From Bacillota bacterium (lineage in GTDB: Bacteria; Bacillota; UBA4882; UBA10575): a stretch of DNA of 64,000 nucleotides. The stretch spans positions 1 through 64,000 of the forward strand of contig JAAYGG010000040.1 of the NCBI GenBank assembly GCA_012727895.1, given 5' to 3'. Made by a program: the position numbers and the translations under genes. The notes beneath the pieces were generated by a model, which saw only the letters and a program-made list of their open reading frames with translations, did no database searches and was not told where the DNA came from. This document shows, in pieces, positions 1 to 64,000 of this stretch (the first letter of the stretch is position 1; each line of letters starts with the position of its first letter).

Positions 1-653
1 GCCGAGTATCCCTTTTCGCCGGTGAGATCCTGACCCCAACGGGCCACAAGCTTCCCGGCGTTTTCATAAAGAGCTTCCCCGTTCCGGTCGAGAATATCCT
101 GGAGTTCCCCGGAGGATGGGTTGGAGGTTTTTACTAGGACGAAAATCCCCTTCCCCTCTTCACGGCAGACGGCAAGGAAAGGCTCAATCCCGTCGGTCCC
201 CAGGTAGGGGTTGACCGTTAAAAAATCCCCGTCAAAAATTGGGCGCAAGCTCCCGTCCGCCAGGGATACCTTCCCCAGGTACCCGGCGGCGTAAGCCCGG
301 GCGGTACTGCCGATATCATTCCGTTTCCCGTCGCCGATTACCACCAGCCCCTGCTGCCGCGCATAGGCCATCGTTTCCTCCAGGGCTTCGATCCCGGCGC
401 TCCCGTACTGCTCATAAAAGGCAAACTGGGGTTTGACCGCGGGGACAATATCTTTCACCGTATCGATAATCATCTTGTTAAAGAGGAGGAAACCCTTGGC
501 CACGGTGCGGATGGGGTCATTTGCCGCCTCCGCCGCTGCGGACTTCTTTATCTCCTCCGGGATCCGCTCCCAAACCGGATCCAACCCGACAACCGCCGGG
601 TTCTTCTTTGCCGCAACCAACTCCAGGAGCCGGTCAGCCGCGTTTTTTCTCAT
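1..653 (-). CDS. pyrF: Orotidine 5'-phosphate decarboxylase, partial (C-terminus beyond the window)
   Basis: Decarboxylates OMP to UMP, the last step of de novo pyrimidine synthesis, in the cytoplasm. About 217 N-terminal residues are visible. The catalytic DxKxxD signature reads DGKRND at residues 108-113, and the N-terminal VVGLDP segment is the usual first strand of the barrel. Length and sequence resemble the longer subfamily 2 enzymes (about 270-310 aa). The ATG is preceded by GAGGTG at good spacing. It follows tldE by 20 bp on the same strand, so it is probably co-transcribed. The frame runs off the left edge, so the C-terminus is not visible. Confidence 0.93.
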   Translation of the reverse strand, partial: MRKNAADRLLELVAAKKNPAVVGLDPVWERIPEEIKKSAAAEAANDPIRTVAKGFLLFNKMIIDTVKDIVPAVKPQFAFYEQYGSAGIEALEETMAYARQQGLVVIGDGKRNDIGSTARAYAAGYLGKVSLADGSLRPIFDGDFLTVNPYLGTDGIEPFLAVCREEGKGIFVLVKTSNPSSGELQDILDRNGEALYENAGKLVARWGQDLTGEKGYS

Positions 654-673
654 CTTCTCACCTCTTCTTATTG

Positions 674-1903
674 CTAGAGTTTTTCCACCTTAAGGTCGAG
701 CACAAGAAAATGGTCGCCGCCGAGGGGCGTGGGTTTGTCCGTACTAAGGCCCCGGAAGCCTTTGCCGAACATGGTAAAGAGATTGCCGGAGATTTTGAGC
801 TGCGGCAGCCTGCCAAGGAACTCTTCCCCGTCAAAAGCAAAGGCCAACTGTACCGGAGTGGCATAATCACCGGCGGGGGTAAAATCGCCTCCCTCGGCCA
901 TCACGATAAGAATCCCCTCTTCACCCCCGAGCAACTCCTTGACCGTCCGGCCGGAGCTGGCAATTTTCAGGCGCCTGCAGCCCAGCTTGGGCACTTCATC
1001 ATAACTCCCAACCGCACTGCCGGTTAACGGCAGGTTATATTTGGCCGCCGTCGTTTTATCTGTATAGGGGCAGAGGACAGCCCCGTCCTTAATCAAAGGA
1101 TAGCGGAACCCGTCGTTCACCACCCCTTCGGCGTCAAAAAAGGGGCCGTATGTATCTTCCGGATGCAAGGACTGGAACAATGAAAACCGGGAGCTAAAAA
1201 CCTTTTTTCCCCTTTTCTTCGTCAACAGGGAACTTCCCGTCCCAAAACTCTGGCCATTCAATTCTTTGGCCAATTTGCCCAGTGTGGGGTTTCTTTCCAA
1301 AAAAACCACCGGCCTGGTTCCAGCCTTCTTCAGTTCAACAGGGTTCTTGTAGGCAGTACAGACCCGGTTAACCAGTTTTAAAACTTCAGCCCGGTCATAC
1401 CTTTTCCCGGCGTAACCTACCACCCCGTCATAAATATTTAAGGAGCCTTTCTCTCTGAACAATAATGTAAAAGAGATATATTCGTCTTGCGCTTTTAAAT
1501 CCAGCCCCTTATCATTCACCAGTCTTCTCTCGGACCATTCCTCTTTTATCTGGTGGGAAAAGGAGAAATCCGGTTGCGCCCGGCGCAACTCCGAAAGGAA
1601 CTCCTCAACCTCGGCCAGGAAGTCTTCTTCCGGGATCATCTCCCCACGGCGGCTGTCCAATTCCATGAACCCGGTGGAAGGCTCGCACGGGTACAGAATA
1701 TTCAGGCTTAGATTTTCCCGGGCCCGGGCGGCCAGTTCCCCTTCGTCACAAACGCCGAGGGCGCCGGCCACGCCAATCCGGCCGTTGGCATAAACCCTAA
1801 GCCCTGTTTGGGACAGCTTTTGCCTGCGTACCGAGACCACGGCCGTATCTTGGACGTTCAATGTGATCTCCCTCGTTTTGAAAAGGTATTTCTCTGTCAC
1901 CAT
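674..1903 (-). CDS. TldE/PmbA-family metallopeptidase partner subunit
   Basis: 409 aa, homologous to TldE/PmbA, the non-metal subunit that pairs with TldD in a heterodimeric protease acting on modified peptides and unfolded peptides. The C-terminal half carries the family features: an ATYNLPLTG-like stretch, then strands around ASSGRTVKELLGG and a GDFTPAGDYA segment. No HExxxH is present, as expected for the E subunit. A longer frame exists, but the ATG at 1903 has a GGGGGAGAGGC ribosome site just upstream and matches the family N-terminus. It lies 16 bp after tldD, so the two form an operon, with pyrF next. Confidence 0.88.
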   Translation of the reverse strand: MVTEKYLFKTREITLNVQDTAVVSVRRQKLSQTGLRVYANGRIGVAGALGVCDEGELAARARENLSLNILYPCEPSTGFMELDSRRGEMIPEEDFLAEVEEFLSELRRAQPDFSFSHQIKEEWSERRLVNDKGLDLKAQDEYISFTLLFREKGSLNIYDGVVGYAGKRYDRAEVLKLVNRVCTAYKNPVELKKAGTRPVVFLERNPTLGKLAKELNGQSFGTGSSLLTKKRGKKVFSSRFSLFQSLHPEDTYGPFFDAEGVVNDGFRYPLIKDGAVLCPYTDKTTAAKYNLPLTGSAVGSYDEVPKLGCRRLKIASSGRTVKELLGGEEGILIVMAEGGDFTPAGDYATPVQLAFAFDGEEFLGRLPQLKISGNLFTMFGKGFRGLSTDKPTPLGGDHFLVLDLKVEKL

Positions 1904-1919
1904 CTGCCTCTCCCCCCTT

Positions 1920-3269
1920 TCACTGAACGACAAGATTCCGGACCCGCACGTAGGGGCCGCCAAACCCGACCGGCAACGGGAATTGTTCCATTTTTCCGCA
2001 ACCACCCAAAACAAAAGAAAAAAGCTCCAATCGATCGGAGAGGCCGTCGATCTCCGCCAAAGTGGTAAAGACATCCCCGGTAATAACAGAGATATTGAGC
2101 GGATCGGCGATTTTACCGTTTTTGATCCGGTAAGCCAACGAAGGAGCCATGGTGAAGGCAGAAAGCCCGGAACCGTGCTGGACTCTTTCCACTAAAATTC
2201 CCTCTTTCACCTCGCCAATCAGTTCTTCTTTGCTCTTGTTGCCCGGCAGGATGAAGGTGGTGGTCATCCGGACGATTGGTTCATACGGAAAGCCAACAGC
2301 CCGTGCGTTTCCGGTGGGCTCTTCCCCCAGGGCGGCGGCTGTGGCAACACTGTGCAACCGCCCGGTGAGGATACCGTTTCGCACCAGATAGGTGGCTTGG
2401 GCCGGTGTTCCTTCGTCGTCAAAAGGTACGTATCCGGTCCCCGGGCGACTTCCGTCATCAACAATGGAGAGGATCTCCGCCCCCACTTTTTTCCCGATTG
2501 CCCATTCTTTCATCGCATTTTCGTCGCCCATCATAAAGTCGGCTTCACTTTTATGGCCAAAACTCTCGTGGGCAAAGATCCCGGCGGGCAGCGGTGCCAG
2601 GACCACCGTATATTTCCCCGGTTTCACCGGCCGGGCATGGTTAAGAAACTCCGTGCATTGCATGAGGAAATTCTCCAGGTTTTCCTTTTCTCCCTGAAGT
2701 TCGGAAAAGTAACTGCCGGTCTTCTGAAAGCTCTCCGAAAACCTCTTTTTACCGCGGGCTAATTCAAAACCAAAAACAAGACCGGTATGCTGTATATCAA
2801 AGATGAGACGACTCCCTTTACTGGAATAAAACTCTTTCTGCTCCCGTTTGTCCCGGTAAAATGCCCGCCAAAGCTTTACCGGGGGAACACCGGATAAAAC
2901 CGGAAAATAATCTGTCAGGAGCCGGATCTTTTCCTCTTTAGGAATAGAGGCGATGCTTTTTCCGGCGGTAAACTGGAGATATTCACCTGTGGAGACGGGG
3001 AATTTCTCCACCACCGGGTGGCCGGCTACCGTGCCCCGTGCGCCTGTAGTCCCGGCCAAAGCCGCCAAAGCATCGATCTCTTCTTGAATACGCCCGGGAT
3101 CGGTGGTTGAAGTGTAATACCACCGTTTGCCGTCAAAAACCCGGATGAAGGCGGCCTCGTGTTCACGGATCCTGCACTCTTTCAGGTCTTCCTGGAGAAA
3201 ATCAATTTTGGTTTCAAAGACCTTCTCCACGCGGACATCGGTGTAGAGACCAGGAGGAAAATCGTACAT
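1920..3269 (-). CDS. tldD: TldD-family zinc metallopeptidase
   Basis: 449 aa. The metal-binding HExxxH motif reads HESFGH at residues 234-239, and the C-terminal Cys-containing GGCGKMEQFPLPVG block with a VRVRNLVV end matches TldD proteins. TldD carries the active site of the TldD/TldE protease, known to trim peptides such as microcins and to degrade unfolded helical peptides. The start ATG follows GGGAGGTGAAAGAAG. TldE begins 16 bp downstream. No peptide-antibiotic precursor is visible nearby, so the substrate is unknown here. Confidence 0.92.
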   Translation of the reverse strand: MYDFPPGLYTDVRVEKVFETKIDFLQEDLKECRIREHEAAFIRVFDGKRWYYTSTTDPGRIQEEIDALAALAGTTGARGTVAGHPVVEKFPVSTGEYLQFTAGKSIASIPKEEKIRLLTDYFPVLSGVPPVKLWRAFYRDKREQKEFYSSKGSRLIFDIQHTGLVFGFELARGKKRFSESFQKTGSYFSELQGEKENLENFLMQCTEFLNHARPVKPGKYTVVLAPLPAGIFAHESFGHKSEADFMMGDENAMKEWAIGKKVGAEILSIVDDGSRPGTGYVPFDDEGTPAQATYLVRNGILTGRLHSVATAAALGEEPTGNARAVGFPYEPIVRMTTTFILPGNKSKEELIGEVKEGILVERVQHGSGLSAFTMAPSLAYRIKNGKIADPLNISVITGDVFTTLAEIDGLSDRLELFSFVLGGCGKMEQFPLPVGFGGPYVRVRNLVVQ

Positions 3270-3316
3270 CTTCTTTCACCTCCCTGCAATAAATCCCGTG
3301 GATAATATGTCAATAG

Positions 3317-3331
3317 CATGTTGCTAACATG
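3317..3331. promoter_or_regulatory. Perfect dyad CATGTT-GCT-AACATG upstream of tldD
   Basis: The gap between the ABC ATPase stop and the tldD start (3270-3424) contains a perfect 6-bp inverted repeat with a 3-bp spacer, and an overlapping direct CATGTTG repeat follows. It sits about 50 bp upstream of the tldD start codon, where an operator would lie. No regulator is assigned. Confidence 0.25.
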
Positions 3332-3424
3332 TTGGTAACCAGTTGAGAAGATGTAAGTATCATGTCAGTAGCAGATCAAGAGTAAAGACCTGCAACTGCC
3401 GGCCGATGCTTCTTAACCCGGTTG

Positions 3425-4744
3425 TCAACGGTCAGGCGCTGCTGCTGCCTTCTGTTTTATCCTGCGCCGGACGGCGGCGGCCAGTTCTTCCGGGCCGGCC
3501 AGAAAGACTGCGCCGGCGGTTTGCAGCTCTTCGTAGATGGCTGCAGCTTTACCATTAGTAAAATCCCGGCTGGAGAAGGGGGTAAAATTACAGACCAGCA
3601 GTTCCTTCCCGGCTTCCAGCGCTGCCGCTGCCGCCTCCAGGTTTTTGAGGTTTACCGGGCCCACCGGGATATTCCCCAGGAGAACCAGATCCGCCTCTTT
3701 GATCATCTCCAGGTTCCGCCGGTGGACGGTCTCACCGACCGGGCGGAACGGCGCTTCTTCAATTACAGTAATGCCCAATTCCCGGGCGGCCTCCCAGTCC
3801 CGGTCCAGGCGGTGTAAGACACCGGCGGAAAGCCGGCAGCCCAGGGAGGACAACTCCCACAAGATGCCGGCGAGGACCCCCCCGCCGCCGATCAGGTGGA
3901 CCTTTAATACTTCCCTGCCGGCAGGCGCAGGGGTATTCTCCCCCTCTTTACCGGGGGGCAATAACATTACAAAGGGCCGCCCGGTCAGGAAGTCCTTTTC
4001 TACCCGGGCCTTTACCCCGTAGGCCCGCTGCAGGTTTTCGGCGGTTAAAACCTCCGCTGCCGCGCCCTGGGCCAGGACCCGCCCGTGGGCCAGGAGGATC
4101 AACTCGTCACAGTACCGCGCCGCCAGGTTCAGGTCGTGAAAGACCGCCACCACAGTCATGCCGGAGTTGCGGCATAACTCCTGCAGCAGTTCGCCGGTTT
4201 CAATCTGGTAGTTAAGGTCCAGATGGGAAGTGGGCTCGTCAAGGAGAAGGACCTCGGGGGTTTGCGCCAAGGCCTGGGCGATCACAACCCGCTGCAGTTC
4301 ACCGCCGCTCAATTCGGTAACCGGCCGGTCCGCCAGGTGCCGGAGTCCCGTTATTTCCATGGCCCGGCGGGCAACCTCATAATCCCCGGCGCTTTCCCGT
4401 TGAAAACGGCTGATATGGGGAAACCGCCCCATCAGCACCAGATCGCCAACGGTAAAGGCGAAATTCGCCTCCCATCTCTGCGGCACCACCCCTACCCTGG
4501 CGGCAATCTCCCGCACAGAAAGGTTGGCCAGGTCTTCTTCTCCCAAAAAGACACGGCCGGTCTCCAGAGGGAGTAATTTTACCAGGCAACGGAGTAAAGT
4601 GGTTTTCCCGGAGCCGTTGGGGCCGATGATCCCTGTCACCCGGGCTTTTTTCACCGAAAAACCCAACCCGGAGAAGATATACTCCTCCCGGTACCGGCAT
4701 GAAAGGTTTTCAACGGTAATTCCTGCTCTCGCCTGACCGGCCAT
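3425..4744 (-). CDS. ABC importer ATPase (siderophore/corrinoid type) with an extra C-terminal domain
   Basis: ATP-hydrolysing subunit of a FecCD/BtuCD-type importer. Numbered from the ATG at 4744: Walker A GPNGSGKT at 41-48, signature LSGGE at 145-149, Walker B LLLDEP around 166-171, H-loop His203. The nucleotide-binding domain ends near 265. Residues about 280-439 form a further alpha/beta domain opening with VHLIGGGGVLAGILWEL, a Rossmann-like glycine-rich turn, which ordinary FecE/BtuD proteins of about 260 aa lack. The ATG at 4750 is only 2 bp from GGAG, whereas 4744 has 8 bp spacing, so I chose 4744. Permease and binding protein lie upstream in the same direction. Cobalamin/corrinoid or ferric siderophore is the likely cargo; the sequence does not decide which. 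Confidence 0.88.
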   Translation of the reverse strand: MAGQARAGITVENLSCRYREEYIFSGLGFSVKKARVTGIIGPNGSGKTTLLRCLVKLLPLETGRVFLGEEDLANLSVREIAARVGVVPQRWEANFAFTVGDLVLMGRFPHISRFQRESAGDYEVARRAMEITGLRHLADRPVTELSGGELQRVVIAQALAQTPEVLLLDEPTSHLDLNYQIETGELLQELCRNSGMTVVAVFHDLNLAARYCDELILLAHGRVLAQGAAAEVLTAENLQRAYGVKARVEKDFLTGRPFVMLLPPGKEGENTPAPAGREVLKVHLIGGGGVLAGILWELSSLGCRLSAGVLHRLDRDWEAARELGITVIEEAPFRPVGETVHRRNLEMIKEADLVLLGNIPVGPVNLKNLEAAAAALEAGKELLVCNFTPFSSRDFTNGKAAAIYEELQTAGAVFLAGPEELAAAVRRRIKQKAAAAPDR

Positions 4745-4903
4745 TGCCATCGCTCCTTAATGCAACATCACATAAAGGGTTTATATCCTCATCTTTCTTT
4801 GCTCTCTACTTCATATATATAGACGGTTTTATCCCGGCACCGGTTCGAAAAACCCCGGTTTCCTCGCGCAGGACCGGATAGTTCAAAGCACAAGGCTGGA
4901 CAT

Positions 4904-6016
4904 TCAAAGCATCGTACCGGCTTTTTTCCCCTTGCGCAGCAGGTAAATGAAGAAGGGCGCCCCTAAAAAGGCGGTGATCACCCCGACCGGAAGCTCGGTG
5001 GGGGCAAGGATGGTCCGGGCCACGGTATCGGCGGCCAGTAAGAAAACGCCGCCGGCCAGTGCGGAGACGGGAATCAACCGGCGGTGGTCCGGGCCGGTCA
5101 CCAGCCGCAGCATGTGGGGGACCACCAGGCCGGCAAAGCCAATAATCCCACTGACACTGACCGCCGCCGCCACCAGCAGGGAGGCGGAAAAGGCCAAAAC
5201 CACCCGGAGCCGGGGGATGTTCACCCCAAGCTGGTGGGCTTTTTCTTCCCCAAGGAGCATCAGGTTTAAATCCCTGGCATAAAGCATAACAGCGCCAAAA
5301 CCCAGGAAGATAAAAGGGAGGATATCAAACACATGGGACCAGCGGCCGGCGGAAAAACCCCCCATCAGCCAGAAAACGATCCGTTGCATCTCGGTCCCCT
5401 GCAAGATCATCAGCATGGAAGTGAGGGAAGAAAGAAAAGTGGAAACAGCGATCCCGGCGAGCAGGAGGACGGTCAGGGAAACCCGCCGCCCGACGCGGGC
5501 CAGGTTATAAACAAGAACCGTGGCCAGCAGCGCCCCGGCAAAAGCCAGGACGGAAACAGGGCTTAAAGAGGAGAAATGCCGGCCGGAGAAAACGGCAAAA
5601 CCAATGGTCGCGCCTAAAGCCGCGCCGGAGGAGGCCCCCAGCACGTAGGGGTCGGCCATGGGGTTGCGGAAAAGTCCCTGGTATACGGCGCCGGCGGTGG
5701 CCAGGGCCATCCCGACCAGCACCGAAAGGATAATACGGGGCAACCGGATCTCAAAGAGGATTTTCTCTTCAATTATCCCCAACTCCCCCGGGAAAAGGCC
5801 GCGCAAACCCGGTAGGCGCCCGGCAACACCTTTTACTACTGTCGCGAAGCTCAACCCGGCCGGGCCGACGGTTAAGGCCAGCCCCATCAGGGAAAAAAGC
5901 AAAAGCAGCAGGCCGCCAAAGAGGATCCCTTTTGACCAGCCCTTTCTTGCCGGTTGCCGTTCTTCCGGGTTAATCTCTCCGCCGGGGTAAATCCCTCCGC
6001 TCTTTGAAAAGGACAT
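4904..6016 (-). CDS. FecCD/BtuC-family ABC importer permease
   Basis: 370 aa with about ten hydrophobic segments. The family hallmark after the second membrane segment reads NPMADPYVLGASSGAALG, and the cytoplasmic coupling region HQLGVNIPRLR and the GFAGLVVPHMLR motif are clear. It forms the membrane channel that takes cargo from the binding protein encoded just upstream. A proline- and charge-rich N-terminal tail of about 30 residues precedes the first membrane segment and is longer than usual. It starts 45 bp after the binding protein gene and precedes the ATPase by 159 bp. Confidence 0.92.
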   Translation of the reverse strand: MSFSKSGGIYPGGEINPEERQPARKGWSKGILFGGLLLLLFSLMGLALTVGPAGLSFATVVKGVAGRLPGLRGLFPGELGIIEEKILFEIRLPRIILSVLVGMALATAGAVYQGLFRNPMADPYVLGASSGAALGATIGFAVFSGRHFSSLSPVSVLAFAGALLATVLVYNLARVGRRVSLTVLLLAGIAVSTFLSSLTSMLMILQGTEMQRIVFWLMGGFSAGRWSHVFDILPFIFLGFGAVMLYARDLNLMLLGEEKAHQLGVNIPRLRVVLAFSASLLVAAAVSVSGIIGFAGLVVPHMLRLVTGPDHRRLIPVSALAGGVFLLAADTVARTILAPTELPVGVITAFLGAPFFIYLLRKGKKAGTML

Positions 6017-6061
6017 TTTTCACCTTCTCCCTGCCTCGCCTGCGAGTTTGCGGTGCAATTC

Positions 6062-7027
6062 TCAATGGCACCCGGCCAGCAGTGCCTGGAGATCCGCCAA
6101 GGCCTCAATCATCCGCGGCCCTGGGATGGAATACCTGTTATCAATCGCAAAGACCTGGCGTTTTTTCACCGCCGCTGTTTCCCGCCAAAGCTTGTCCCCA
6201 TATACGCTCTCCGGGTCCGCCCCGGGAATCGTCAGGAGAATGACATCCGGGTCCTTTTCCAAGATGATCTCCATATTCATCTGCCCCCAGGGTTTGGCCA
6301 GATCGCCGGCGATATTCTCTCCCCCGGCCAGGGCAATCGCCTGGTCGAGAAAGGAGCCGGGCCCGGCGGCCCAAAGCAACTCGCCGCCGATCTCACCGGC
6401 ATACACCTTTAGCCGGCGCTTCCCGGCTTCCACCCCTTGCCGGCTTGCCGCTTCCACTTCTTCAAGGATCCCCCGGAGCCGGCCAACCAGTTCCCCGGCG
6501 GCCGCTGTCCGCCCGGTGGCCCGGCCGATAAGGATAATTGACTCTAAAATATCGGTGAAAGAATCGGGCTTGAAAGCCAGGACCGGCAGGCCCAATTCCT
6601 CCAGTTTCAGGACGCTCTCCCGGCCGCTGAATTCGTGGGCCAGGACCAAGTCCGGCCGGAAGGAAAGGACCTTTTCGACATTGACCGGGAAAATATCGCC
6701 GATCTTCGGCAGGTCACGGGCGGCCGGGGGATAATCGCACCAGTCGGAGACGGCTACCACCCTCTCCCCCAAACCCAAGGCAAAGAGGATCTCCGTATTA
6801 CTGGGGGCGGTGGAGACGATGCGGCGGGGTGGCTCCGGGATTAATACCTCCCGGCCGAACTGGTCAGTAAGAACAATGCCTCTCCCCTTTTCTTCTGCAG
6901 GGGAAAGGAAAGGCCGCGGTCCGGGCCGCCAACGAACGAAAAGGATGATTACGGCCAGGGAGAGGACTGCCGCGGCGGTAATGAGCAAGAGGTACCGGCT
7001 TTTTTTCGAAATTTTTCTTCCAGTCAT
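6062..7027 (-). CDS. Periplasmic-binding-protein-like subunit of the importer (BtuF/FecB type)
   Basis: 321 aa from the ATG at 7027. A basic stretch is followed by one membrane segment (about residues 9-28) that would act as an uncleaved anchor or signal; no lipobox cysteine is seen. The mature part begins IVLTDQFGREVLIPEPPRRI and continues with STAPSNTEILFALG, the classic start of helical-backbone metal/corrinoid receptors, and VLAHEFSG and VILLTIPGADP follow in typical order. The frame can be extended upstream to 7165, but that part is non-hydrophobic and precedes GTGAGGG, so it is probably untranslated leader. It is the first gene of the three-gene import operon. Confidence 0.88.
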   Translation of the reverse strand: MTGRKISKKSRYLLLITAAAVLSLAVIILFVRWRPGPRPFLSPAEEKGRGIVLTDQFGREVLIPEPPRRIVSTAPSNTEILFALGLGERVVAVSDWCDYPPAARDLPKIGDIFPVNVEKVLSFRPDLVLAHEFSGRESVLKLEELGLPVLAFKPDSFTDILESIILIGRATGRTAAAGELVGRLRGILEEVEAASRQGVEAGKRRLKVYAGEIGGELLWAAGPGSFLDQAIALAGGENIAGDLAKPWGQMNMEIILEKDPDVILLTIPGADPESVYGDKLWRETAAVKKRQVFAIDNRYSIPGPRMIEALADLQALLAGCH

Positions 7028-7299
7028 AAAAGCCCTCACCCCACCTTTTCTTCTCCCAAGCCTTCCCGGGTTTTCATTAAGTTTGGTATAAGCTGGCAAC
7101 TGGGATTCTTTTAAATAACCGGCAGAAGAAAAACCCGGGCCAGAATTCCTGCCGGGGCTCTTCATCCTAAACAGAACATCTTCGTAGTTTTACTGCAAAG
7201 CCGGGTTACAGAGATGGGCAGCGCCGGCCAAACATAACTGCATAAACAAGGAAAAAATTCGCCGTTTCCCCCCGATATCCTTCTTTGCTTCCTTCCTTT

Positions 7300-8376
7300 C
7301 TAAAAGGCGGAGGGGTATTTCCCGATAGAAAAAGCCACTCCTTTAATGAGGCCGGTGGTTGAATGGTCAAGATATAAACGGAGATTTCCCCAGGGCCAAG
7401 ACCATCCCAGGACCAAATGACCCATTACCGGGTTAAGCCCTGTAATGAGGGTATACTTTTCATTTATAGGATAATTATACCCGGCGGAAAAATCCCGGAC
7501 CATCCCGGTGGCCGTGGCGGTGAAGAGCAATAACCCGGGACCGGCCGGCTGGTAAAAAACAGCCGTTGTTTCCAGGGGCAAAACTACTCCTGTTGCTTTC
7601 CGCTCTTTCTTGCCGATTATATGAACCGGGCTGATGCTTTTTTTTTCACTATCAACATTCTTGGTGTCCTTGGTTAATGAGGAAAACCAGACCAAACCAG
7701 GTAGGTTAGCAAGACGTAGCTCCACGCCGCCACCGGATTTCCATCTCATCCGTGCTTCCCAGGCAAGAGCGGCGCCGATTCCCGGCACTCCTTCCTTTTC
7801 CCGCCATAATTCACTGTAAGCACCGGAAATTCCCACGCTTTGCGAACCATCAGCCTTCGTCGTCAGCCGGCCTAAACCCGAACCCTTCCATTCCCGGTAA
7901 TTCCGGCAGATAAAAAGGTCTCCCTTTAAGGCAAATTTAAACTCCGCCTTTTTCCATTGGCGAAGTGTATATAATCCCAGACGGTTGTATCTTTGGCCGG
8001 AAAACCCCAAATCATAATAGCGCCGGAGTACGGTTTCCTTCAGGGCGTCACGGTAAAATTCCCCACTTTCACCTGTGACCTGTACCCAACCGGCTTGCTG
8101 ATACGAAACCCCCCATTCCCATTCTTTCGTCTGTTTCAGCGGCAGCCGGAAATCCAAGGTTTCCCGGGCCAGAAGAACCGGGGGAATCCTCTGCAATTCC
8201 AAGATTTCTTCTTCTGAAACAGGGCTATAAATCTTCTCCAAAGACCAGAGGTTATTACCTACTTCCACCTCCAGACCGAATGCCGGCGGCCAGGACGGCG
8301 CTGCCATGGCTCTTTCGCCACAGCAGAAAAGAGAATAGAGGATTGAAATCAGGAGCAAATACGTGCTCTTTCGCAT
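7300..8376 (-). CDS. Secreted protein with beta-barrel character, unknown function
   Basis: 358 aa. An N-terminal signal peptide (hydrophobic residues about 5-17, cleavage near AMA-AP at 23-26) precedes a chain of alternating hydrophobic/polar strands with many aromatic residues. Examples are FKFALKGDLF, VELRLANLPGLVWFSS, LLLFTATATG and the C-terminal NLRLYLDHSTTGLIKGVAFS, and the protein ends in Phe. This pattern is that of outer-membrane barrels, unexpected in a monoderm Firmicute. I do not recognise a family. The neighbour upstream is a BIG2 lipoprotein with its own terminator, so this gene is probably transcribed separately. A secreted all-beta surface protein is the alternative. Confidence 0.7.
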   Translation of the reverse strand: MRKSTYLLLISILYSLFCCGERAMAAPSWPPAFGLEVEVGNNLWSLEKIYSPVSEEEILELQRIPPVLLARETLDFRLPLKQTKEWEWGVSYQQAGWVQVTGESGEFYRDALKETVLRRYYDLGFSGQRYNRLGLYTLRQWKKAEFKFALKGDLFICRNYREWKGSGLGRLTTKADGSQSVGISGAYSELWREKEGVPGIGAALAWEARMRWKSGGGVELRLANLPGLVWFSSLTKDTKNVDSEKKSISPVHIIGKKERKATGVVLPLETTAVFYQPAGPGLLLFTATATGMVRDFSAGYNYPINEKYTLITGLNPVMGHLVLGWSWPWGNLRLYLDHSTTGLIKGVAFSIGKYPSAF

Positions 8377-8408
8377 GGAATCACCCTTTTGCCAACTAAT
8401 ACCCGGCT

Positions 8409-8443
8409 AAAAAAAAAGAGGGGGAAACCTCTTCCCCCTCTTA
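8409..8443 (-). terminator. Rho-independent terminator of the BIG2 lipoprotein gene
   Basis: Read on the minus strand: an 11-bp arm AAGAGGGGGAA, a short loop, the complementary TTCCCCCTCTT and a run of T. It lies just beyond the lipoprotein stop codon. Confidence 0.9.
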
Positions 8444-8451
8444 GCGGAATC

Positions 8452-10056
8452 TTAGAGGGTTTCATACGTGCCGTCTATATATGTTATCATCAGGCCTTGC
8501 GTAGTCAAGGAAATGGTTCCCACCTGGACCCCGTCGACTTCGACAGTACCTTTTATATCAGTGGGCGCTTCCTCAATACCGTTGTCAAAAATGATTTGCA
8601 TGGCGATCCGGGCCGGGCCCCAGGTGCTGTTGACCTCCAGATTTATAATTGTCTCGCCCGTATTATTCAATGAGATGTTTAGCTCCCGGGGGATGCCGTT
8701 ATCATACAATTCAAAGGCTATTCTTACATTATACTCGAAACAGGCGGTTTCTTCCACGGATAATTCAACTGCCATGCCGTTCTCGGGGTCGCCCCAAATC
8801 TCCCCTCTAAAGGTAATCTTGCCTTTGGGCCAGTTAGTTTCGGAGTATTCTGCTAAAGGATCATAGGTTGCCGCATTGCCGACCTCCAGTAGAAGCTCAC
8901 CTTCAAGGAAACGCTCGTTCTTGATCTGAACCCCACCGTTCAAGGAGATCTTTGACGGGAGAACCTCGATAGGGACATGCTCATTTTCCACATAGGAAAC
9001 TGCCAGATCCCCCGTAAGCTTTAGATCCATTGTTTCCAGAGTACCGGTTAAGAGGTCTTCCGCGTTTCTACCAAATTGAAGAGAGATTACGTCATATAGT
9101 CGTAGATAATCATCGCTTTGCCAGAACTGGAAATAAGCCTCAACGTCGGTAGTGATGACAGGAAAATCGAAGGGAACTGGTTCTTCTGCTGGTACGTCTA
9201 TCCTGCCCTTAAGGAATGATGAAGGGGCCAAAACAGAATCTTCCATGGTTACATCTATTTCAAAGGTTATTCGGTCTTTTTCTTCTTCTCCCAAGAGATC
9301 CGTGAGGTAAGTCGCGGTTCCCTCGTATCTTAATTTCGGATCGTTTGTACTGGTAATAGTGAATTTGATTCCGTCAGTATCCCCATCGGCTCTGTGCGTA
9401 ATATCATAGAACTCCTCTTCCCGAGTAACCTTCCAAGAGCCGGTTTTAGGTTCTTTATCACCAAGCTCCTCAGGCTCAATTACATCATCCCAGTCATAAT
9501 TACCAGGATTTAAGTATATAAGGGCGGGCAGGAGTTCAAAGACGCTGGTGCTTATCTTCATGGCCATCTCTGCCTGTGGCAGATAAGGAAGGAGTTGTTC
9601 TTCCATCTTCGTCATGACTTCAACTGTCCTATTTTCAGCTAAGGAACCAATGTCGCCGACAACCCGCTGGGTGTCCTTGACAATCTGTTCGGCAAAGACA
9701 GCCAATGAGGGTTCATAAACCTCTACCTCGGCTGAGGCAGTTTTGCCTTTTGCCGCGCATATAACCCTACAATTTCCCGCCTTCTTTCCAGTAAAAACCC
9801 CGTCTTTACTAATCTCCCCTATCCCCTCCGGGTCAACCGTCCAGGTGAAAGTAACACCAGTCATCTCCTTACCCTTTTGATCTTTGGCTGTGGCAGTGAA
9901 TTTCATGGTTCCGCCGGTTACCACCCTGGCTGAGGACGGGGTGATGCTGATGGTTGTTAAGACTGGAGCTTTAGTCTTGGAACACCCTGTCAACCCAAGC
10001 AGCAGGGCCAGGGCAATGAAAAGCCACCAGTATTTCAAAGGCTTATGTAGAAACAC
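8452..10056 (-). CDS. Lipoprotein with an N-terminal bacterial Ig-like (BIG2) domain
   Basis: 534 aa. A signal peptide ends in the lipobox LTGC (Cys near residue 25), so the protein should be lipid-anchored outside the membrane. Residues about 33-115 form a BIG2 domain, opening TTISITPSSARVVTGGTMKF and ending in an ATAKDQKGKEM...GNCRVICAAKGKTASAEVEV pattern of strands. The remaining 400 residues are rich in beta strand and acidic residues and match no family I know. The start is GTG with AGGAGG eight bases upstream. It is flanked by terminators on both sides, so it is a monocistronic unit. A role in surface adhesion or cell-wall binding is only a guess from the Ig-like domain. Confidence 0.82.
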   Translation of the reverse strand: MFLHKPLKYWWLFIALALLLGLTGCSKTKAPVLTTISITPSSARVVTGGTMKFTATAKDQKGKEMTGVTFTWTVDPEGIGEISKDGVFTGKKAGNCRVICAAKGKTASAEVEVYEPSLAVFAEQIVKDTQRVVGDIGSLAENRTVEVMTKMEEQLLPYLPQAEMAMKISTSVFELLPALIYLNPGNYDWDDVIEPEELGDKEPKTGSWKVTREEEFYDITHRADGDTDGIKFTITSTNDPKLRYEGTATYLTDLLGEEEKDRITFEIDVTMEDSVLAPSSFLKGRIDVPAEEPVPFDFPVITTDVEAYFQFWQSDDYLRLYDVISLQFGRNAEDLLTGTLETMDLKLTGDLAVSYVENEHVPIEVLPSKISLNGGVQIKNERFLEGELLLEVGNAATYDPLAEYSETNWPKGKITFRGEIWGDPENGMAVELSVEETACFEYNVRIAFELYDNGIPRELNISLNNTGETIINLEVNSTWGPARIAMQIIFDNGIEEAPTDIKGTVEVDGVQVGTISLTTQGLMITYIDGTYETL

Positions 10057-10170
10057 CTAAAAAACCTCCTTTTTTGTTTAAAATAATTTCATAGATTGTA
10101 TAATTCAATATAATTTTTGGAAATCCTCCAATGTAAACTTTTTTAAACTTTGGTCATGGATTTTCATAAT

Positions 10171-10199
10171 AAAAAACACCCTCTTAATGGGTGTTTTTT
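10171..10199 (-). terminator. Bidirectional terminator after ytxC
   Basis: AAAAAACACCC, a short loop, then GGGTGTTTTTT. The A/T runs on both sides make it work in either direction. On the minus strand it closes the ytxC gene. Confidence 0.88.
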
Positions 10200-10222
10200 G
10201 CAGTGTTTTTATCCCCACGTGC

Positions 10223-11107
10223 TCACAGTTTTTTTGGACCGCTGCTGCCGGGCCTTTCAAAGTGGCGGCAAACATCGCAGTTCCCGCAGAAGACCACCCG
10301 GTCTTTGAAGATGCTGACCATGGTTTCGGCCTCCTCCGGCGCCCCATTGTGGTGGAGGACTATGCGCTGGGGAGCCAGGGTAATCAAGGCGCTCAACAAG
10401 AGGTCTTTATGCCTGAACTCCTCCCCTTTCTCTTCGCCCAGCACCTGCCGGAGGTACTTCTCTTCCAAGGGCTTTTTCTCTTCGTCCAGGAGAAAAAACT
10501 CTTCCGGGCTGAAAAAAAGCACATGGACCTCGTCAATCCGCGGTTCCTGGATTTCCACAAAATATTGGAGGAGTTTGATGAATTCCTGGTATTCTTTGTC
10601 CGCCAGGAAATTGTCGATTATTTCCTCAAGGCGCTCTTTCAATTCGAGGAAATAATCTTTCAACCGGAACCGCAAAAAGCCTTCCAAAAAAATACGGTCA
10701 TTTTCCCTGAGAAAATCCTCGACTTCCTTTTGAACCCGGGCCAGGCGCCGCTCAGCCCCGGATTCATTCAAGGAGGAAACAACCTGGTCGCAGAGGAGCC
10801 AGGCTTCTTCCTTGGAAAGGTAAGGATGGTCGATGCGGGTCATCCGGTAGACAAAATCCTTGGAAACGTCCCCCAAAAGCAACGTGCTGACGATCGGAGA
10901 AATGGTGGTGCGGAGAGTTTCTTCCGGTTTCTTCCCGTCTTTTCCCGGGGCGTCATTGAGGATACAGGCAATAAAGGCATAACCCCCCAATTGGTGGGGT
11001 TTTATATCAATAAAAATCCCGTTCTCTTTGACCCGGGAAAACTCCTTATCCAGATTCCGCTGCAAATCAGGGAGAGACTGGCGGGTGCCAATATAAATGG
11101 CGGGCAT
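10223..11107 (-). CDS. ytxC: YtxC-like sporulation protein
   Basis: 294 aa, the usual YtxC length. The central helical block around residues 110-190 (RVQKEVEDFLRENDRIFLEG, then FRLKDYFLELKERLEE) and the VDEVHVLFF-like strand region resemble the YtxC family of uncharacterised sporulation-associated proteins. The C-terminus has a CGNCDVC cluster. The ATG at 11107 has AGGAGGGGGAACC upstream; a longer frame to 11164 has no such site. In Bacillus the gene is linked to sporulation but its biochemical job is not known. It lies between the GH13 gene and the terminator at 10171. Confidence 0.75.
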   Translation of the reverse strand: MPAIYIGTRQSLPDLQRNLDKEFSRVKENGIFIDIKPHQLGGYAFIACILNDAPGKDGKKPEETLRTTISPIVSTLLLGDVSKDFVYRMTRIDHPYLSKEEAWLLCDQVVSSLNESGAERRLARVQKEVEDFLRENDRIFLEGFLRFRLKDYFLELKERLEEIIDNFLADKEYQEFIKLLQYFVEIQEPRIDEVHVLFFSPEEFFLLDEEKKPLEEKYLRQVLGEEKGEEFRHKDLLLSALITLAPQRIVLHHNGAPEEAETMVSIFKDRVVFCGNCDVCRHFERPGSSGPKKL

Positions 11108-11221
11108 GGTTCCCCCTCCTCTATGGATATTATATGGGCAGAGGGAGAAGGGATATACAGTCAAGTTACAGTAAAACCCCTTTTTCCTGGGACTCTGTCG
11201 TTTTTTTCTTATTCCGGATTA

Positions 11222-13501
11222 TTATCCGGGTACATTTACCACCTGTGCTTCAAGAGGGCTTTCCCATTTAAAAATAAACCCGCTGGACGACGGGAGAACA
11301 AAATCCACCACCTCCGGCCAGGCAGCGACCGCCCCCGGGTCATGCACCGAGTTGTCGCCTTCGGGCGGCAAGTCATTCACGCGGTCAATATCCGCCAGCC
11401 GCACCCAAATCCCGGGCCTGGGAAATTCCAGGTTGACGGTGACGTCAAAAGCTTCAAAATTCAGCAGGACCACCATCTCCTCCCACGGGGCGTCCCCGGG
11501 CCGCGTGGCCCAGCCAATCACTCTCCGCCCGCCGCCCCGTGCTTCATCGAGCCAAGGGCCGATGAGCCACGAGAACTTCCCTTCTTCCGCCGGGTTATAG
11601 CCGTAAATACGCAACCCGGGATAACGGCGGCGCAGGGAGATTAGGCGCCGGGCCCATTCGTAATACTGGCTTTTCTTCGCCAATTCGCTCCAGTTCAGAT
11701 CGATCCGGTTCCGGGGACGCTCGACCCCGAACTCCTGTCCCATGTAGATCATGGGTTGCCCCAGGGCCACGATGGTGGCAAAGAGTCCCAACCGGGATTT
11801 CCTTTCCTTGGCCGCCTCACTGGAAAGCTCAGCCCCGGCGGTGGCCACTTCGTAAGGGACGCTGTGTTCGTCATGGCTCTCGCAGTAGTTGATGACATTG
11901 TTGGTATGGGCGGCAAAAAAGTCGCGGCAGAAATAGAAGAAACTGCCGAGGCGTTCCGGCGAATCATCGGTCCAGTCTTCAAAAACCCCCTCTCTGAGCA
12001 GGGCCTTGATTTTATCATGGAAAGGGTCGCACCATTGGGCATAGCCGTTGTATCCTTCCAAATTAAGATCCGGCTCATTCGGGAGGTTCTCCGCAATCAA
12101 CAGGCAGTCGGGTTTAAAGCCGGTATCCTTGATCTCATGGGCCAGGCGGCGCAGGAAATTGTGGTCCATCCAACTGCTGTGGGTGGCGTCAAACCGGAAG
12201 CCGTCCACATGGTATTCGCGGATGAACATCTTACAGGCGTCGATGAGCATATTCTGGACCTCGTCCTTCTCCGTGGCCACCCGGTTTCCCCAGGGGGTTT
12301 CGCCGTTAAAGTAAAAACCGCCCGGAGTGCCGTCGTGAATAATCTCCCACAAGGGGTTGAATGTGTTGGAAGTATGGTTGAAGACCTGGTCGACAATGAC
12401 CGCCAGGCCTTGCCTGTGGGCGGCGTCGACCAGAGCCCGGAAATCATCGCAGGTGCCAAAGTCCCGCTCAATGGTCATAAAGCCGCACGGGTCATAACCC
12501 AGCCGGTCGGGGCCCAGGGCGGTCGGCGCCTCAGAAGTGGGCATCAAAGCCAGGGCCGTTACCCCCAGGCGGTTAAAGTAGCCGTCCAGGATCCGGCGGG
12601 TCACACCGCGAAAGGTGCCGGCGATCTCCTCCGGGATCTCCGGATCTTCACCGGTAAACCCATAAACGTTCAGTTCATAAATGATCAACCGGTCCATCGG
12701 CGGGGTCCGCCAGTTACCGTCCTTCCATAGATAGACCGTGGGGTCGATTAACTGGCAGTTGTTGGTGTTGTAATCCGGGCCGTAGCGGCGGGCGTAGGGG
12801 TCTTGAACCATGCGGACCGGCCGCTGTTCGTTGTTGAGGGGAACGCCGCCCACCACCAGGAATTTATAGAGATTTTTCCGGGCATCGGCCGGATCGGGAA
12901 GGGCTGTTCTTAAGAGCCAGATATTCGGCTCGTCGTTATAACCGCGGTAGAGTTTCATAGGGAGGAATTTCTCCGGATCCGGGTTAGGGTGGTAGGGCGA
13001 CTGCCAGTCATTGAAATTGCCAACCACATAGACCCGGGCCGCCCTGGGATGGAAGAACCCGAAGAGGGTGGTCCCGTCCAGCAAATAATGGGCGCCGAGC
13101 AACGAAACGGCGCCCTTACCGCTGACATCCGTATCGGGGAGATAGAGGTTTTTCCCGGCGATCCCTTTGATCTCCTCATAAACTTCCCTGGTGGAACCGG
13201 CGGGTTTTTCCGGTCGGACCGGGTAGATCTCTTCATGGCGGGCAACAGTCCAGATCTCCCTGCCGAAATGCTGGCCGTAGCAGCGGATAAATTTTTCCCG
13301 CACCCTCTTTTCGCCCTGCCGGTCGGCAAAGCAAAAACAGAAGTAATTCCGCCTGAGCGTGAACTGGAAGACAGGGCCGTAATCATCCCAGCCGCCGGGG
13401 TGAACCTCGTGGACGGCCCCATCCTGCTGGGGAAACCAAAAAAGTAAAACCGGGTTGGCAAAGCCCAATTCCTGCGGGGCATGGATCTTTACCTGATGCA
13501 T
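11222..13501 (-). CDS. GH13 alpha-glucan-active enzyme, branching-enzyme-like
   Basis: 759 aa. Domains in order: an N-terminal beta domain (1-100) ending REIWTVARHEEIYPVRP, reminiscent of CBM41; a CBM48-type domain (about 145-260, FHPRAARVYVVGNFNDWQ); then the GH13 barrel. The four catalytic regions are intact: VIVDQVFNH (371-376), GFRFDATH with nucleophile Asp438, LIAENL with acid/base Glu471, and CESHDEHS with Asp544. It therefore acts on alpha-1,4/1,6-glucan; whether it branches, debranches or hydrolyses is not settled. The start at 13501 is chosen because AAGGAG lies 9 bp upstream; the frame extends to 13540 but there encodes its own ribosome site. GlgP at 17.1 kb fits a shared role in glycogen turnover. 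Confidence 0.87.
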   Translation of the reverse strand: MHQVKIHAPQELGFANPVLLFWFPQQDGAVHEVHPGGWDDYGPVFQFTLRRNYFCFCFADRQGEKRVREKFIRCYGQHFGREIWTVARHEEIYPVRPEKPAGSTREVYEEIKGIAGKNLYLPDTDVSGKGAVSLLGAHYLLDGTTLFGFFHPRAARVYVVGNFNDWQSPYHPNPDPEKFLPMKLYRGYNDEPNIWLLRTALPDPADARKNLYKFLVVGGVPLNNEQRPVRMVQDPYARRYGPDYNTNNCQLIDPTVYLWKDGNWRTPPMDRLIIYELNVYGFTGEDPEIPEEIAGTFRGVTRRILDGYFNRLGVTALALMPTSEAPTALGPDRLGYDPCGFMTIERDFGTCDDFRALVDAAHRQGLAVIVDQVFNHTSNTFNPLWEIIHDGTPGGFYFNGETPWGNRVATEKDEVQNMLIDACKMFIREYHVDGFRFDATHSSWMDHNFLRRLAHEIKDTGFKPDCLLIAENLPNEPDLNLEGYNGYAQWCDPFHDKIKALLREGVFEDWTDDSPERLGSFFYFCRDFFAAHTNNVINYCESHDEHSVPYEVATAGAELSSEAAKERKSRLGLFATIVALGQPMIYMGQEFGVERPRNRIDLNWSELAKKSQYYEWARRLISLRRRYPGLRIYGYNPAEEGKFSWLIGPWLDEARGGGRRVIGWATRPGDAPWEEMVVLLNFEAFDVTVNLEFPRPGIWVRLADIDRVNDLPPEGDNSVHDPGAVAAWPEVVDFVLPSSSGFIFKWESPLEAQVVNVPG

Positions 13502-13705
13502 CTCCTCTTTCTCCTTGTCCAGCTTTTTTCGCAGATACACAAGTAAAGTATGCCCCGGTTAACCCGGTTTCAGTTAAAAAGGTATCCCGGTTTTATTATT
13601 CCGGTTCAGTTCCGGTACAGTTCTATTCTCCCGTTTTTTATCCTTCTTCCGGTTATCCCCTGGGAATTTCCGAAGGTTTCTCCTTTTAAGGGATCACCTG
13701 TCGAT

Positions 13706-16441
13706 CTACCCGATGGCATCCAGGCATTTCGGGCATAATCCGGGATGGTCCGGATTGGCGCCTACTTCTTCATGGTAAATCCAGCACCGCTGGCACTTGT
13801 CGCCCAGGGCCCTTTCCACCTTTACCTCCAACTCCTCCCCACCGGTGAACTCCGTTTCCACCTGCGAGACAATGAAGAGGGTGGCCAGGTCTTCCCGGAA
13901 ATGCCCCACCAGTTCCTGCAGGGCGGGGGGTACGAAAAGACGCACCCGGGCCTCCAGCGAGCTCCCGATTAACTTGTCGGCCCTGGCTTTTTCCAGCGCC
14001 CGCGAAACTTCCTCCCGGATCTTCATAAACCGGTCCCACCGCTCTTCCAGTTCCGGGTCAAGGTACTCGTCGGTAAACCCGGGCCAGGAGACCAGGTGGA
14101 CGCTCTCCTCCTCCTTGTATCCGGCGGGCATATGCCGCCAGATCTCCTCGGCGGTATGCACCAGGACCGGGGCGATCATCTTCACCAGGTTGCGGAGGAT
14201 GATATAGAGCACGGTCTGGGCCGCCCGCCGGCCCGGGTCGTTGGCCGCCAGGGTATAGAGGCGGTCTTTAATAACATCCAGGTAGAAGGCGCTCAGATCC
14301 ACAGCGCAGAAGTTGTGGACCGCATGGTAGATATGGTGGAACTGGTAATTGTCATAGGCATCCGTCACTTTCCGCAGGAGCCTCTCCATCTTCAACAGGG
14401 CCCAGCGGTCCAGTTCCGGCAGGTCTTTGTAGGCCACGGCGTCCTCCGGCTTAAAATCGTACAGGTTCCCCAGGAGGAAACGGGCGGTATTCCGGATCCG
14501 CCGGTAGACCTCGGCCAGTTGCTTAAGGATGTTCAGGGAAAGCCTGATATCGGCCTGGTAATCCGAGGAGGCCACCCAGAGCCGGAGGATGTCGGCGCCG
14601 AAATCATTAATGATCTTCTCCGGCGCCACCACATTCCCCAGGGACTTGGACATCTTCCGCCCTTCCTCGTCCACGAGGAAACCGTGGGTCAGAACCGCAC
14701 GGTACGGCGCCTTGCCGGTGACCGCCACCGAGGTCAGGAGGGAGGACTGGAACCAACCCCGGTGCTGGTCGCTGCCTTCCAGGTAGAGATCGGCCGGCCA
14801 GGAAAGCTCCGGCCACTGGGTCAGAACCGCCAGGTGACTGGAGCCGGAATCAAACCAGACATCCATGATATCCTTTTCTTTGGTAAAGGTCTTGCCGCCA
14901 CATTCCGGGCAGGCAAAATCCGGTCCCAGGATCTCCGCGGCTTCGTACTTGAACCAGGCATCCGAACCCTCCCTGGCAAAAAGCTCCTTGACCCGGGTGA
15001 TGGTCTCATCGTTAATCACCGGTTTTTCACAGTTTGAACAGTAGAAGATGGGTAGCGGTACGCCCCAAGCCCGCTGCCGGGAGATGCACCAGTCGCTTCT
15101 CTGCCGGACCATATTGCCGATGCGCTCTTCTCCCCAGGCCGGGATCCACCGCACCTCGCCGATGGCTTGTAAAACCTGATCCCGGTAGCCTTCGATGGAA
15201 GCAAACCATTGGGGTGTGGCCCGGAAGATCACCGGGTTCTTGCAACGCCAGCAATGGGGGTACTGGTGAAGGATCTTGCCGGCTTTCAGCAGGCTTCCGG
15301 CTGCCGTCATATCGTCAATCAGCGCCCGGTTGGCCGCTTCCAGTTTCATCCCGGCATACTTGGGAACCTCATCGGTAAACTCCCCTGTCGCCGAAACCGG
15401 GGAGAAGATTCGCAGGTTGTACTTGACCCCGACCTCAAAGTCTTCCAGCCCGTGGCCGGGCGCGGTATGGACGCACCCGGTACCGGCTTCCAGGGTGACA
15501 TGTTCACCCAGGATCAACGGGGAGTTCCAATCCATAAAGGGATGACGGCACTCGACCCCTTCCAGATCCGACCCGCGGAAGGTTTTTTCACTGGCGGTGA
15601 TCTCAATACCGGTTTCCTCGGCAAAGCCGGCCAGAAGTTCGCTGGCCACCAGGTACCGGTCGTCGCCGGCGCGGGCCAGGGTATATTCGTAATCCGGGTG
15701 GAGGCAGATGGCCAGGTTCGCCGGGAGCGTCCAGGGGGTCGTAGTCCAGATCACCACATAGGTCCGGTCCTCCGGGAGCACCCCTTTCCCGTCAACCACC
15801 GGGAAGCGCACATAGATGGAGGGCGACTCCCGGTCCTTATATTCAATCTCCGCCTCCGCCAGGGCCGTTTCACAAGTGGGACACCAAAAGACCGGCTTCA
15901 AGCCCCGGTAAATATAGCCTTTTTTTGCCATTTCCCCAAAGACCTCAATCTGTTTTGCCTCATATTTGGGGAAAAGGGTCATGTAGGATTCAGACCACAA
16001 ACCCCAGACCCCCAGGCGCTTGAACTCCTCTTCCTGGATGGCACGGTATTTTTCCGCGTAGGCGCGGCACTTTCCCCTAAATTCCAGCGGGCTGAGGGCA
16101 TGCCGGTTGATCCGGGTTTCCTTAATCACCTGCTGCTCGATGGGCAAACCATGGGTGTCCCAGCCGTGCACCATCGGTGTATAATACCCCTGCATATTCC
16201 GGAACTTGACAATTATGTCCTTCAAGGTTTTATTCATGGCGTGGCCGGTATGGATGTGCCCGTTGGCGTAGGGAGGCCCGTCATGAAGGATAAAACTCTT
16301 CTTCCCCCGGTTTTTCTCCAACAACCGGTCGTAGATCCGGTTCTCCCGCCAATATTTTTGGATCTCCGGTTCCCGCTGGGGAAGGTTCCCTCGCATCGGG
16401 AAATCGGTGGACGGCAGATTTAAGGTTTGGTCGTAATTCAT
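13706..16441 (-). CDS. ileS: Isoleucyl-tRNA synthetase
   Basis: Charges tRNA-Ile. 911 aa, the normal bacterial length. The class I HIGH-type motif is PPYANGHIHTGH at about 56-67, the KMSKS loop lies near 595, and the editing insert contains the WTTTPWTLPAN strand. The C-terminal zinc site CQRCW...CPKC marks the form with a zinc finger. The start ATG follows GGAGGTG with six-base spacing; the frame extends five codons further without a ribosome site. Expression is controlled by the T-box immediately upstream. A gap of 204 bp separates it from the GH13 gene. Confidence 0.97.
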   Translation of the reverse strand: MNYDQTLNLPSTDFPMRGNLPQREPEIQKYWRENRIYDRLLEKNRGKKSFILHDGPPYANGHIHTGHAMNKTLKDIIVKFRNMQGYYTPMVHGWDTHGLPIEQQVIKETRINRHALSPLEFRGKCRAYAEKYRAIQEEEFKRLGVWGLWSESYMTLFPKYEAKQIEVFGEMAKKGYIYRGLKPVFWCPTCETALAEAEIEYKDRESPSIYVRFPVVDGKGVLPEDRTYVVIWTTTPWTLPANLAICLHPDYEYTLARAGDDRYLVASELLAGFAEETGIEITASEKTFRGSDLEGVECRHPFMDWNSPLILGEHVTLEAGTGCVHTAPGHGLEDFEVGVKYNLRIFSPVSATGEFTDEVPKYAGMKLEAANRALIDDMTAAGSLLKAGKILHQYPHCWRCKNPVIFRATPQWFASIEGYRDQVLQAIGEVRWIPAWGEERIGNMVRQRSDWCISRQRAWGVPLPIFYCSNCEKPVINDETITRVKELFAREGSDAWFKYEAAEILGPDFACPECGGKTFTKEKDIMDVWFDSGSSHLAVLTQWPELSWPADLYLEGSDQHRGWFQSSLLTSVAVTGKAPYRAVLTHGFLVDEEGRKMSKSLGNVVAPEKIINDFGADILRLWVASSDYQADIRLSLNILKQLAEVYRRIRNTARFLLGNLYDFKPEDAVAYKDLPELDRWALLKMERLLRKVTDAYDNYQFHHIYHAVHNFCAVDLSAFYLDVIKDRLYTLAANDPGRRAAQTVLYIILRNLVKMIAPVLVHTAEEIWRHMPAGYKEEESVHLVSWPGFTDEYLDPELEERWDRFMKIREEVSRALEKARADKLIGSSLEARVRLFVPPALQELVGHFREDLATLFIVSQVETEFTGGEELEVKVERALGDKCQRCWIYHEEVGANPDHPGLCPKCLDAIG

Positions 16442-16471
16442 TAAAATCACCTCCAAAAAAGGTTAACGGAC

Positions 16472-16705
16472 GAAAAAAAAACGTCCCTTTTCGGGACGGG
16501 TTGTTTGGGACCCGCGGTACCACCCAATTTGCTTGAGAGCCGCTTTCCAGTGGGATAACGGCCACTAGCCGTTCCTCCTTACTTGGTTTGGGTTCGGGAG
16601 GAAACTCCGGGGTGATTTTCGCCTGGAACCCGTACCGGTTCTCACCAGCCACCGGCTCTCTGCACCGGCCTTCCAGGTTACTCTTCCCCGTCATCGCTGT
16701 TCTTT
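16472..16705 (-). ncRNA. T-box leader riboswitch of ileS (isoleucine specifier)
   Basis: On the minus strand the leader shows the Stem I AGTA element (GAAGAGTAA), the conserved AGAGAGCCGGTGGCTGG region, and a specifier loop AAAATCACC in which ATC, an Ile codon, is at 16614-16616 and is followed by a purine. The T-box proper TGGGTGGTACCGCG lies at 16513-16526. It ends in a terminator GTCCCGAAAAGGGAC plus nine T at 16472-16500. Uncharged tRNA-Ile should stabilise the antiterminator and allow ileS transcription. The 5' end is approximate. Confidence 0.95.
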
Positions 16706-17074
16706 ATATTTCCAGTTTTTATTTTGAGTTTTTATATAAATATTATTATATCTCCCTTTCTTCTCCGGGTCAAGCCAGAACTTGCCGTAGAAGCCGCCGG
16801 CACTAGGTGACCCGGTAGGGCGGCCCGGTAGATCCACAAGCTGGCCTGCTATATCTATTCTACCATTTTAACCGGGCGTTACAAGTACCGGTAAATAGCC
16901 TGGAAATAATTAAAGCTGTTTCTAGCAGGTCTTTTATGCTATAGTAAAAATAGACCCGAGGTAAAAATAAAATTAAAAGTATCATTTTCTTTCTTCTCTT
17001 CTTACCACCGGTGTTGGCCCCGGGTTTTTCGCATGGAAAATATTGAGTAAAATGGTCGCAGGAGGTTGGAACCT
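16706..17074. other. Divergent intergenic region between ileS leader and glgP
   Basis: About 370 bp without a gene. It holds the ileS promoter (16745-16773, minus) and AT-rich DNA. On the plus strand the extended -10 TGCTATAGT at 16937-16945 is the best candidate for the glgP promoter, though its -35 region (around 16917) is poor. No convincing small ORF was seen. Confidence 0.45.
16745..16773 (-). promoter_or_regulatory. Sigma-A promoter of the T-box-ileS unit
   Basis: On the minus strand TTGACC, exactly 17 bp, then TATAAT. It lies about 40-50 bp upstream of the T-box Stem I, at the expected place. Confidence 0.8.
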
Positions 17075-18682
17075 TTGGATAAAAACAAACTGCTGCCAAC
17101 TGTCGCTTATTTTTGTATGGAATTCGGGCTGCATGAGGATTTGCCCATCTATTCTGGGGGATTGGGAATTCTGGCCGGTGACTACTTGAAAGCGGCCCAC
17201 GAAGAAAACCTGCCCGTTGTTGGCGTGGGAATACTCTGGCGCAAAGGATACACCCGGCAATTGATAAATGAAGAGGGCTCTCCGTACGATCTGGAGGAGA
17301 GGTATTCCTTTGACGCCCTGCAGGACACTGGGATCAAAGTCCAGGTGGAAATCGAAGACCAACCGGTAACCTGCAAAGTCTGGCTGGTGGACCGGTTTGG
17401 CAACGCCCCCCTCTACCTGCTCGACGCCGATCTGCCGGAGAATAAAAATCCCTGGTTAACCCATCATCTCTACCGCGGGGATCCCACCGGGCGGGTCAGC
17501 CAGGAGATGATCCTGGGGATCGGGGGGATCCGGGCGCTGCGTGCCCTGAAACTCGATGTTGACATCTATCATTTTAATGAAGGCCATGCGGTCCTGGCAG
17601 GGGTGGAACTGATCCGGGAAAAGATGGCGCAAGGCGCCTCCTTTGACGAGGCCTTTGCGGAAACCAGGAAAGAGATCGTCTTTACCACGCACACACCCGT
17701 TCCCGCCGGCAATGAAGAGCACCCGCACGGTCTTCTTTGCTCCCTGGGTGCATACAACGGCCTTAATTATGAGCAGATGAAGCGGCTCGGCGGGGACCCG
17801 TTCAACATGACCGTGGCCGGCCTCCGCCTGGCCCGCCTTACCAACGCCGTTTCGCAGTTGCACCGGGAAACAGCCAAAAAAATGTGGCAAAATGTCGACG
17901 ATACCAGTGAAATAATAGGGATTACCAACGGCGTTCACAGGAGGACCTGGCAGGATCCGGAGATTTACCGGGCTTACCTGGAAGAAGAAAACCTCCGGCC
18001 TATTCACCAGAGGAACAAGGAAAAGCTCCTGGCGGAGATCCGCCGGCAGACCGGGCGCGATCTCGATCCCAACGTGCTTTTGGTCGGCTTTGCCCGCCGG
18101 GCGGCCACTTATAAAAGGGGCGATCTCATCTACAACAACCGCGAACGTCTCCTGCCTTTCCTGGCCGGGAGAAAGCTCCACCTGGTTTTCGCCGGTAAGG
18201 CCCACCCGCAGGATGAAGCCGGAAAAGAGACGGTCCGCCGGATCATCGCCTTGACCCGGGAATACCCGGAAAGCATAGTCTTCTTAGAGAACTACAACAT
18301 GCGCCTGGGCAAACTCCTGACCCAGGGGGTTGATGTCTGGTTAAACAGCCCCCGCCGTCCGATGGAGGCCTGCGGTACTTCAGGGATGAAGGCGGCGCTC
18401 AACGGCACGCTCAACCTGAGCACCCTGGACGGTTGGTGGGCGGAGGGCTGCCTGCACGGGATCAACGGCTGGCAGTTCGGGGAGGGCTATGAAGGGCCCG
18501 ACCAGGATACAGTGGACCAGAACGCCCTTTTCCAGGTCTTGGAGCACCAGGTGTTGCCGGTCTATTACCGGCAACCGGAACGCTGGGAAGGGATGATGCG
18601 TCACGCCGTGGAAAGCGCCATCAACCATTTCACCGCCCGGCGCATGGTCCGGGATTACTATGAAAAGCTCTACCTGGCATAG
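17075..18682 (+). CDS. glgP: Alpha-glucan (glycogen) phosphorylase, short GT35 type
   Basis: Phosphorolyses alpha-1,4-glucan to glucose 1-phosphate using pyridoxal phosphate. 535 aa, much shorter than the 800-aa classic enzymes but equal to the compact bacterial/archaeal GT35 form. Motifs: YFCMEFGLHEDLPIYSGGLG at the N-terminus, FNEGHA, a THTPVPAGNE segment, GITNGVH, and the PLP block GTSGMKAALNGTLN with Lys439 as the cofactor lysine. The start is TTG at 17075, eight bases from AGGAGG; the TTG three codons earlier abuts that site. It is the only plus-strand gene in the window and faces glyS tail to tail. The GH13 gene on the other side of ileS probably works on the same polymer. Confidence 0.95.
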   Translation: MDKNKLLPTVAYFCMEFGLHEDLPIYSGGLGILAGDYLKAAHEENLPVVGVGILWRKGYTRQLINEEGSPYDLEERYSFDALQDTGIKVQVEIEDQPVTCKVWLVDRFGNAPLYLLDADLPENKNPWLTHHLYRGDPTGRVSQEMILGIGGIRALRALKLDVDIYHFNEGHAVLAGVELIREKMAQGASFDEAFAETRKEIVFTTHTPVPAGNEEHPHGLLCSLGAYNGLNYEQMKRLGGDPFNMTVAGLRLARLTNAVSQLHRETAKKMWQNVDDTSEIIGITNGVHRRTWQDPEIYRAYLEEENLRPIHQRNKEKLLAEIRRQTGRDLDPNVLLVGFARRAATYKRGDLIYNNRERLLPFLAGRKLHLVFAGKAHPQDEAGKETVRRIIALTREYPESIVFLENYNMRLGKLLTQGVDVWLNSPRRPMEACGTSGMKAALNGTLNLSTLDGWWAEGCLHGINGWQFGEGYEGPDQDTVDQNALFQVLEHQVLPVYYRQPERWEGMMRHAVESAINHFTARRMVRDYYEKLYLA

Positions 18683-18690
18683 ACAGAGTA

Positions 18691-18774
18691 GACAGGGGAC
18701 GGTTCCTTGTCCTAAGAAAACCGTCCCCTCCAGCCATTCATTGCGAGGACAGGGAACAGTCCCCTGTCCTTTTT
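18691..18774 (+). terminator. Two nested hairpins ending glgP, with GGGGACGG repeat sequence
   Basis: First hairpin: AGGGGACGGTT at 18694-18704 pairs with AACCGTCCCCT at 18719-18729. Second: AGGACAGGG at 18746-18754 pairs with CCCTGTCCT and is followed by TTTTT, a proper terminator. The second runs into the glyS stop codon, so it lies at the convergent junction. Confidence 0.75.
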
Positions 18775-20092
18775 AAAACCCCAGTTTTTCCCGGAGCACC
18801 GGCACCAGTTCGGCTACGGGGATCCGGATCTGTTCCATGGTGTCCCGGTCCCGGATGGTTACCGCCTTGTCCTCCAGGGAATCGAAGTCAACGGTAACAC
18901 AGTAGGGGGTCCCGATCTCATCCTGCCGCCGGTAACGGCGGCCGATGGACTTGGCATCATCATAGGTGGTCATCCAATGACGCGCCAGTTCGCTCCGGAT
19001 CTCCTTGGCCATGGCCACCAGGGGTTCCTTCCGGGAAAGCGGCAAGACCGCTACCTTGATCGGGGCCAATTCCGGGTGGAAACGCAAGACCACACGGATT
19101 TCGTCCTTATCCGGCTCTTCATGGTAGGCGTCGAGGAGGAAGCATAAGGTGGCCCGGTCCGCGCCGGCGGACGGCTCAATTACATACGGGAAATAGTGTT
19201 CCCCTGTTTCCTGATCAAAATAATCCAGGTGTACGCCGCTGGTTTCAGAATGCCGCCGCAGGTCAAAATCGGTCCGGTTCGCGACCCCCTCCAACTCCGA
19301 CCAGCCCATCGGGAAGAGATATTCAATGTCACAACATTTCTTGGCGTAATGGGCAAGTTCATCGGGGGTGTGCTCCCGGATGCGCAGGCGTTCCGGGTTG
19401 ACTCCCAGGTTGATATACCAGTTATACCTTTCCTTCAGCCAGTGGTCGAAGAACTCCTCATCCGTACCGGGCTGGACAAAATATTCAATCTCCATCTGCT
19501 CAAATTCCCTGGTCCGGAAGATGAAGTTCCCGGGGGTGATCTCATTGCGGAAGGATTTGCCGATCTGGGCCACCCCAAACGGGAGCTTCTTTCGTGTACT
19601 ATTCAGAACATTTAAAAAGTTAACAAAAATTCCTTGCGCCGTTTCCGGCCGCAGGTAAACAATGGCTGCCTCATCCTCCACCGGCCCCAGATGGGTACGG
19701 AACATCAGGTTAAACTTACGGGGCTCGGTAAGCTCCCCGCCGCATTCCGGGCATTTCTCCCCGCTTATGTGGTCGGCGCGGAACCGCTGCTTACAACTTT
19801 TACAATCCACCAGCGGGTCGGTGAACCCCTCCACATGCCCGCTGGCCTCCCAGACCCGGGGATGCATCAAGATCCCGGCATCCAACCCGACCATATCATC
19901 CCTTTGCTGGACCACCCGCTTCCACCAGGCGCGCTTCACATTATTCTTTAACTCCACTCCCAGGGGACCATAATCCCAGCAGCTGTTAAGCCCGCCATAG
20001 ATTTCACTGTTGGGAAAGATGAAGCCCCTCCTTTTTGCCAGGGAGACGATCTTTTCCATGGTTGTTGTCGGCTGAATTCCTTCGTTTTTCAT
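18773..20092 (-). CDS. glyS: Glycyl-tRNA synthetase, dimeric class II type
   Basis: Charges tRNA-Gly. 439 aa, matching the alpha2-type enzyme rather than the alpha2beta2 pair. Class II features: [20 protein letters not shown] at the start, a zinc-like CKSCKQ...CPEC insert, motif 2 [19 protein letters not shown], and motif 3 near [16 protein letters not shown]. The C-terminal anticodon domain starts about residue 345 ([12 protein letters not shown]). The ATG at 20092 has GAGGAGG six bases upstream, so the five-codon longer frame is not used. It is convergent with glgP. Confidence 0.96.
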
Positions 20093-20134
20093 TCCTATCC
20101 TCCTCACAAAAGCTTTCCTGCCTATTATGAAATC

Positions 20135-20749
20135 CTATATGTTAATAGAAAATAACGCCGGTGTAATAAAAATCTCAATGATCGCGGCCGCCAGGAGCAG
20201 GAAGAACACCAGCGGAAATAAGGAAACGAAATCTTTCATATTGGCGAAAAAACCCGGGGAGTTCCGGAGCCGTAGCCAACCCAGCCAGTTCCTGCTCCCC
20301 CAGATCATCCCCATGGCGGCGATGAGGAGAATCCCGGCAAGCTCAAAGATGCCGTGGGGAAGCAGGCCAAGAAAAAAGCGGTCTTTTGCCATAAGCTTAT
20401 TAAACTCAAAATAGCCGGCGGTCATCCCGGCAATCATGCCGTGGCCGCTGATAACAAGCGGTGGGAAGAAGGGGAAAACTCCCCCCAAAAAAAGCATGAC
20501 CGCCCCGGACTGCAGGTTATTGATGAAAACCCATCCGGTCAAAAACAGCCGGTTTCTCCCGCCCCCCCGGATGACCGGTTCGCCCAGGTTTTTAAAGAAC
20601 ATCTCTGTTAACTCGGCCACCTGTGCCTGGTTTTGCCGCCATGCCCCGTAGCCTAAACCAACCCCTAAAACAAAAAAGAAAAGCAACAAAGCGAGGGTCA
20701 TGCGGAAACCCTGTGAAAAACAGGAGGAGAGCTTTGTCTTGGTTTCCAA
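20135..20749 (-). CDS. spoIIM: Stage II sporulation protein M
   Basis: 204 aa integral membrane protein with about five membrane segments. The block LLPHGIFELAGILLIAAMG near residue 120-140 is the family hallmark, preceded by NNLQSGAVMLFLGG. SpoIIM joins SpoIID and SpoIIP to drive peptidoglycan remodelling during engulfment of the forespore. The best start is TTG at 20749 with AAGGA eleven bases upstream, which is a weak assignment; an internal ATG at residue 17 (MTLALLL) is possible. Its partners SpoIID and SpoIIP are not in the window. Confidence 0.9.
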   Translation of the reverse strand: METKTKLSSCFSQGFRMTLALLLFFFVLGVGLGYGAWRQNQAQVAELTEMFFKNLGEPVIRGGGRNRLFLTGWVFINNLQSGAVMLFLGGVFPFFPPLVISGHGMIAGMTAGYFEFNKLMAKDRFFLGLLPHGIFELAGILLIAAMGMIWGSRNWLGWLRLRNSPGFFANMKDFVSLFPLVFFLLLAAAIIEIFITPALFSINI

Positions 20750-20900
20750 CTATTGCACCGTCCTTGATTCAAGAAATAACCCCTCGCAGCCTAAGGGCGA
20801 GAGGCGGCCTCGCGCGCGCAATTGACCTTACCTGCACAAATTCTCTCTGTGCATATGAAGGTGCGTATAGAAAAAGTATAACAGAATTTAAAGGCCGGTG

Positions 20901-21299
20901 TCAATCGGTACCCGCCGGCTGTTCCCTTTCTTTATCTGCAAGATCACCTTCTGCCTTATCCACTTCAATCCGGTACTTGGCAGCCAACGCCGCCACTGCA
21001 CCAACCAGGGTCAGATGCGGGGCCAGGGCAGCCCCGACCACCCCGGCGGTAACAGGGATTTCCACCAGAACCTGGTCTCCCTTGCGAACCCGGATTTTGC
21101 TGCGGTTTCCCTCTTCCCAAAGCTTTTGCAGTTTCTCCATGAATTCGCGGCTGGGACCGTTCTTGGCCCGCTTTTCCAGTAAAATCAGGGCTTCCACCAG
21201 ATTCCCGGAGGTTTCATCCAGCGCCTTCCGGGCTTCCTCATAACTTACCGGGAATCGCCTGCGAATCTCCTCGATCTTCCCCAGCAATTCATCGGACAT
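20901..21299 (-). CDS. DUF4342-domain protein with N-terminal UBA-like helices
   Basis: 132 aa from the ATG at 21299, which has GGGAGGTG seven bases upstream; a longer frame to 21380 lacks support. Residues 1-45 (SYEEARKALDETSGNLVEAL) look like a UBA/TS-N helical module, as in EF-Ts. Residues about 70-115 hold the DUF4342 signature KIRVRKGDQVLVEIPVTAGV followed by a hydrophobic stretch. The family is of unknown function and is common in Firmicutes. It is a single gene between recO and spoIIM. Confidence 0.8.
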   Translation of the reverse strand: MSDELLGKIEEIRRRFPVSYEEARKALDETSGNLVEALILLEKRAKNGPSREFMEKLQKLWEEGNRSKIRVRKGDQVLVEIPVTAGVVGAALAPHLTLVGAVAALAAKYRIEVDKAEGDLADKEREQPAGTD

Positions 21300-21406
21300 T
21301 TTTTCACACCTCCCACCGGTAGCCTGCCCCGGAAGGAGGTTGGGCATGCTGGAAAGAACCGTGCATACCTGCAATTTCATATGAGATCCTTAATAGAATT
21401 GCGTAC

Positions 21407-22159
21407 TTAGATTGAGAGGATAGATTGTAAAAAGCCTAAAGATTTTATGGGTTTCTCACTCCGGTATTCCAGGAAAGCCGTTAACGCCCCTTCAACCTCT
21501 CGCTGTAAAGCTGCAGGGACCTCCCAGGTAATTACCGACCGCAGATCGGCCGTGAGCAATTTCCGCATCAGTTCCAACCCGCCGGCAGAGAGCGCCAGCG
21601 GTTTGATCTCCGCCTCATCTTTGCAGGAGAAACAGAGCACACCCCCACTGTCGGGAGAAAACCCGCCCGGCGCCCCCTCCAGGGAACCACCGCACCGGGC
21701 GCAGGCCGTCAGTTCGGGAAGGTAACCAAGGTACTGCATGGCCCGCAGTTCAAAGGCCCTGGACAAAAGGACCGGGTCTTCCGCTTTCTCCAGAACCGTC
21801 AGGCCGGCCAAGGAAAAGAGGAAGAGACCGGTATTCTCCTCTTCCAGCGGGAGAAGGAGATCGAGGAACTCCGACCAGAATGAGGCATAAGCCATTTTCA
21901 CCAGATTCTCCCGGATGAGGCCAAAGGATTTGATAATCTCGGCCTGGCTCAACTGGTCAAGGCTTTTCCCGGCAAAAATCAAGACCTTTAAATAAGTGAA
22001 GGGTTGGGAGGCGGCGGCCAGGCGGTTGCGGGGACGCCGGGCGCCGCGGGCCACCACTTCAATTTTCCCCCGGTCCCTGGTTAACAGGGTTAAAATCTTA
22101 TCCGCCTCGCCCAGGGGGCGGGTGCGGAGGACAATCCCATCGGTCCGGTACAGGTTCAT
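21407..22159 (-). CDS. recO: DNA repair protein RecO
   Basis: Helps RecR load RecA onto SSB-coated DNA in the RecFOR pathway. 250 aa. The N-terminal OB fold opens YRTDGIVLRTRPLGEADKIL, which is diagnostic, and residues about 150-180 carry the zinc site CARCGG...CFSC of Firmicute RecO. The ATG follows GGAGGTG. It starts 4 bp after the small DUF2905 gene, so they are co-transcribed. Confidence 0.95.
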   Translation of the reverse strand: MNLYRTDGIVLRTRPLGEADKILTLLTRDRGKIEVVARGARRPRNRLAAASQPFTYLKVLIFAGKSLDQLSQAEIIKSFGLIRENLVKMAYASFWSEFLDLLLPLEEENTGLFLFSLAGLTVLEKAEDPVLLSRAFELRAMQYLGYLPELTACARCGGSLEGAPGGFSPDSGGVLCFSCKDEAEIKPLALSAGGLELMRKLLTADLRSVITWEVPAALQREVEGALTAFLEYRSEKPIKSLGFLQSILSI

Positions 22160-22163
22160 TTTT

Positions 22164-22391
22164 TCACCTCCGGGAGAAAATTGCCAGCAAGAGACTGAGC
22201 AAAAGGCTCAAGAGCAAAGAGGTGCCAAGAGGGAAATAGAAAACGAACCTCTCCCTCTTGATGACGATATCCCCGGGAAGGCGGCCCAGCCCCGGGATCC
22301 GGTCCCCCAAAAGAAAGAGGGCGCCCAGGACCAGCAAAAAAATCCCGGCAATAACCAGCAACCGGCCTATAGCTGCAAAATTGTTTCCCAT
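22164..22391 (-). CDS. DUF2905 small membrane protein
   Basis: 75 aa from the ATG at 22391, with AGGAGG nine bases upstream. Two membrane segments flank a polar loop GRLPGDIVIKRERFVFYFP, the signature of DUF2905, a family of unknown function. It is sandwiched between queH and recO on the same strand. An extended frame to 22445 has no ribosome site. Confidence 0.85.
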   Translation of the reverse strand: MGNNFAAIGRLLVIAGIFLLVLGALFLLGDRIPGLGRLPGDIVIKRERFVFYFPLGTSLLLSLLLSLLLAIFSRR

Positions 22392-22454
22392 TGAGAATAG
22401 CCTCCTGCTTAACCAGTAAAACCGCTCACGGCGGTTTCTATCCACCCTTGAGGG

Positions 22455-23000
22455 TCAGCTGTTCTTTGGCGGCTTGTAATAACGATCCCGTTCACTGTAG
22501 ATACACCCGCAATAAGGCTGGCGGTAAAGCCCGAGTTCCCGGGAGAGCTCCCGGCTCCTCCGGTACCCCGGGCGCAGGTCCTCGCCGTAGAAGTTTAACC
22601 CGTATTTCCGGGCCAGGTCCTCCCCGGTCCGGCAGATCCCCTCAATCTGCTGGTAAGGACTGATCAAAAGGGTGGTCCCAAACCATTTAAACCCCAACTC
22701 CTTGGCTTTGCGCGCCGTCTTTTCCAGCCGCATTGCATAGCAAAGCGGGCACCGTTCGTTCTCCTTCTCCACCACCATCCGGAGAAAACCGGAAAGGTCG
22801 TATTCTTCCTCAAGCAAAAGGGGGAGCCCTTTTATTTCCGCAAAATCCTCCAGGGTCTCTTTTCTCTTCTGCCACTCCCGGTAGGGGTGGATATTGGGGT
22901 TATAATAATACATCAGCGGGGCATAACCCGCAGCCGCCAGGTGTTCCGTGGTGTAGGTGGCGCATGGCCCGCAACAGGTATGCAGTAAAATATCTTTCAT
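22455..23000 (-). CDS. queH: Epoxyqueuosine reductase QueH
   Basis: Reduces epoxyqueuosine to queuosine in tRNA, replacing QueG in many anaerobes. 181 aa. The Cys pairs that hold the [4Fe-4S] cluster and metal are visible: HTCCGPC at 7-13, CPLCYAMR in the middle, and YCGCIYS near the C-terminus. The YYNPNIHPYREW block is typical. The ATG at 23000 follows AGGGG. It lies just before DUF2905 and after ruvB, probably in one long DNA-repair/tRNA operon. Confidence 0.92.
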   Translation of the reverse strand: MKDILLHTCCGPCATYTTEHLAAAGYAPLMYYYNPNIHPYREWQKRKETLEDFAEIKGLPLLLEEEYDLSGFLRMVVEKENERCPLCYAMRLEKTARKAKELGFKWFGTTLLISPYQQIEGICRTGEDLARKYGLNFYGEDLRPGYRRSRELSRELGLYRQPYCGCIYSERDRYYKPPKNS

Positions 23001-23116
23001 TGATAATCTACCCCTAAAATTCCTGCTCCCGTTCACTCGACAGTTCCTTTTTTCCTCGCAACAAAACTCCTCCGTTCCTTCGTTAACGGGTAAATTGATT
23101 ACCCGGTTATGCCCGG

Positions 23117-24163
23117 CTAAAACTGGAGGCGGCCTTGGAGGTCCCCGGTGGCCTCCGGCTCCAAGCCAAGGTGTTCCCGGCCCAACCTGGTGATTACCCT
23201 TCCCCTGGGGGTCCGCTGCAAGAACCCGATCTGCAGGAGGTAGGGTTCGTAAACATCCTCAATCGTCTCCACTGCCTCCTGGGTCGCCGCGGCCAGGGTT
23301 TCCACACCCACGGGGCCGCCGTCGAACTTCCCGGCGATGGTCTCAAGGAGCAGCCGGTCCACCCGGTCCAGGCCCATGGGATCGACCTCCAGAAGGTCCA
23401 GGCCCTTACGGGCGATGGCGGCGGTAATCACCCCTTCCCCTTTGACCTGGGCATAATCCCGCACCCTTTTCAAAAGCCGGTTGGCAATCCGCGGCGTCCC
23501 CCGGGCCCTTGCCGCCAATTCCCGGGCGCCCTCCTTTTCAATGGGGATCGCCAGGATGGAGGCGGCCCGGCAAATGATCTCTTGCAGTTCCTCACAGGTG
23601 TAATACTCCAGGCGGTTGATGATGCCAAAGCGGTCCCTCAGCGGCGCAGAAAGCGCGCCTGCCCTGGTGGTGGCCCCCACCAGGGTAAAGCGGGGAAGAT
23701 CAATCCGGACCGAACGGGCGCTCGGCCCCTTCCCGATTATTATATCCAGGGCAAACTCCTCCATTGCCGGGTAAAGGATCTCCTCCACCGTTCTGTTCAA
23801 ACGATGAACTTCATCGATAAATAAGACCGCATGGGGTTCCAGGTTGGTGAGGATTGCCGCCAGATCGCCGGGGCGCTCAATCACCGGCCCGGAAGTAACA
23901 TAGATCTGCACTCCCAGTTCGGCGGCGATGATATGGGCCAGGGTGGTTTTGCCCAACCCCGGCGGGCCGTAAAGGAGGACATGGTCCAAGGCCTCCCGCC
24001 GCTTGCGGGCGGCCTCGATAAAGATGGCCAGGTTCTCTTTGACCCGGGTCTGCCCGATATATTCCGTCAAGCTCCGCGGGCGCAGAGCAACATCAATTTC
24101 CGAATCCTCTTCCCGTCTTTGCGGGCTGACAAAACGGGGTTCATCCATATGCGGTTCAACCAT
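23117..24163 (-). CDS. ruvB: Holliday junction branch migration ATPase RuvB
   Basis: 348 aa AAA+ motor that drives branch migration with RuvA. Walker [13 protein letters not shown] near residue 60, Walker B FIDEVHRL near 110, sensor 1 GATTRAG, arginine finger PLRDRFGI, and a C-terminal winged helix ending [11 protein letters not shown]. It follows ruvA by 31 bp. The ATG at 24163 is preferred over the adjacent TTG at 24166; GAGAGGAA lies upstream of both. Confidence 0.97.
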
Positions 24164-24194
24164 CAATCTTCACTTCCTCTCCGGCCTCCCGGTA

Positions 24195-24788
24195 CTATCG
24201 CTCTTTCGCCAGTCTTTTTAAGGACTCACGGACCAGTTCCGGAACGGTTAAATCCGGATTTTCCCGCCAAACCTTTTCCACGACGCCGGTGGCTGTCGCG
24301 CTGGAATAGCCAAGGGCTTCCAGGGCGGCCATAGCATCGGCCAGCGGTAATCCGGCGCCGGCCGGTTCCCCGTCTTTCCTCTCTTCTTTCCGCAGGCGGG
24401 TTTTTAGCTCCAGGATCAGTCTTTGGGCGCTCTTCAGACCAATCCCCGGAACCTGGCGCAGGACGGCGGTATCCTCCATCATGATTGCCTGGTGAAATTG
24501 GGCCGGCGACAGCACGGAAAAGATGGCCAGCGCGGTTTTGGGCCCGATACCGGAGACTGTAATCGCCTGGGTAAAAAGGGCTTTTTCTTCCGGATTAAGA
24601 AAGCCGTATAAGGCCATGGCGTCGTCTTTGTGATGGAGATAGGTATGGAGTAAGACCTCCCCTTCCGCCCGGGACAATTCTTCCAAGGCTCTCAAGGGAA
24701 GGAAAACCTGAAACCCGACGCCGTTTACTTCTAAAATACAATGGTCCCCTGCCACCTGCCGGACCCGTCCCCGTAAAGTCGCAAGCAT
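24195..24788 (-). CDS. ruvA: Holliday junction DNA-binding protein RuvA
   Basis: 197 aa. The N-terminal OB fold has GRVRQV...LEVNGVGFQVFLP, helix-hairpin-helix motifs lie at TVSGIGPKTAL and QVPGIGLKSAQRLILELK, and the C-terminal third domain (ADAMAALEALGYSS) contacts RuvB. It binds the junction and recruits RuvB. The ATG at 24788 matches the family N-terminus and lies 14 bp after the ruvC stop; the longer frame starting inside ruvC is not needed. Confidence 0.96.
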   Translation of the reverse strand: MLATLRGRVRQVAGDHCILEVNGVGFQVFLPLRALEELSRAEGEVLLHTYLHHKDDAMALYGFLNPEEKALFTQAITVSGIGPKTALAIFSVLSPAQFHQAIMMEDTAVLRQVPGIGLKSAQRLILELKTRLRKEERKDGEPAGAGLPLADAMAALEALGYSSATATGVVEKVWRENPDLTVPELVRESLKRLAKER

Positions 24789-24802
24789 CGTTCCAACACC
24801 CT

Positions 24803-25306
24803 TTACTCGCGCATTCGGCACGCATGCGGATTATATTTCAGCCGGGAATGGGCATGACAAATAGCCACCGCCAGTGCATCGGCGGCATCATCCGGTTTGG
24901 GCGGCCGGGCCAGGCCCAGTAAGACCTTTACCATCTCCTGAACCTGTCTTTTTTCCGCCCGTCCATAACCGACAACCGCCATTTTTACCTGGAGAGGTGT
25001 ATACTCCTCCACCCGCAGGTCTGCTTGGGCTGCGGCAAGCATCACCACTCCCCTGGCCTGGCCGACCGCCAGGACACTCCTGGAGTTTTTATTAAAGAAC
25101 AACTCCTCAATGGCGATCTCGTCCGGCCGGTAATTCTTGAGCAAGGCCCCGACCTCCCGGTGAATCTGGAGGAGGCGTTCGGCATCGGGAACCTCCGGCT
25201 CAGTCCTGATCACCCCAAACTCCAGGAGGCGCAGGCGGGAGCCCTCCTGCTCCAAAAGGCCAAACCCCGTAATTGCCGTTCCGGGATCAATTCCCATAAT
25301 CCTCAT
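24803..25306 (-). CDS. ruvC: Holliday junction resolvase RuvC
   Basis: 167 aa endonuclease that cuts four-way junctions. The catalytic acids are in MGIDPGT (Asp7), AIEELFF (Glu), and the C-terminal PDDAADALA (Asp pair). The ATG at 25306 follows AGGTGG with short spacing; the second ATG (MGID) is possible. It heads the ruvC-ruvA-ruvB order usual in Firmicutes. The normal upstream neighbour yebC is not here. Confidence 0.96.
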   Translation of the reverse strand: MRIMGIDPGTAITGFGLLEQEGSRLRLLEFGVIRTEPEVPDAERLLQIHREVGALLKNYRPDEIAIEELFFNKNSRSVLAVGQARGVVMLAAAQADLRVEEYTPLQVKMAVVGYGRAEKRQVQEMVKVLLGLARPPKPDDAADALAVAICHAHSRLKYNPHACRMRE

Positions 25307-25545
25307 TATACCACCTGTTTCTGATTTCGGCATAATTCACGGTAATCCTGCTTTGACGGCGCCCGATTAATTTGTCGTGTAAAACCTGTACAGGCGGCGG
25401 AAGGACCAGCCATAAGAGTGGCAGGAGAAGCCTGTCCACCATTCTTGCCCGGCCGGGAATTACCCTCATTGATGTTACTTCATGTTACTTCCGTGACGGT
25501 TATTTCCTTGGCGTTACCCTTCCCTGGGGCTGATCTTCTCCCGGG

Positions 25546-26145
25546 TTACTCCTCCGTTTGTTCTTTTTCCACCCTTTCCACCACCCCCAAAGGCTCGTCG
25601 GTATAAAGTTCGTTATAAGACTCTTCGCCTCCGAGGTCCTGGGGGGAATCGGCCGTCCCGTACCGGTAAAGCTGCTCCTGGATCTCTTCCCGGTCCAGAC
25701 CCGGGTCATCCCCACCGGGATCGGTCAGGTGGGCGTCGAGGATCTCCTCTTCCACCGGGCGCTCACTCCTCCTGTTTTCCTCTTTTTCCAACCGTTCCTG
25801 GCAAGCAAGGCAATTAACGGCATAAGGAAGGGCCTCCAGCCTTGCCAGGGGGATTTCCTCCCCGCAAACCATGCAACTACCGTAGTCGCCCCGGTCGATC
25901 CTTTCCAAGGCCTCATCGATCTTGGCCCGCAGCAACCGTTTGGCGTCTTGCAGCCCCAGGTCTTTTCCCCTTTCGTAGGTTTCCGTCCCGAGATCCGCCG
26001 GGTGGTTATCGTAAGCCGAAAGCTCTTGGGTGGAGCCGGTCAGGCTTTCTTCAAAGCCCAAGTGCCCGTGGTCATGACCCTCGTCCATCTTTTTTCTCTC
26101 CAGAAGCAGACGCTTTTTGAAATGGTAAAGATCCTTCTTCTCCAT
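25546..26145 (-). CDS. TraR/DksA-type zinc-finger protein (YteA-like)
   Basis: 199 aa. A coiled-coil-prone N-terminus (KKRLLLERKKMDEG) is followed by DAKRLLRAKIDEALERIDRG and the zinc finger CMVCGEEIPLARLEALPYAV...CLAC, the DksA/TraR signature. The C-terminal 70 residues are acidic, as in the YteA family of sporulation-linked Bacillus proteins. DksA relatives act on RNA polymerase, but whether this one does is unknown. The start ATG follows AAGGAG at nine bases. Confidence 0.86.
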   Translation of the reverse strand: MEKKDLYHFKKRLLLERKKMDEGHDHGHLGFEESLTGSTQELSAYDNHPADLGTETYERGKDLGLQDAKRLLRAKIDEALERIDRGDYGSCMVCGEEIPLARLEALPYAVNCLACQERLEKEENRRSERPVEEEILDAHLTDPGGDDPGLDREEIQEQLYRYGTADSPQDLGGEESYNELYTDEPLGVVERVEKEQTEE

Positions 26146-26209
26146 GGCCAAACGCTCCTTTCTTCCCTACGGTAATGCCGTTTTAATCCAGGCACTTTAC
26201 CCCCCGTCC

Positions 26210-26524
26210 CTACCTGGGCAAATCCGCCAGTTGTTCTTCGACCAGCCGGATGACCTCCGCTATAAACCTGCTGATCAAAGGCAGGTTCAGGCTGGCGATC
26301 CGCGCCATGACCGCCAAAAAAAGGGCGGTCAGAAGGGTCAGCCCGAGGGCAATACCAAAACCCCTGGCCAGACCGGCCAAGAAATTCAAGTAGAACAAAC
26401 GAAAGGGGCTCCCCAAGATCTCGCCCCAGTAATGCAGGTTACTCCTGAGCAGCAACCGGTTTAAAGTCTCGACCTGGTGTTGTAAGCCCCGCCGGTTCTT
26501 CATTTGCCAACGGCGGCCAGGCAT
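26210..26524 (-). CDS. DUF5665-like small membrane protein
   Basis: 104 aa with one strong membrane segment (GIALGLTLLTALFLAVMARI, about residues 58-77) preceded by a positively charged amphipathic region and followed by a helical tail FIAEVIRLVEEQ. It fits the DUF5665 pattern, function unknown. The ATG at 26524 overlaps GGTGAGGAG with tight spacing; the ATG eight codons later (MKNRRG) is an alternative. Confidence 0.65.
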   Translation of the reverse strand: MPGRRWQMKNRRGLQHQVETLNRLLLRSNLHYWGEILGSPFRLFYLNFLAGLARGFGIALGLTLLTALFLAVMARIASLNLPLISRFIAEVIRLVEEQLADLPR

Positions 26525-26601
26525 CTCCTCACCCCGGGTTTAATTTACCCTCCTTTTCTCCCAACGGGAATGGGAATGATTGGCGGTAATGCGGCGCGGC
26601 G

Positions 26602-27597
26602 TTAACCGCAGATCTCCCGGTAGGCCTCGAGGGTCAACCGGCCAATCCGGTCCCATGTGTAATTGGCCAAAATATGTTCCCGCAGCCCGGGAGGGGGCGG
26701 GCTGTATAGGGCTTGGTGCAAGGCGGCACGGATCGATGCCGGTTCCGGCGAGCAGTACCAGGCCATATCACCCAAGTATTCCCGGGCGGTACCACGGTCG
26801 GTGGTGACCACCCGGCAGCCCGCCAGCCCTGCTTCCAAATTCACCAGGCCCGGCGTGTCGTACCAACTCACCAGGGCATGAAGGGCGCAGGCGGCGTAAG
26901 CCGAAGCCACCCAGGTCTGGGGAAGCGGCCCCAAAAACTTAATCTTCCCGGCCTGCCGGCATTCCTGGTAATACTGGTAGTCGTTGATCGGGCCAATCAG
27001 GACCACCGTTTTTCCCAGATCAGCAGCGGCGGTGATCAGCGCTTTCTGGTTTTTGCGCCGGCAGATCCGGCCCACGCAAAGGATGAAGTCTTTTAACTGG
27101 AAACGGTTGATAAACTTGTCGGGTTTGGCGTAGAAGAATAAGGGGTCCACCCCATTGGGGATCACCCGGGCCGGTGTGATCAGGCGGTACTTTTCCACCA
27201 GCAACTGCAGTTCCTTCCGGCCGTTGGGCAGGATCAGGTCAACCCCGTCCAAAATCTCTTGCCGCAGGTGTTCAGTGCTCTCCAGCCAGTCAAAGAAGGC
27301 GCTTTCTTCCTCTGCCTCAATGTGGCGGAGAAATTCCGCCGGGTCCCAGTAAATGGGGGATAAAACCACCGGCTTGTTCCATTTTTTTGCCTGCCTGTAA
27401 AAACGGTAGGTCTCTTCCACCGGGATAATATTGAAGATATGGACCAGGTCATACCGGGAGAGATCCGCCTCCGGGGAGGAATCAAACTCCACTTCCACTC
27501 CCAGTCGCAGCAGGGCTTCACGGGTCTTTGTCATCTGGATAGTATCCCCGGCCATGACCCGTAGTACCGTAGCCCTGTTTTGCATTAATACCCGCAT
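26602..27597 (-). CDS. Glycosyltransferase family 4 protein
   Basis: 331 aa GT-B glycosyltransferase. The linker and donor domain show RVIPNGVDPLFF, then LCVGRICRRKNQKALITA, and the nucleotide-sugar motif YDTPGLVNLEAGLAGCRVV, with the E-x7-E type acidic position. The N-terminal acceptor domain begins MRVLMQNRATVLRVMAGDT. Donor and acceptor are unknown. The ATG follows AGGAGG at normal spacing. It lies directly downstream of the SPOCS coat-type gene, so glycosylation of a spore surface component is possible but unproven. Confidence 0.85.
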   Translation of the reverse strand: MRVLMQNRATVLRVMAGDTIQMTKTREALLRLGVEVEFDSSPEADLSRYDLVHIFNIIPVEETYRFYRQAKKWNKPVVLSPIYWDPAEFLRHIEAEEESAFFDWLESTEHLRQEILDGVDLILPNGRKELQLLVEKYRLITPARVIPNGVDPLFFYAKPDKFINRFQLKDFILCVGRICRRKNQKALITAAADLGKTVVLIGPINDYQYYQECRQAGKIKFLGPLPQTWVASAYAACALHALVSWYDTPGLVNLEAGLAGCRVVTTDRGTAREYLGDMAWYCSPEPASIRAALHQALYSPPPPGLREHILANYTWDRIGRLTLEAYREICG

Positions 27598-27660
27598 GAA
27601 AATATCCTCCTGTCTCCATAAATATTTATTACCCCCGGTGCCAATAGTTGCCTGTCAAAA

Positions 27661-27709
27661 TGATACAGGCCTTTGGTACGCACGGGCGTAAAACCAAAGA
27701 CCTGTATCA
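27661..27709. repeat. Long hairpin between the 3-SPOCS gene and the glycosyltransferase gene
   Basis: Arms TGATACAGGCCTTTGGT and ACCAAAGACCTGTATCA are complementary over 17 bp with a single G-T wobble position, separated by about 15 bp. No T run follows, so it is not a standard terminator. It sits 64 bp upstream of the glycosyltransferase start. Confidence 0.7.
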
Positions 27710-27740
27710 CGTGGGGGGAAGGGGAGATTCAGGGCAAGGT

Positions 27741-29558
27741 TTAGAAATAATAGGGTGGATACGGGACAACAACCTGTACCTGGAGTTGCTGGGATTCGGT
27801 GATTTTCACGAACAACTCCAGAACAACCTTTTGCCGTAGCCGGTTCGAATCAAGAAGTTCAAAGAGAATCGTCTCGATCTGCGGTTTAATGCGCACATCC
27901 ATTCCAGGGACGGCGCCGGGGATATCCACAAAAGTGCTGAAAGGCACATCTTCACTCTGGTGGATCTCCAGGTTGTTTTGGTTGATGAAGAAGATCTGTT
28001 TATGAACAATCCCCTGGATGATGATTTTATCTTCAATTACTTCTGCCATTAGTTGCTCCACTTTTGCCACAATCTCACGGATCTTCACCGCCGGCTGCGT
28101 AAGGGCAAGGGTACTCTCCAGCAACAACTGGGAGGTCTGTTCACCGACGACCGTATCAAGCTTTAGCAGAGCGCCCGGTCCAAGCGCCACATTCATCTGT
28201 ACACTCTCGGTGACCTTCACAAAGAACTCGACGACAATCTTCTGGAGAACGGTATTCTCATCCAAGAGCTCAAAATGGATAAATTCAATGGTCGGCTCGG
28301 TTATTACGTCCATCCCCGGTTCAGCGCCGGGAATATCCACAAAAGTACTGAATTCGACATCTTCCGCCTGGTGAAACTCCACATTGTCCTTGCCGATAAA
28401 GAAGATCTGCTTGTGCAACACCCCCTGGAGGACAATCTTATCCTCCAGAACCTCCACGCTGAGATCGGCGATCTCCGCCGTAATATCATCGATCTTAATT
28501 GCCGGGGTCTCCAAGGTAACCAGGTTTTCCAAGAGTTCTTGCTTGGTGGCTTCGCCAATTACCTGATCCAGGCGTACCAGGGGACCGTTTCCTTCCCTGA
28601 TATTAATCTGCGTGGGTTCGGTGACTTTCACAAAGAACTCGGTAACGACTTTTTGATGGAGTAAAGTCGGGGTAAGCAAGTTAAAGAGGATTGTTTCCAC
28701 TGTCGGGTGGATCTGGATATTCATCCCCGGCTCGGCGCCGAAAACATCCACAAAAGTGCTGAAAGGCGCCTCTTCTGTTTGGTGGTGGACGATATTGTCC
28801 TCACCGACAAAGAAGATCTGTTTGTGCAGCAATCCCTGGATAATAACCTTATCCGGAATCAATTCAGTGGTCAGATCGCGAATCTCCGCAGTGATATTCC
28901 TGATCTTAAGGGCGGGTTGGGAAAGGGTGATGTTGCTCTCAATCAATAGTTGTTTTGTCGCTTCACCAATGACCACCTCGGCCCGCACCAAAGGGTCCAT
29001 TAAGGTCTCTCCTCCTTTCGGTAATTCTTGAACTCCGGTGTCTCCGGCGCCACCGGTTTCTCTTCTTTCTTCAGCCGCCGGGTATTGCGGCAATAGCCCG
29101 CAGGCGCTTTCCGGAGGATCGTGTTCTTCGCGCCTGTACGCGCAGCACTCTGTAACAGAATCTGTTGGCGCGCATTTACGCCCATTCATCGCTTTTTCCT
29201 CTTCCGCAATCGCCGGGCTTTCCTGCACTGGATCTTCCGTACCTGCAAAATCCGGGTTTATTGCCTCTGAGATTCTTTCATCTGATTTTTCTTCACCGCA
29301 GATTTTTTCATCCGGCTCTTTTTCATCCAGGCTATTGTCATCCGGTTTTTCTTCATCTACGCCATTTTCATCCATGGTTTTTTCATTCAAGCTTTCTTCA
29401 TCTGAACTCTTTTCATCCGAGCTTTTTCCATCTGAACACTTTCCATCTGAACTTTTTCCATCTATCCTTCTTTCATCCGCGCTTTTTCGCTCCGGTTTTT
29501 CCTGGTCGTCATTGGTCTTCTCCGGAAAAGAAAGCTCAGCGCCGGGCTCCCTGGCCAC
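27741..29558 (-). CDS. Multi-SPOCS (DUF3794) spore-coat-type protein with three domains and an acidic repeat N-terminus
   Basis: 605 aa from a GTG at 29558. Residues about 190-600 contain three SPOCS domains, each with the order VIGEATKQ-LL...KIRNITAEI, DKVIIQG-LHKQIFFVG, then PFSTFVDV-GAEPGM. SPOCS domains occur in SipL and other spore envelope proteins and mediate coat assembly. Residues 25-94 are fourteen pentapeptide repeats (K-S-S-D-E-like); residues 95-186 are an acidic linker with several Cys. Start choice is open: an ATG at 29000 (MDPLVRAEV) has AAAGGAGG upstream and would drop the whole N-terminus. The same frame also continues above 29558 to 29801 with a membrane-segment-like stretch but no start codon. 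A partner gene with the same architecture lies immediately upstream. Confidence 0.8.
   Translation of the reverse strand: MAREPGAELSFPEKTNDDQEKPERKSADERRIDGKSSDGKCSDGKSSDEKSSDEESLNEKTMDENGVDEEKPDDNSLDEKEPDEKICGEEKSDERISEAINPDFAGTEDPVQESPAIAEEEKAMNGRKCAPTDSVTECCAYRREEHDPPESACGLLPQYPAAEERRETGGAGDTGVQELPKGGETLMDPLVRAEVVIGEATKQLLIESNITLSQPALKIRNITAEIRDLTTELIPDKVIIQGLLHKQIFFVGEDNIVHHQTEEAPFSTFVDVFGAEPGMNIQIHPTVETILFNLLTPTLLHQKVVTEFFVKVTEPTQINIREGNGPLVRLDQVIGEATKQELLENLVTLETPAIKIDDITAEIADLSVEVLEDKIVLQGVLHKQIFFIGKDNVEFHQAEDVEFSTFVDIPGAEPGMDVITEPTIEFIHFELLDENTVLQKIVVEFFVKVTESVQMNVALGPGALLKLDTVVGEQTSQLLLESTLALTQPAVKIREIVAKVEQLMAEVIEDKIIIQGIVHKQIFFINQNNLEIHQSEDVPFSTFVDIPGAVPGMDVRIKPQIETILFELLDSNRLRQKVVLELFVKITESQQLQVQVVVPYPPYYF
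29277..29486 (-). repeat. 15-bp in-frame tandem repeat in the 3-SPOCS gene (14 units)
   Basis: Degenerate units coding K-x-x-D-E/G (for example KSSDG, KCSDG, KSSDE, KTMDE, EKPDD). The register is kept over 70 codons with no stop. Divergence among units is moderate, so the array is not freshly expanded. Confidence 0.85.
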
Positions 29559-29849
29559 CGCCGGGGGATCCCTCCCGCCCGGGGCTGTACCTACCCGGAG
29601 GGGCGAGATCTTCCTCTTTCTTCTCCTTCTCCTTCTTAACCTGAGACCCCCGGGCGGGTAAAAAATCTTATCGTCCGGCTTGAGAGAAGAGGCTGTGATG
29701 ATCTGGGTGAGCCTTGTTTTATGAAGGCAGCATAACCAATAAACACTGAAGGCAATAAGGGCAAGGTAAAAAATTAACCCGATAATTCCTGTGGTTCCAA
29801 GTTATCCCCCCTTTCTCCCGCCGTCCAACGACCTTCGGATTCGCTACTA

Positions 29850-29877
29850 TAATATATGAATTGGTCATCGCTTGTGC
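29850..29877 (-). promoter_or_regulatory. Sigma-K-like promoter candidate of the 3-SPOCS gene
   Basis: On the minus strand GCACA, 14 bp, then CATATATTA, which fits the mother-cell sigma-K consensus (AC-type -35, CATAnnnTA -10). Its distance to the out-of-frame TTG at 29800 is about 50 bp. Confidence 0.4.
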
Positions 29878-29890
29878 TCATGGGAGGAAT

Positions 29891-29916
29891 AAAAAAAGGG
29901 CCTTTACGGCCCTTGC
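29891..29916 (-). terminator. Terminator of the 4-SPOCS gene
   Basis: Minus strand: AAGGGCC, loop GTAAA, GGCCCTT, then seven T. It lies 15 bp past the stop codon. Confidence 0.88.
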
Positions 29917-29930
29917 AAGGTTAACCGGGA

Positions 29931-32549
29931 TCAAAACGGTTCCGGTGCAAAAACCACATTGGTAACCACTTCCACAGGGACGGGTTCAGGAATGCCGTCA
30001 CCCACCACATCCAAAGGTACCACCGCTTTATCAACCCGGAGAATCCCCGGGCCGGAGACATCGGTCACTGCAAAGAATTCTTCCTCTACAATACCGGCCT
30101 CGGTAAGAACCGGCGCCCGGACCAAAATCCGTTCGGTGGTAATCCCCGGACCGGTTACCTCCGTAACCACATCGAACGGTTCGGGAGCTATCTCCTCCCC
30201 CTCCACCCGGACGCGGAGGACAATGAGCTGCCGTAAGAAGCGGCCGTCCTCTGACAGGGTGAAGGAGATATTCTCAATCTGTACACTCACACGGATCGGG
30301 GTATCCGGGGTCAAACCGGGGACGTTCACCAAAACCGAGAAGGGAACCTCTTCAGTAACCGCTTGCACCACATTCTTCTTGTTGACAAAGAAGACCTGCT
30401 TGTGAACGAACCCCTCCACCAGCACCTTTCCTTCGCTTATGATCCGGGCCCGGAGGTCAGTGATCTCCCCTCTTACCTCCCGGATCTTAATGGCTTTTTC
30501 CGGCAGTTCTACGACATTTTCCACGATAATCTGCTGCTCGCCGGTGACGGCGACGGGTTGGGGCACGACCCGGACCACCCGTACAGCGCGGACGGCTTCA
30601 GGAATGACTTCCTCCTTTTCTACGAGTAGCTGCCGGATCCCTTCCCCGATCACCTGTTCCAGCTTGAAGAGGGGACAATCGGTGGTCGCCAGGCGGGCCT
30701 GGATCGTTTCCGTCACTACCACCTTGGCCTGGAGGATCACTTTTTGCTGCAGGATCCGGTCATCATCCAAATGGAAAATTATCTGCTCGATCAGGATCTT
30801 CACATTGGCGTTTAAACCCGGCGCCGCGCCCGGGATATCAATAAAGAGTCCGAAAGGAACCTCTTCCATCTGGTGGCGTTCAATATTATCCCTGGTGATA
30901 AAGAAGATCTGTTTGTGCAAGATCCCTTGAATAATCACCTTATCCGGTATCACCTGGGCACTGACGTTTCGCACCTCGCCCACGATCTCCCGGACTTTGA
31001 TGGCCGGGCGCTCCAGTTCGATGACGGACTCTTTCAAGAGTTGTTCCTGGCCTTCGCCAATCACCTGTTCGACTTTGAAGAGGGGGCCGTCGCCCGTACG
31101 GACCCGCTCCTGAATCTTCTCTGTTACTTTGACAAAGACTTCGATGATCACTTTTTGCCGCAGTTCCACCGGGGAGACGAGTTCAAAAATGATCTTTTCA
31201 ATGACCGGGTGCACCTGCACATCCATGCCCGGTTCCGCCCCGGGGAGATCCAGAAACATACTGAATGGGACCTCTTCTTCCTGGTGGCGGGCGAGATTAT
31301 TCCGGTCGACAAAAAAGATCTGCTTGTGGATTATACCTTGGATAATTACTTTATCGGGAATGATCTCCACTTGGAGATCCCGCAGTTCTCCCCTGATTTC
31401 ATCAACTTTCTCCGCCGGCGGGTCAAGCTCCACTATCTCTTCGACCAGATGTTGTTTGCTGGCCTCGCCAACCACGGAAGGCAAGAGCAGTAACGGTCCT
31501 TCGTTTATCTCCAACCCCACCTGGACAAACTCAGTTACCTTAACAAAGATCTCCAGGATGATTTTTTGCAAGACCGACCGCCCGTCCGCGGCCAAACGGA
31601 AAAGGATCTTTTCAATGATTGGGTGCACCTGCACATTCATCCCGGGTTCCGCCCCGGGCACATCGATAAAAGTGCTAAAGGGGATATCTTCGGCAAAATG
31701 CCTGATTACACCGTCAACGCCAACGAAAAATACTTGTTTATGAATAACCCCCTGGATGATCACTTTATCGGGGATGATCTCCGCGGTAACATCCCTAATC
31801 TCGCCAGTGATATTCCGGATCTTCACCGCTGCCGCCGGCAACCGGGTAACCGGTATGGCCGGGGCGACCCGGGTTCTTGCTTCACCCACCTCTACCTGGG
31901 CGCCTTGAAAGGCCGTTGCCACCCCGGTCTCTGTTTCGACCTCTTCCACCTCTTCAACCTCATCAATCCCTTCAAAGCCGGGGGTTCCGACTTTAACCCT
32001 TACCAAATTGGGATCATACCCCGTGTGGGACTCTCCCGCCGTTTCCCCGCCCGTGCACGAATTCACCCTTACCTGTACCCTTGAGGGCATGACAATATTT
32101 CTTTCTTGTTCTACCTCTTTTTCATCTACCGGTTCCGCTGCAGCCACTTCCTGCTCTGCTTCAGTTGGCTCTGGCGGTTCCACTTGTTCTACTCCGGCCG
32201 TTGCCTGCTTTACCTCTTCTTCCTTGTTTGCCCCCGCTTTACCTTTTTCCGCCGTCTCCTGCCCGGTGCTTTGCTTTTTCCGGCTCTTCCGCGCCCGTGT
32301 GGTCTTTTTCTTTTTCTCTTTTTCCCCTGTCTCTGCCGCTGCCGCCGGTTTTTCCGTGGTTTCTGCCGGTTCTTCCGTGACTGCCGCCGGCTCTTCCATA
32401 GTTGCCGCCGGCTTTTCAGTGGTTGTCGCTGACTCTTCTGTGGCGGCGATCTCTTCCGGCCTTTCCTTCCCGTCCGCTATGGTTTTATCCTCAGCCCGCG
32501 GCCGGTTATCTTCCGGCCCACGCGCAGCATCCCTCTGATCAAACTCCAT
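29931..32549 (-). CDS. Multi-SPOCS (DUF3794) spore-coat-type protein with four domains
   Basis: 872 aa from the ATG at 32549. Residues 1-130 are low-complexity acidic and Lys-rich, including a 21-bp/7-aa tandem repeat (TTEKPAA, TMEEPAA, VTEEPAE) and a basic patch KTTRARKSRKKQS. Four SPOCS domains follow, each with PDKVIIQG-x-x-HKQ(I/V)FFV and PFS-x(3)D(V/I)PG; the fourth is divergent (SEGKVLVEGFVHKQVFFV). The C-terminal 90 residues carry two GPGI-containing repeats (VVTEVTGPGI, VTDVSGPGI). GGAGG lies upstream of both the TTG at 32552 and the ATG at 32549. No LysM or catalytic domain is present. By analogy with SipL a structural coat/morphogenetic role is likely. Confidence 0.86.
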   Translation of the reverse strand: MEFDQRDAARGPEDNRPRAEDKTIADGKERPEEIAATEESATTTEKPAATMEEPAAVTEEPAETTEKPAAAAETGEKEKKKKTTRARKSRKKQSTGQETAEKGKAGANKEEEVKQATAGVEQVEPPEPTEAEQEVAAAEPVDEKEVEQERNIVMPSRVQVRVNSCTGGETAGESHTGYDPNLVRVKVGTPGFEGIDEVEEVEEVETETGVATAFQGAQVEVGEARTRVAPAIPVTRLPAAAVKIRNITGEIRDVTAEIIPDKVIIQGVIHKQVFFVGVDGVIRHFAEDIPFSTFIDVPGAEPGMNVQVHPIIEKILFRLAADGRSVLQKIILEIFVKVTEFVQVGLEINEGPLLLLPSVVGEASKQHLVEEIVELDPPAEKVDEIRGELRDLQVEIIPDKVIIQGIIHKQIFFVDRNNLARHQEEEVPFSMFLDLPGAEPGMDVQVHPVIEKIIFELVSPVELRQKVIIEVFVKVTEKIQERVRTGDGPLFKVEQVIGEGQEQLLKESVIELERPAIKVREIVGEVRNVSAQVIPDKVIIQGILHKQIFFITRDNIERHQMEEVPFGLFIDIPGAAPGLNANVKILIEQIIFHLDDDRILQQKVILQAKVVVTETIQARLATTDCPLFKLEQVIGEGIRQLLVEKEEVIPEAVRAVRVVRVVPQPVAVTGEQQIIVENVVELPEKAIKIREVRGEITDLRARIISEGKVLVEGFVHKQVFFVNKKNVVQAVTEEVPFSVLVNVPGLTPDTPIRVSVQIENISFTLSEDGRFLRQLIVLRVRVEGEEIAPEPFDVVTEVTGPGITTERILVRAPVLTEAGIVEEEFFAVTDVSGPGILRVDKAVVPLDVVGDGIPEPVPVEVVTNVVFAPEPF
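32340..32444 (-). repeat. 21-bp in-frame tandem repeat in the 4-SPOCS gene
   Basis: Five heptapeptide units at residues 36-70, consensus T-T-E-(E/K)-P-A-A, continuing the coding frame without stops. Confidence 0.75.
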
Positions 32550-32653
32550 CAACGCACCCTCCTTTCTCCAGCCAGTTTCCGGCAGGCCTATGCCAAAACC
32601 TCAATAAACCGCCGGTCACCGCACCAAATCCGGATGGACATCCAGATCTGCTA

Positions 32654-32681
32654 CATTATATGCCACCGGCGCCGGAGGTGC
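32654..32681 (-). promoter_or_regulatory. Sigma-K/sigma-E-like promoter candidate of the 4-SPOCS gene
   Basis: On the minus strand GCACC, 14 bp, CATATAATG. The -10 hexad also fits sigma-E. The spacing equals that of the candidate before the 3-SPOCS gene. Confidence 0.38.
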
Positions 32682-32711
32682 TTATAGCTGCATTCTTTCG
32701 GCATACCTTGT

Positions 32712-32743
32712 AAAAAAAAATAGCGCCCTTGCCGGGCGCTATT
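32712..32743 (-). terminator. Terminator of the CAP-domain gene
   Basis: Minus strand: AATAGCGCCC, loop, GGGCGCTATT with a run of nine T. It lies 45 bp after the CAP stop and also insulates the 4-SPOCS promoter. Confidence 0.9.
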
Positions 32744-32787
32744 CCGGAGGAGGGCGGCGTTGCCCCTCCTCCCGAAAAGGGGTTTTT

Positions 32788-33534
32788 TTATCTACCCACG
32801 AACAATTGGGTGAACATGTTTCCATAAGGACCGCCTGCGACGATCCCGACCCCGAGGTAATTAAACCTCGGGTTCAGAATATTGGCGCGATGACCGGGAC
32901 TGGCCATCAGGTTGTTATGGGCCGTGGTGACCGAAGCGGCGCCGGCCAGGTTTTCACCGGCAGTGGTGTATTTAACACCGGCGTTCCGCATCATCTCAAA
33001 GGGCGACCCATAGGTTGGTGAATTATGACCGAAGTAGTTGCGGTCGATCATGTCTTGGCTCTTCTTCCTGGCCAGTTCCACCAGGGACATGTCCACCTGC
33101 AACTGTTGTAAACCAGCCTTCGATCTTTCCTGGTTCACCAAGCTCACCATCTGCTGCTCCTTGGAGGTAAGACTCCCGCTTGGAGCAGGAGAAGGAGACG
33201 GAGTTGAAGATGGCGGATTGGTGGAACCTGGAGGTTGTGGAGCAGGCGCCGGAGCGCTTGGTTTCTGCGGGACAATAATCTGATAGTATCTGTGTTGGCT
33301 GGTAGAATTGTTCCGTGTCGAATAGTACGTTGAGTAGTTCGATGTTTGCTTCGTTGAATAGCTCCATGTGCCGCACTGGCTCCCAGCACCGGAAGTGCAA
33401 TAATACGGGCTTGACGACCCACCAACGAAATAGTAGACACTGGCTGTTGCTGGAAGGATTGCTGCGAATACTAGCACGACGGCGATGACTAGACTACCAA
33501 CGAATCGGGCGCGTAAAGAAAGTAGCGCTGACAT
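32788..33534 (-). CDS. Secreted CAP/SCP-domain protein (YkwD-like)
   Basis: 248 aa. A signal peptide or anchor (SLVIAVVLVFAAILPATAS, about residues 14-32) is followed by a Tyr/Ser/Thr-rich segment with two Cys, a Pro-rich linker (residues about 92-120), then the CAP domain from 125: LVNQERSKAGLQQL, ARKKSQDMIDRNYFGHNSP, GENLAG, and SPGHRANILNPRFNYLGVG. The CAP His and Glu residues are all present. YkwD-type proteins are extracellular and often sporulation-linked; their biochemical role is unsettled. The start at 33534 has AAAGGAG at eight bases; an in-frame ATG near 33626 with AGGAGG too close upstream would add about 30 residues. Confidence 0.88.
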   Translation of the reverse strand: MSALLSLRARFVGSLVIAVVLVFAAILPATASVYYFVGGSSSPYYCTSGAGSQCGTWSYSTKQTSNYSTYYSTRNNSTSQHRYYQIIVPQKPSAPAPAPQPPGSTNPPSSTPSPSPAPSGSLTSKEQQMVSLVNQERSKAGLQQLQVDMSLVELARKKSQDMIDRNYFGHNSPTYGSPFEMMRNAGVKYTTAGENLAGAASVTTAHNNLMASPGHRANILNPRFNYLGVGIVAGGPYGNMFTQLFVGR

Positions 33535-33712
33535 CGAATACTCTCCTTTCATTACTGCCCTTTCCGGTGAGAAGGTTGCAACGACGATTTCTGCATTGTT
33601 TGGCGAAACCGGTGGTTGTCCGCCCATACACCTCCTTTTCAAGACAACCCGCAACCACTTCGGTTACTTTTTTAATTCAGTGCCCGGTGGGAAAACCCTT
33701 TATGTAAATAAA

Positions 33713-33737
33713 TACAGCCCTGGTAATCAGGGCTGTA
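33713..33737 (-). terminator. Hairpin downstream of the GerE-like gene
   Basis: ACAGCCCTG, 5-base loop, CAGGGCTGT. The following T-rich stretch on the minus strand (ATTTATTT) is interrupted, so termination would be moderate. Confidence 0.6.
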
Positions 33738-33798
33738 AATCGTAACTCTCCATCTCGCCCGGGGCCGGCCCCCGGCTCTTTATTCTAAACCTTATCCA

Positions 33799-34044
33799 TC
33801 AAAGGTCTTCCAACTTAATAATCCCCTCTTTGAGGGCAAAGAGGGCAATCTGCGTCCTGTTTTTCAGCTCAAGTTTCTTCCGGATACTGGTGACATAGTT
33901 CTTTGCCGTTTTTTCACTAATGAACAAAAGCTGTCCAATTTCGCGGTTGTCTTTACCAGCGGCCACCAAAGGCAGGATCTCCCTTTCCCTGGGGCTCAAC
34001 CGTTCAAGAGGACCGGGTCGATGAAGGTTTGGTAACTGAGCCAT
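33799..34044 (-). CDS. Stand-alone LuxR-type HTH regulator, GerE-like
   Basis: 81 aa, close to the 74 aa of GerE of Bacillus subtilis. After 15 residues the entire chain is a LuxR-family tetrahelical HTH: LSPREREILPLVAAGKDNRE, then EIGQLLFISEKTAKNYVTSI and RKKLELKNRTQIALFA. No receiver or sensor domain is attached. The start at 34044 has AGGAGG eight bases upstream; the longer frame to 34125 adds an unlikely basic N-terminus. GerE acts late in the mother cell to regulate coat genes; the two SPOCS genes lie just downstream on the same strand, so that role is plausible here but unproven. Confidence 0.85.
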   Translation of the reverse strand: MAQLPNLHRPGPLERLSPREREILPLVAAGKDNREIGQLLFISEKTAKNYVTSIRKKLELKNRTQIALFALKEGIIKLEDL

Positions 34045-34112
34045 CTGCCCTTCCTCCTCTCCAACCGTCCTTTCGGAAACGCGCGCGCGAACGGGACGGT
34101 TTTTTTCTGGTA

Positions 34113-34141
34113 CATGATATGACAAGCCGGAGAAAGAGGTG
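34113..34141 (-). promoter_or_regulatory. Sigma-K-like promoter candidate of the GerE-like gene
   Basis: Minus strand CACC, 16 bp, CATATCATG. The -10 is an imperfect match to CATAnnnTA. In Bacillus gerE itself is sigma-K dependent. Confidence 0.35.
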
Positions 34142-34171
34142 AGAGCTCCCTGCCTTTGCAGGGCTACCGGG

Positions 34172-35977
34172 CTATTTCACCACTATTGCCCCAAACGGGC
34201 ACTTGCTCAGGCAGAGGCCGCACTTGCTGCAGATCTCCTGGTCAATAAGATAAGGCTCTTTGCGGACGCCGGAAATTGCCTGCACCGGGCAGACCCGGGC
34301 ACAGAGACCACAACCTTTGCACTGTTCAGGAATGATTTCATACCGTTTCAACGCGGTGCAAACACCGGCCGGGCACCGTTTCTCCTTAATGTGGGCTTCA
34401 TACTCGTCACGGAAATTCCGTAGCGTGCTCAAGACCGGGTTTGGCGCCGACTGGCCGAGGCCACAGAGGGAAGAGGAGGCAATTACTTTTGCCAATTCCT
34501 CCAGGGTTTCCAGGTCCCCTTCTTCGCCCTTCCCTTCTGTGATCCGCGTCAGGATCTCCAGCATATGCTTGGTCCCGATCCGGCAGGGCACGCATTTGCC
34601 GCAGGATTCGTCCTGGGTGAATTCTAAGAAGAAACGGGCGACATCAACCATACAGGTATCCTCATCCATCACAATCAGCCCGCCGGACCCCATCATCGAA
34701 CCGGCGGCCTGGAGCGACTCATAATCAACCGGCGTATCCAAATGTTTCTCGGTCAAACAACCCCCGGAAGGCCCGCCGGTTTGGGCGGCTTTAAATTTCT
34801 TCCCATTGGGGATGCCCCCGCCCAGTTCAAAAATGATTTTGCGCAGGGTTGTCCCCATTGGCACTTCCACAAGGCCGGTGGTATTGATCTTCCCGGCAAT
34901 GGCAAAGACCTTTGTCCCTTTGCTTTTTTCCGTCCCGATCCGGGAAAACCACTGGGCCCCTTTGAGGATGATCACCGGGATATTGGCAAAGGTCTCCACG
35001 TTATTAATTAAAGTTGGTTTCCCCCAGAGCCCGGATGTGGCCGGGAACGGCGGTTTCATCCGGGGTTCGCCCCGCTTGCCCTCGATCGAGGCGATCAGGG
35101 CTGTTTCTTCACCGCAAACAAAAGCCCCGGCGCCGACGCGGATCTCCAGGTCGAAAGAGAAACCGGTCCCCATGATATTCTGCCCCAAAAGGCCGTACTC
35201 CCGGGCTTTCGCAATGGCCTGTTTCATCCGGGCCACCGCCAAGGGGTATTCAGCCCGCACGTAAATATAGCCCTGACCGGCGCCGATGGCATAAGCGGCA
35301 ATGGCCATGGCCTCAATGATGGAGTGCGGGTCCCCTTCGAGGATGCTCCGGTCCATAAAGGCGCCGGGATCGCCTTCATCGGCGTTGCAAACCACATATT
35401 TCTCCGTGCGCTCGTCCGCGCCGCCGGCTTTCCGCGTAAACTCCCATTTCAAACCGGTCGGGAAGCCCGCCCCGCCGCGGCCCCGGAGACCCGATTCCTT
35501 GATCACCTGGATAACCTCTTCCGGGGTCATCTCATTTAAGACCTTGCCCAGGGCAAAATAGCCGTCCCTGGCAATATACTCCTCTATACTCTCCGGGTTG
35601 ATCAACCCCACATTGCGCAGGGCAATTCGCGTCTGGTGGCGGAAGAAATCCATCTCCCTGCTGGAGACAACCGGTTCCCCGGAAGAGGGATGCCGGTGCA
35701 TTTTTCTCTTCACATATCTCCCCTTCAGCAGGTGCTCGTTGACGATCTCCTGCACATCCTCAGGGGTAACGTGCTGGTAAAAAACGCCTTCCGGATAGAC
35801 AATGACAATTGGCCCCAGATCACAGGAGCCGACGCACCCGGTCTCGATGAGCTGGATCTCATCCTGCAACCCGTTGGCTTGCAATTCCCGGATAAACTCT
35901 TCTTTCACCGCATGGCAGCCGGAGGAGATGCAACCGGCTCCCCCGCAGATCAGAACATGAGCTCGATACAGCTTCAT
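34172..35977 (-). CDS. NADH-linked flavin/Fe-S electron-transfer subunit, HydB/HndC/NuoF type
   Basis: 601 aa. N-terminal thioredoxin-like [2Fe-2S] domain (CGGAGCISSGC, ETGCVGSC); NuoF-type FMN/NADH domain with RGRGGAGFPTGLKWEF and CNADEGDPGAFMDR; SLBB region; a [4Fe-4S] site ESCGKCVPCRIG...SLCGLG; and a C-terminal 2x[4Fe-4S] ferredoxin (CKGCGLCARVC, CSKCGLCLSKC). This is the layout of the beta subunit of electron-bifurcating [FeFe]-hydrogenases and related formate/NADPH-linked complexes. HydC-type and ATPase genes precede it in the operon. The catalytic HydA that normally follows is absent at the downstream side, where the GerE-like gene stands instead. Confidence 0.92.
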   Translation of the reverse strand: MKLYRAHVLICGGAGCISSGCHAVKEEFIRELQANGLQDEIQLIETGCVGSCDLGPIVIVYPEGVFYQHVTPEDVQEIVNEHLLKGRYVKRKMHRHPSSGEPVVSSREMDFFRHQTRIALRNVGLINPESIEEYIARDGYFALGKVLNEMTPEEVIQVIKESGLRGRGGAGFPTGLKWEFTRKAGGADERTEKYVVCNADEGDPGAFMDRSILEGDPHSIIEAMAIAAYAIGAGQGYIYVRAEYPLAVARMKQAIAKAREYGLLGQNIMGTGFSFDLEIRVGAGAFVCGEETALIASIEGKRGEPRMKPPFPATSGLWGKPTLINNVETFANIPVIILKGAQWFSRIGTEKSKGTKVFAIAGKINTTGLVEVPMGTTLRKIIFELGGGIPNGKKFKAAQTGGPSGGCLTEKHLDTPVDYESLQAAGSMMGSGGLIVMDEDTCMVDVARFFLEFTQDESCGKCVPCRIGTKHMLEILTRITEGKGEEGDLETLEELAKVIASSSLCGLGQSAPNPVLSTLRNFRDEYEAHIKEKRCPAGVCTALKRYEIIPEQCKGCGLCARVCPVQAISGVRKEPYLIDQEICSKCGLCLSKCPFGAIVVK

Positions 35978-36090
35978 TTCTCTTCCCTCACCTGCAGTCT
36001 AGACTATGCAGCTTCAGCCTGGCAGTCTAGTAGTATTTTAGTAGCATTTATGGTGTTTATCTTTAACCGCGTGCAGCGGGTGCAAACCCT

Positions 36091-36627
36091 TCACTCTTCT
36101 TGCAAATTCTCCCGTAATTCCCGGCGCAAATAACCCAGTACCTCCGGGTGATTAATCGGCACTTCTTCCAGAACCGCCTTTACTTCCCTGGTATCAAAGG
36201 TGAATTCCTTCCCGTTCAGTCTCTGCCGGTACAAGAAATCCACCTCCGGATTGGCCGCAATCAAGGTCAAGAGCGTTCCGGCCATATCCCCCAGGGGCGG
36301 CCTGTCCCAATGGTGCAGTTGGAAGGTGGCCTCCAACCTGGTGCCGCGGCCGGGGGTGGATGTTACCTCAAGGCCGCCGCCGCTCCGGCGGGCGGCGGCT
36401 TCGAAAAGGGGCAAGCCCAACCCGACCCGGCGGCTGGTGCGCGTGGTATAAAAGGGGTCCAGGACCTTCTCCAATTCACCGGCGGGAATCCCCTTCCCGT
36501 CATCTTCAACCGTAACCCGCAGGAGATCATTTTCCACCTCTTCCACCAGGTGAATTTCGATGAACCGCGCCCCGGCCCGCAGGGAGTTTTGGGCCAGGTC
36601 CAAAATATGCAAGGCAAAATCTTTCAT
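36091..36627 (-). CDS. GHKL-family ATP-binding protein of the Hyd cluster
   Basis: 178 aa. The N-box LDLAQNSLRAGARF, G1 VEDDGKGIP, the GLGLPLFE box and a C-terminal strand pattern form a histidine-kinase-type ATPase without a dimerisation/phosphoacceptor domain. Such proteins accompany HydC/HydB genes in many clostridia, with an unknown function, perhaps sensing or an anti-sigma role. It lies between hydC and hydB, with about 100 bp on each side. Confidence 0.82.
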   Translation of the reverse strand: MKDFALHILDLAQNSLRAGARFIEIHLVEEVENDLLRVTVEDDGKGIPAGELEKVLDPFYTTRTSRRVGLGLPLFEAAARRSGGGLEVTSTPGRGTRLEATFQLHHWDRPPLGDMAGTLLTLIAANPEVDFLYRQRLNGKEFTFDTREVKAVLEEVPINHPEVLGYLRRELRENLQEE

Positions 36628-36731
36628 CGCCGGTTCCCACCTATAGTTTCTGCCTCTTAGTTTCTCTTTTTTTGCTCTGGTTTGCGCTTTTTAGTTTGTG
36701 CTTCTTTTCACAAAGAAAGGCAGAAAAAAAA

Positions 36732-37232
36732 TCACTCTTGGCGATAGCGTTCAAAGATCTCCGGGACCTTATCCGGGGTTACCCGGCCGTAAACATCGTC
36801 ACCAATGGTAAGTACCGGCGCCAACCCGCAAGCCCCCACACACCTGGTGGTGTCAAGGGTGAAAAGGCCGTCTTTGGTTGTTTCCCCGTCTTCAACCTGC
36901 AAGGTTTCTTTAATCTTCTCCAGAAGGGCCGGCGCCCCTTTAACATAACAGGCCGTGCCCATACAAACGCTGACCGTATATTTACCCCGCGGCTTCAGCG
37001 AGAAAAACGAGTAAAAACTGCTGACCCCGTAAATCTCGCTTAAAGGCAGGTCCAACTCCTCGGCGATTCGCACCAGAACATCATGGGGCAGATAGCCAAA
37101 GAGGAGCTGTGCCTGGTGCAGGACGGGGATTAAGCCGCCCTGTACCCCCTTGTACTCTTGTAAGATTTCATCTAGTTTCTGGTACTTTTCGGCACACCCG
37201 TGCGCAGACGCCGGGCAAGAACTGGCCGCCAT
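36732..37232 (-). CDS. [2Fe-2S] subunit, HydC/HndA/NuoE type
   Basis: 166 aa, thioredoxin-like ferredoxin subunit. The four cluster cysteines are in VCMGTACYVKGA and CVGACGLAP. It passes electrons between NADH and the partner subunit. The ATG at 37232 follows AGGAGG at eight bases. The N-terminus is slightly extended with a Cys- and Ala-rich segment (SSCPASAHGC). It heads the hydC-ATPase-hydB run. Confidence 0.93.
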   Translation of the reverse strand: MAASSCPASAHGCAEKYQKLDEILQEYKGVQGGLIPVLHQAQLLFGYLPHDVLVRIAEELDLPLSEIYGVSSFYSFFSLKPRGKYTVSVCMGTACYVKGAPALLEKIKETLQVEDGETTKDGLFTLDTTRCVGACGLAPVLTIGDDVYGRVTPDKVPEIFERYRQE

Positions 37233-37405
37233 CTTCTTTGCCTCCTGTCGCCTTTTTTCCACCGTATGCTACTGTTTTTATTGGTTTCCATATTCAGAGT
37301 AACACTTTTTCCCCGCTGGTACAATTAAACTCTGGTCATCACTTTGTAAGAAAAATGTTAACAACAAAGGCCACGCGGTTAAAATTATTATTAATAATTG
37401 ATAAA

Positions 37406-38128
37406 TTAATAATCATAGATGGAGAGTTCCGCCCAGCGCACCAACTCGCTCCAGCGGGCGCCGGCAAAGGGGAAAACAGTCCTTCCCCGGCCAATCTCCG
37501 TCAAGCGGTGGGCATCAGAGGAACAGATAAACCGGTAGCCGGGGTATTCCTTCTCCAGGGCTGCTTTATCGTCCCCCGGGCTAATCTCCAGGACCCTCTG
37601 GGGCAGACAAGACGGGACAACCCCCAACTGCGAATAGATGCTGAAGGAAGGACGCCGGCAATGGGCGGGGTAAACCAGGCCGTTCCGCTCCGTCACCATT
37701 TCCACTACTTCCTCCAGGCTAAGGGAGACGGAGTTCAAGAGTAAAATCTCCTCTTCGCCAATGGTGTTCCCCTCCGCATCCACCACTGTCTGCTCGCCAA
37801 AGAACTCCGGCCTGTTTTTCACCGGTGGCAGGTGTTTTTTCACCACCGCCCCCCAGTCCATCGCCTCCTCCAAACGGGGAAAAAGACAGACCATGTGCAC
37901 CTCTTCCCTGGTCTGAACTTCCATTCCCGGGATCACCCAGAGATCTTCGGGAGGGGAAGCCAAAAAGGCCGGGAGATTGGCCGTGCTGTTATGGTCGGTG
38001 ATGGCAATAATCCTTAGCCCCGCCTCCCGGGCCCGGGCGAAGACCCGCGGCGGATCCATCTCCCGCTCGGCACAGGGGGAAAGGGTGGTGTGGATATGGA
38101 GATCCGCAGGAAAGAGCAGGCTTGTCAT
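37406..38128 (-). CDS. PHP-domain metal-dependent hydrolase
   Basis: 240 aa. Metal-binding motifs: DLHIHTTLSPCAE (start), AITDHNS, GMEVQTREEVH, YPAHCRRP and ICSSDAHRL. PHP proteins are phosphoesterases or phosphatases; in this clade the PHP gene is a fixed member of the redox-signalling cluster, with an unknown substrate. It overlaps the upstream DRTGG gene by 4 bp (ATGA), so translation is coupled. Confidence 0.86.
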   Translation of the reverse strand: MTSLLFPADLHIHTTLSPCAEREMDPPRVFARAREAGLRIIAITDHNSTANLPAFLASPPEDLWVIPGMEVQTREEVHMVCLFPRLEEAMDWGAVVKKHLPPVKNRPEFFGEQTVVDAEGNTIGEEEILLLNSVSLSLEEVVEMVTERNGLVYPAHCRRPSFSIYSQLGVVPSCLPQRVLEISPGDDKAALEKEYPGYRFICSSDAHRLTEIGRGRTVFPFAGARWSELVRWAELSIYDY

Positions 38129-38466
38129 TTTTCTTCCATTAATGCCCGGTATAAACGGCCGGCCGCCTCAAAAGTCGGCAAGGCGGTGGCAAGCAGGACA
38201 ACCCCTTCCGCCCGGGCTTTTTCAATGGTGGTGGCATCCGGTTCGGCGCCTGCAGTAAAAAGCACGGCGGCCAGGTTTAGAAGTAACGCCACAGCCACCA
38301 CATTACTGTGGGTTTGGATGGTCAACCAGACCTCTCCCTCACCGGCGTTACCCATCACATCGCTTAATAAATCCGAGACATAAAACCCCCGGCATTCCCG
38401 GTCCGTCTCACTCTCCCCGGTAATCATCCGTGCCTCTGTCTTCTCCAGGACTTCCTTCAGATTCAC
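38125..38466 (-). CDS. DRTGG-domain protein
   Basis: 113 aa, a single DRTGG-type alpha/beta domain (VSDLLSDVMGNAGEGEVWLT, LLATALPTFEAAGRLY). The domain occurs in CBS-linked and BioD-like proteins and is thought to bind nucleotides or small ligands. The start is GTG with AGGAGG nine bases upstream, and its first 59 bp overlap the 3' end of the H-cluster gene in a different frame. It shares a fold with a second DRTGG gene at 40.3 kb. Confidence 0.8.
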   Translation of the reverse strand: MNLKEVLEKTEARMITGESETDRECRGFYVSDLLSDVMGNAGEGEVWLTIQTHSNVVAVALLLNLAAVLFTAGAEPDATTIEKARAEGVVLLATALPTFEAAGRLYRALMEEK

Positions 38467-39823
38467 CCTTTACGACCTCCTTTTCGCTGCCGGTTTGACC
38501 CAAAGCAGGGGGGCGCTTCTGCGAGAGAAGCAATAATTTACCGGCCAATTCCTCCAGTTCTTCCCTGAGAATAAAGATACAATCGGATAATTGGGCGTTT
38601 TCTTGTACAATATCCTCAGCCAGCGAGCGGCAGGTGGGTGAACCACAGGCCCCGCAATCCAGCCCCGGCAATTTTCTCATCAGCCCTTCAACCTGCTCCA
38701 GCTTTTTAATGGCAACGCCCAGATCTTTATCAAGCTGCAGGGCGGGGATGGCCGGTAAATCTTGTCTTAAGTGGAAAAAACCCTGGGCATAAAGGTCTGC
38801 ACCCAAGGCTGAAACCTCCGGCGGTAATTCTTTGTCGTTGGCCGCTTCCGCCAGTTTCCTGATTTTCACCCGGGCGACAAAAGGATTCTCCACCGTTAAC
38901 GCGCCGCCGACACACCCTTCCGGGCAGGCCATCGCCTCTATATAATCGATATCGTTCAACTTATCCATTTCAATCTCTTCCAAAAGGGCGGCCACATGGT
39001 GAATACCGTCAACAGACAGGGAATTATCCCACTTAATCGCGACGCTTTCGCCACCCGCCCGGGCCCAGCCGATCCCTACGCCGGTGCTTTGCGGCGCGAC
39101 ATCGATCTTCTCCCCGGAGTCCAACTGTTCCTGGAGTTTGCCAAAGATCGAGAGGAAAGGAATGGCCCCGTCCACATGGTAACCGGCTTGAGCCACGGTT
39201 TTTATCTCTGTGATCTTGGCGGGACAAGGGGTGATAAAAAAGAGCCCGATCTCTTCCGGGGAATACCCCAACTCGGGCAGGCGCTCACTGTAGAACATCT
39301 TGGCTGCTGTAACATAAGGGGGTTCAACCGGGATAATCCTGGGGATTAAACCCGGGAAGCGCACTTGGATCAGGCGGACCACCGCCGGGCAGGAAGAAGA
39401 GATCAGGGGCAGGTTTTTCCGGTCGTTTTTCCGGGTGTACTCTTCCAGGTAGGTTCGTACCGCATAGGTGGTCAACTCCGCAGCCGCCGCCACTTCGTAA
39501 ACCTCGTCAAAACCAATCTGCCGGAGGGCCGCCAGCACAGCACGGGGCATCACCCCTTGCTTAAACTGCCCGTACAGGCTGGGGGCGGGCAGGGCTACCC
39601 GGTAACGGAAGTTCTTCAGATCATCCAGGGTCTCGCTGAGGGCTTTTTTCGCGTGGTTCTCACAAGTCCGGATACATTCACCGCAATCGATGCAGCGTTC
39701 GGTTAAGATCACAGCTTTCCCGCCCCGGACCCGGATGGCTTCCGTCGGGCAGTTCTTAATACAATTGGTGCAACCTTGGCACTTCTCCTCATCCAGGACG
39801 ACCGAATGGTATCTGGTTTTCAT
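38408..39823 (-). CDS. [FeFe]-hydrogenase-like H-cluster protein with extra Fe-S domains
   Basis: 471 aa. N-terminal 2x[4Fe-4S] ferredoxin (CQGCTNCIKNC, CIDCGECIRTC). The hydrogenase large-subunit domain follows: L1 SSSCPAVV, L2 ITPCPAKITE, L3 EAMACPEGCVGGAL, so the four H-cluster cysteines are kept. The proton-relay Cys of the canonical TSCCP motif is Ser. A further Cys cluster GLDCGACGSPTC (near 390) resembles RnfB-type [4Fe-4S] sites. The acidic C-terminal tail runs on into the next gene. The canonical relay being lost, a sensory or non-catalytic role is more likely than bulk H2 turnover, but this is inference. RsbW-like ATPase and DRTGG genes flank it. Confidence 0.87.
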   Translation of the reverse strand: MKTRYHSVVLDEEKCQGCTNCIKNCPTEAIRVRGGKAVILTERCIDCGECIRTCENHAKKALSETLDDLKNFRYRVALPAPSLYGQFKQGVMPRAVLAALRQIGFDEVYEVAAAAELTTYAVRTYLEEYTRKNDRKNLPLISSSCPAVVRLIQVRFPGLIPRIIPVEPPYVTAAKMFYSERLPELGYSPEEIGLFFITPCPAKITEIKTVAQAGYHVDGAIPFLSIFGKLQEQLDSGEKIDVAPQSTGVGIGWARAGGESVAIKWDNSLSVDGIHHVAALLEEIEMDKLNDIDYIEAMACPEGCVGGALTVENPFVARVKIRKLAEAANDKELPPEVSALGADLYAQGFFHLRQDLPAIPALQLDKDLGVAIKKLEQVEGLMRKLPGLDCGACGSPTCRSLAEDIVQENAQLSDCIFILREELEELAGKLLLLSQKRPPALGQTGSEKEVVKGESEGSPGEDRGTDDYRGE

Positions 39824-39838
39824 ATCGTCACCTCATGG

Positions 39839-40267
39839 TCATCGGTGATTAAAATCCATGATGACTTTCGTTCCCCGGTCCTTTACAGTCTCAATGGTGA
39901 TCGTATCGGAACACTTCTTCATATTCGGCAAACCCATGCCGGCGCCGAAACCCATCTCCCTGGCCAGATCGGAAGCGGTAGAAAAGCCCTCCTGCATCGC
40001 CTGGTCGACATCGGCGATTCCCGGCCCCTCATCTTCAGCAATCACCCGCAACTTGTCTTCGGCCACCTCCAGGGTCATCCGCCCACGGCGGGCGTGCAGG
40101 ACGATGTTCATCTCCGCCTCGTAGGCGGCGATGGCCACCCTCCTGATCACCCCGGCGTCAATACCGATCTTCCTTAGCGCCTTCTTGATTTTGCTCGCCG
40201 CTTCACCCGCAGCGGCAAAATCCCCACCTTCCACCGAGAAGTGTAAAACCATCCCGGGGGTTGTCAT
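39839..40267 (-). CDS. RsbW/SpoIIAB-like serine-kinase-type ATP-binding protein
   Basis: 142 aa. GHKL fold with N-box AAYEAEMNIVLHA, D-box EDEGPGIADVDQAMQ, a GFGAGMGLPNMKK glycine box and a C-terminal strand. Stand-alone proteins of this type phosphorylate anti-anti-sigma partners or act as anti-sigma factors; no antagonist or sigma factor gene is next to it. The start at 40267 has AGGAGGTG. It lies between the first DRTGG gene and the H-cluster gene. Confidence 0.83.
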   Translation of the reverse strand: MTTPGMVLHFSVEGGDFAAAGEAASKIKKALRKIGIDAGVIRRVAIAAYEAEMNIVLHARRGRMTLEVAEDKLRVIAEDEGPGIADVDQAMQEGFSTASDLAREMGFGAGMGLPNMKKCSDTITIETVKDRGTKVIMDFNHR

Positions 40268-40271
40268 GACT

Positions 40272-40640
40272 TCACCTCCTGCGGGAAGGCAAACCACTAC
40301 AACCTTCCAGGCCGGCGGAGTACAAAATTCCACAGGTCTCGTAAAGCGGTAACTCCGTCATCAATAGCGGCAGGTTACGTTCCTTGGCCATGGTAACCAC
40401 TTCTTGCGGCGGCCGTTTCCCCCTGACAAAAATAATCCCGCTGAGATCGATCATCTCTGCGGTCCGGATCACCTGGGCGTTGGTCAGGCCGGTTAAAAGA
40501 AGGGTCCTTTCTTTGGTAAAGGCCAGGACATCACTCATCAGATCCGAGCCACAGGCGTAACGGGGCTCAACGCCGTCGAGAATCTCTTCTCCCCATAGGA
40601 TTTCTGCTGCCAAGAGTTGCTGGATTTCTCGTAAGTTCAT
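40272..40640 (-). CDS. DRTGG-domain protein, first gene of the redox cluster
   Basis: 122 aa, one DRTGG domain (CGSDLMSDVLAFTKE, then LLLTGLTNAQVIRTAEM and FVRGKRPPQEVVTMA). Similar in layout to the second DRTGG gene at 38.1 kb. It is the first gene of the tightly packed run that continues with the RsbW-like ATPase (4 bp gap) and the H-cluster protein. Confidence 0.8.
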   Translation of the reverse strand: MNLREIQQLLAAEILWGEEILDGVEPRYACGSDLMSDVLAFTKERTLLLTGLTNAQVIRTAEMIDLSGIIFVRGKRPPQEVVTMAKERNLPLLMTELPLYETCGILYSAGLEGCSGLPSRRR

Positions 40641-40681
40641 ACAAACACCTCATCTTCATAAACGCCTCTATAAAATAAGAT

Positions 40682-40727
40682 ACGACAATTCTCCGGGAAA
40701 TACCTTCTCAGGCAGGAGAACTGTCGC
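40682..40727. repeat. Hairpin between the SPOR gene and the DRTGG cluster
   Basis: Arms ACGACAATTCTCC and GGAGAACTGTCGC pair over 13 bp with two wobbles and a 20-bp loop. On the minus strand it lies after the SPOR stop and before the DRTGG start, with no T run. Confidence 0.6.
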
Positions 40728-40785
40728 ATGATAAATTGTAAATTATGATAAATTTAAATAAAACTATCCTTCTGATTTAGGTAAA

Positions 40786-41262
40786 CTACTCTTCTTTAAC
40801 ATAGGCGCGGTAGCCCTTATCTCCCAACTCCCGCTTTAACCGGTCGGCGTTGACCGGGTTGGCGAACGCCCCAACCTGAACGTAACAGGGAAGATCCTGG
40901 CTGACGAATACCGGGTAACCCTGTGCTTCCAGTTCGGCGGCGGTCTTGAGCGCTTCCTCCCGCACTTGGTAGGGGCCGACTTGCACCTTATATCTTACTG
41001 TCACCGTCTCCGTAACGGTTTCCGGCGCGGAAAAAATCTCCTCATAAACCCCTTCGCTTTCCGGTAATTCAAACGTCAGCGGGGTTTGGATCTGTTCATT
41101 CCAGCTTTGCACCGGAGTCAAGGGCCCTTCCCGCACCCAGTCATAATAAAGGGTACCAAAGATTACCCCCACCGAAATCGCAAGAAAGGCCATGAAAACC
41201 AGGCCGGCAATCTTGGTCAACAGAGTTGTAAAGGCCTTTGTCTTTTCCCGGCGTTTCTCCAT
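40786..41262 (-). CDS. SPOR-domain membrane protein
   Basis: 158 aa. One N-terminal membrane segment (IAGLVFMAFLAISVGVIFG, about residues 18-36) after a basic start, then a C-terminal SPOR domain from about 88: YKVQVGPYQVREEALKTAAEL and CYVQVGAFANPVNADRLK. SPOR domains bind denuded peptidoglycan strands, at septa or during sporulation. It lies between murA and the DRTGG gene. Confidence 0.86.
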   Translation of the reverse strand: MEKRREKTKAFTTLLTKIAGLVFMAFLAISVGVIFGTLYYDWVREGPLTPVQSWNEQIQTPLTFELPESEGVYEEIFSAPETVTETVTVRYKVQVGPYQVREEALKTAAELEAQGYPVFVSQDLPCYVQVGAFANPVNADRLKRELGDKGYRAYVKEE

Positions 41263-41519
41263 CTTGCTCCCTCCTTACTCTTCGCGCGCGCGCGTACCCA
41301 CTTCCTATATAAATGTTACGATCCCGCCCGGAAAATATTCCTTAAACTTACCCCGCGGGGGCGGGCGCCGCGCGCGGGCGCACAGTCGCCGGCTTGTCCC
41401 CGGCAACAAGGAGAAAGGAGTCTTTTTCAAGGGTTTTTGGCCTCATCCTTGGAATGATGAGCGCCGTAATTCCCTTTCTTCATTCTTCATCTTTTATTTT
41501 TCATCCGTATCTTCAGCTT
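41263..41519. other. GC-rich intergenic region with CGCGCG tracts
   Basis: 257 bp between the SPOR gene and murA. It contains the alternating tract GCGCGCGCGCG at about 41284 and another CGCGCGCGGGCGC near 41371, and a pyrimidine-rich stretch with repeated TTCTTCAT words near 41490. No gene was seen. Confidence 0.5.
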
Positions 41520-42791
41520 CTATTCTTCATCCGTAACCAAACGTTTAATCCGCGCTCCAAGGGAAGCCAACTTCTCTTCAAACTTTTCGTAGCCGCGGTC
41601 CAGTAAATCCACACCTTCGACGGTGGTCTTGCCCTTGGCGGCCAAACCCGCCAAGACCATTGCCGCTGCGGCCCGCAGGTCCGGGGCGACCACCGAAGCC
41701 CCGGTAAAACAGGGCACCCCTTTAACCACGGCGCTCCTCCCCTCCACCCGGATATTGGCGCCCATCCGCACCAGTTCATCGACATAACGGAAACGGCCGC
41801 TAAAAACATTCTCCGTGAGCAGGCTGGTCCCCTCGGCCAACGCAAGGGTCGCCGTCATCTGCGGCTGCAGGTCCGTGGGGAAACCGGGATAAGGGAGGAC
41901 CGTCACATCCACCGCCCGCAAACGTTTACCGGCCTTAACTCTAATACTCTCCTCCTTTACCTCTACCTCCACGCCGGCCTCCTTCAGTTTGGCCGTCAAT
42001 GATTCCAGGTGTTCCGGGATAATCTCTTTCAGGCGGATCTCGCCTTTGGAGATTGCTGTCGCCAGCATAAAAGTGCCGGCCTCAATCCGGTCGGGGATCA
42101 CCGTGTAGTCTATGGGGATGGAGCGCAGGGCTTTAACCCCTTCAATCCGGATCATATCGGTCCCGGCGCCCCGGATATGCGCGCCCAAACGGTTATAGAA
42201 ATTCTGTTCCTCAATGATCTCCGGTTCTTTCGCGGCATTGCGGATCACCGTCACACCCTCGGCCAAAATCGCGGCGGCCATGATATTCTCCGTCGCCCCC
42301 ACACTGGGAAAGTCCAGATGGATATCGGCCCCGCGGAGCTTGTCGGCTTGGACATAAATATAACCGTGTTCCTCCACAACTTTGGCGCCGAGACTCTGGA
42401 ACCCCTTTAAATGGAGGTCAATGGGGCGCTGCCCAATCACGCACCCCCCCGGCTGGAATAGCTTGACCTTCCGCATCCGGGAGAGCAAAGGACCCATAAC
42501 CTGCACGGAAGCTCTCATCTCCCGGACAAGCTCATCCGGGGCCGAATAGCCCAAATCCTTCTTGGGTACAATCCGGAGAACCGCGTGATCCGCCCAGGAA
42601 ACTTCCGCCCCCAGGCTGCGCAGGACCTCGATCATGGTTAAGACGTCTTTGATCAGGGGGACGTTTCTGATGATGCATTCATTCTCCGCCAGGAGCGAAG
42701 CGGCCATCAGTTTTAAAACCGCATTTTTTGCGCCGCTGATTGGGACCTCCCCCTGCAAGGGGTAGCCGCCCTCAATCTCCAAGCGTTCCAC
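41520..42791 (-). CDS. murA: UDP-GlcNAc 1-carboxyvinyltransferase MurA
   Basis: Adds enolpyruvate to UDP-GlcNAc, first committed step of peptidoglycan synthesis. 423 aa. The active-site Cys is in PGGCVIGQRPIDLH (Cys117), and the N-terminal ISGAKNAVLKLMAASLLAE motif is diagnostic. Fosfomycin would attack this Cys. It is the last gene of the dcw-type cluster. A gap of 149 bp separates it from ftsW. Confidence 0.97.
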   Translation of the reverse strand: MERLEIEGGYPLQGEVPISGAKNAVLKLMAASLLAENECIIRNVPLIKDVLTMIEVLRSLGAEVSWADHAVLRIVPKKDLGYSAPDELVREMRASVQVMGPLLSRMRKVKLFQPGGCVIGQRPIDLHLKGFQSLGAKVVEEHGYIYVQADKLRGADIHLDFPSVGATENIMAAAILAEGVTVIRNAAKEPEIIEEQNFYNRLGAHIRGAGTDMIRIEGVKALRSIPIDYTVIPDRIEAGTFMLATAISKGEIRLKEIIPEHLESLTAKLKEAGVEVEVKEESIRVKAGKRLRAVDVTVLPYPGFPTDLQPQMTATLALAEGTSLLTENVFSGRFRYVDELVRMGANIRVEGRSAVVKGVPCFTGASVVAPDLRAAAAMVLAGLAAKGKTTVEGVDLLDRGYEKFEEKLASLGARIKRLVTDEE

Positions 42792-42940
42792 CGGCTTTCA
42801 CCTCCAAGGCCGCCGCAACAGTTGGTTTTTTCGTTGCCGCGCGAGACAGTAGATATTTTATGCATAATCCGTTTTTAAGTGACAGAGGCCCATAGGCAAA
42901 AGGCTTGTCCCGGTACGGATTGGATTTTACGAATTGGATT

Positions 42941-44041
42941 TCAACCGCTTCTCCCTGCTTCCTTCGAGATATTCAATAAAATGCCGATGGAGACGAGGGT
43001 AATCCATAAAGAGGATCCGCCGGCACTGATCAGGGGAAGCGTAATCCCGGTCGTGGGAATGGTGGCAGTCACTACGGCAATATTGATCAAAGCCTGAACA
43101 ACAATGCACGAGGTGATCCCCACCGCCAGCAGGCTGCCGTAACGATCCGGCACCGTCAGGGCGATTTTATAACCCCGCCAGGCGATAAGAAAGAACAAAA
43201 AGAGGAGAAATACGGTGCCAATCAGCCCCAACTCCTCGCCGATGATGGCAAAGATATAATCCGCGTGGGATTCCGGGAGATAGAAAAATTTCTGCCTGCT
43301 CCGTCCCAGCCCGACACCGAAAAGCCCGCCGGAACCAAGGGCCATCAAACCTTGGTTAATCTGCCATCCGTCTCCTTTCGGGTCGCGCGCCGGGTCAAGA
43401 AAGGAGAAAAGCCGCCGCAGGCGATAGGGTTCCTTGATAATCAAAGCCACACCGGAGCCAAAGCCGAAGAGCCCAACCAAGCCCAGGTGGAAGAGGTGGG
43501 CGCCGGCGGCAAAAAGCATGATAAAGAAGATCCCGAAGACCACCACGGTGGTGCCAAGGTCCGGTTCCAGGATGATCAAAAGGGCGATGAGGCCCGTGTA
43601 AACCAGTGGCAGCAGGATCCCGGTGACAAAATTTCTTACCCCGGAACCCAACTCCGCCAGGTAATGGGCGAGGACAAAGACCAGGGACAATTTGGCGAAT
43701 TCCGAAGGCTGGAAGGTAATAAGACCCAAATTAATCCAGCGCCGCGCCCCTTGAATCTCTTCCCCGACAAGCAGGACAACCAGTAAAAAAACAGGGGCCA
43801 AAAGAGCAAAAAGACCGGTAAACCTGCGCAACCGGCGGTAATCCACCCGCAGGGCGGCAAAGAGCAGGAGGACCCCGAAAAGAGCGTAGATGGCCTGCCT
43901 TTTCCCATAAAAAAACGGATCTTTCCCGCCGGTCTGGCTTAAAGCCCTGGGGGCACTGGCACTGGTGACCAGAATTACCCCGATCACCAGCAAGAAAATG
44001 GTGGTTAACAAGAGCAGGAGATCCGGTCCCCGTTTTTGCAA
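42941..44041 (-). CDS. ftsW: FtsW/SpoVE lipid-II-polymerising SEDS protein
   Basis: 366 aa, about ten membrane segments. SEDS signatures: GARRWINLGLITFQPSEFAKLSL, PDLGTTVVVFG, and GITLPLISAGGSS. It polymerises glycan strands together with a class B PBP. Starts at TTG (44041) after GGGGGTG. It lies between mraY and murA; the murD and murG genes usual in this part are absent. SpoVE is the sporulation paralogue, so the precise role is not fixed by sequence. Confidence 0.9.
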   Translation of the reverse strand: MQKRGPDLLLLLTTIFLLVIGVILVTSASAPRALSQTGGKDPFFYGKRQAIYALFGVLLLFAALRVDYRRLRRFTGLFALLAPVFLLVVLLVGEEIQGARRWINLGLITFQPSEFAKLSLVFVLAHYLAELGSGVRNFVTGILLPLVYTGLIALLIILEPDLGTTVVVFGIFFIMLFAAGAHLFHLGLVGLFGFGSGVALIIKEPYRLRRLFSFLDPARDPKGDGWQINQGLMALGSGGLFGVGLGRSRQKFFYLPESHADYIFAIIGEELGLIGTVFLLFLFFLIAWRGYKIALTVPDRYGSLLAVGITSCIVVQALINIAVVTATIPTTGITLPLISAGGSSLWITLVSIGILLNISKEAGRSG

Positions 44042-44059
44042 AGTTTCACCCCCGGATGT

Positions 44060-45037
44060 TTATGGTCTGTAACCCGCCAGCGCCAGCAAGGCCAGGAGGA
44101 TACCGACAAGCCAGAATCTGATCACCACTTTACTCTCGACCATTCCGCCCAGTTCGTAGTGGTGATGGAGCGGGCTCATCCGGAAGACCCTTTTCCCGGT
44201 CAACCGGAAAGAAATCACCTGGATAATAACGGAAAGGACTTCCGCGACAAAAATCCCGCCGGCCACCGGGAGAAAAAGGGCGGTTCCGGAAAGAACCCCC
44301 ACCGCTCCTAAAGCCGCGCCCAGGGCCAGGGAACCGGTATCACCCATAAAAACCTGGGCCGGCGGGCAGTTGAACCAGATAAAACCCGCACAGGCGCCGG
44401 CCAGGGCAACAGCGAAAACCCCCAACCCCGTCTGCCCTTGCAGGACAGCCAGAATACCCATGGCCAGGCCGGCGGTGACACAGTTCCCGGCCGCCAAGCC
44501 GTCCAGCCCGTCGGTGAGGTTGACCGCATTGGAGGCGCCCACCACAACAAAGATAATGAAGAACGCAGCAGCCAGGGGATGGAGAAGGGAAAGCCGCCAG
44601 GAAAAGAAGGGGAACTGTAGGCTCTCCATCACCCCGGACCTGATTACATAGATACTCAAGAGGGCGGCGAAAAATACCTGGAGGAGCAGTTTGTACCTGG
44701 CCTTCAGTCCCAGAGGGCGCCGGCGGACGATGATCAACAGGTCGTCAAGGAATCCAATGAAGCCGTAACCGAAAGTAATAAAGAGCGCCCAGCGGAGAGC
44801 CGGGTTCCATGACCGCCCCATGCCCGCGATTACCCCGGCCAAAAGCCCGGCGAGGATTAAGACCCCGCCCATCGTGGGCGTACCGGACTTGATATAATGG
44901 GTGCGGGGTGCATCCGTCCGCACATTCTGCCCGGCCTTAATCTTTTTCAGGAACCGGATCACCGGAGGCCCGGTAAGAACCACAAGGGCAAAAGAGGTTA
45001 ATCCCGCGGCAAAAAAACTCATCCATGGTACCTTCAT
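44060..45037 (-). CDS. mraY: Phospho-MurNAc-pentapeptide transferase MraY
   Basis: Transfers phospho-MurNAc-pentapeptide to undecaprenyl phosphate, making lipid I, in the membrane. 325 aa, about ten membrane segments, with FLDDLLI, NLTDGLDGLA, and the HHHYELGG motif near the C-terminus. Overlaps murF by 4 bp (ATGA), so the two are translationally coupled. Confidence 0.97.
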   Translation of the reverse strand: MKVPWMSFFAAGLTSFALVVLTGPPVIRFLKKIKAGQNVRTDAPRTHYIKSGTPTMGGVLILAGLLAGVIAGMGRSWNPALRWALFITFGYGFIGFLDDLLIIVRRRPLGLKARYKLLLQVFFAALLSIYVIRSGVMESLQFPFFSWRLSLLHPLAAAFFIIFVVVGASNAVNLTDGLDGLAAGNCVTAGLAMGILAVLQGQTGLGVFAVALAGACAGFIWFNCPPAQVFMGDTGSLALGAALGAVGVLSGTALFLPVAGGIFVAEVLSVIIQVISFRLTGKRVFRMSPLHHHYELGGMVESKVVIRFWLVGILLALLALAGYRP

Positions 45038-46437
45038 TTCTTCTCTTCCTCCCTGACGATCTCCCCGAATTCCTTGAGCAGTTGCTTGATGACATTCTCC
45101 ATCTTCATTCCCCGGGAACCCTTCACCAAAAGGATGTCACCCTCTGCTACATAACCCTGCAAATCCCGGATCAAGGCCTCCTGCTCCGGATAATGACGGC
45201 TAAAAACCCCGGCAGCAGCCGCCGCAGCCGCGGTCTCAGCCGACATGGGCCCATAGGCAAAAAGAGCTGAACAGCCATAATCCCCTAGGATCTCCCCGAT
45301 TTTCCGGTGGGCCTCGGCGCTGAACTCCCCCAGTTCCAACATATCGCCGAGAACAGCGATCTTCCGCTTCCCTTCCATCCCGGACAACACCTCCAGGGCA
45401 TTCCGGACCGATTGGGGACTGGCGTTATACGTGTCGTCAATGATGGTCAAACCATATTTTTCCATGACCCGTAATCTTTTTTCCAGGGAGGGCAGGTTCT
45501 TCATGCCTGCGGCGATCTCCTGGAAAGAAAGGCCAAAAGCGAGCGCCGCCGTGGTTGCAGCCAGGGCATTGGCCACATTATGCCTGCCGGGGAGCGGGAG
45601 AAAGAAGGTGAAATCCCCCCACTTTCCGGTAACCGCCACTTCCTGCCCGCCGGCAACCGGGCGCGCGTTTCCCCGGAGATCCAGCCCGTCCCCTTCCAGG
45701 CCATAGAAAAGGGAACTGCCGGGGAAAAGCCGGTCCATCGGGCGCACCCGCGGGTCGTCCCCGTTCAAAACCGCCAATCCGTCCCGGGGCAGGGCGGCAA
45801 TGAGTTCCCCCTTTGCCCGGGCAATGGCCTCCCGGGAACCCAGGAGCTCCAGGTGGCTGTGGCCCACATTGGTGATGACACCCACCGTTGGGCGGGCGAT
45901 CCCGGCCAAGTAGGCAATCTGCCCTTCCCCGCGCATCCCCATCTCCAGGATGACAACTTCCGTATCCCTCTTCACCGTCAATAAGGTCAGGGGCAACCCG
46001 ATCTCGTTATTATAATTCAGGAGGTTCTTTACCACCCGGAACCTCCGGGCCAAAAGGGCGGCCAGCATCTCTTTGGTAGTGGTCTTCCCGTTACTGCCCG
46101 TGACCCCGATTACCGGTATGGAAAAGCGCTGCCGGTGCCAGGCAGCCAGCCGTCCCAGGGCTTTAAGGGTATCCGCCACCTGGACCACGGCTACTCCCGG
46201 CGGAAGATGATCCTTCTCCGGTTTTTCCTCCACCACCAGGAGGCCGGCGCCGCCGGCCGCCGCCTGGGCCATAAAATCATGCCCGTCATATTTTTCCCCC
46301 CGGAGGGCAAAAAAGGCTTCCCCCCGCCGGATGGTCCGGCTGTCCGTTCCCACGCCGGAAACGCGGGCGCCGGGCTTCCCGGCTAAAAGCTTGCCCCCGG
46401 TCGCTTCGAGGATCTCAGCGACTGTAAACTCGGCCAT
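45034..46437 (-). CDS. murF: UDP-MurNAc-tripeptide D-alanyl-D-alanine ligase MurF
   Basis: Adds D-Ala-D-Ala to the Mur tripeptide. 467 aa. ATP loop VTGSNGKTTTKEM near residue 115, the NGDDPRV element, and the C-terminal DDTYNASPQSVRNAL motif. The ATG follows AAAGGAGAG. The start overlaps the 3' end of murE by 23 bp. Confidence 0.96.
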   Translation of the reverse strand: MAEFTVAEILEATGGKLLAGKPGARVSGVGTDSRTIRRGEAFFALRGEKYDGHDFMAQAAAGGAGLLVVEEKPEKDHLPPGVAVVQVADTLKALGRLAAWHRQRFSIPVIGVTGSNGKTTTKEMLAALLARRFRVVKNLLNYNNEIGLPLTLLTVKRDTEVVILEMGMRGEGQIAYLAGIARPTVGVITNVGHSHLELLGSREAIARAKGELIAALPRDGLAVLNGDDPRVRPMDRLFPGSSLFYGLEGDGLDLRGNARPVAGGQEVAVTGKWGDFTFFLPLPGRHNVANALAATTAALAFGLSFQEIAAGMKNLPSLEKRLRVMEKYGLTIIDDTYNASPQSVRNALEVLSGMEGKRKIAVLGDMLELGEFSAEAHRKIGEILGDYGCSALFAYGPMSAETAAAAAAAGVFSRHYPEQEALIRDLQGYVAEGDILLVKGSRGMKMENVIKQLLKEFGEIVREEEKK

Positions 46438-47938
46438 CTGCTCTCTCCTTTAACCTCTCCGCCCGCTCGCGCAAGGCGGCCGCCGCCACTTCCCGGTCGT
46501 CGAAAGGCACCGTCCGGTCACGAAAGACCTGGTAGTTTTCATGGCCTTTTCCTGCTATGACCAGCATATCCCCGGGACGGGCGGCAAAAACCGCTTCCCG
46601 GATCGCTTCCTCCCGGTCAAGAATCACCCGGCAACTCTCGTCCGGATCGCGCCCTAAGGCCAGTATCTCCGCCCGGTAACCCTCCGCGATCTCCCCGGCA
46701 ATCGCCGCCGGGTCTTCAGAGCGCGGGTTGTCACTGGTAATAATGGTTAGATCGGCAAGCCTTGCGGCGATCTTCCCCATCTCCGGGCGCTTGCCCCGGT
46801 CACGGTCGCCGCCGCAACCAAAGACCACCAGCAACCGGTTTTTCGTCAAAGCCCGGGCCGTCCGCAAAATATTCTCAAGGCCGTCGGGGGTGTGGGCGTA
46901 ATCCACCACCACCGAAAAATCCTCCGCCCCCGGGATTAACTGAAAACGCCCGGGAACTCCGGCCAGCCCTTCCAACCCCTGGGCGGCTGTTTCCAAATCC
47001 ACGCCCAAAGCCAGGGCCAGTCCCAAAGCACCCAGGGCATTGTAGACATTGAAGAGCCCGGGTAATTTCAGGCTTATGCGCCTTTTCCCCCAGGGCGTAT
47101 TGGCCGTAAAAGCACTCCCCTTGATGGTCATCTCCATCTCTTCCGCGCGAATGGCGGCCGCCGGGGAGAGGCCGTAGGTGAACTTCCGCCCGCTTGTCCG
47201 GTCCAGGATATACCGGCCGTGGGGGTCATCGATATTAATCACTGCCGGGGCTTCCGGCGGGAGGTTGGTAAAAAAGCCGGTCTTTACCTGTAGATACTCG
47301 TCAAAACTCCTGTGAAAATCCAGGTGGTCCGGGGTGATGTTGGTAAAAATCCCCCCCGCAAAGGTCAACCCGTCCACCCGCCCCAGGGCCAGGGCGTGCG
47401 AGGAAACCTCCATCACCACATAGTCTACGCCTTCCTTAAGCATCCCGGCGAAAAGACGCTGCAGGTCCAGGGGGCCGGGGGTGGTGTTGCCGGAGGCTTC
47501 GGCCTTACCGCCACAAAGGTGGTGGATGGTTCCGACCAACCCGGTGGGCCGGGAAGCCGCTTCCAGGATCGAACGGAGAAAAAAAGTGGAGGTGGTCTTC
47601 CCGTTGGTCCCTACCACCCCCAACAATTGCAAACGGGCGGCGGGATCATGGTAAAAAATCCGGCCGATGGCCGGCAAAAGCTGCCGGGTGTTCTTCACCA
47701 GGATAAGACCGGCCGCTCCTTCCACCCCCCGGGGTTCTTCGGCAAGAACAGCAATGGCGCCACGGGCCACCGCCTCCTGGATATAGTCGTGGCCGTCGGC
47801 CTTGCTCCCGCGCAGGGCAATAAAGAGCGAACCCGGGGAGACCCGCCGGGAATCATATTCCACCGAGGTGATCTCAACCTCCGCGTCACCCCGGAACTCC
47901 TCAACCGGCAGTTCTGCCAGTAAGGCTTTTAACTTCAT
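46415..47938 (-). CDS. murE: UDP-MurNAc-L-Ala-D-Glu:meso-diaminopimelate ligase MurE
   Basis: 507 aa. ATP loop VVGTNGKTTSTFFLRS, VVMEVSSHAL, DHLDFHRSF, and the substrate motif TSDNPRSEDP: DNPR marks the meso-DAP-adding enzymes rather than L-Lys ones, so the cell wall should contain mDAP. The ATG at 47938 is chosen; a GTG three codons upstream is possible. It lies 120 bp after spoVD. Confidence 0.95.
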   Translation of the reverse strand: MKLKALLAELPVEEFRGDAEVEITSVEYDSRRVSPGSLFIALRGSKADGHDYIQEAVARGAIAVLAEEPRGVEGAAGLILVKNTRQLLPAIGRIFYHDPAARLQLLGVVGTNGKTTSTFFLRSILEAASRPTGLVGTIHHLCGGKAEASGNTTPGPLDLQRLFAGMLKEGVDYVVMEVSSHALALGRVDGLTFAGGIFTNITPDHLDFHRSFDEYLQVKTGFFTNLPPEAPAVINIDDPHGRYILDRTSGRKFTYGLSPAAAIRAEEMEMTIKGSAFTANTPWGKRRISLKLPGLFNVYNALGALGLALALGVDLETAAQGLEGLAGVPGRFQLIPGAEDFSVVVDYAHTPDGLENILRTARALTKNRLLVVFGCGGDRDRGKRPEMGKIAARLADLTIITSDNPRSEDPAAIAGEIAEGYRAEILALGRDPDESCRVILDREEAIREAVFAARPGDMLVIAGKGHENYQVFRDRTVPFDDREVAAAALRERAERLKERADGRVYSR

Positions 47939-48058
47939 GCTGACCACACCCGTTTTCTCTTTATATCATTACCACAATTTAGCATTTTATGAGTGACATA
48001 CGGGCAGCCCGCAGAGCGCTGCGGGAGAAAGCTCCTGTAACATCCCACGCGGGCGCCG

Positions 48059-50185
48059 TTACATCCCGGCTTCGAGAAAATAGACGTTGACCGTCATGCC
48101 CGGGCTCAAACGGGTTCCAGCGGCCGGAACCTGTTTGACTGCCAGGCCGCTACCGTGGGGCGCCATCTTTAGGCCCATCTCCTGCAAGACCTTGCCGGCC
48201 CTTTCCACCGAGAGCCCGGTCAAGTCGGGTACCAGGACCAGCGGCTCACTCTTCACATTATACTTTGCCTTTTCGTTATAGTAAAGAAGGATCTTTGTTC
48301 CTGGTGGAACCATCGCCCCTGCTTTAGGATTCTGCTCCATTACATAATCTCCTTCTCCCAATTCCCGCCAGGAGAGGTTGGTACGGGTAAGGATCCTCCG
48401 GGCTTCTTCCCGTGTGAGGCGGAGCAGATTGGGGACGGACCTGAGCGTAGTCTCCTCCCGCGCCCGCCCTTGCGGGCCCGTGCTTTGCTCTTGGGAGGTT
48501 TCCGGGGGTACGCCCAGGTAATAAAGGGTATCACGGACGACGGCGGCAAAGACCGGCGCGGCAATCACCCCTCCGTACTTCACCGGTCCCTGCGGTTCAT
48601 CAAGGATCACCAGGGCTGCCACGCGGGGGTTCTCCACCGGGCTGAAACCCAAAAACGAAGCCACCCGCTCTGTGCCGTAGGCGCCGCCCACCGGTTTCTG
48701 GGCGGTACCGGTCTTCCCCGCCACCCGGTAACCGGGGATCTGGGCCCGGTTTCCTGACCCGTGTTTGACCACGGATTCCAGGAGCAAAGCAGTCTCCTCG
48801 GCGGTTTCCTGGGAAATCACCCGGCGGATTACCTTCTTTTCGTATTTTTCCACCACTTTCCCGTCGGGAGTGCGGACTTCCCGGACCAGCCGGGGTTGGA
48901 GCAGGTAACCGCCGTTGGCTATTACCGACAAGGCCTGGATCAATTGGAGCGGCGTGACGGAGATCCCCTGGCCAAAACCGAAGGTGGCGAGTTCGACATT
49001 TTTCACCCGTGCCGGCGGGGGGACAATCCCCCGCCCTTCACCGGGAAAGTCAATGCCGCTGCGGGCGCCGAAGCCGAAAGCCTCCAGGTAGGAATAGAAT
49101 TTCTCCTTCCCCAGGCGTAAAGCCAGGGTGGCAAAGACGGGGTTGCAAGAGTTTTCCGTGGCTTCAAGGAAGGTCTGCCGGCCATGGCCCCCGGCCCGCC
49201 AGCAACTCAAGCGGGTTTTATCCACCATTATGTAACCGGGGTCAAAAAACTCCGAATTCCGCCGGACAATCCCCTCTTCCAAAGCGGCGGCGGCAGTCAG
49301 GATCTTAAAAGTCGATCCCGGCTCGTACTGGTCGGTTACAGGCCAGTTCCGCCAGAGGGCGGACGGGTACTCCTGGTAGTTGTTGGGATCAAACCCGGGA
49401 TAGGAAGCCATCGCCAGGATCTCCCCGTTCATGGGGTCCATAACGATAATCGCCCCGCGTTTCGCCCCCTCTTCCAGGACGGCTTTTTCCAATTCCCGCT
49501 CGGCAATATGTTGAATCCGCTCATCGATTGTTAAAACAATACTCGACCCGTCCTGGGGCGGGATGTACCGCCGCTCTCCCAAAGGAATGCTTTGCCCCCG
49601 GGAATCAAACTCCGCCTGCTGGCTTCCGGGAACACCCCGCAGGTGCCGGTCGTAATACTGCTCCAGCCCCTCCAGGCCCTGGTTGTCAATGCCGACAAAC
49701 CCCAAAACCTGGGCGGCCAGTTCCCTCTGGGGATAAAACCGTTGCGCCCTTGGGATCACCTTAATCCCCGGCAGGCGGGCCTGGCGGATCAGTTCCGCCT
49801 CTTCCGGGGTGGCCTTCATCTTCAGCCAGACAAAGGAGAGATTCCGGGTGAGGAGGTTGTAAACCCTTTTTTCCGGCATATTCAAAATCCCGGCGACGGT
49901 TTTTGCCGTTTCTTTTACCTCTCGAACCTGTGCCGGGATTGCATAAATACAGTCAGTATTAAAACTCATGGCCAAAGGGCGGTGATTACGGTCGAAAATG
50001 ATCCCCCGTCCGGGTTGTAAGGGAATATCCCGTAAACGTTGGTCCTCGGCTATTTGCTGGTAATAGCCGGCCCGGATGATCTGGATGAAAAAAAGGCGCC
50101 CGGTCAAAACGGTCACACCAGCAAAAACCAGCAAAAAAAGGATGGTGATTCTGCGCTTGAGAAGCAGGACCCCTTTCAAATCCAC
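48059..50185 (-). CDS. spoVD: Class B penicillin-binding protein, SpoVD/FtsI type, with two PASTA domains
   Basis: 708 aa from the GTG at 50185. N-terminal membrane anchor (RRITILFLLVFAGVTVLTG), a PBP dimerisation domain, and a transpeptidase domain with PGSTFK (Ser291), SCN near 345 and KTG near 490 (VAGKTGTAQ). Two C-terminal PASTA domains (SVPNLLRLTREEARRIL, PDLTGLSVERAGKVL) are the mark of the SpoVD/PBP2b group. Crosslinks septal or spore-cortex peptidoglycan. The frame extends to a TTG at 50254 inside ftsL, with poor ribosome site; the GTG start gives a short cytoplasmic tail as in relatives. Confidence 0.93.
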   Translation of the reverse strand: MDLKGVLLLKRRITILFLLVFAGVTVLTGRLFFIQIIRAGYYQQIAEDQRLRDIPLQPGRGIIFDRNHRPLAMSFNTDCIYAIPAQVREVKETAKTVAGILNMPEKRVYNLLTRNLSFVWLKMKATPEEAELIRQARLPGIKVIPRAQRFYPQRELAAQVLGFVGIDNQGLEGLEQYYDRHLRGVPGSQQAEFDSRGQSIPLGERRYIPPQDGSSIVLTIDERIQHIAERELEKAVLEEGAKRGAIIVMDPMNGEILAMASYPGFDPNNYQEYPSALWRNWPVTDQYEPGSTFKILTAAAALEEGIVRRNSEFFDPGYIMVDKTRLSCWRAGGHGRQTFLEATENSCNPVFATLALRLGKEKFYSYLEAFGFGARSGIDFPGEGRGIVPPPARVKNVELATFGFGQGISVTPLQLIQALSVIANGGYLLQPRLVREVRTPDGKVVEKYEKKVIRRVISQETAEETALLLESVVKHGSGNRAQIPGYRVAGKTGTAQKPVGGAYGTERVASFLGFSPVENPRVAALVILDEPQGPVKYGGVIAAPVFAAVVRDTLYYLGVPPETSQEQSTGPQGRAREETTLRSVPNLLRLTREEARRILTRTNLSWRELGEGDYVMEQNPKAGAMVPPGTKILLYYNEKAKYNVKSEPLVLVPDLTGLSVERAGKVLQEMGLKMAPHGSGLAVKQVPAAGTRLSPGMTVNVYFLEAGM

Positions 50186-50208
50186 CCTGGCATAACCCCC
50201 AAAACCCT

Positions 50209-50718
50209 TTAATAACCCGGGACGGCCATAACCCGTCCGGCTCCGGAAAGCCAATCCGCCACCCTTTGCAGTACTCCCCGCTCCGTCCCCAAGTAACCTG
50301 GGGCCTGCATGTACAAGGTAATCTCCGGTGTTTCCGGGAGTACCGGCGTATAGGCCAGCAACTGCCGACCGTCGCTCTCTGCGGGTTTCATCCCCAGATC
50401 ATTAAGGGCGATAACCTCAATCCGCTGGCTGGAACTGAGATCCGCCAGTTCGTACTGGAGCCGGCCGATTTCTTTCTCCATCTCCCTTATTTCGTCACGA
50501 ACCACTGCCAACCGGTGCTGGGTCTGGGCCAGCAAGGCCTGGACCAGAATATTAGCAGTCATCAAAAGGAGCAAGATCGCAACGAAGCGGACCCGGCCCA
50601 GCAGTTTCTCTTTATTCACCCTCATCCGGTAGACCTTCCGGATTTTCACCCTGCGTGGGGCTGGATGCGTGGACGACGGGTATGCGCCATACGCCTCTTG
50701 ATTTTTTGCTGCTAACAT
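50209..50718 (-). CDS. ftsL: FtsL-like divisome protein
   Basis: 169 aa. Short basic cytoplasmic tail, one membrane segment (FVAILLLLMTANILVQALLA, about residues 48-67), a coiled coil (HRLAVVRDEIREMEKEIGRLQ), then a C-terminal tail without clear features. Its place between rsmH and spoVD is the usual ftsL site, and FtsL is poorly conserved in sequence. The ATG follows GAGGAGG at seven bases. Confidence 0.85.
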   Translation of the reverse strand: MLAAKNQEAYGAYPSSTHPAPRRVKIRKVYRMRVNKEKLLGRVRFVAILLLLMTANILVQALLAQTQHRLAVVRDEIREMEKEIGRLQYELADLSSSQRIEVIALNDLGMKPAESDGRQLLAYTPVLPETPEITLYMQAPGYLGTERGVLQRVADWLSGAGRVMAVPGY

Positions 50719-50749
50719 TTTTATGCCTCCTCATCCGGTGGTAGACCAT

Positions 50750-51688
50750 TCAGAGTTTTCGGATGGCCCGCAGTTTTGCACTGCGGGATCGGGGGTTTTT
50801 CTCTTTTTCTTCTGCTGACGGTGTTACCGGCCGGCTGGTCAGGACCTCGACCCCGGGGCCGCCGCCGCAGCAGCAGACAGGAAACCCCGGCGGGCAGGTA
50901 CACTTGCGGGCCATTTTTTGAAAGGCCTGTTTCACCAGGCGATCTTCAAGGGAATGAAAGGAGATTACCACCATTCTCCCCCCGGGAGCCAGGCACCGGA
51001 TGCCGGCCATTAAACCGGTTTCCAGCGACTCCAGTTCTCTATTGACAGCGATCCGCAAGGCCTGAAAGGTCCGCCGGGCCGGGTGCGGCCCCCGCCGGCG
51101 GGCTCCCGCCGGAACCGCCGCTTTAATCACCTTCACCAGGTGGTGGGTGGTTAAAATCGGGTTTTTCTTCCGTTCCTCCACGATAAACTGGCTAATCCTG
51201 GCCGCCCAGGGTTCTTCCCCGTATTCCCGGATAATCCGGGAGAGCTCTTCCCGGCTGGCACTGTTCACCAGATCCGCGGCGGTGAGGTTTTGCGAGGGGT
51301 TCATCCGCATATCCAAAGGCGCATCTTCCCAGTAGGAAAAGCCCCGGTCTCCCCGGTCCAGTTGTAAAGAGGAGACCCCGAGGTCAAGAAGGATGCCGTC
51401 GGGAGCGGGCAGCCCTTCCTCTTCAAGGAAAACCGGGAGATCCCTGTAGTTCCCCTGCCGGAGAATCAAGCGGCCACGGAAAAAAGATAAATTTTCCCCG
51501 GCCTTGGCCAGGGCTGATGGGTCCAGATCGATCCCAAGAAGTGTACCTGAAGGACCCAGTTTCCCGGCGACCAGCGAGGCATGGCCGCCCAGGCCGATGG
51601 TCCCGTCGACAAAGATTTCACCGGCTGCCGGGGCGAGATACCTCATGACTTCTCCGGGTAAAACCGGAATATGAACAACCGGGTCCAT
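50750..51688 (-). CDS. rsmH: 16S rRNA (cytosine-1402-N4)-methyltransferase RsmH (MraW)
   Basis: Methylates C1402 in the decoding centre of 16S rRNA. 312 aa. HIPVLPGEVMRYL, the SAM-binding FVDGTIGLGGHAS, ILLDLGVSSLQLD, and AFQALRIAVNRELESL. A C-terminal Cys-rich insert (CTCPPGFPVCCCGGG) lies in the usual place. It follows mraZ by 51 bp. Confidence 0.97.
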   Translation of the reverse strand: MDPVVHIPVLPGEVMRYLAPAAGEIFVDGTIGLGGHASLVAGKLGPSGTLLGIDLDPSALAKAGENLSFFRGRLILRQGNYRDLPVFLEEEGLPAPDGILLDLGVSSLQLDRGDRGFSYWEDAPLDMRMNPSQNLTAADLVNSASREELSRIIREYGEEPWAARISQFIVEERKKNPILTTHHLVKVIKAAVPAGARRRGPHPARRTFQALRIAVNRELESLETGLMAGIRCLAPGGRMVVISFHSLEDRLVKQAFQKMARKCTCPPGFPVCCCGGGPGVEVLTSRPVTPSAEEKEKNPRSRSAKLRAIRKL

Positions 51689-51739
51689 ATTACCGTTTTT
51701 CCTCCTTAACCAGCGGCGCCCAACAAGCGAAGAGCCGGA

Positions 51740-52171
51740 TCAAATCCCGATCCCAATAATCTTTTCCGCCAACGCTTCGTAGGCTTCTTCGGCCTTCTTC
51801 GCGTATTCTTCCCAAACCTCCCGCGCCCAAATTTCAATTCGCGTGGAAACCCCTAAGATGTAGAGATCCCTTTGAATCCCGGCATGCTCCCGGAGATGAG
51901 GGGGGATGGAGATCCGTCCCTGCTTGTCCGGTTCGCATTCAACTGCTCCGGAAAAAAACAGGCGGACAAAGGCTCTTGCATCCGCCTGGGTAGTGGAGAG
52001 GGTTTTCATCTTCTCTTCAATGGCCTTCCATTCCTGGAGTGGGTAGAGGAAGAGCGAACGATCGAGACCACGGGTGAGCACAAACTTCTCCCCCAGATCA
52101 TCCCGGAACCGCGCCGGGATAATGAGCCGGCTTTTTTCATCCAGGGAATGTTGGTATTCGCCCATGAACAA
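51740..52171 (-). CDS. mraZ: MraZ transcriptional regulator of the dcw cluster
   Basis: 143 aa, two AbrB/SpoVT-type swapped-hairpin domains: FMGEYQHSLDEKSRLIIPARFR and the second with GRISIPPHLREHAG. The TTG at 52171 is the start because it yields M-F-M-G-E-Y-Q, the family N-terminus, and GAGGTG lies eight bases upstream. MraZ binds short direct repeats before its own gene and regulates the cluster; such repeats are visible at 52191-52217. Confidence 0.94.
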   Translation of the reverse strand: MFMGEYQHSLDEKSRLIIPARFRDDLGEKFVLTRGLDRSLFLYPLQEWKAIEEKMKTLSTTQADARAFVRLFFSGAVECEPDKQGRISIPPHLREHAGIQRDLYILGVSTRIEIWAREVWEEYAKKAEEAYEALAEKIIGIGI

Positions 52172-52190
52172 GCTGGCGTCACCTCGTTGT

Positions 52191-52217
52191 CTCCACTTTC
52201 CTCCACTTCGCTCCACT
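52191..52217 (-). promoter_or_regulatory. MraZ box: three 10-bp-period direct repeats
   Basis: Minus strand AGTGGAG occurs three times (plus-strand ctccact at 52191, 52201 and 52211) with exact 10-bp period, a fourth degenerate copy lying at 52221. Published MraZ sites are direct repeats of an AAAGTGK/GTGGG-like core with 10-bp period, in front of mraZ. These sit in the mRNA leader, just downstream of the -10 element. Confidence 0.8.
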
Positions 52218-52235
52218 CGCTACCGCTTACTATTC

Positions 52236-52264
52236 ATAATGCTCCATTTTAACGTTTTTGTCAA
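52236..52264 (-). promoter_or_regulatory. Sigma-A promoter of mraZ / dcw operon
   Basis: Minus strand TTGACA, 17 bp, CATTAT. The start point should fall next to the MraZ repeats. Confidence 0.7.
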
Positions 52265-52311
52265 GTCTTTTTTGGATCTTTCCCCCATTCCGGTAGGAAA
52301 AAAAAGAAAAA

Positions 52312-52330
52312 AAGCCCGCTTAAGGGCTTA
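52312..52330 (-). terminator. Terminator of the small membrane-protein gene
   Basis: Minus strand: AAGCCCTTAAGCGGGCTT followed by a T run. It lies between that gene and the mraZ promoter. Confidence 0.8.
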
Positions 52331-52373
52331 ATTCTCCTATACCGGAAAAATAAAATCTTAAAATTTTAATTAT

Positions 52374-52538
52374 TTAAAACTTTTTGCCATTTGTCGCCAG
52401 GATCACCAGGATCAATAGCCCGGCGAGGATTAAGACATCGAGGGCGTTTGGGTAAAAGAGGCACTTGATCAAGACGATACCGGTGATGACAAGGAAGATG
52501 ATCTTCTCAATTTGGCGGAAATGGAAAAAGGGGTGCAA
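52374..52538 (-). CDS. Small hydrophobic membrane protein, unknown
   Basis: 54 aa from a TTG at 52538, which has an AGGAGG-type site eight bases upstream. Two hydrophobic segments (IEKIIFLVITGIVLIKCLF and ALDVLILAGLLILVILA) joined by a Tyr-Pro-Asn turn, ending in NGKKF. The frame can be read from an ATG at 52616 through a GC-rich palindromic stretch, but that part has poor coding character. Not recognised. It has its own terminator and lies between pnp and mraZ. Confidence 0.6.
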   Translation of the reverse strand: MHPFFHFRQIEKIIFLVITGIVLIKCLFYPNALDVLILAGLLILVILATNGKKF

Positions 52539-52643
52539 ATGCTCCTCCTCCTTCGGCTTCAGGATCCCTCCGGCGCCGCGCGTACGCGCGGTCCCCCCCG
52601 GCGCCGGCCACGGCATAACAGTATATTATATGAGAGGAGCATT

Positions 52644-52678
52644 AAAAAAGGAACCGAGCTTTCCCGGTTCCTTTTTTT
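52644..52678 (-). terminator. Terminator of pnp
   Basis: Stem AAGGAACCG / CGGTTCCTT with A and T runs on the two sides, overlapping the pnp stop codon. Works on both strands. Confidence 0.9.
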
Positions 52679-54782
52679 ATTGGGCCTTTTCCGCTTCCAG
52701 GAGTGCGGCCTTGCGTGAGAGGTTTATCCGCCCCAACCGGTCGATTTCGACCACCTTCACCAGGATCTCATCACCGGGTTTGACCACATCTTCCACGCGG
52801 GCCACCCTTTCTTTGGCCAGTTGCGAGATGTGTACCAGCCCTTCCTTGCCCGGCAGGACCTCGACAAAAGCGCCGAAATTCATCAGCCTGACCACTTTAC
52901 CCAGGTAGGTCTTGCCCACCTCCACATCGCTGGTGAGGTGTTCAATAATGGCCTTGGCTTTTTCCCCGGCCGCCTGATCAATGGCGGAAATATAGACGCG
53001 GCCGTCATCCTCGATATCAATCTCCGCCCCGGTTTCCTCAATAATCTTCCGGATGGTCTTGCCGCCGGGGCCAATCACATCCCGGATCCGGTCGGGGTCG
53101 ATCTCCATGATGATCATCCGCGGTGCGTATGGCGAAAGATCCGGGCGGGGCTCTGCGATCGCCTCTTCCATCTTCTCCATGATAAAGAGCCGTCCCCTTC
53201 TTGCCTGTTCCAGGGCTTGCTGGAGAATTTCCTTCCCGATCCCGGCAATCTTGATATCCATTTGGATGGCGGTGACCCCGTCCCTGGTTCCTGCCACCTT
53301 GAAGTCCATATCACCCAAATGGTCTTCCAACCCCTGAATATCCGAGAGGATGGTAAACCGCTCCTCGTGTTTGATCAGGCCCATGGCAATCCCGGCCACG
53401 TGTTTTCTGATTTTTACCCCGGCATCCATCAACGCCAAGGAACTCCCGCAAACACTCGCCTGCGAGCTGGAACCGTTGGATTCAAGGACTTCCGAGACCA
53501 CCCTGATGGTATAGGGGAAATCCTCCTCCGGCGGGATTACAGGCAACAATGCCCGTTCCGCCAAAGCGCCGTGACCGATATCCCGCCGCGCGGGGCTCCG
53601 CATCGGCCGGACCTCGCCCACACTGTAAGGGGGGAAATTATAGTGATGGATATAGCGTTTGGTGTCTTCTTCTCCCAGCCCGTCCAAGATCTGCTCTTCA
53701 CTAATCCGGCCCAGGGTGACAATGGAAAGGACCTGGGTCTGGCCACGGGTGAACAGTGCCGAACCGTGGGTGCGGGGGAGTAACCCCACTTCGCAGGTGA
53801 CCGGCCGGATCTCCTCCGGTTTCCTCCCGTCCACGCGGACCCCTTCCAGGGAGATCATCTTTCGGACCTCTTCTTTAATGATGGTATCCAAAACCCCGGA
53901 AATATCCTTCGCTTTTAAGGCGTACTCCTCTTCGCCCAGTTTTTCCTGGAAGTACTCGTGGGTCTCATCTTTGACCTCGTCCAGTTTGGCTTCGCGTTCC
54001 AGTTTCTCCGGGGTTTTCAAGGCCGCCAGCAGCTTGGGGGTGGCATACTCCTGCACCGCCGCGGCAATCTCCGGATCCGGCTCATCCGGTTCCACTTCAA
54101 TCTTAGACCGGCCGTGCTTCGCTACGATCTCTTCTTGAAAAGCCACGATCTTCTTGATCTCTTCATGGCCAAAAAAGATCGCATCGAGGATCACTTCTTC
54201 CGGCACCTCCTGGGCCCCGGCCTCCACCATAATTATGGCGTCTTTGGTACCGGCCACGATCAAATCCAGATCGCTCTTGTTGTTCTGTTCAGAGGTGGGG
54301 TTAATGAGAAACTTGCCGTCAACCCGCCCCACGTGCACCGCAGCCACCGGACCGGCAAACGGGATCTCCGAAAGGGAAAGGGCGAGCGATGCCCCGATCA
54401 GGCCCGTGGTGTCGGAGGGGCAATCGGGTTCGACCGACAAGACGGTCACCACCACCTGGATGTCACGGGTGAAGTTCTTCGGGAAGAGCGGGCGGATTGA
54501 ACGGTCAATGGCCCGTGCCGCCAAAATGGCGCTCTCCGGCGGCCTTCCCTCCCGCCGCAAAAAGCTGCCGGGGATCTTCCCCACAGAATAGAGGCGTTCC
54601 TCGTAGTCGACCAGGAGCGGTAAGAAATCCACCCCTTCTCTGGGTTCTGCGGCGACGACTGCTGTGACTAGTAAAACCGTATCTCCGTACCTGATTAAGA
54701 CAGAACCGTTGGCCTGTTTGGCTACTTTCTCTATCTCAAAAACCAACGGCTTGCCGGCCAGGTCGATTTGGTATTTTTCCAA
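52677..54782 (-). CDS. pnp: Polyribonucleotide nucleotidyltransferase (PNPase)
   Basis: Phosphorolytic 3'-5' exoribonuclease of RNA turnover. 701 aa. Two RNase PH cores, the second with [21 protein letters not shown]; a KH domain around 552-615 ([17 protein letters not shown]); and an S1 domain from about 622 ([20 protein letters not shown]). Starts at TTG (54782) nine bases after GGGAGG. It follows rpsO, the usual order. Confidence 0.97.
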
Positions 54783-54820
54783 CTATCAAAACCTCCCTTT
54801 TTCTGAGCTGTACAGAAAGA

Positions 54821-54840
54821 AAAGCGGGACCTCCCGCTTT
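54821..54840 (-). terminator. Hairpin between rpsO and pnp
   Basis: Stem AAAGCGGGA / TCCCGCTTT with a two-base loop and TCTTTCT after it. In rpsO-pnp operons this hairpin attenuates read-through or is an RNase III site; both are possible here. Confidence 0.65.
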
Positions 54841-54844
54841 TTGG

Positions 54845-55114
54845 TTATTTCCGCAGCCCGAGGCGTTCCACGATCGCCCGATACCGCTGGATATCCTTTT
54901 TCTGCAGGTAATTGAGTAATCCCCGGCGTTGTCCCACCATTTTCAGCAAGCCCCTGCGAGAATGGAAATCCTTCTTATGGACCTTCAAGTGCTCGGTCAA
55001 TTGATTGATCCTCTCGGTCAAAATGGCGATCTGGACCTCCGGGGAACCGGTGTCGTTCTCATTGATCCTGAACTTCTCAATCAACTGCTGCTTGCCTGCC
55101 TGGCTCAAAGCCAC
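54845..55114 (-). CDS. rpsO: 30S ribosomal protein S15
   Basis: 89 aa, the exact S15 length when started at the GTG at 55114, with AGGAGG eight bases upstream. A frame starting three codons earlier uses the GTG of the AGGAGGTG site itself and is not real. Motifs: [41 protein letters not shown]15 binds the 16S central domain. Confidence 0.97.
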
Positions 55115-55247
55115 TTTTTTCACCTCCTCTTGTCGTTCATCCCTTGCCCGAGAAGACCGGCGGAGGGGCGGTAATCCCAGCCAAGGGTCGGCAAAAAAAC
55201 CACTGAGTAAATTTTATCATAGTTCGCGGGAAGTGTAAACATTTAGA

Positions 55248-57815
55248 TTATTCCACGCCCCGGCGGTAATGACCGCGGGTTGTTTTTCTCCCGGTTATTG
55301 CCTCAACCTCCTGCCAGAGCCCGGGGGTAGCGCCGCGGGTACCGTCGCGGGTATCGCCACGGGAAACGCCGCGGGGACCGCGAATGACCCTGTTCTCCAG
55401 GGCCTTCTGAAAAAGGAGGATTAAGCGGGCGGCAACCGGCGCCCGGTAAAAACGGAGATCCAAACGGAGCCCGATCCCCTTTTCCCGCAAAGCCGGCAAC
55501 TCGCCGAGCAAGGAAAGATCGTGGCTGTTTATCAGGTGGCTGCGGCAAAACTCGTCGCAGACCAAGGGGAAAACATAGCCTTTTTTATCCTGCAATTCGT
55601 ACCGGGCCCGGCGGCAAGGCCGGCTGCAGGCGGCCGGGGGCTGCCGGGCGCTGAAGGCGCCCACCGGGCAGAACTGGGAGACCATCAGTTCCAAAGAGGC
55701 GAAGACCAGGATCTCCAGTTCCAACCCGGAAAACCTCCGGGCGGTAAAGAAAGGTTCAAGCTCCGCAGCGGAGAGTTCCGGGGAAAGGGTGAACCCGCGG
55801 ACCCGGGGGTCGCCGGCCCAGAAGAGACCGGCGGCCGTGTTAAATGTGTAAAGGGGATAATTGATATAAAGCGGCAGATCGGTCTCTTCCTTCATCAGTT
55901 GGTAACTGCCGGCATGGGAGACCAGCACCCCGTCGGGGGGATAACTCCGGGCAACCTCCAGGTAGGTTTCGACCCGCTCCCGCTCCCGTTCCCGGGTAAT
56001 CCGTGGCAAGGCCAGCACCGGGCTGATCCCGGCCTGGCGGCAGGCGGCCACCGCCCGGGCCAGGGATGTTTCATCCCAGACGGCGCCGGGGAGAAGGCTC
56101 TCACCGCCAAAGATGATCCGCGCGATCCCCGGGCCTAAGCCGGCGGCGGTCTCAACGGTCTCCAGGTCGCCGGCGAAGACCACCAGGGAAGAAGGGCCGC
56201 TGCGGTCCGGGCCCTTCTCCCAGGCCAGCGCCTTTGCCATTGCCTCCCGCGCCAGAGGGAGGCGATAACTCCCGTCCAGCCTGGCTTTGCTCAAGGCCGC
56301 TACCGCTTCCTTCCGCACCTGGTGGATCCGGCTGAAAGACAGCATCGGCTCGCCGGTGATCTCCCCATGGAAATCCTTGACCACAAAGGGGGTATCCCCC
56401 AACCGGCAGAGGTGCTCCTCTAAAACCCCGGGGGTTAAGGGGAGCCGGCGCGCCCTTTCCGCCGGTCCGGCCGAGCTTACGGTCGCCGTATGCCCCTGGT
56501 AATCATCGATGGTGACCGTCAAGGGGGCCCCCGGCGCCACCCGGGCTCTAATCCTGCACTCGACTTTGCCGGGCCCGGAATCCGCCCGTAACAGGCGGTG
56601 GTACTCCTGCTGGAAGCGGCGGGAGTTGACAAGGAAGACCCGGTCCCCGGGTTGCACCGGTTCAGCCAGGGGAAAAACCGCCTCCGGCTTCTCCTTCCCC
56701 GTCTCCAGGAGAAGCTCCCGGAGGAGCACCCGCCGCCGCCCGCCTTTACTCGTCCAGATCTCGATCTCATCTCCCTCCGCCAGTTCCTCAACGAGGGTTA
56801 CCCGGCAAGAGCGACGCTCCCGGTCATATTCCTTTACCCGTCCGGTAAAGAACCCCCGGTTGCTTGGACGGGCGGCGGCGCTCAAATCCGGGCCGGGGTC
56901 CCCTTCCAGGTACCCGGAGGAAAGGTCCCGGTTAAAAACGGAAAAAGCCGTTTTTTCCTCTTCCGGCAAGACCCGGAAAGCCCGGGGGTCTTCCGCCAGG
57001 CGGTCCAGAGCCCGCCGGTAGATCTGCGTGACCGCTGCAACATACTGGGGGTTCTTCATCCGTCCTTCTATCTTCAAACTGGCGACCCCGGCGGCGACCA
57101 CCTCCGCCAGGTGCGGCAGGAGGAAAAGATCTTTAATTGACAAGGGATGAAACGGGGCGCCGGCGCCCGGCAGGGTTTTCCCGGGCTGCCCGTTTTCCAG
57201 CAACTCATACTCCATCCGGCAGGGCTGGGTACAGGCGCCGCGGTTGCCGCTCCTCCCCCCGACCATACTGCTGAAGAGGCAGGCGCCGGAGTAAGAGACG
57301 CAGAGGGCGCCGTGGACAAAAACCTCCAATTCCAGGCGGGTTGCCTCCTTAATCGCCTTAATCTCCGCCAGGGAAACCTCGCGGGCCAGGATAACCCGGT
57401 GAAAGCCGGCCTCTTGCAAAAAACGAACCCCTGCGGCGTCATGAATGGTCATCTGGGTGCTGGCATGCAGGGGCAGGTCCGGCCAGAGTTTCCGGGCCAG
57501 GGCGGCAACGCCAAAATCCTGGAGGATGATCCCGTCCACTCCCAAACTATAAATGTAGTTGATCTCTTCCAACACCGCCGGCAACTCCGCCTCTTTAATC
57601 AGGGTATTGACGGCGACGTAGATCTTTTTCCCCCTGACGTGCAGGTAATCGGCGGCGCGGGCCATTTGTTCCCTGTCAAAATTCTGGGCATAGCGGCGGG
57701 CGCTGAAGGCCTTAGCGCCTAAGTACACCGCGTCGGCGCCGGCGGCGACCGCCGCCCGTAGGGATTCCTCATCACCGGCCGGAGCTAAAAGCTCCGGCTT
57801 AATCTGCTTCTCCAT
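55248..57815 (-). CDS. Peptidase U32-family protein with DUF3656
   Basis: 855 aa. Residues 1-300 form a U32 TIM-barrel domain: LLAPAGDEESLRAAVAAGAD, LHASTQMTIHD, FVHGALCVSYSG, and the Cys cluster SGNRGACTQPCR. The middle (about 370-490) matches DUF3656, and the C-terminal part repeats U32-like Cys motifs. Relatives (YhbU/RlhA) modify 23S rRNA or have been called collagenases; peptidase activity is doubtful. The tail carries a 12-bp repeat coding R-G-x-T, then ITGRKTTRGHYRRG, the family's C-terminal signature. It overlaps the NIF3-like gene by 17 bp. Confidence 0.9.
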   Translation of the reverse strand: MEKQIKPELLAPAGDEESLRAAVAAGADAVYLGAKAFSARRYAQNFDREQMARAADYLHVRGKKIYVAVNTLIKEAELPAVLEEINYIYSLGVDGIILQDFGVAALARKLWPDLPLHASTQMTIHDAAGVRFLQEAGFHRVILAREVSLAEIKAIKEATRLELEVFVHGALCVSYSGACLFSSMVGGRSGNRGACTQPCRMEYELLENGQPGKTLPGAGAPFHPLSIKDLFLLPHLAEVVAAGVASLKIEGRMKNPQYVAAVTQIYRRALDRLAEDPRAFRVLPEEEKTAFSVFNRDLSSGYLEGDPGPDLSAAARPSNRGFFTGRVKEYDRERRSCRVTLVEELAEGDEIEIWTSKGGRRRVLLRELLLETGKEKPEAVFPLAEPVQPGDRVFLVNSRRFQQEYHRLLRADSGPGKVECRIRARVAPGAPLTVTIDDYQGHTATVSSAGPAERARRLPLTPGVLEEHLCRLGDTPFVVKDFHGEITGEPMLSFSRIHQVRKEAVAALSKARLDGSYRLPLAREAMAKALAWEKGPDRSGPSSLVVFAGDLETVETAAGLGPGIARIIFGGESLLPGAVWDETSLARAVAACRQAGISPVLALPRITRERERERVETYLEVARSYPPDGVLVSHAGSYQLMKEETDLPLYINYPLYTFNTAAGLFWAGDPRVRGFTLSPELSAAELEPFFTARRFSGLELEILVFASLELMVSQFCPVGAFSARQPPAACSRPCRRARYELQDKKGYVFPLVCDEFCRSHLINSHDLSLLGELPALREKGIGLRLDLRFYRAPVAARLILLFQKALENRVIRGPRGVSRGDTRDGTRGATPGLWQEVEAITGRKTTRGHYRRGVE
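55331..55378 (-). repeat. 12-bp in-frame tandem repeat in the U32 gene tail
   Basis: Four units with the pattern cgccgcggg plus three variable bases, coding the R-G-x-(S/T) tetrapeptides of the C-terminal tail. The array keeps the reading frame. Confidence 0.7.
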
Positions 57816-58773
57816 TTCTTTCCACCCGTATCAGCCCGGAACAGGGGATAATCTCAATACCGGCGGCGGCCACTTTGTCAAGGAAAAGATTCATCCCCAG
57901 CGAGTCGCTGGCGATATGCCCGGCAATCACAACCCGGATATGATTCTCCTTGGCCGCTTTCCGGTTCTTATCACTCAGGTGCATGCAGACCAGGGTGCCG
58001 ACGCCGGCTTTGGCCCATTGGGCGAACATCTCCGGCGAGCCGCCGGTACCCCCGGTCATCTCCACCACAATCTTCCCGGCCCGTAAGCGCTCGCCTCCGG
58101 GATCAAGGGGCTGCGGGCCCACGCCCAACTTGGCGGCTTCCTTGTATTCGGCGATCGTGAGCAGCGCCTCAACGATCTCGCCGACCGTCTTTGGCTGCTC
58201 CCGGTCAAGAAACTCCTGGAGGTAAGTGGTGACGCAATTGTCCGACGGGGTGTGGACGCACATCAACATATAATCCAGCAGGCGGGCGGCATCCACCACC
58301 CGGTTGTGGTTTTGAGGGAGAAGGCCCCTTCTCACCTCTTGAATCCGGTCGGCCAGAACCCCCTCTGCCAGGTTGATGGGGATCCCGTAGGCCGCCATAA
58401 AGTCTTCCTGCAACGGCATAACCTTATAAAGTTGGGCCAAAGCCCGTCCCGCCGGGTGGTGGGAGAGCAAAAGGTCCACCGGTTTCCCCCTGTCGGCCAG
58501 GCGTTCCGCCAGGAGCACCTCGCCCACGCCGATATCGATCCCGGCCAGGATCCGTTTTATCTCCCGCTCGGGGTCGCCCGCCAGGATCCGGGTGTCCGCA
58601 TAGGGGTTTTCCAGGCTGTCCAGGTCAAAAAACTCCTTTTGTGCCGGTTTGCACTCTTCCCAGCTTTTTTTGGCTTCATCAAGAACCCGCTGGACATCTT
58701 CACTGGGACGGGGATCCTTTTCGATCCCGGTCTTAATCGCCAGTTGGTACAGGTCCTTTAATTTCAATGCCAT
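57799..58773 (-). CDS. NIF3-like (NGG1p-interacting factor) metal-binding family protein
   Basis: 324 aa from the ATG at 58773, with AAGGAGAGG just upstream. Family features: a GIDIGVGEVLLAERL segment, LLSHHPAGR with a His pair, and a C-terminal half with CMHLSDKNRKAAKENHIRVV and AGHIASDSLGMN. NIF3 proteins bind two metals; their reaction is unknown. It sits between cvpA and the U32 gene with a small overlap. Confidence 0.82.
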   Translation of the reverse strand: MALKLKDLYQLAIKTGIEKDPRPSEDVQRVLDEAKKSWEECKPAQKEFFDLDSLENPYADTRILAGDPEREIKRILAGIDIGVGEVLLAERLADRGKPVDLLLSHHPAGRALAQLYKVMPLQEDFMAAYGIPINLAEGVLADRIQEVRRGLLPQNHNRVVDAARLLDYMLMCVHTPSDNCVTTYLQEFLDREQPKTVGEIVEALLTIAEYKEAAKLGVGPQPLDPGGERLRAGKIVVEMTGGTGGSPEMFAQWAKAGVGTLVCMHLSDKNRKAAKENHIRVVIAGHIASDSLGMNLFLDKVAAAGIEIIPCSGLIRVERNGEAD

Positions 58774-58796
58774 CGCCTCTCCTTCCAAACTAATAT

Positions 58797-58868
58797 ACCG
58801 CTATAACCACTGGTATATGCTGCAAGCAACATGCCGCTATAACCCTGGCAATGTACGCGCAGCAACAT
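58797..58868. repeat. Two 36-bp direct repeats upstream of the NIF3-like gene
   Basis: Copies at 58797-58832 and 58833-58868, each of form CCGCTATAACC...GCAACAT, with a third partial start (ACCGGAT) after them. They lie between the cvpA stop and the NIF3-like start. Confidence 0.65.
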
Positions 58869-58883
58869 ACCGGATACGCTACG

Positions 58884-59777
58884 TTAAAACCCGTAATACT
58901 CGCTGAACTCGCCGAGCTCGCTGAACCCGCTGAATCCGGGGAAAGTCCCGAATCCCTCCGGACGGCTTTTACCACAGACGGGGCAGGGCAGCATGGGGTA
59001 GACCGGAACCGGTTCGGGCCAAACCTGGCAGTTGATCCCGGTCAGGGCGGTGTTTCTATCATATACGCAACGGCGGTAAAAAAGGTGGTACCCTTCGAAG
59101 GTTAAACACCCGTCGCTCACCCGTCCACAGGAAGTACACTGGAAACGGGGGAAATGAAACGCACCCTGCTTTTCCTTGCCTTGGTACCGGACTCTGCCGC
59201 CACAGGCGATACAGGTGCTTCCATCCAGATCTTCATTTCTAACCCTCCGGATCTGCACCCCTTCCGGGGTCAGAAAAAAACGGGGCACTTCCGCCGGCAA
59301 GACCTCTTCCTGGAGAAAATAGAAGAACGGCGTGATTTTCAAGACATCTTCGGCCAGATCCGATTCGTACAAGGGTTTCTTCAGGGTATCCCAAGGCAGG
59401 GAGGCCATTAACAGGAGAATAAGGACCCAGACCAGCAAGACCTTTAAACCGCCAAAGATCGCCCCGGCCACCCCGTCAATAAAAAAAACCGGAGTTGATA
59501 CGGCCGTCTCCTGCCATCGCAAACCCAGATAGGCCATTACCGAACTGATGCCGACAACCAGGACGATAAAGGCAAGGATTTTGCCGAGGTTCTCTGAGAT
59601 ATTGAGCCAACCGGTCAGAGCGGTTCCCAATCCCGAACAATAGCGAAAGGCCAGCACCAATGCGAGAATTGACCCGCCTAAGCCAAAAAGCTGCTGAACA
59701 AGGCCGCTTCTAAAACCCCGGTGGACATAGATGAGCAGGGAGATAATAATAGCCCAGTCCAAGCCGTTCATTATCAT
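58884..59777 (-). CDS. CvpA-family membrane protein with C-terminal zinc-ribbon-like domain
   Basis: 297 aa. Residues 1-140 are a CvpA domain with four membrane segments (WAIIISLLIYVHRGFRSGLV; GLGGSILALVLA). Residues 190-290 add a Cys-rich region with CIACGG, CTSCG and CPVCGK, two or three potential zinc ribbons, not part of ordinary CvpA (about 165-180 aa). The C-terminal end has a 9-bp repeat coding F-S-G/F-S-E units. Position behind zapA and pheT is the usual Firmicute arrangement; CvpA function in cell envelope or colicin-like export is not clear. Confidence 0.82.
   Translation of the reverse strand: MIMNGLDWAIIISLLIYVHRGFRSGLVQQLFGLGGSILALVLAFRYCSGLGTALTGWLNISENLGKILAFIVLVVGISSVMAYLGLRWQETAVSTPVFFIDGVAGAIFGGLKVLLVWVLILLLMASLPWDTLKKPLYESDLAEDVLKITPFFYFLQEEVLPAEVPRFFLTPEGVQIRRVRNEDLDGSTCIACGGRVRYQGKEKQGAFHFPRFQCTSCGRVSDGCLTFEGYHLFYRRCVYDRNTALTGINCQVWPEPVPVYPMLPCPVCGKSRPEGFGTFPGFSGFSELGEFSEYYGF
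58899..58934 (-). repeat. 9-bp in-frame repeat at the cvpA C-terminus
   Basis: Four units of TTCAGCGAG-type sequence coding FSG, FSE, LGE, FSE just before the C-terminal YYGF. It adds the fourth in-frame minisatellite in the window. Confidence 0.7.
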
Positions 59778-59833
59778 TGGTTCCCCCTTGTCGCCGGGAA
59801 ATCACTGCGCCTTTTATCGTTCCGCACCCGCCA

Positions 59834-60112
59834 TTATTTTGCTTCTTGTAATAATTTTACCATCTTTTCGTGTTCCATACGAAGCTGCTGCAGTTCATCG
59901 GTGACCTGTAAAGCGACTAAGACCGCCAGTTGGGTTTTGGATAGCTTGGCATTACCGTGGGCAGCCGAAACCGCTTCAATTCTTTTTTCGACATTTTTAA
60001 TGAGATCATTAATGTAATCCTCCGGCGCGGAACCGACAATCGTGTAATCGTCCCCCATTATCCGTACTGTCACCCGGTTTTCTCCCTGCCGCTCATTTTT
60101 TCTGGTCAGCAA
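59834..60112 (-). CDS. zapA: Cell division protein ZapA
   Basis: Promotes FtsZ bundling at the division site. About 92 aa when started at TTG 60112. The globular domain NRVTVRIMGDDYTIVG and the C-terminal coiled coil (ALQVTDELQQLRMEHEKMVKLLQEA) are clear. The start is uncertain: GTG at 60073 with GGGAG eight bases upstream (M-T-V-R-I) is the main alternative; the frame to 60178 is longer than the family. It follows pheT, the typical neighbour. Confidence 0.87.
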   Translation of the reverse strand: MLTRKNERQGENRVTVRIMGDDYTIVGSAPEDYINDLIKNVEKRIEAVSAAHGNAKLSKTQLAVLVALQVTDELQQLRMEHEKMVKLLQEAK

Positions 60113-60254
60113 GATCTCCACCACCCAAGGCCGGGGTGTTTTCCTCCGCGCACCCGGCGCCATTAAAGTATTAGGCAAAAGATCTTAAACTCCTGCACCG
60201 GAAGAAGGAGAACCAAGACTCGTACAAAAAATGAACAAAGGCAATGCCGGGAAA

Positions 60255-60350
60255 TAAAAACCCCTCCTTGGGAAAGGAGAATCCCTTCTTGAAACTGAAA
60301 ACCCATCCTTAAAATTGAAAACCCCTCCTTGGATTGAAAATCCCTCCTTC
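60255..60350. repeat. Five irregular copies of an AAAACCCCTCCTTG-like unit
   Basis: Copies start near 60255, 60279, 60297, 60317 and 60335, about 17-24 bp apart, each with A-run plus (C/T)CC(C/A)TCCTT. On the minus strand they read as AAGGAGGGGTTTT-type words. Confidence 0.6.
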
Positions 60351-60388
60351 GCAAGGACTTTTAGGGCTCCGTGGGAAGGAGGGATTTT
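60337..60388 (-). terminator. Strong hairpin downstream of pheT
   Basis: Arms AAAATCCCTCCTTC and GAAGGAGGGATTTT, 14 bp, loop about 24 bp, with T run on the plus side. It probably terminates pheT, perhaps partly, because zapA follows. Confidence 0.6.
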
Positions 60389-60435
60389 TAAAACTACTTC
60401 ACAAAACCGGCTTTACGCCCCCGGCGGGCTGCCGG

Positions 60436-62847
60436 TCACCGGCGGATTTCGGCATCATACTCCGCGGCCAGCCGGGCAAGGATCTTCTCCAGCACCGCAT
60501 TGACTTCATCATCTTGCAAAGTCCGCTCCGGCAGGCGGAAAACAAGGGAGAAGGCCAGGCTGCGCCGGTCTTTCGGGATTGCCCCGCCGCTATAGACATC
60601 AAAAAGCTCCACCTTTTCCAGGATACAGCCGGCGGTCGCTTGTATCAGGCTCATGACCTCGCCCACCGGGATCCCGGCGGGCAGGACCAGGGCGATATCC
60701 CGCAAGACCGGCGGGAATTTCGGCAACGGTTTTACCTGGATGATCTCTTTTTCTGTCGCCCCCCAGATTACCTCCAGATCCAATTCAAAGAGGATCGCCG
60801 GGAGATTCAGGTCATAAGCCTCTTTGACTTTGGGGTGGACCTCGCCGATCACCCCCGCCCGCTTCCCTTCCACGACCAGGAAGGCGGTGCGTCCGGGGTG
60901 CATGGCGGGATGCTCGCCCCTTTCGAATCTCCACTCTTTCACCGGCAACTCGGCCAGGAGCGCTTCGATAACCCCTTTGGCGTCATAAAAATCGGCCTGC
61001 CTTGCCGGCTGGTTCCAGCCTTTCTCATGGATCCGCCCCATCAAGCCCCCGGCCAGGTGGAGGTCCTCCTGCGGCAAGGTTTCTTCGTCCCCGGCCGGCA
61101 GGTAGATACGGGCCATCTCAAAGAGGCTCAGGTTATCGATTTTTCTCTTCGCATTATAGCTCAGCACCTCAAGCACGCCACCGAGGAGAGTCGTCCGCAT
61201 CAAAGACCCTTCTTCACTGAGGGGGATCTTTAAACGGACCGCCCGGCGTAAAGGATCATCTCCCGGCAGGTTCAAGCGGTCAAAGGTTTTTTCCCCATGA
61301 AAACTGTAGGTGACAATCTCGGAGAAACCGTAACCCTGCATCAAATCGCGGATCTCTTTTTCCCACAGTTGCCGCGGGGTCAAGGTCCCCGGCTGTTTTG
61401 CCGCCGGGTAGGTGGCGGGGATCCTGTCGTACCCGTAGAGCCGGGCGATCTCTTCAGCCAGATCCGCCTCGTTCTCTATATCCTGGCGGTAGGAAGGGAC
61501 TCCTACCTGGAAGACACCGCCCTGTTCCTTGCTGATCTCAAAATTGAGCCGCCCGAGGATCTCTTCCATCTGACCGGCCTCAAGGTCCAAACCGAGAAGG
61601 TTGTTGACCCGCTCCGCCCGCATCCGGACCTTTCTTGCCGGCAGCGGCCGGGGATACCGGTCAATTATCCCCGCGGCCGTACGGCCGGCGCCGATCTTGG
61701 CCAAAAGATGGGCCATGCGGTCAAGGGCGGCCGGCGGCCCTTCCGGGTCCAGCCCTTTTCCGAAACGGAGCGCCGCCTCCGAGTGGAGGCCGAGGTTCTG
61801 GGCGGTCCGCCGGGTATTAACCGGGGAAAAATAGGCGGACTCCAGAAATACCGTGCGTGTCTGGGGAGAGACCTCGCTGGCCTCGCCCCCCATTACCCCG
61901 GCGATCCCCTGCGCCTTTTCCGCATCGGCAATCACCAGGTCTTGCCGGGTCAAGACCCTTTCCACCCCGTCCAGGGTGACCAGGTGTTCCCCGTCTTTGG
62001 CCCGGCGTACCAAGATCTTCTTTCCGGCCAGCCGGTCCAGGTCAAAGGCGTGCAAAGGCTGGTTTAACTCCCACATAACATAGTTGGTCAGATCGACCAC
62101 ATTGTTTACGGGCCGCATCCCGGCAGCCAGGAGCCGGGTTTTTAGCCACAACGGCGCTTCGCCCACCTTAAGGTCGTAAAAGACCCTCCCCGTGTATCTG
62201 GGGCAAAGCTCAGGATCGAGGAGTTCCACATCGATGAAGTCCTTGATCTCCCGGCCCGCCTCCTCCACCACGGTCAATTCCGGTAACCGGAGCGGGCAGC
62301 CGGTCAAAGCCGCCACCTCCCGGGCTACGCCCAGCATCCCATAGCAATCGGCCCGGTTGGGGGTGAGCTCCAGCACCAGCACAGGGCTGTCAAGCCCAAG
62401 GATTACGGGGAGATCGGCCGTTAAGGCGGTTTCCGGGGGCAGAACCATAATCCCTTCCGCCTCCCGGCTCAACCCCAATTCCTCTTCGGAGCAGAGCATC
62501 CCCTGGGAAACAACGCCTTGAAAATCAACCTCCTCAATTGCCGTACCGTCGGGGAGCCGTGCCCCGGTCAGGGCGACCGGTACCTTATCCCCGGCCTTAA
62601 GGTTCCGGGCGGCGGTAACAACGGTAATCTCGCCGTCGCTAAGCCTGACCCGGCAGACAAGGAGTTTTTCTGCTTTGGGGTGAGGCTCCAGGCTGCAGAC
62701 CTCACCCACCCGCAGGTCCCGGTAGGGGGCGCCGGGGTCGTCCAATTCCTCCACGGCGATCCCGGCCATGCTCATTTTATCTGCCAATTCCTGAGGATCC
62801 AGTTCCACGGGAACATATTCACGCAGCCAGTTGTAGGGAACTCGCAT
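60436..62847 (-). CDS. pheT: Phenylalanyl-tRNA synthetase beta subunit
   Basis: 803 aa, full length. EMAP/tRNA-binding domain (residues about 40-150, VGEVCSLEPHPKAEKLLVCRV), B3/B4 editing domain, B5 domain, catalytic-like core, and the C-terminal ferredoxin-fold anticodon-binding domain (LPKFPPVLRDIALVLP). Forms an alpha2beta2 tetramer with PheS. The ATG follows GGAGGCCGGAGAAG. Confidence 0.97.
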   Translation of the reverse strand: MRVPYNWLREYVPVELDPQELADKMSMAGIAVEELDDPGAPYRDLRVGEVCSLEPHPKAEKLLVCRVRLSDGEITVVTAARNLKAGDKVPVALTGARLPDGTAIEEVDFQGVVSQGMLCSEEELGLSREAEGIMVLPPETALTADLPVILGLDSPVLVLELTPNRADCYGMLGVAREVAALTGCPLRLPELTVVEEAGREIKDFIDVELLDPELCPRYTGRVFYDLKVGEAPLWLKTRLLAAGMRPVNNVVDLTNYVMWELNQPLHAFDLDRLAGKKILVRRAKDGEHLVTLDGVERVLTRQDLVIADAEKAQGIAGVMGGEASEVSPQTRTVFLESAYFSPVNTRRTAQNLGLHSEAALRFGKGLDPEGPPAALDRMAHLLAKIGAGRTAAGIIDRYPRPLPARKVRMRAERVNNLLGLDLEAGQMEEILGRLNFEISKEQGGVFQVGVPSYRQDIENEADLAEEIARLYGYDRIPATYPAAKQPGTLTPRQLWEKEIRDLMQGYGFSEIVTYSFHGEKTFDRLNLPGDDPLRRAVRLKIPLSEEGSLMRTTLLGGVLEVLSYNAKRKIDNLSLFEMARIYLPAGDEETLPQEDLHLAGGLMGRIHEKGWNQPARQADFYDAKGVIEALLAELPVKEWRFERGEHPAMHPGRTAFLVVEGKRAGVIGEVHPKVKEAYDLNLPAILFELDLEVIWGATEKEIIQVKPLPKFPPVLRDIALVLPAGIPVGEVMSLIQATAGCILEKVELFDVYSGGAIPKDRRSLAFSLVFRLPERTLQDDEVNAVLEKILARLAAEYDAEIRR

Positions 62848-62908
62848 CTTCTCCGGCCTCCTTCACCAAATTGCTCCAGAAAAATACCTGGCAAAGCTCG
62901 AAAAAAAC

Positions 62909-63928
62909 CTAAAACTGCGCCAAGAAACGGTGATCGTTCTCATAGAAGTAGCGGATATCCGGAATCCCATAGCGCAACATGGCGATCCGTTCCACTCCCA
63001 TGCCAAAGGCAAACCCCGAATACTTTTCCGGATCATAACCGGACATCTCCAAAACCCACGGGTCAACGGAGCCGGCGCCCATAATCTCGAGCCAGCCGGT
63101 GCCTTTACAGATCCGGCACCCTGCTCCCTGGCAGCCGCAGGAGACATCCACTTCCGCACTGGGCTCAGTAAACGGGAAGAAACTGGGGCGAAAACGGACT
63201 ACCCGGTCTTTGCCGAAAATCTCCTGGACAAAAACGGTCAAAACCCCCTTGAGATCGCCAAAGGTAATCCCCTCATCCACCGCCAAACCTTCGATCTGGA
63301 AAAAGCACGGCGAATGGGTGGCATCCAGCGTGTCCCGGCGGTAAACCCGGCCGGGGGCGATGATGCGGACCGGTTCCGGGCGGAGTTTTTCCATCGTCCG
63401 GATCTGCACCGGAGAGGTATGGGTCCGCAGGAGGATTTTCTCGGTGATATAAAGGGTATCATGCATCTCCCGGGCCGGGTGCTCCGGGGGGATATTCAAA
63501 GCCTCGAAGTTGTAATAATCCCATTCGATCTCCGGCCCTTCCGCAAGGTCGAAACCCATCCCCAGGAAAATTCCGGTGATTTCATCAATCAACATCAGCA
63601 GGGGATGCGGCCGTCCCCGCCGGGGCCGTCTGCCGGGAAGCTCCACATCGATCCGTTCCTCTTGCAGCCGGGCTTCCTCCTCCTGCCGGGAGATGGCCTC
63701 TTCTCTCTCCTCGAGGATCCCGGTGAGTTCCTGGCGGAGATCATTCACTAACTTGCCAAAAAGCGGCCGCTCTTCCGGGGAAAACTCTTTCAGCCTCCGG
63801 GAGAGCTGTGTTATTGACCCCTTTTTGCCAAAGAGATCGATCCGGACCTGATTAAGCTCGGCCGTTGAAGATGTACGCGCAATTTTTTGCCGCGCCTCTT
63901 CCGCTAATTTCTCCAGTTCTTCGTGCAT
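62909..63928 (-). CDS. pheS: Phenylalanyl-tRNA synthetase alpha subunit
   Basis: 339 aa. An N-terminal coiled coil, then motif 2 ([25 protein letters not shown]-like [13 protein letters not shown]) and motif 3 ([20 protein letters not shown]). Supplies the catalytic site of PheRS. Starts at 63928 with GGGGGGAGG upstream. A leader may lie beyond the window edge. Confidence 0.97.
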
Positions 63929-63944
63929 CGCTCTGCCTCCCCCC

Positions 63945-63987
63945 CTGCCGGTCCCGGCGTACGCGGGCGCACGCCGGCCAGCGGCAG
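63945..63987. repeat. GC-rich palindromic hairpin just upstream of pheS
   Basis: Outer arms CTGCCG / CGGCAG and inner GGCGT / ACGCC. It could be part of a leader, such as a T-box whose main part would lie beyond the edge; this cannot be told here. Confidence 0.5.
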
Positions 63988-64000
63988 GATAATCTTCATA

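Follow-up and report, generated by a model that had tools for sequence, protein, structure and literature searches.

A candidate late mother-cell coat module with two LysM-less multi-SPOCS genes behind matching sigma-K-type promoters in a little-known class of Bacillota

In a stretch of 64,000 nucleotides of a Bacillota genome (here called the window), we found two neighboring genes, SP3 and SP4, encoding three and four SPOCS (DUF3794) domains, respectively, and a gene for a small LuxR-type helix-turn-helix (HTH) protein, all three behind closely related promoter elements that are conserved across the host class. Their domain family, together with promoters of the sporulation type, suggests with moderate confidence that these genes form a class-specific late mother-cell coat module of the sigma-K type, with paralogous multi-SPOCS proteins as scaffolds. 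From the sequence comparisons described below, we infer their coat location and sigma-K dependence, as well as a possible membrane tether and regulation by the HTH protein.

Results

Organization and conservation of the locus

The host class consists of little-known, anaerobic, apparently spore-forming bacteria, and the relatives compared include Hydrogenispora sp., a Limnochordaceae bacterium, and many metagenome-assembled genomes labelled Bacillota, which hints at a Limnochordia-like lineage. All features of the locus lie on the minus strand (Table 1), and the order of transcription in the window is NuoF-like subunit, HTH, CAP, SP4, SP3, and glycosyltransferase. The comparison of gene neighborhoods called for in the earlier note showed that two blocks recur in relatives, namely, HTH-CAP-SP4 and SP3-glycosyltransferase. 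Orthologs of the HTH gene (67 to 98% identical) were found in 25 of 29 class genomes, and the CAP gene directly follows in 24 of these 25, the remaining one ending at a contig end. The likely start of CAP is ATG 33534, giving 248 residues with a hydrophobic N terminus, with other start candidates up to 33627. It is uncertain whether the glycosyltransferase gene is a member of the module.

Table 1. Features of the locus, in order of transcription (positions refer to the window)
Feature	Positions	Strand	Evidence
HTH promoter element, TCACC-N16-CATATCATGTACCAG	34107..34142	-	CACC-N16-CATATCATG at 34113-34141
Standalone LuxR-type HTH gene, 81 aa	33799..34044	-	PF00196, 2.8e-19; ATG 34044 with SD
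Hairpin, terminator-like, 3' of HTH	33713..33737	-	Hairpin scan
YkwD-family CAP gene	32788..33534	-	TIGR02909, 173.8 bits (cut-off 171)
Hairpin, terminator-like, 3' of CAP	32717..32745	-	Hairpin scan
SP4 promoter element, GCACC-N14-CATATAATGTAGCAG	32648..32681	-	GCACC-N14-CATATAATG at 32654-32681
SP4, 872 aa, charged N-terminal region, four SPOCS, no LysM	29931..32549	-	PF12673, 6.7e-58
Hairpin, terminator-like, 3' of SP4	29896..29914	-	Hairpin scan
SP3-unit promoter element, GCACA-N14-CATATATTATAGTAG	29844..29877	-	GCACA-N14-CATATATTA at 29850-29877
Open frame, predicted TM segment and acidic low-complexity tail, in frame with SP3	29003..29801	-	
SP3 ribosome site, AAAGGAGG	29011..29018	-	Kept in nearly all relatives
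SP3, 419 aa, three SPOCS, no LysM	27741..29000	-	PF12673, 3.1e-42; 23-genome alignment
Glycosyltransferase gene	26602..27597	-	PF00534; SP3 neighbor by recurrent synteny

Two further structures were noticed by eye. A long imperfect hairpin directly 3' of SP3 (TGATACAGG.CTTTGGT...ACCAAAGGCCTGTATCA, 27657-27711) is likely a terminator and is absent from the terminator scan because of its loop. An inverted repeat in the 5' untranslated region of the HTH gene (AACCGTCC...GGACGGTT, 34063-34101) is a possible operator or hairpin.

SP3 and SP4 are LysM-less SPOCS arrays

In agreement with the three and four domains given in the earlier note, the window holds seven separate SPOCS domain matches, and the scores of SP3 and SP4 (143 and 193 bits) lie far over the curated cut-off of 23.6. 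Judged by their 52% identity over 404 residues, SP3 and SP4 are paralogs. The domain search found no LysM in either protein. The C-terminal part of SP4 past its last SPOCS domain (29931-30200) carries repeated VTDVSGPG-like segments that are kept in relatives and matched no Pfam family.

A genome-wide search for SPOCS genes recovered a separate SipL-like protein with SPOCS and LysM domains (contig C46), which is about 21% identical to SP3 and SP4, as well as two single-SPOCS genes on contigs C70 (L008) and C133 (L010), the latter adjoining YlbJ-like and SASP-like open reading frames (ORFs) named by eye. In other Bacillota (loci L100 to L144, many clades), a YkwD-type CAP gene adjoins multi-SPOCS genes that mostly bear LysM. 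In several tandem SPOCS pairs there, the first member lacks LysM and has a charged tail; a LysM-less array is therefore not unique to the class.

The structure predicted for a single SPOCS repeat (137 residues) consists of six long strands (pLDDT 93.9, pTM 0.79), and the three-repeat protein was predicted with a pLDDT of 82.7 and a pTM of only 0.39. Neither SP3 nor one SPOCS repeat had a fold relative in the PDB at E < 0.001, so no mechanism can be transferred from a solved fold.

Clostridioides difficile SipL, which has three SPOCS domains and a LysM domain (PMC6436350), resembles SP3 and SP4 in having several SPOCS domains, but its C-terminal LysM, absent from both, is its SpoIVA-binding part. 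SP3 and SP4 also differ from CotE and SpoVID in being arrays of three and four repeats. CotE itself is not known to carry a LysM. The name SPOCS derives from SpoVID-CotE-SipL (PMC10867305); of these, CotE directs the assembly of the outer coat (PMC6282716). PF12673 gave no match in the Bacillus subtilis control genome, and the sequence relation of SP3 and SP4 to CotE and SpoVID is therefore remote.

It is quite unlikely that SP3 and SP4, instead of forming coat scaffolds, belong to an exosporium or to appendages in the manner of CsxC. CsxC was found in the exosporium of Clostridium sporogenes (PMC4942563), and SP3 does show a weak, partial similarity to the CsxC model NF045794 (36.1 and 39 bits). 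These scores are far under the cut-off of 135 bits, for which reason we rejected SP3 as a member of the CsxC family. Furthermore, CsxC is cysteine rich (14 of 273 residues), whereas the aligned SP3 of the window has no cysteine.

The earlier note had proposed a possibly undescribed multi-SPOCS coat scaffold, unlike SipL or SafA. This stands for a pair of LysM-less multi-SPOCS genes with matching sigma-K-type promoters throughout the class, but it is weakened by LysM-less precedents, namely, the domain name itself, the weak relative CsxC, and the partners in other Bacillota.

A very probable SP3 start at ATG 29000, downstream of a conserved, predicted transmembrane segment

An acidic, repeat-rich N terminus had been ascribed to both proteins; for SP3, this very probably reflects a wrongly placed start codon. 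The charged N terminus is part of the SP4 gene, whose start at ATG 32549 has a good ribosome site (SD score 8). For SP3, the start codon is very probably ATG 29000, 10 nt downstream of the ribosome site. Indeed, in an alignment of 23 genomes (the window and 22 others), the other SP3 proteins, 63 to 80% identical to that of the window, begin at the same codon (MDPLVRAEVVIGE; GTG in one), and the 419 columns are ungapped except for 3 C-terminal residues. The alternative start GTG 29558, which the acidic N terminus would require, was discarded, given its weak ribosome site and the conservation of the ATG 29000 start.

With SP3 starting at ATG 29000, the acidic repeats fall in an upstream ORF encoding a single predicted transmembrane (TM) segment (about 29733-29789), behind which the acidic stretch sits. 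By our own count, 27 of 28 loci (relatives plus window) encode such a TM segment between promoter and SP3. In 13 of the 27, window included, its reading frame runs on into SP3 without a stop, and in the other 14 it forms a separate ORF. The absence of anchoring domains stated in the earlier note is clear only for LysM, since the predicted TM segment directly precedes SP3 and is in frame with it in the window and in about half of the relatives.

Within the genus of the window, the TM frame showed a third-position bias: over an ungapped 129 nt, the window differed from two congeners at 5/3/10 and 4/4/13 sites (codon positions 1/2/3). The acidic linker showed no third-position bias in the same kind of test, so that a fused TM-SP3 long form is only a possibility, as is separate reading of the two parts. 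Ahead of the TM segment of the window there is no in-frame ATG, GTG, or TTG start. In this region (29733-29830), CTT takes the place of the ATG of relatives, and a TTG shifted by one base opens a frame that stops after eight codons.

Three promoters share an extended element

The promoters that the earlier note had placed in front of SP3, SP4, and the HTH gene were all recovered. Within the class, the -35 and -10 blocks hardly vary, in contrast to the spacers between them, which have diverged widely. The SP3 promoter reads GCACA-N14-CATATATTA-TAnTAG in 25 loci, the SP4 promoter GCACM-N14-CATATAnTG-TACTAG in 23 loci, and the class consensus of the HTH promoter is TCACC-N16-CATATCATG-TAnCAG. The -10 of SP3 fully matches CATAnnnTA, and those of SP4 and HTH have TG in place of TA. 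Of the 25 class genomes with the HTH gene, 18 retain TCACM-N16-CATATCATG in front of it (our own count). In several genomes of the family of the window (including genus g2), the HTH-CAP pair is on another contig and the promoter is still kept, and the match is thus not due to synteny.

We then counted these motifs genome-wide. The pattern GCACM-N14-CATATAWTR had 3 perfect matches in the 2.3-Mb genome of the window, two of them being SP3 and SP4. The third (G000 C17:14557-14584, L146) lies 22 nt ahead of a sporulation gene of the YlmC/YmxH family, whose start codon is TTG. In the 29 class genomes, GCACM-N14-CATATANTR had 52 matches, 48 of them at SP3 or SP4, compared to 1 for the reversed control pattern. 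The core CATATNNTRTANYAG had 94 matches in the class genomes, 65 of which were at SP3, SP4, and HTH; its reversed control gave about two dozen, enough to account for most of the other 29, and the core is thus essentially private to the three promoters. As the genomes are related, these class counts do not represent independent events, yet the spacers between the blocks have diverged. Among loci L099 to L145 from other clades, no SPOCS gene was preceded by an N14 promoter.

A few other matches to the core are recorded here for completeness. One off-target match (G009, contig C144) is the exact HTH sequence. Two further matches in the genome of the window lie, respectively, inside a gene and without a clear gene downstream. 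A core-like sequence, CACACAGGGAAAACCAGAATCATATCTTATACCA (G000 contig C61:11923-11951, L154), is 94 nt before a 73-residue FeoA-like ORF.

The promoters point to sigma-K

The -10 CATA is common to sigma-E and sigma-K, and in C. difficile it is the -35 that tells them apart, AC marking sigma-K and ATA sigma-E (PMC3789822). AC in the -35 and CATAnnnT(A/G) in the -10 are present at all three promoters. In B. subtilis, the gap between the 5-nt -35 and the 10-nt -10 blocks of sigma-K promoters is 14 to 16 (PMC517825). The N16 spacer of HTH fits this spacing, while the N14 of SP3 and SP4 is at or just below the shortest reported.

This short N14 spacer would favor reading of the genes by SigE at an earlier mother-cell stage. 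We regard such a reading as improbable, because the invariant -35 GCAC/TCAC is a mark of sigma-K and no ATA is conserved there.

That the genes are vegetative, with sigma-A promoters, is very improbable. TATAAT-, TATACT-, and TATATT-like hexamers do occur within the conserved element, but the search for sigma-70-type promoters gave no match at the three sites, so that a plain sigma-A promoter was rejected, and the -35 GCAC/TCAC is conserved. Moreover, SPOCS domains have been described from spore coat proteins (PMC6436350, PMC10867305), and the only other N14 match in the genome precedes the YlmC/YmxH sporulation gene.

The genome of the window encodes SigK (337.6 bits, over the cut-off), with CACA-N16-CATAAAGTA upstream of sigK, as well as SpoIVA; in the class, SigK is present in 28 and SpoIVA in 27 of 29 genomes. 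In B. subtilis, yabG is under sigma-K control. An HTH-type promoter, CACC-N16-CATATCAT(G/A), precedes the identified YabG gene of locus L101, which belongs to another clade, and also YabG-like ORFs in L104 and L127. YabG, a sporulation signature protease in work on C. difficile, is itself missing from 28 of 29 class genomes, G017 showing partial matches below cut-off.

The late mother-cell module proposed in the earlier note is supported in part. It is conserved throughout the class along with the LuxR-type regulator and the YkwD-family spore CAP gene, and SigK, SpoIVA, and a separate SipL-like gene are present; the N14 spacing weakens the proposal. Generic sigma-K patterns were hardly enriched genome-wide (10 versus 8 and 12 versus 9 in the control), and a wider regulon is therefore not readable.

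The HTH protein is a candidate regulator

The HTH protein had been called GerE-like. It does belong to the LuxR family, but DegU- and VraR-type chains score above GerE (1fse), which came 15th among solved structures, a ranking only. This ranking does not support the HTH protein as a GerE ortholog. Like GerE (74 residues in chain 1fse), it is a small standalone LuxR-type protein, and its gene has a sigma-K-type promoter and lies beside coat-type genes; in sequence it is closer to DegU/VraR-type domains. GerE was reported to be absent from Clostridium (PMC517825).

A motif confined to three promoters makes an extra dedicated regulator plausible, with the HTH protein as the obvious candidate. One could go further and read the conserved element chiefly as the operator of such a regulator, which might be the HTH protein, superimposed on an ordinary promoter. 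The result would be a small self-contained regulon, and the sigma factor could not be read from the element. Indeed, the element reaches past any sigma consensus, and one of the three promoters to which it is private is that of the regulator itself. We nevertheless consider this unlikely, as the -35 AC and the -10 CATAnnnT(A/G) are exactly what sigma-K polymerase uses and CACC-N16-CATATCATG is also found upstream of YabG in another clade.

Discussion

Our preferred reading is that SP4 and SP3 are LysM-less structural proteins of the spore surface, presumably the coat, made late in the mother cell. They would be separate transcription units, each behind a near-identical sigma-K-type promoter, and the HTH gene, which has the same extended -10 element, is probably coexpressed with them. 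The HTH protein may in turn control SP3 and SP4, much as GerE acts alongside sigma-K. We envisage the SPOCS arrays as a scaffold, which could be tethered to the outer forespore membrane by the TM segment encoded at the start of the SP3 transcript, be it an in-frame fusion or a separate small protein. SP3 translated from ATG 29000 would be soluble and would be recruited via SPOCS contacts. Both the membrane tether and the regulation by the HTH protein are attractive and may apply.

The fused TM-SP3 frame might have an internal-start short form, as does the B. subtilis coat protein SafA, in which an internal start gives SafA-C30 (PMC6490927), although SafA has no sequence relation to SP3. In its most specific form, the proposal would comprise twin LysM-less scaffolds, one of them TM-tethered through an internal-start fusion or a small protein, a private three-promoter regulon, and a LuxR-type regulator that evolved independently of GerE; in this full form it is only tentative.

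In the literature that we found, coat scaffolding outside Bacillus and C. difficile has been little explored. The locus belongs to a deep-branching lineage that has a SipL-like protein, SpoIVA, and SigK and, in addition, a pair of SPOCS arrays. Besides a new candidate for a late regulator, it offers a promoter signature of unusual clarity, narrows testing to a few genes, and provides a handle on LysM-less "DUF3794" proteins. Overall, a near-private promoter shared by two paralogous scaffold genes and a regulator gene points to lineage-specific building of the spore coat.

Follow-up and report, generated by a model that had tools for sequence, protein, structure and literature searches.

A putative membrane-protein gene beside a SPOCS coat-type gene, conserved in one genus without an in-frame canonical start codon, is a candidate for recoding

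Three described systems are close to the locus reported here. SipL, as in C. difficile, belongs to the SPOCS proteins (DUF3794, PF12673) and contains three DUF3794 domains (PMC6436350). In Firmicutes, the genes infC, cvfC1 and ccpN have non-canonical starts, in which a conserved weak in-frame AUU or AUA codon follows a strong Shine-Dalgarno site (PMC13009471). Programmed -1 frameshifting, as in dnaX and IS elements, together with so-called shifty stops, is the third. The locus lies in a stretch of 64,000 nucleotides from a Bacillota metagenome assembly, referred to below as the window, and combines a SPOCS gene with an upstream open frame that has no usual start codon.

The SPOCS gene proper occupies 27741-29000 on the minus strand and codes for a protein of 419 amino acids (MDPLVRAEVV...). 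It belongs to the SPOCS (SipL) family, PF12673 being found by Pfam in three stretches (E=5.2e-42, 142.4 bits against a curated cut-off of 23.6). Its ATG at 29000 follows the Shine-Dalgarno site AAAGGAGGAGAGACCTTA (29001-29018, minus strand), and nearly all relatives have a site of the GGAGG type ahead of it. In more distant relatives of the class, a stand-alone 3-SPOCS ORF of 416-419 codons begins ATGGACCC behind AAAGGAGGGA, and in several of them a stop codon abuts the SPOCS ATG on its 5' side; the window shares this ATG, behind AAAGGAGGAGAG. The SPOCS gene itself starts at ATG 29000 and not at GTG 29558. The first-pass annotation had named a clear start at 29558 or 29000, supported by N-terminal peptides, as refuting its reading; the comparison found the ATG at 29000 and its ribosome-binding site conserved in relatives. 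The same annotation had taken the segment above GTG 29558 for a hidden N-terminus of the 3-SPOCS gene. That assignment has to be changed: the predicted membrane segment belongs to a separate gene upstream, which shares the SPOCS frame only in some species, and is not simply the SPOCS N-terminus. Between the two lies a charged low-complexity linker (29001-29516, minus strand), rich in D/E/K/S and open in all three congeners, which stays in frame though its dN/dS is near 1. The upstream neighbour of the locus (29931-32552) carries four SPOCS domains and a long charged N-terminal region, and no LysM domain was found in it.

The region 27741-29801 on the minus strand is a single open frame of 686 codons, directly preceded by an in-frame TAA (29804-29802) 5' of codon 1 (29801). 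Codons 1-81 (29801-29559) encode a membrane segment and a basic cluster, reading LGTTGIIGLIFYLALIAFSVYWLCCLHKTRL and later RLRRRRRRKRK, and contain no ATG, GTG or TTG; the first such codon is GTG 29558. The frame scan agrees with the earlier description of 81 start-free codons with a transmembrane-like stretch and a basic cluster, apart from one residue misspelt in the cluster. Start-like codons make up 6.55% of the codons in long ORFs, so that the probability of finding none in 81 is about 0.4%, and a distance of at least 60 codons from the stop to the first start was seen in 7 of 139 ORFs of 200 or more codons; these statistics were drawn from the window and seven further stretches. By itself the absence of a start codon is only mildly unusual. 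It counts as significant because it is conserved and the frame is under selection in two congeners. Another long ORF of the window (22455-23258) has 74 codons from the upstream stop to its first start codon.

An ORF for a small membrane protein was found upstream of SPOCS in 22 species outside the genus, always with an ATG or GTG start, whereas no canonical in-frame start is present in any of the three known species of the genus. The window's ORF has the position, the promoter, the single membrane segment, the invariant W and the near-invariant H after the segment that characterise the gene across the class; this H is Q in L002 and L024. The membrane ORF runs in frame into SPOCS in nine of the 22 species and is out of frame with it, or stopped before it, in the other 13; in L028 (6154) its stop codon overlaps the SPOCS ATG as TAATG. 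Since the two genes are out of frame in some species, fusion is not essential. The comparison describes two predicted neighbouring genes that are repeatedly fused or separated within the family, and members such as L028, L007, L004 and L010 differ among themselves in whether the frames agree. The putative membrane protein accompanies the SPOCS coat-type gene throughout most of this class of spore formers; for three species further removed (L083, L084/L023, L085), a hydropathy scan recovered no membrane ORF. The protein had no Pfam match over the cut-off, and neither a paralogue or further copy within the genome nor an independent copy in viral contigs was found. Codons 63-88 weakly resemble the upstream SPOCS gene, but this resemblance was unsupported at the DNA level.

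Upstream of the membrane frame lies a promoter-like element, GCACA-N14-CATATATTATA (29848-29877, minus strand), equally spaced in every class member matched by pattern, with 15 bases from GCAC to CATATATTATA. Its -10 element, CATAnnnTA, is presumably of the mother-cell sporulation sigma type, SigK/SigE-like. Across the class the spacing of the element is invariant and its sequence nearly so, beyond what promoters usually show; the congener L024 (5553-5763) has about 100 extra bases between promoter and ribosome-binding site. The Shine-Dalgarno site AAAGGGGGG (29806-29814, minus strand) is identical in three congeners, and AAAGGGGGC stands ahead of the ATG in several other family members.

The only canonical start codon conserved at this ribosome-binding site is TTG 29800-29798, five bases past GGGGGG (29811-29806). 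As annotated earlier, it sits one base off the membrane frame, and it opens a mini-frame (29774-29800, minus strand) that reads MEPQELSG and stops. The codon of the membrane frame at this place is CTT (29799-29801, minus strand), which shares two bases with the TTG. In an alignment to 22 relatives, their ATG or GTG start falls on CTT 29801, and the start and the invariant W stand nearly equally far apart throughout, with no gap against the GTG-start relatives and a difference of one residue at most against the rest. The closest in-register match to the genus start is the GTG-GGA or GTG-GGT type of more distant relatives. A profile built without the genus ranked the membrane ORF first of 1766 window ORFs, its positions 5-33 matching residues 5-33 of the ORF in register; in absolute terms the hit, with E=0.014, is a weak one. 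Because the relatives' start aligns on CTT 29801 and the profile matches in register, the one-base offset can be placed exactly at the start codon. The start region reads AAAGGGGGGATAACTTGGAACCACAGGRATTRTCGGGTTAAT in all three species of the genus, and the 5' region AAAGGGGGGATAACTTGGAACCACAGG is identical in their separate assemblies. By this comparison the offset is older than the split of the three species. A single-base indel had been suspected from the window alone; a one-base offset at the TTG is there, and a recent mutation is not, the offset predating the species split.

Selection on the membrane gene was assessed by NG86 in the three species. Over codons 1-95 (29517-29801, minus strand), which comprise the membrane segment (about codons 5-26), the invariant W, the basic cluster and RDPPAVxREPG, the dN/dS values were 0.21, 0.27 and 0.34. 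Minimum substitutions at the three codon positions were 14/14/39 (p=2.6e-5), and 42 amino-acid differences were counted against 62.2+/-4.9 when substitutions were shuffled, none of 5000 shufflings giving so low a number. Codons 1-60 gave 0.19-0.51 in the genus, as compared with 0.45-0.82 in related genera whose starts are ordinary; the linker (codons 95-267) gave 0.77-1.04 with the frame kept, and SPOCS 0.025-0.035. Relatives were also to be compared for a conserved frame, and the membrane frame is open, free of stops, in all three congeners. The first nine codons differ by two substitutions (GGA/GGG; ATC/GTC), each of which is silent or conservative when read in the membrane frame, while the TTG frame would make one of them a radical change (E to G); with three species and only these two substitutions, this test leans weakly towards a membrane-frame reading from the start. 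Since the constraint is as strong as in normal-start relatives, codons 1-95 are not relaxed and are very probably translated, and the substitution pattern indicates that selection on the membrane frame continued after the offset was fixed.

On balance, we lean towards a class-wide sporulation membrane-protein gene whose start has become fixed one base off and whose product is nevertheless made, by initiation that the Shine-Dalgarno site places at C-TTG. Guided by the strong site, ribosomes would come to stand on the overlapping C-TTG, and some of them would either set the frame at CUU directly or slip by -1 within the eight codons before UAA. To our knowledge, CUU is not a near-cognate start codon. 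The slip could occur at the GGU before UAA, a G_GGU tetramer with the stop in the A site. No X_XXZ_ZZN heptamer or efficient Z_ZZN tetramer was found before the UAA of the mini-frame; only G_GGT lies next to TAA, and it is conserved in the three congeners. In E. coli, G_GG.N tetramers are among the motifs that are barely or not shift-prone (PMC4066793); according to work cited in PMC5009743, ribosomes can slip more readily when a stop codon occupies the A site. The outcome would be small amounts of a membrane-anchored protein, partly fused to SPOCS; the bulk of SPOCS would be made from its own ATG 29000. By the positive-inside rule the product is predicted to lie N-out, with its C-terminus in the mother-cell cytosol, and small amounts of membrane-anchored SPOCS beside soluble SPOCS would suit a coat anchor. 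A more specific version, in which initiation itself sets or corrects the frame, with the ribosome on UUG and the productive frame one base upstream, as a conserved recoding that limits the amount of anchor, is tentative and rather unlikely.

A near-cognate AUU start at codon 6 (29786), or at codon 10 (29774) through termination-coupled restart or a hairpin, is a rather unlikely alternative to initiation at C-TTG. Both codons are near-cognate in all three species, codon 6 being conserved, and AUU and AUA starts occur in Firmicutes, reaching about 10-30% of AUG strength in S. aureus reporters (PMC13009471), but the S. aureus cases all had extended Shine-Dalgarno sites. In infC of this genome, too, a canonical start is missing near the ribosome-binding site. 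At codon 10, ATT/ATC overlaps the stop of the mini-frame as TAATY, and a small hairpin (GATAACTTG..CAGGRATTRTC, -4.3 kcal/mol in all three species) would bridge the Shine-Dalgarno site to it; the conservation of this hairpin, however, is judged from two substitutions, a start at codon 10 would truncate the membrane segment, and conservation of the N-terminal length begins with codon 1. From the Shine-Dalgarno site to codon 6 there are about 20 bases; codons 6 and 10 are the nearest candidates, and no near-cognate codon stands at normal spacing from the strong site. The first-pass annotation had offered programmed frameshifting or a rare ATT start: non-standard decoding is the favoured candidate, an AUU start at codon 6 or 10 being less likely, with the spacing just described. 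In the genus, infC (L088, L097, L098) lacks ATG, GTG or TTG near an AGGAGG site, and its start in this genome and in L097 is likely ATA or ATT (or CTG).

It is improbable that the membrane frame is a decaying relic whose start was lost in the ancestor of the genus, with only SPOCS made from ATG 29000. The missing canonical start, the separate start of SPOCS and the linker dN/dS near 1 would fit such decay, whereas selection on codons 1-95 after the offset is as strong as in normal-start relatives and not one stop has arisen in three species. We regard as very improbable a downstream start at GTG 29558 (codon 82) with the upstream segment as an untranslated leader: this GTG is conserved in the three species, but its Shine-Dalgarno spacing is poor (about 11 bases), and the protein-level selection and homology of codons 1-81 would be left unexplained. 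Sequencing or assembly error, also raised at first, is in practice excluded, for although every sequence comes from a metagenome assembly, separate assemblies of three different species carry the same bases. Transcriptional slippage at GGGGGG was ruled out, an in-frame TAA standing between the G run and the frame; ATG 29881, a start in an upstream frame, falls within the promoter and shows no conservation as coding sequence, and ATA 29805 is in the wrong frame (frame 3).

The membrane gene is a good candidate for recoding on these comparative grounds. Confirmation of its translation would make it a conserved bacterial gene that is expressed without an in-frame canonical start, with a choice of frame at or beside the start codon that gene finders would overlook. 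The comparison also uncovers a putative small membrane protein beside a SPOCS coat-type gene, repeatedly fused to it.

Compared with SipL, the SPOCS gene described here has the same three SPOCS domains and a promoter of mother-cell type. In SipL a C-terminal LysM domain mediates binding to SpoIVA, whereas no LysM was found here, Pfam giving SPOCS domains only; unlike in SipL, a membrane segment and a charged linker stand before the gene or are fused to it. The non-canonical starts of infC, cvfC1 and ccpN resemble the present one in that a strong Shine-Dalgarno site precedes a weak but conserved start, but theirs is an in-frame AUU or AUA, and here CUU occupies the start position in frame, with UUG one base off. 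With programmed -1 frameshifting and shifty stops the locus shares an upstream Shine-Dalgarno-like site, a downstream frame at -1 and an early stop in the 0 frame; in contrast to dnaX and the IS elements it has no efficient slippery motif, and the shift would fall within eight codons of initiation.
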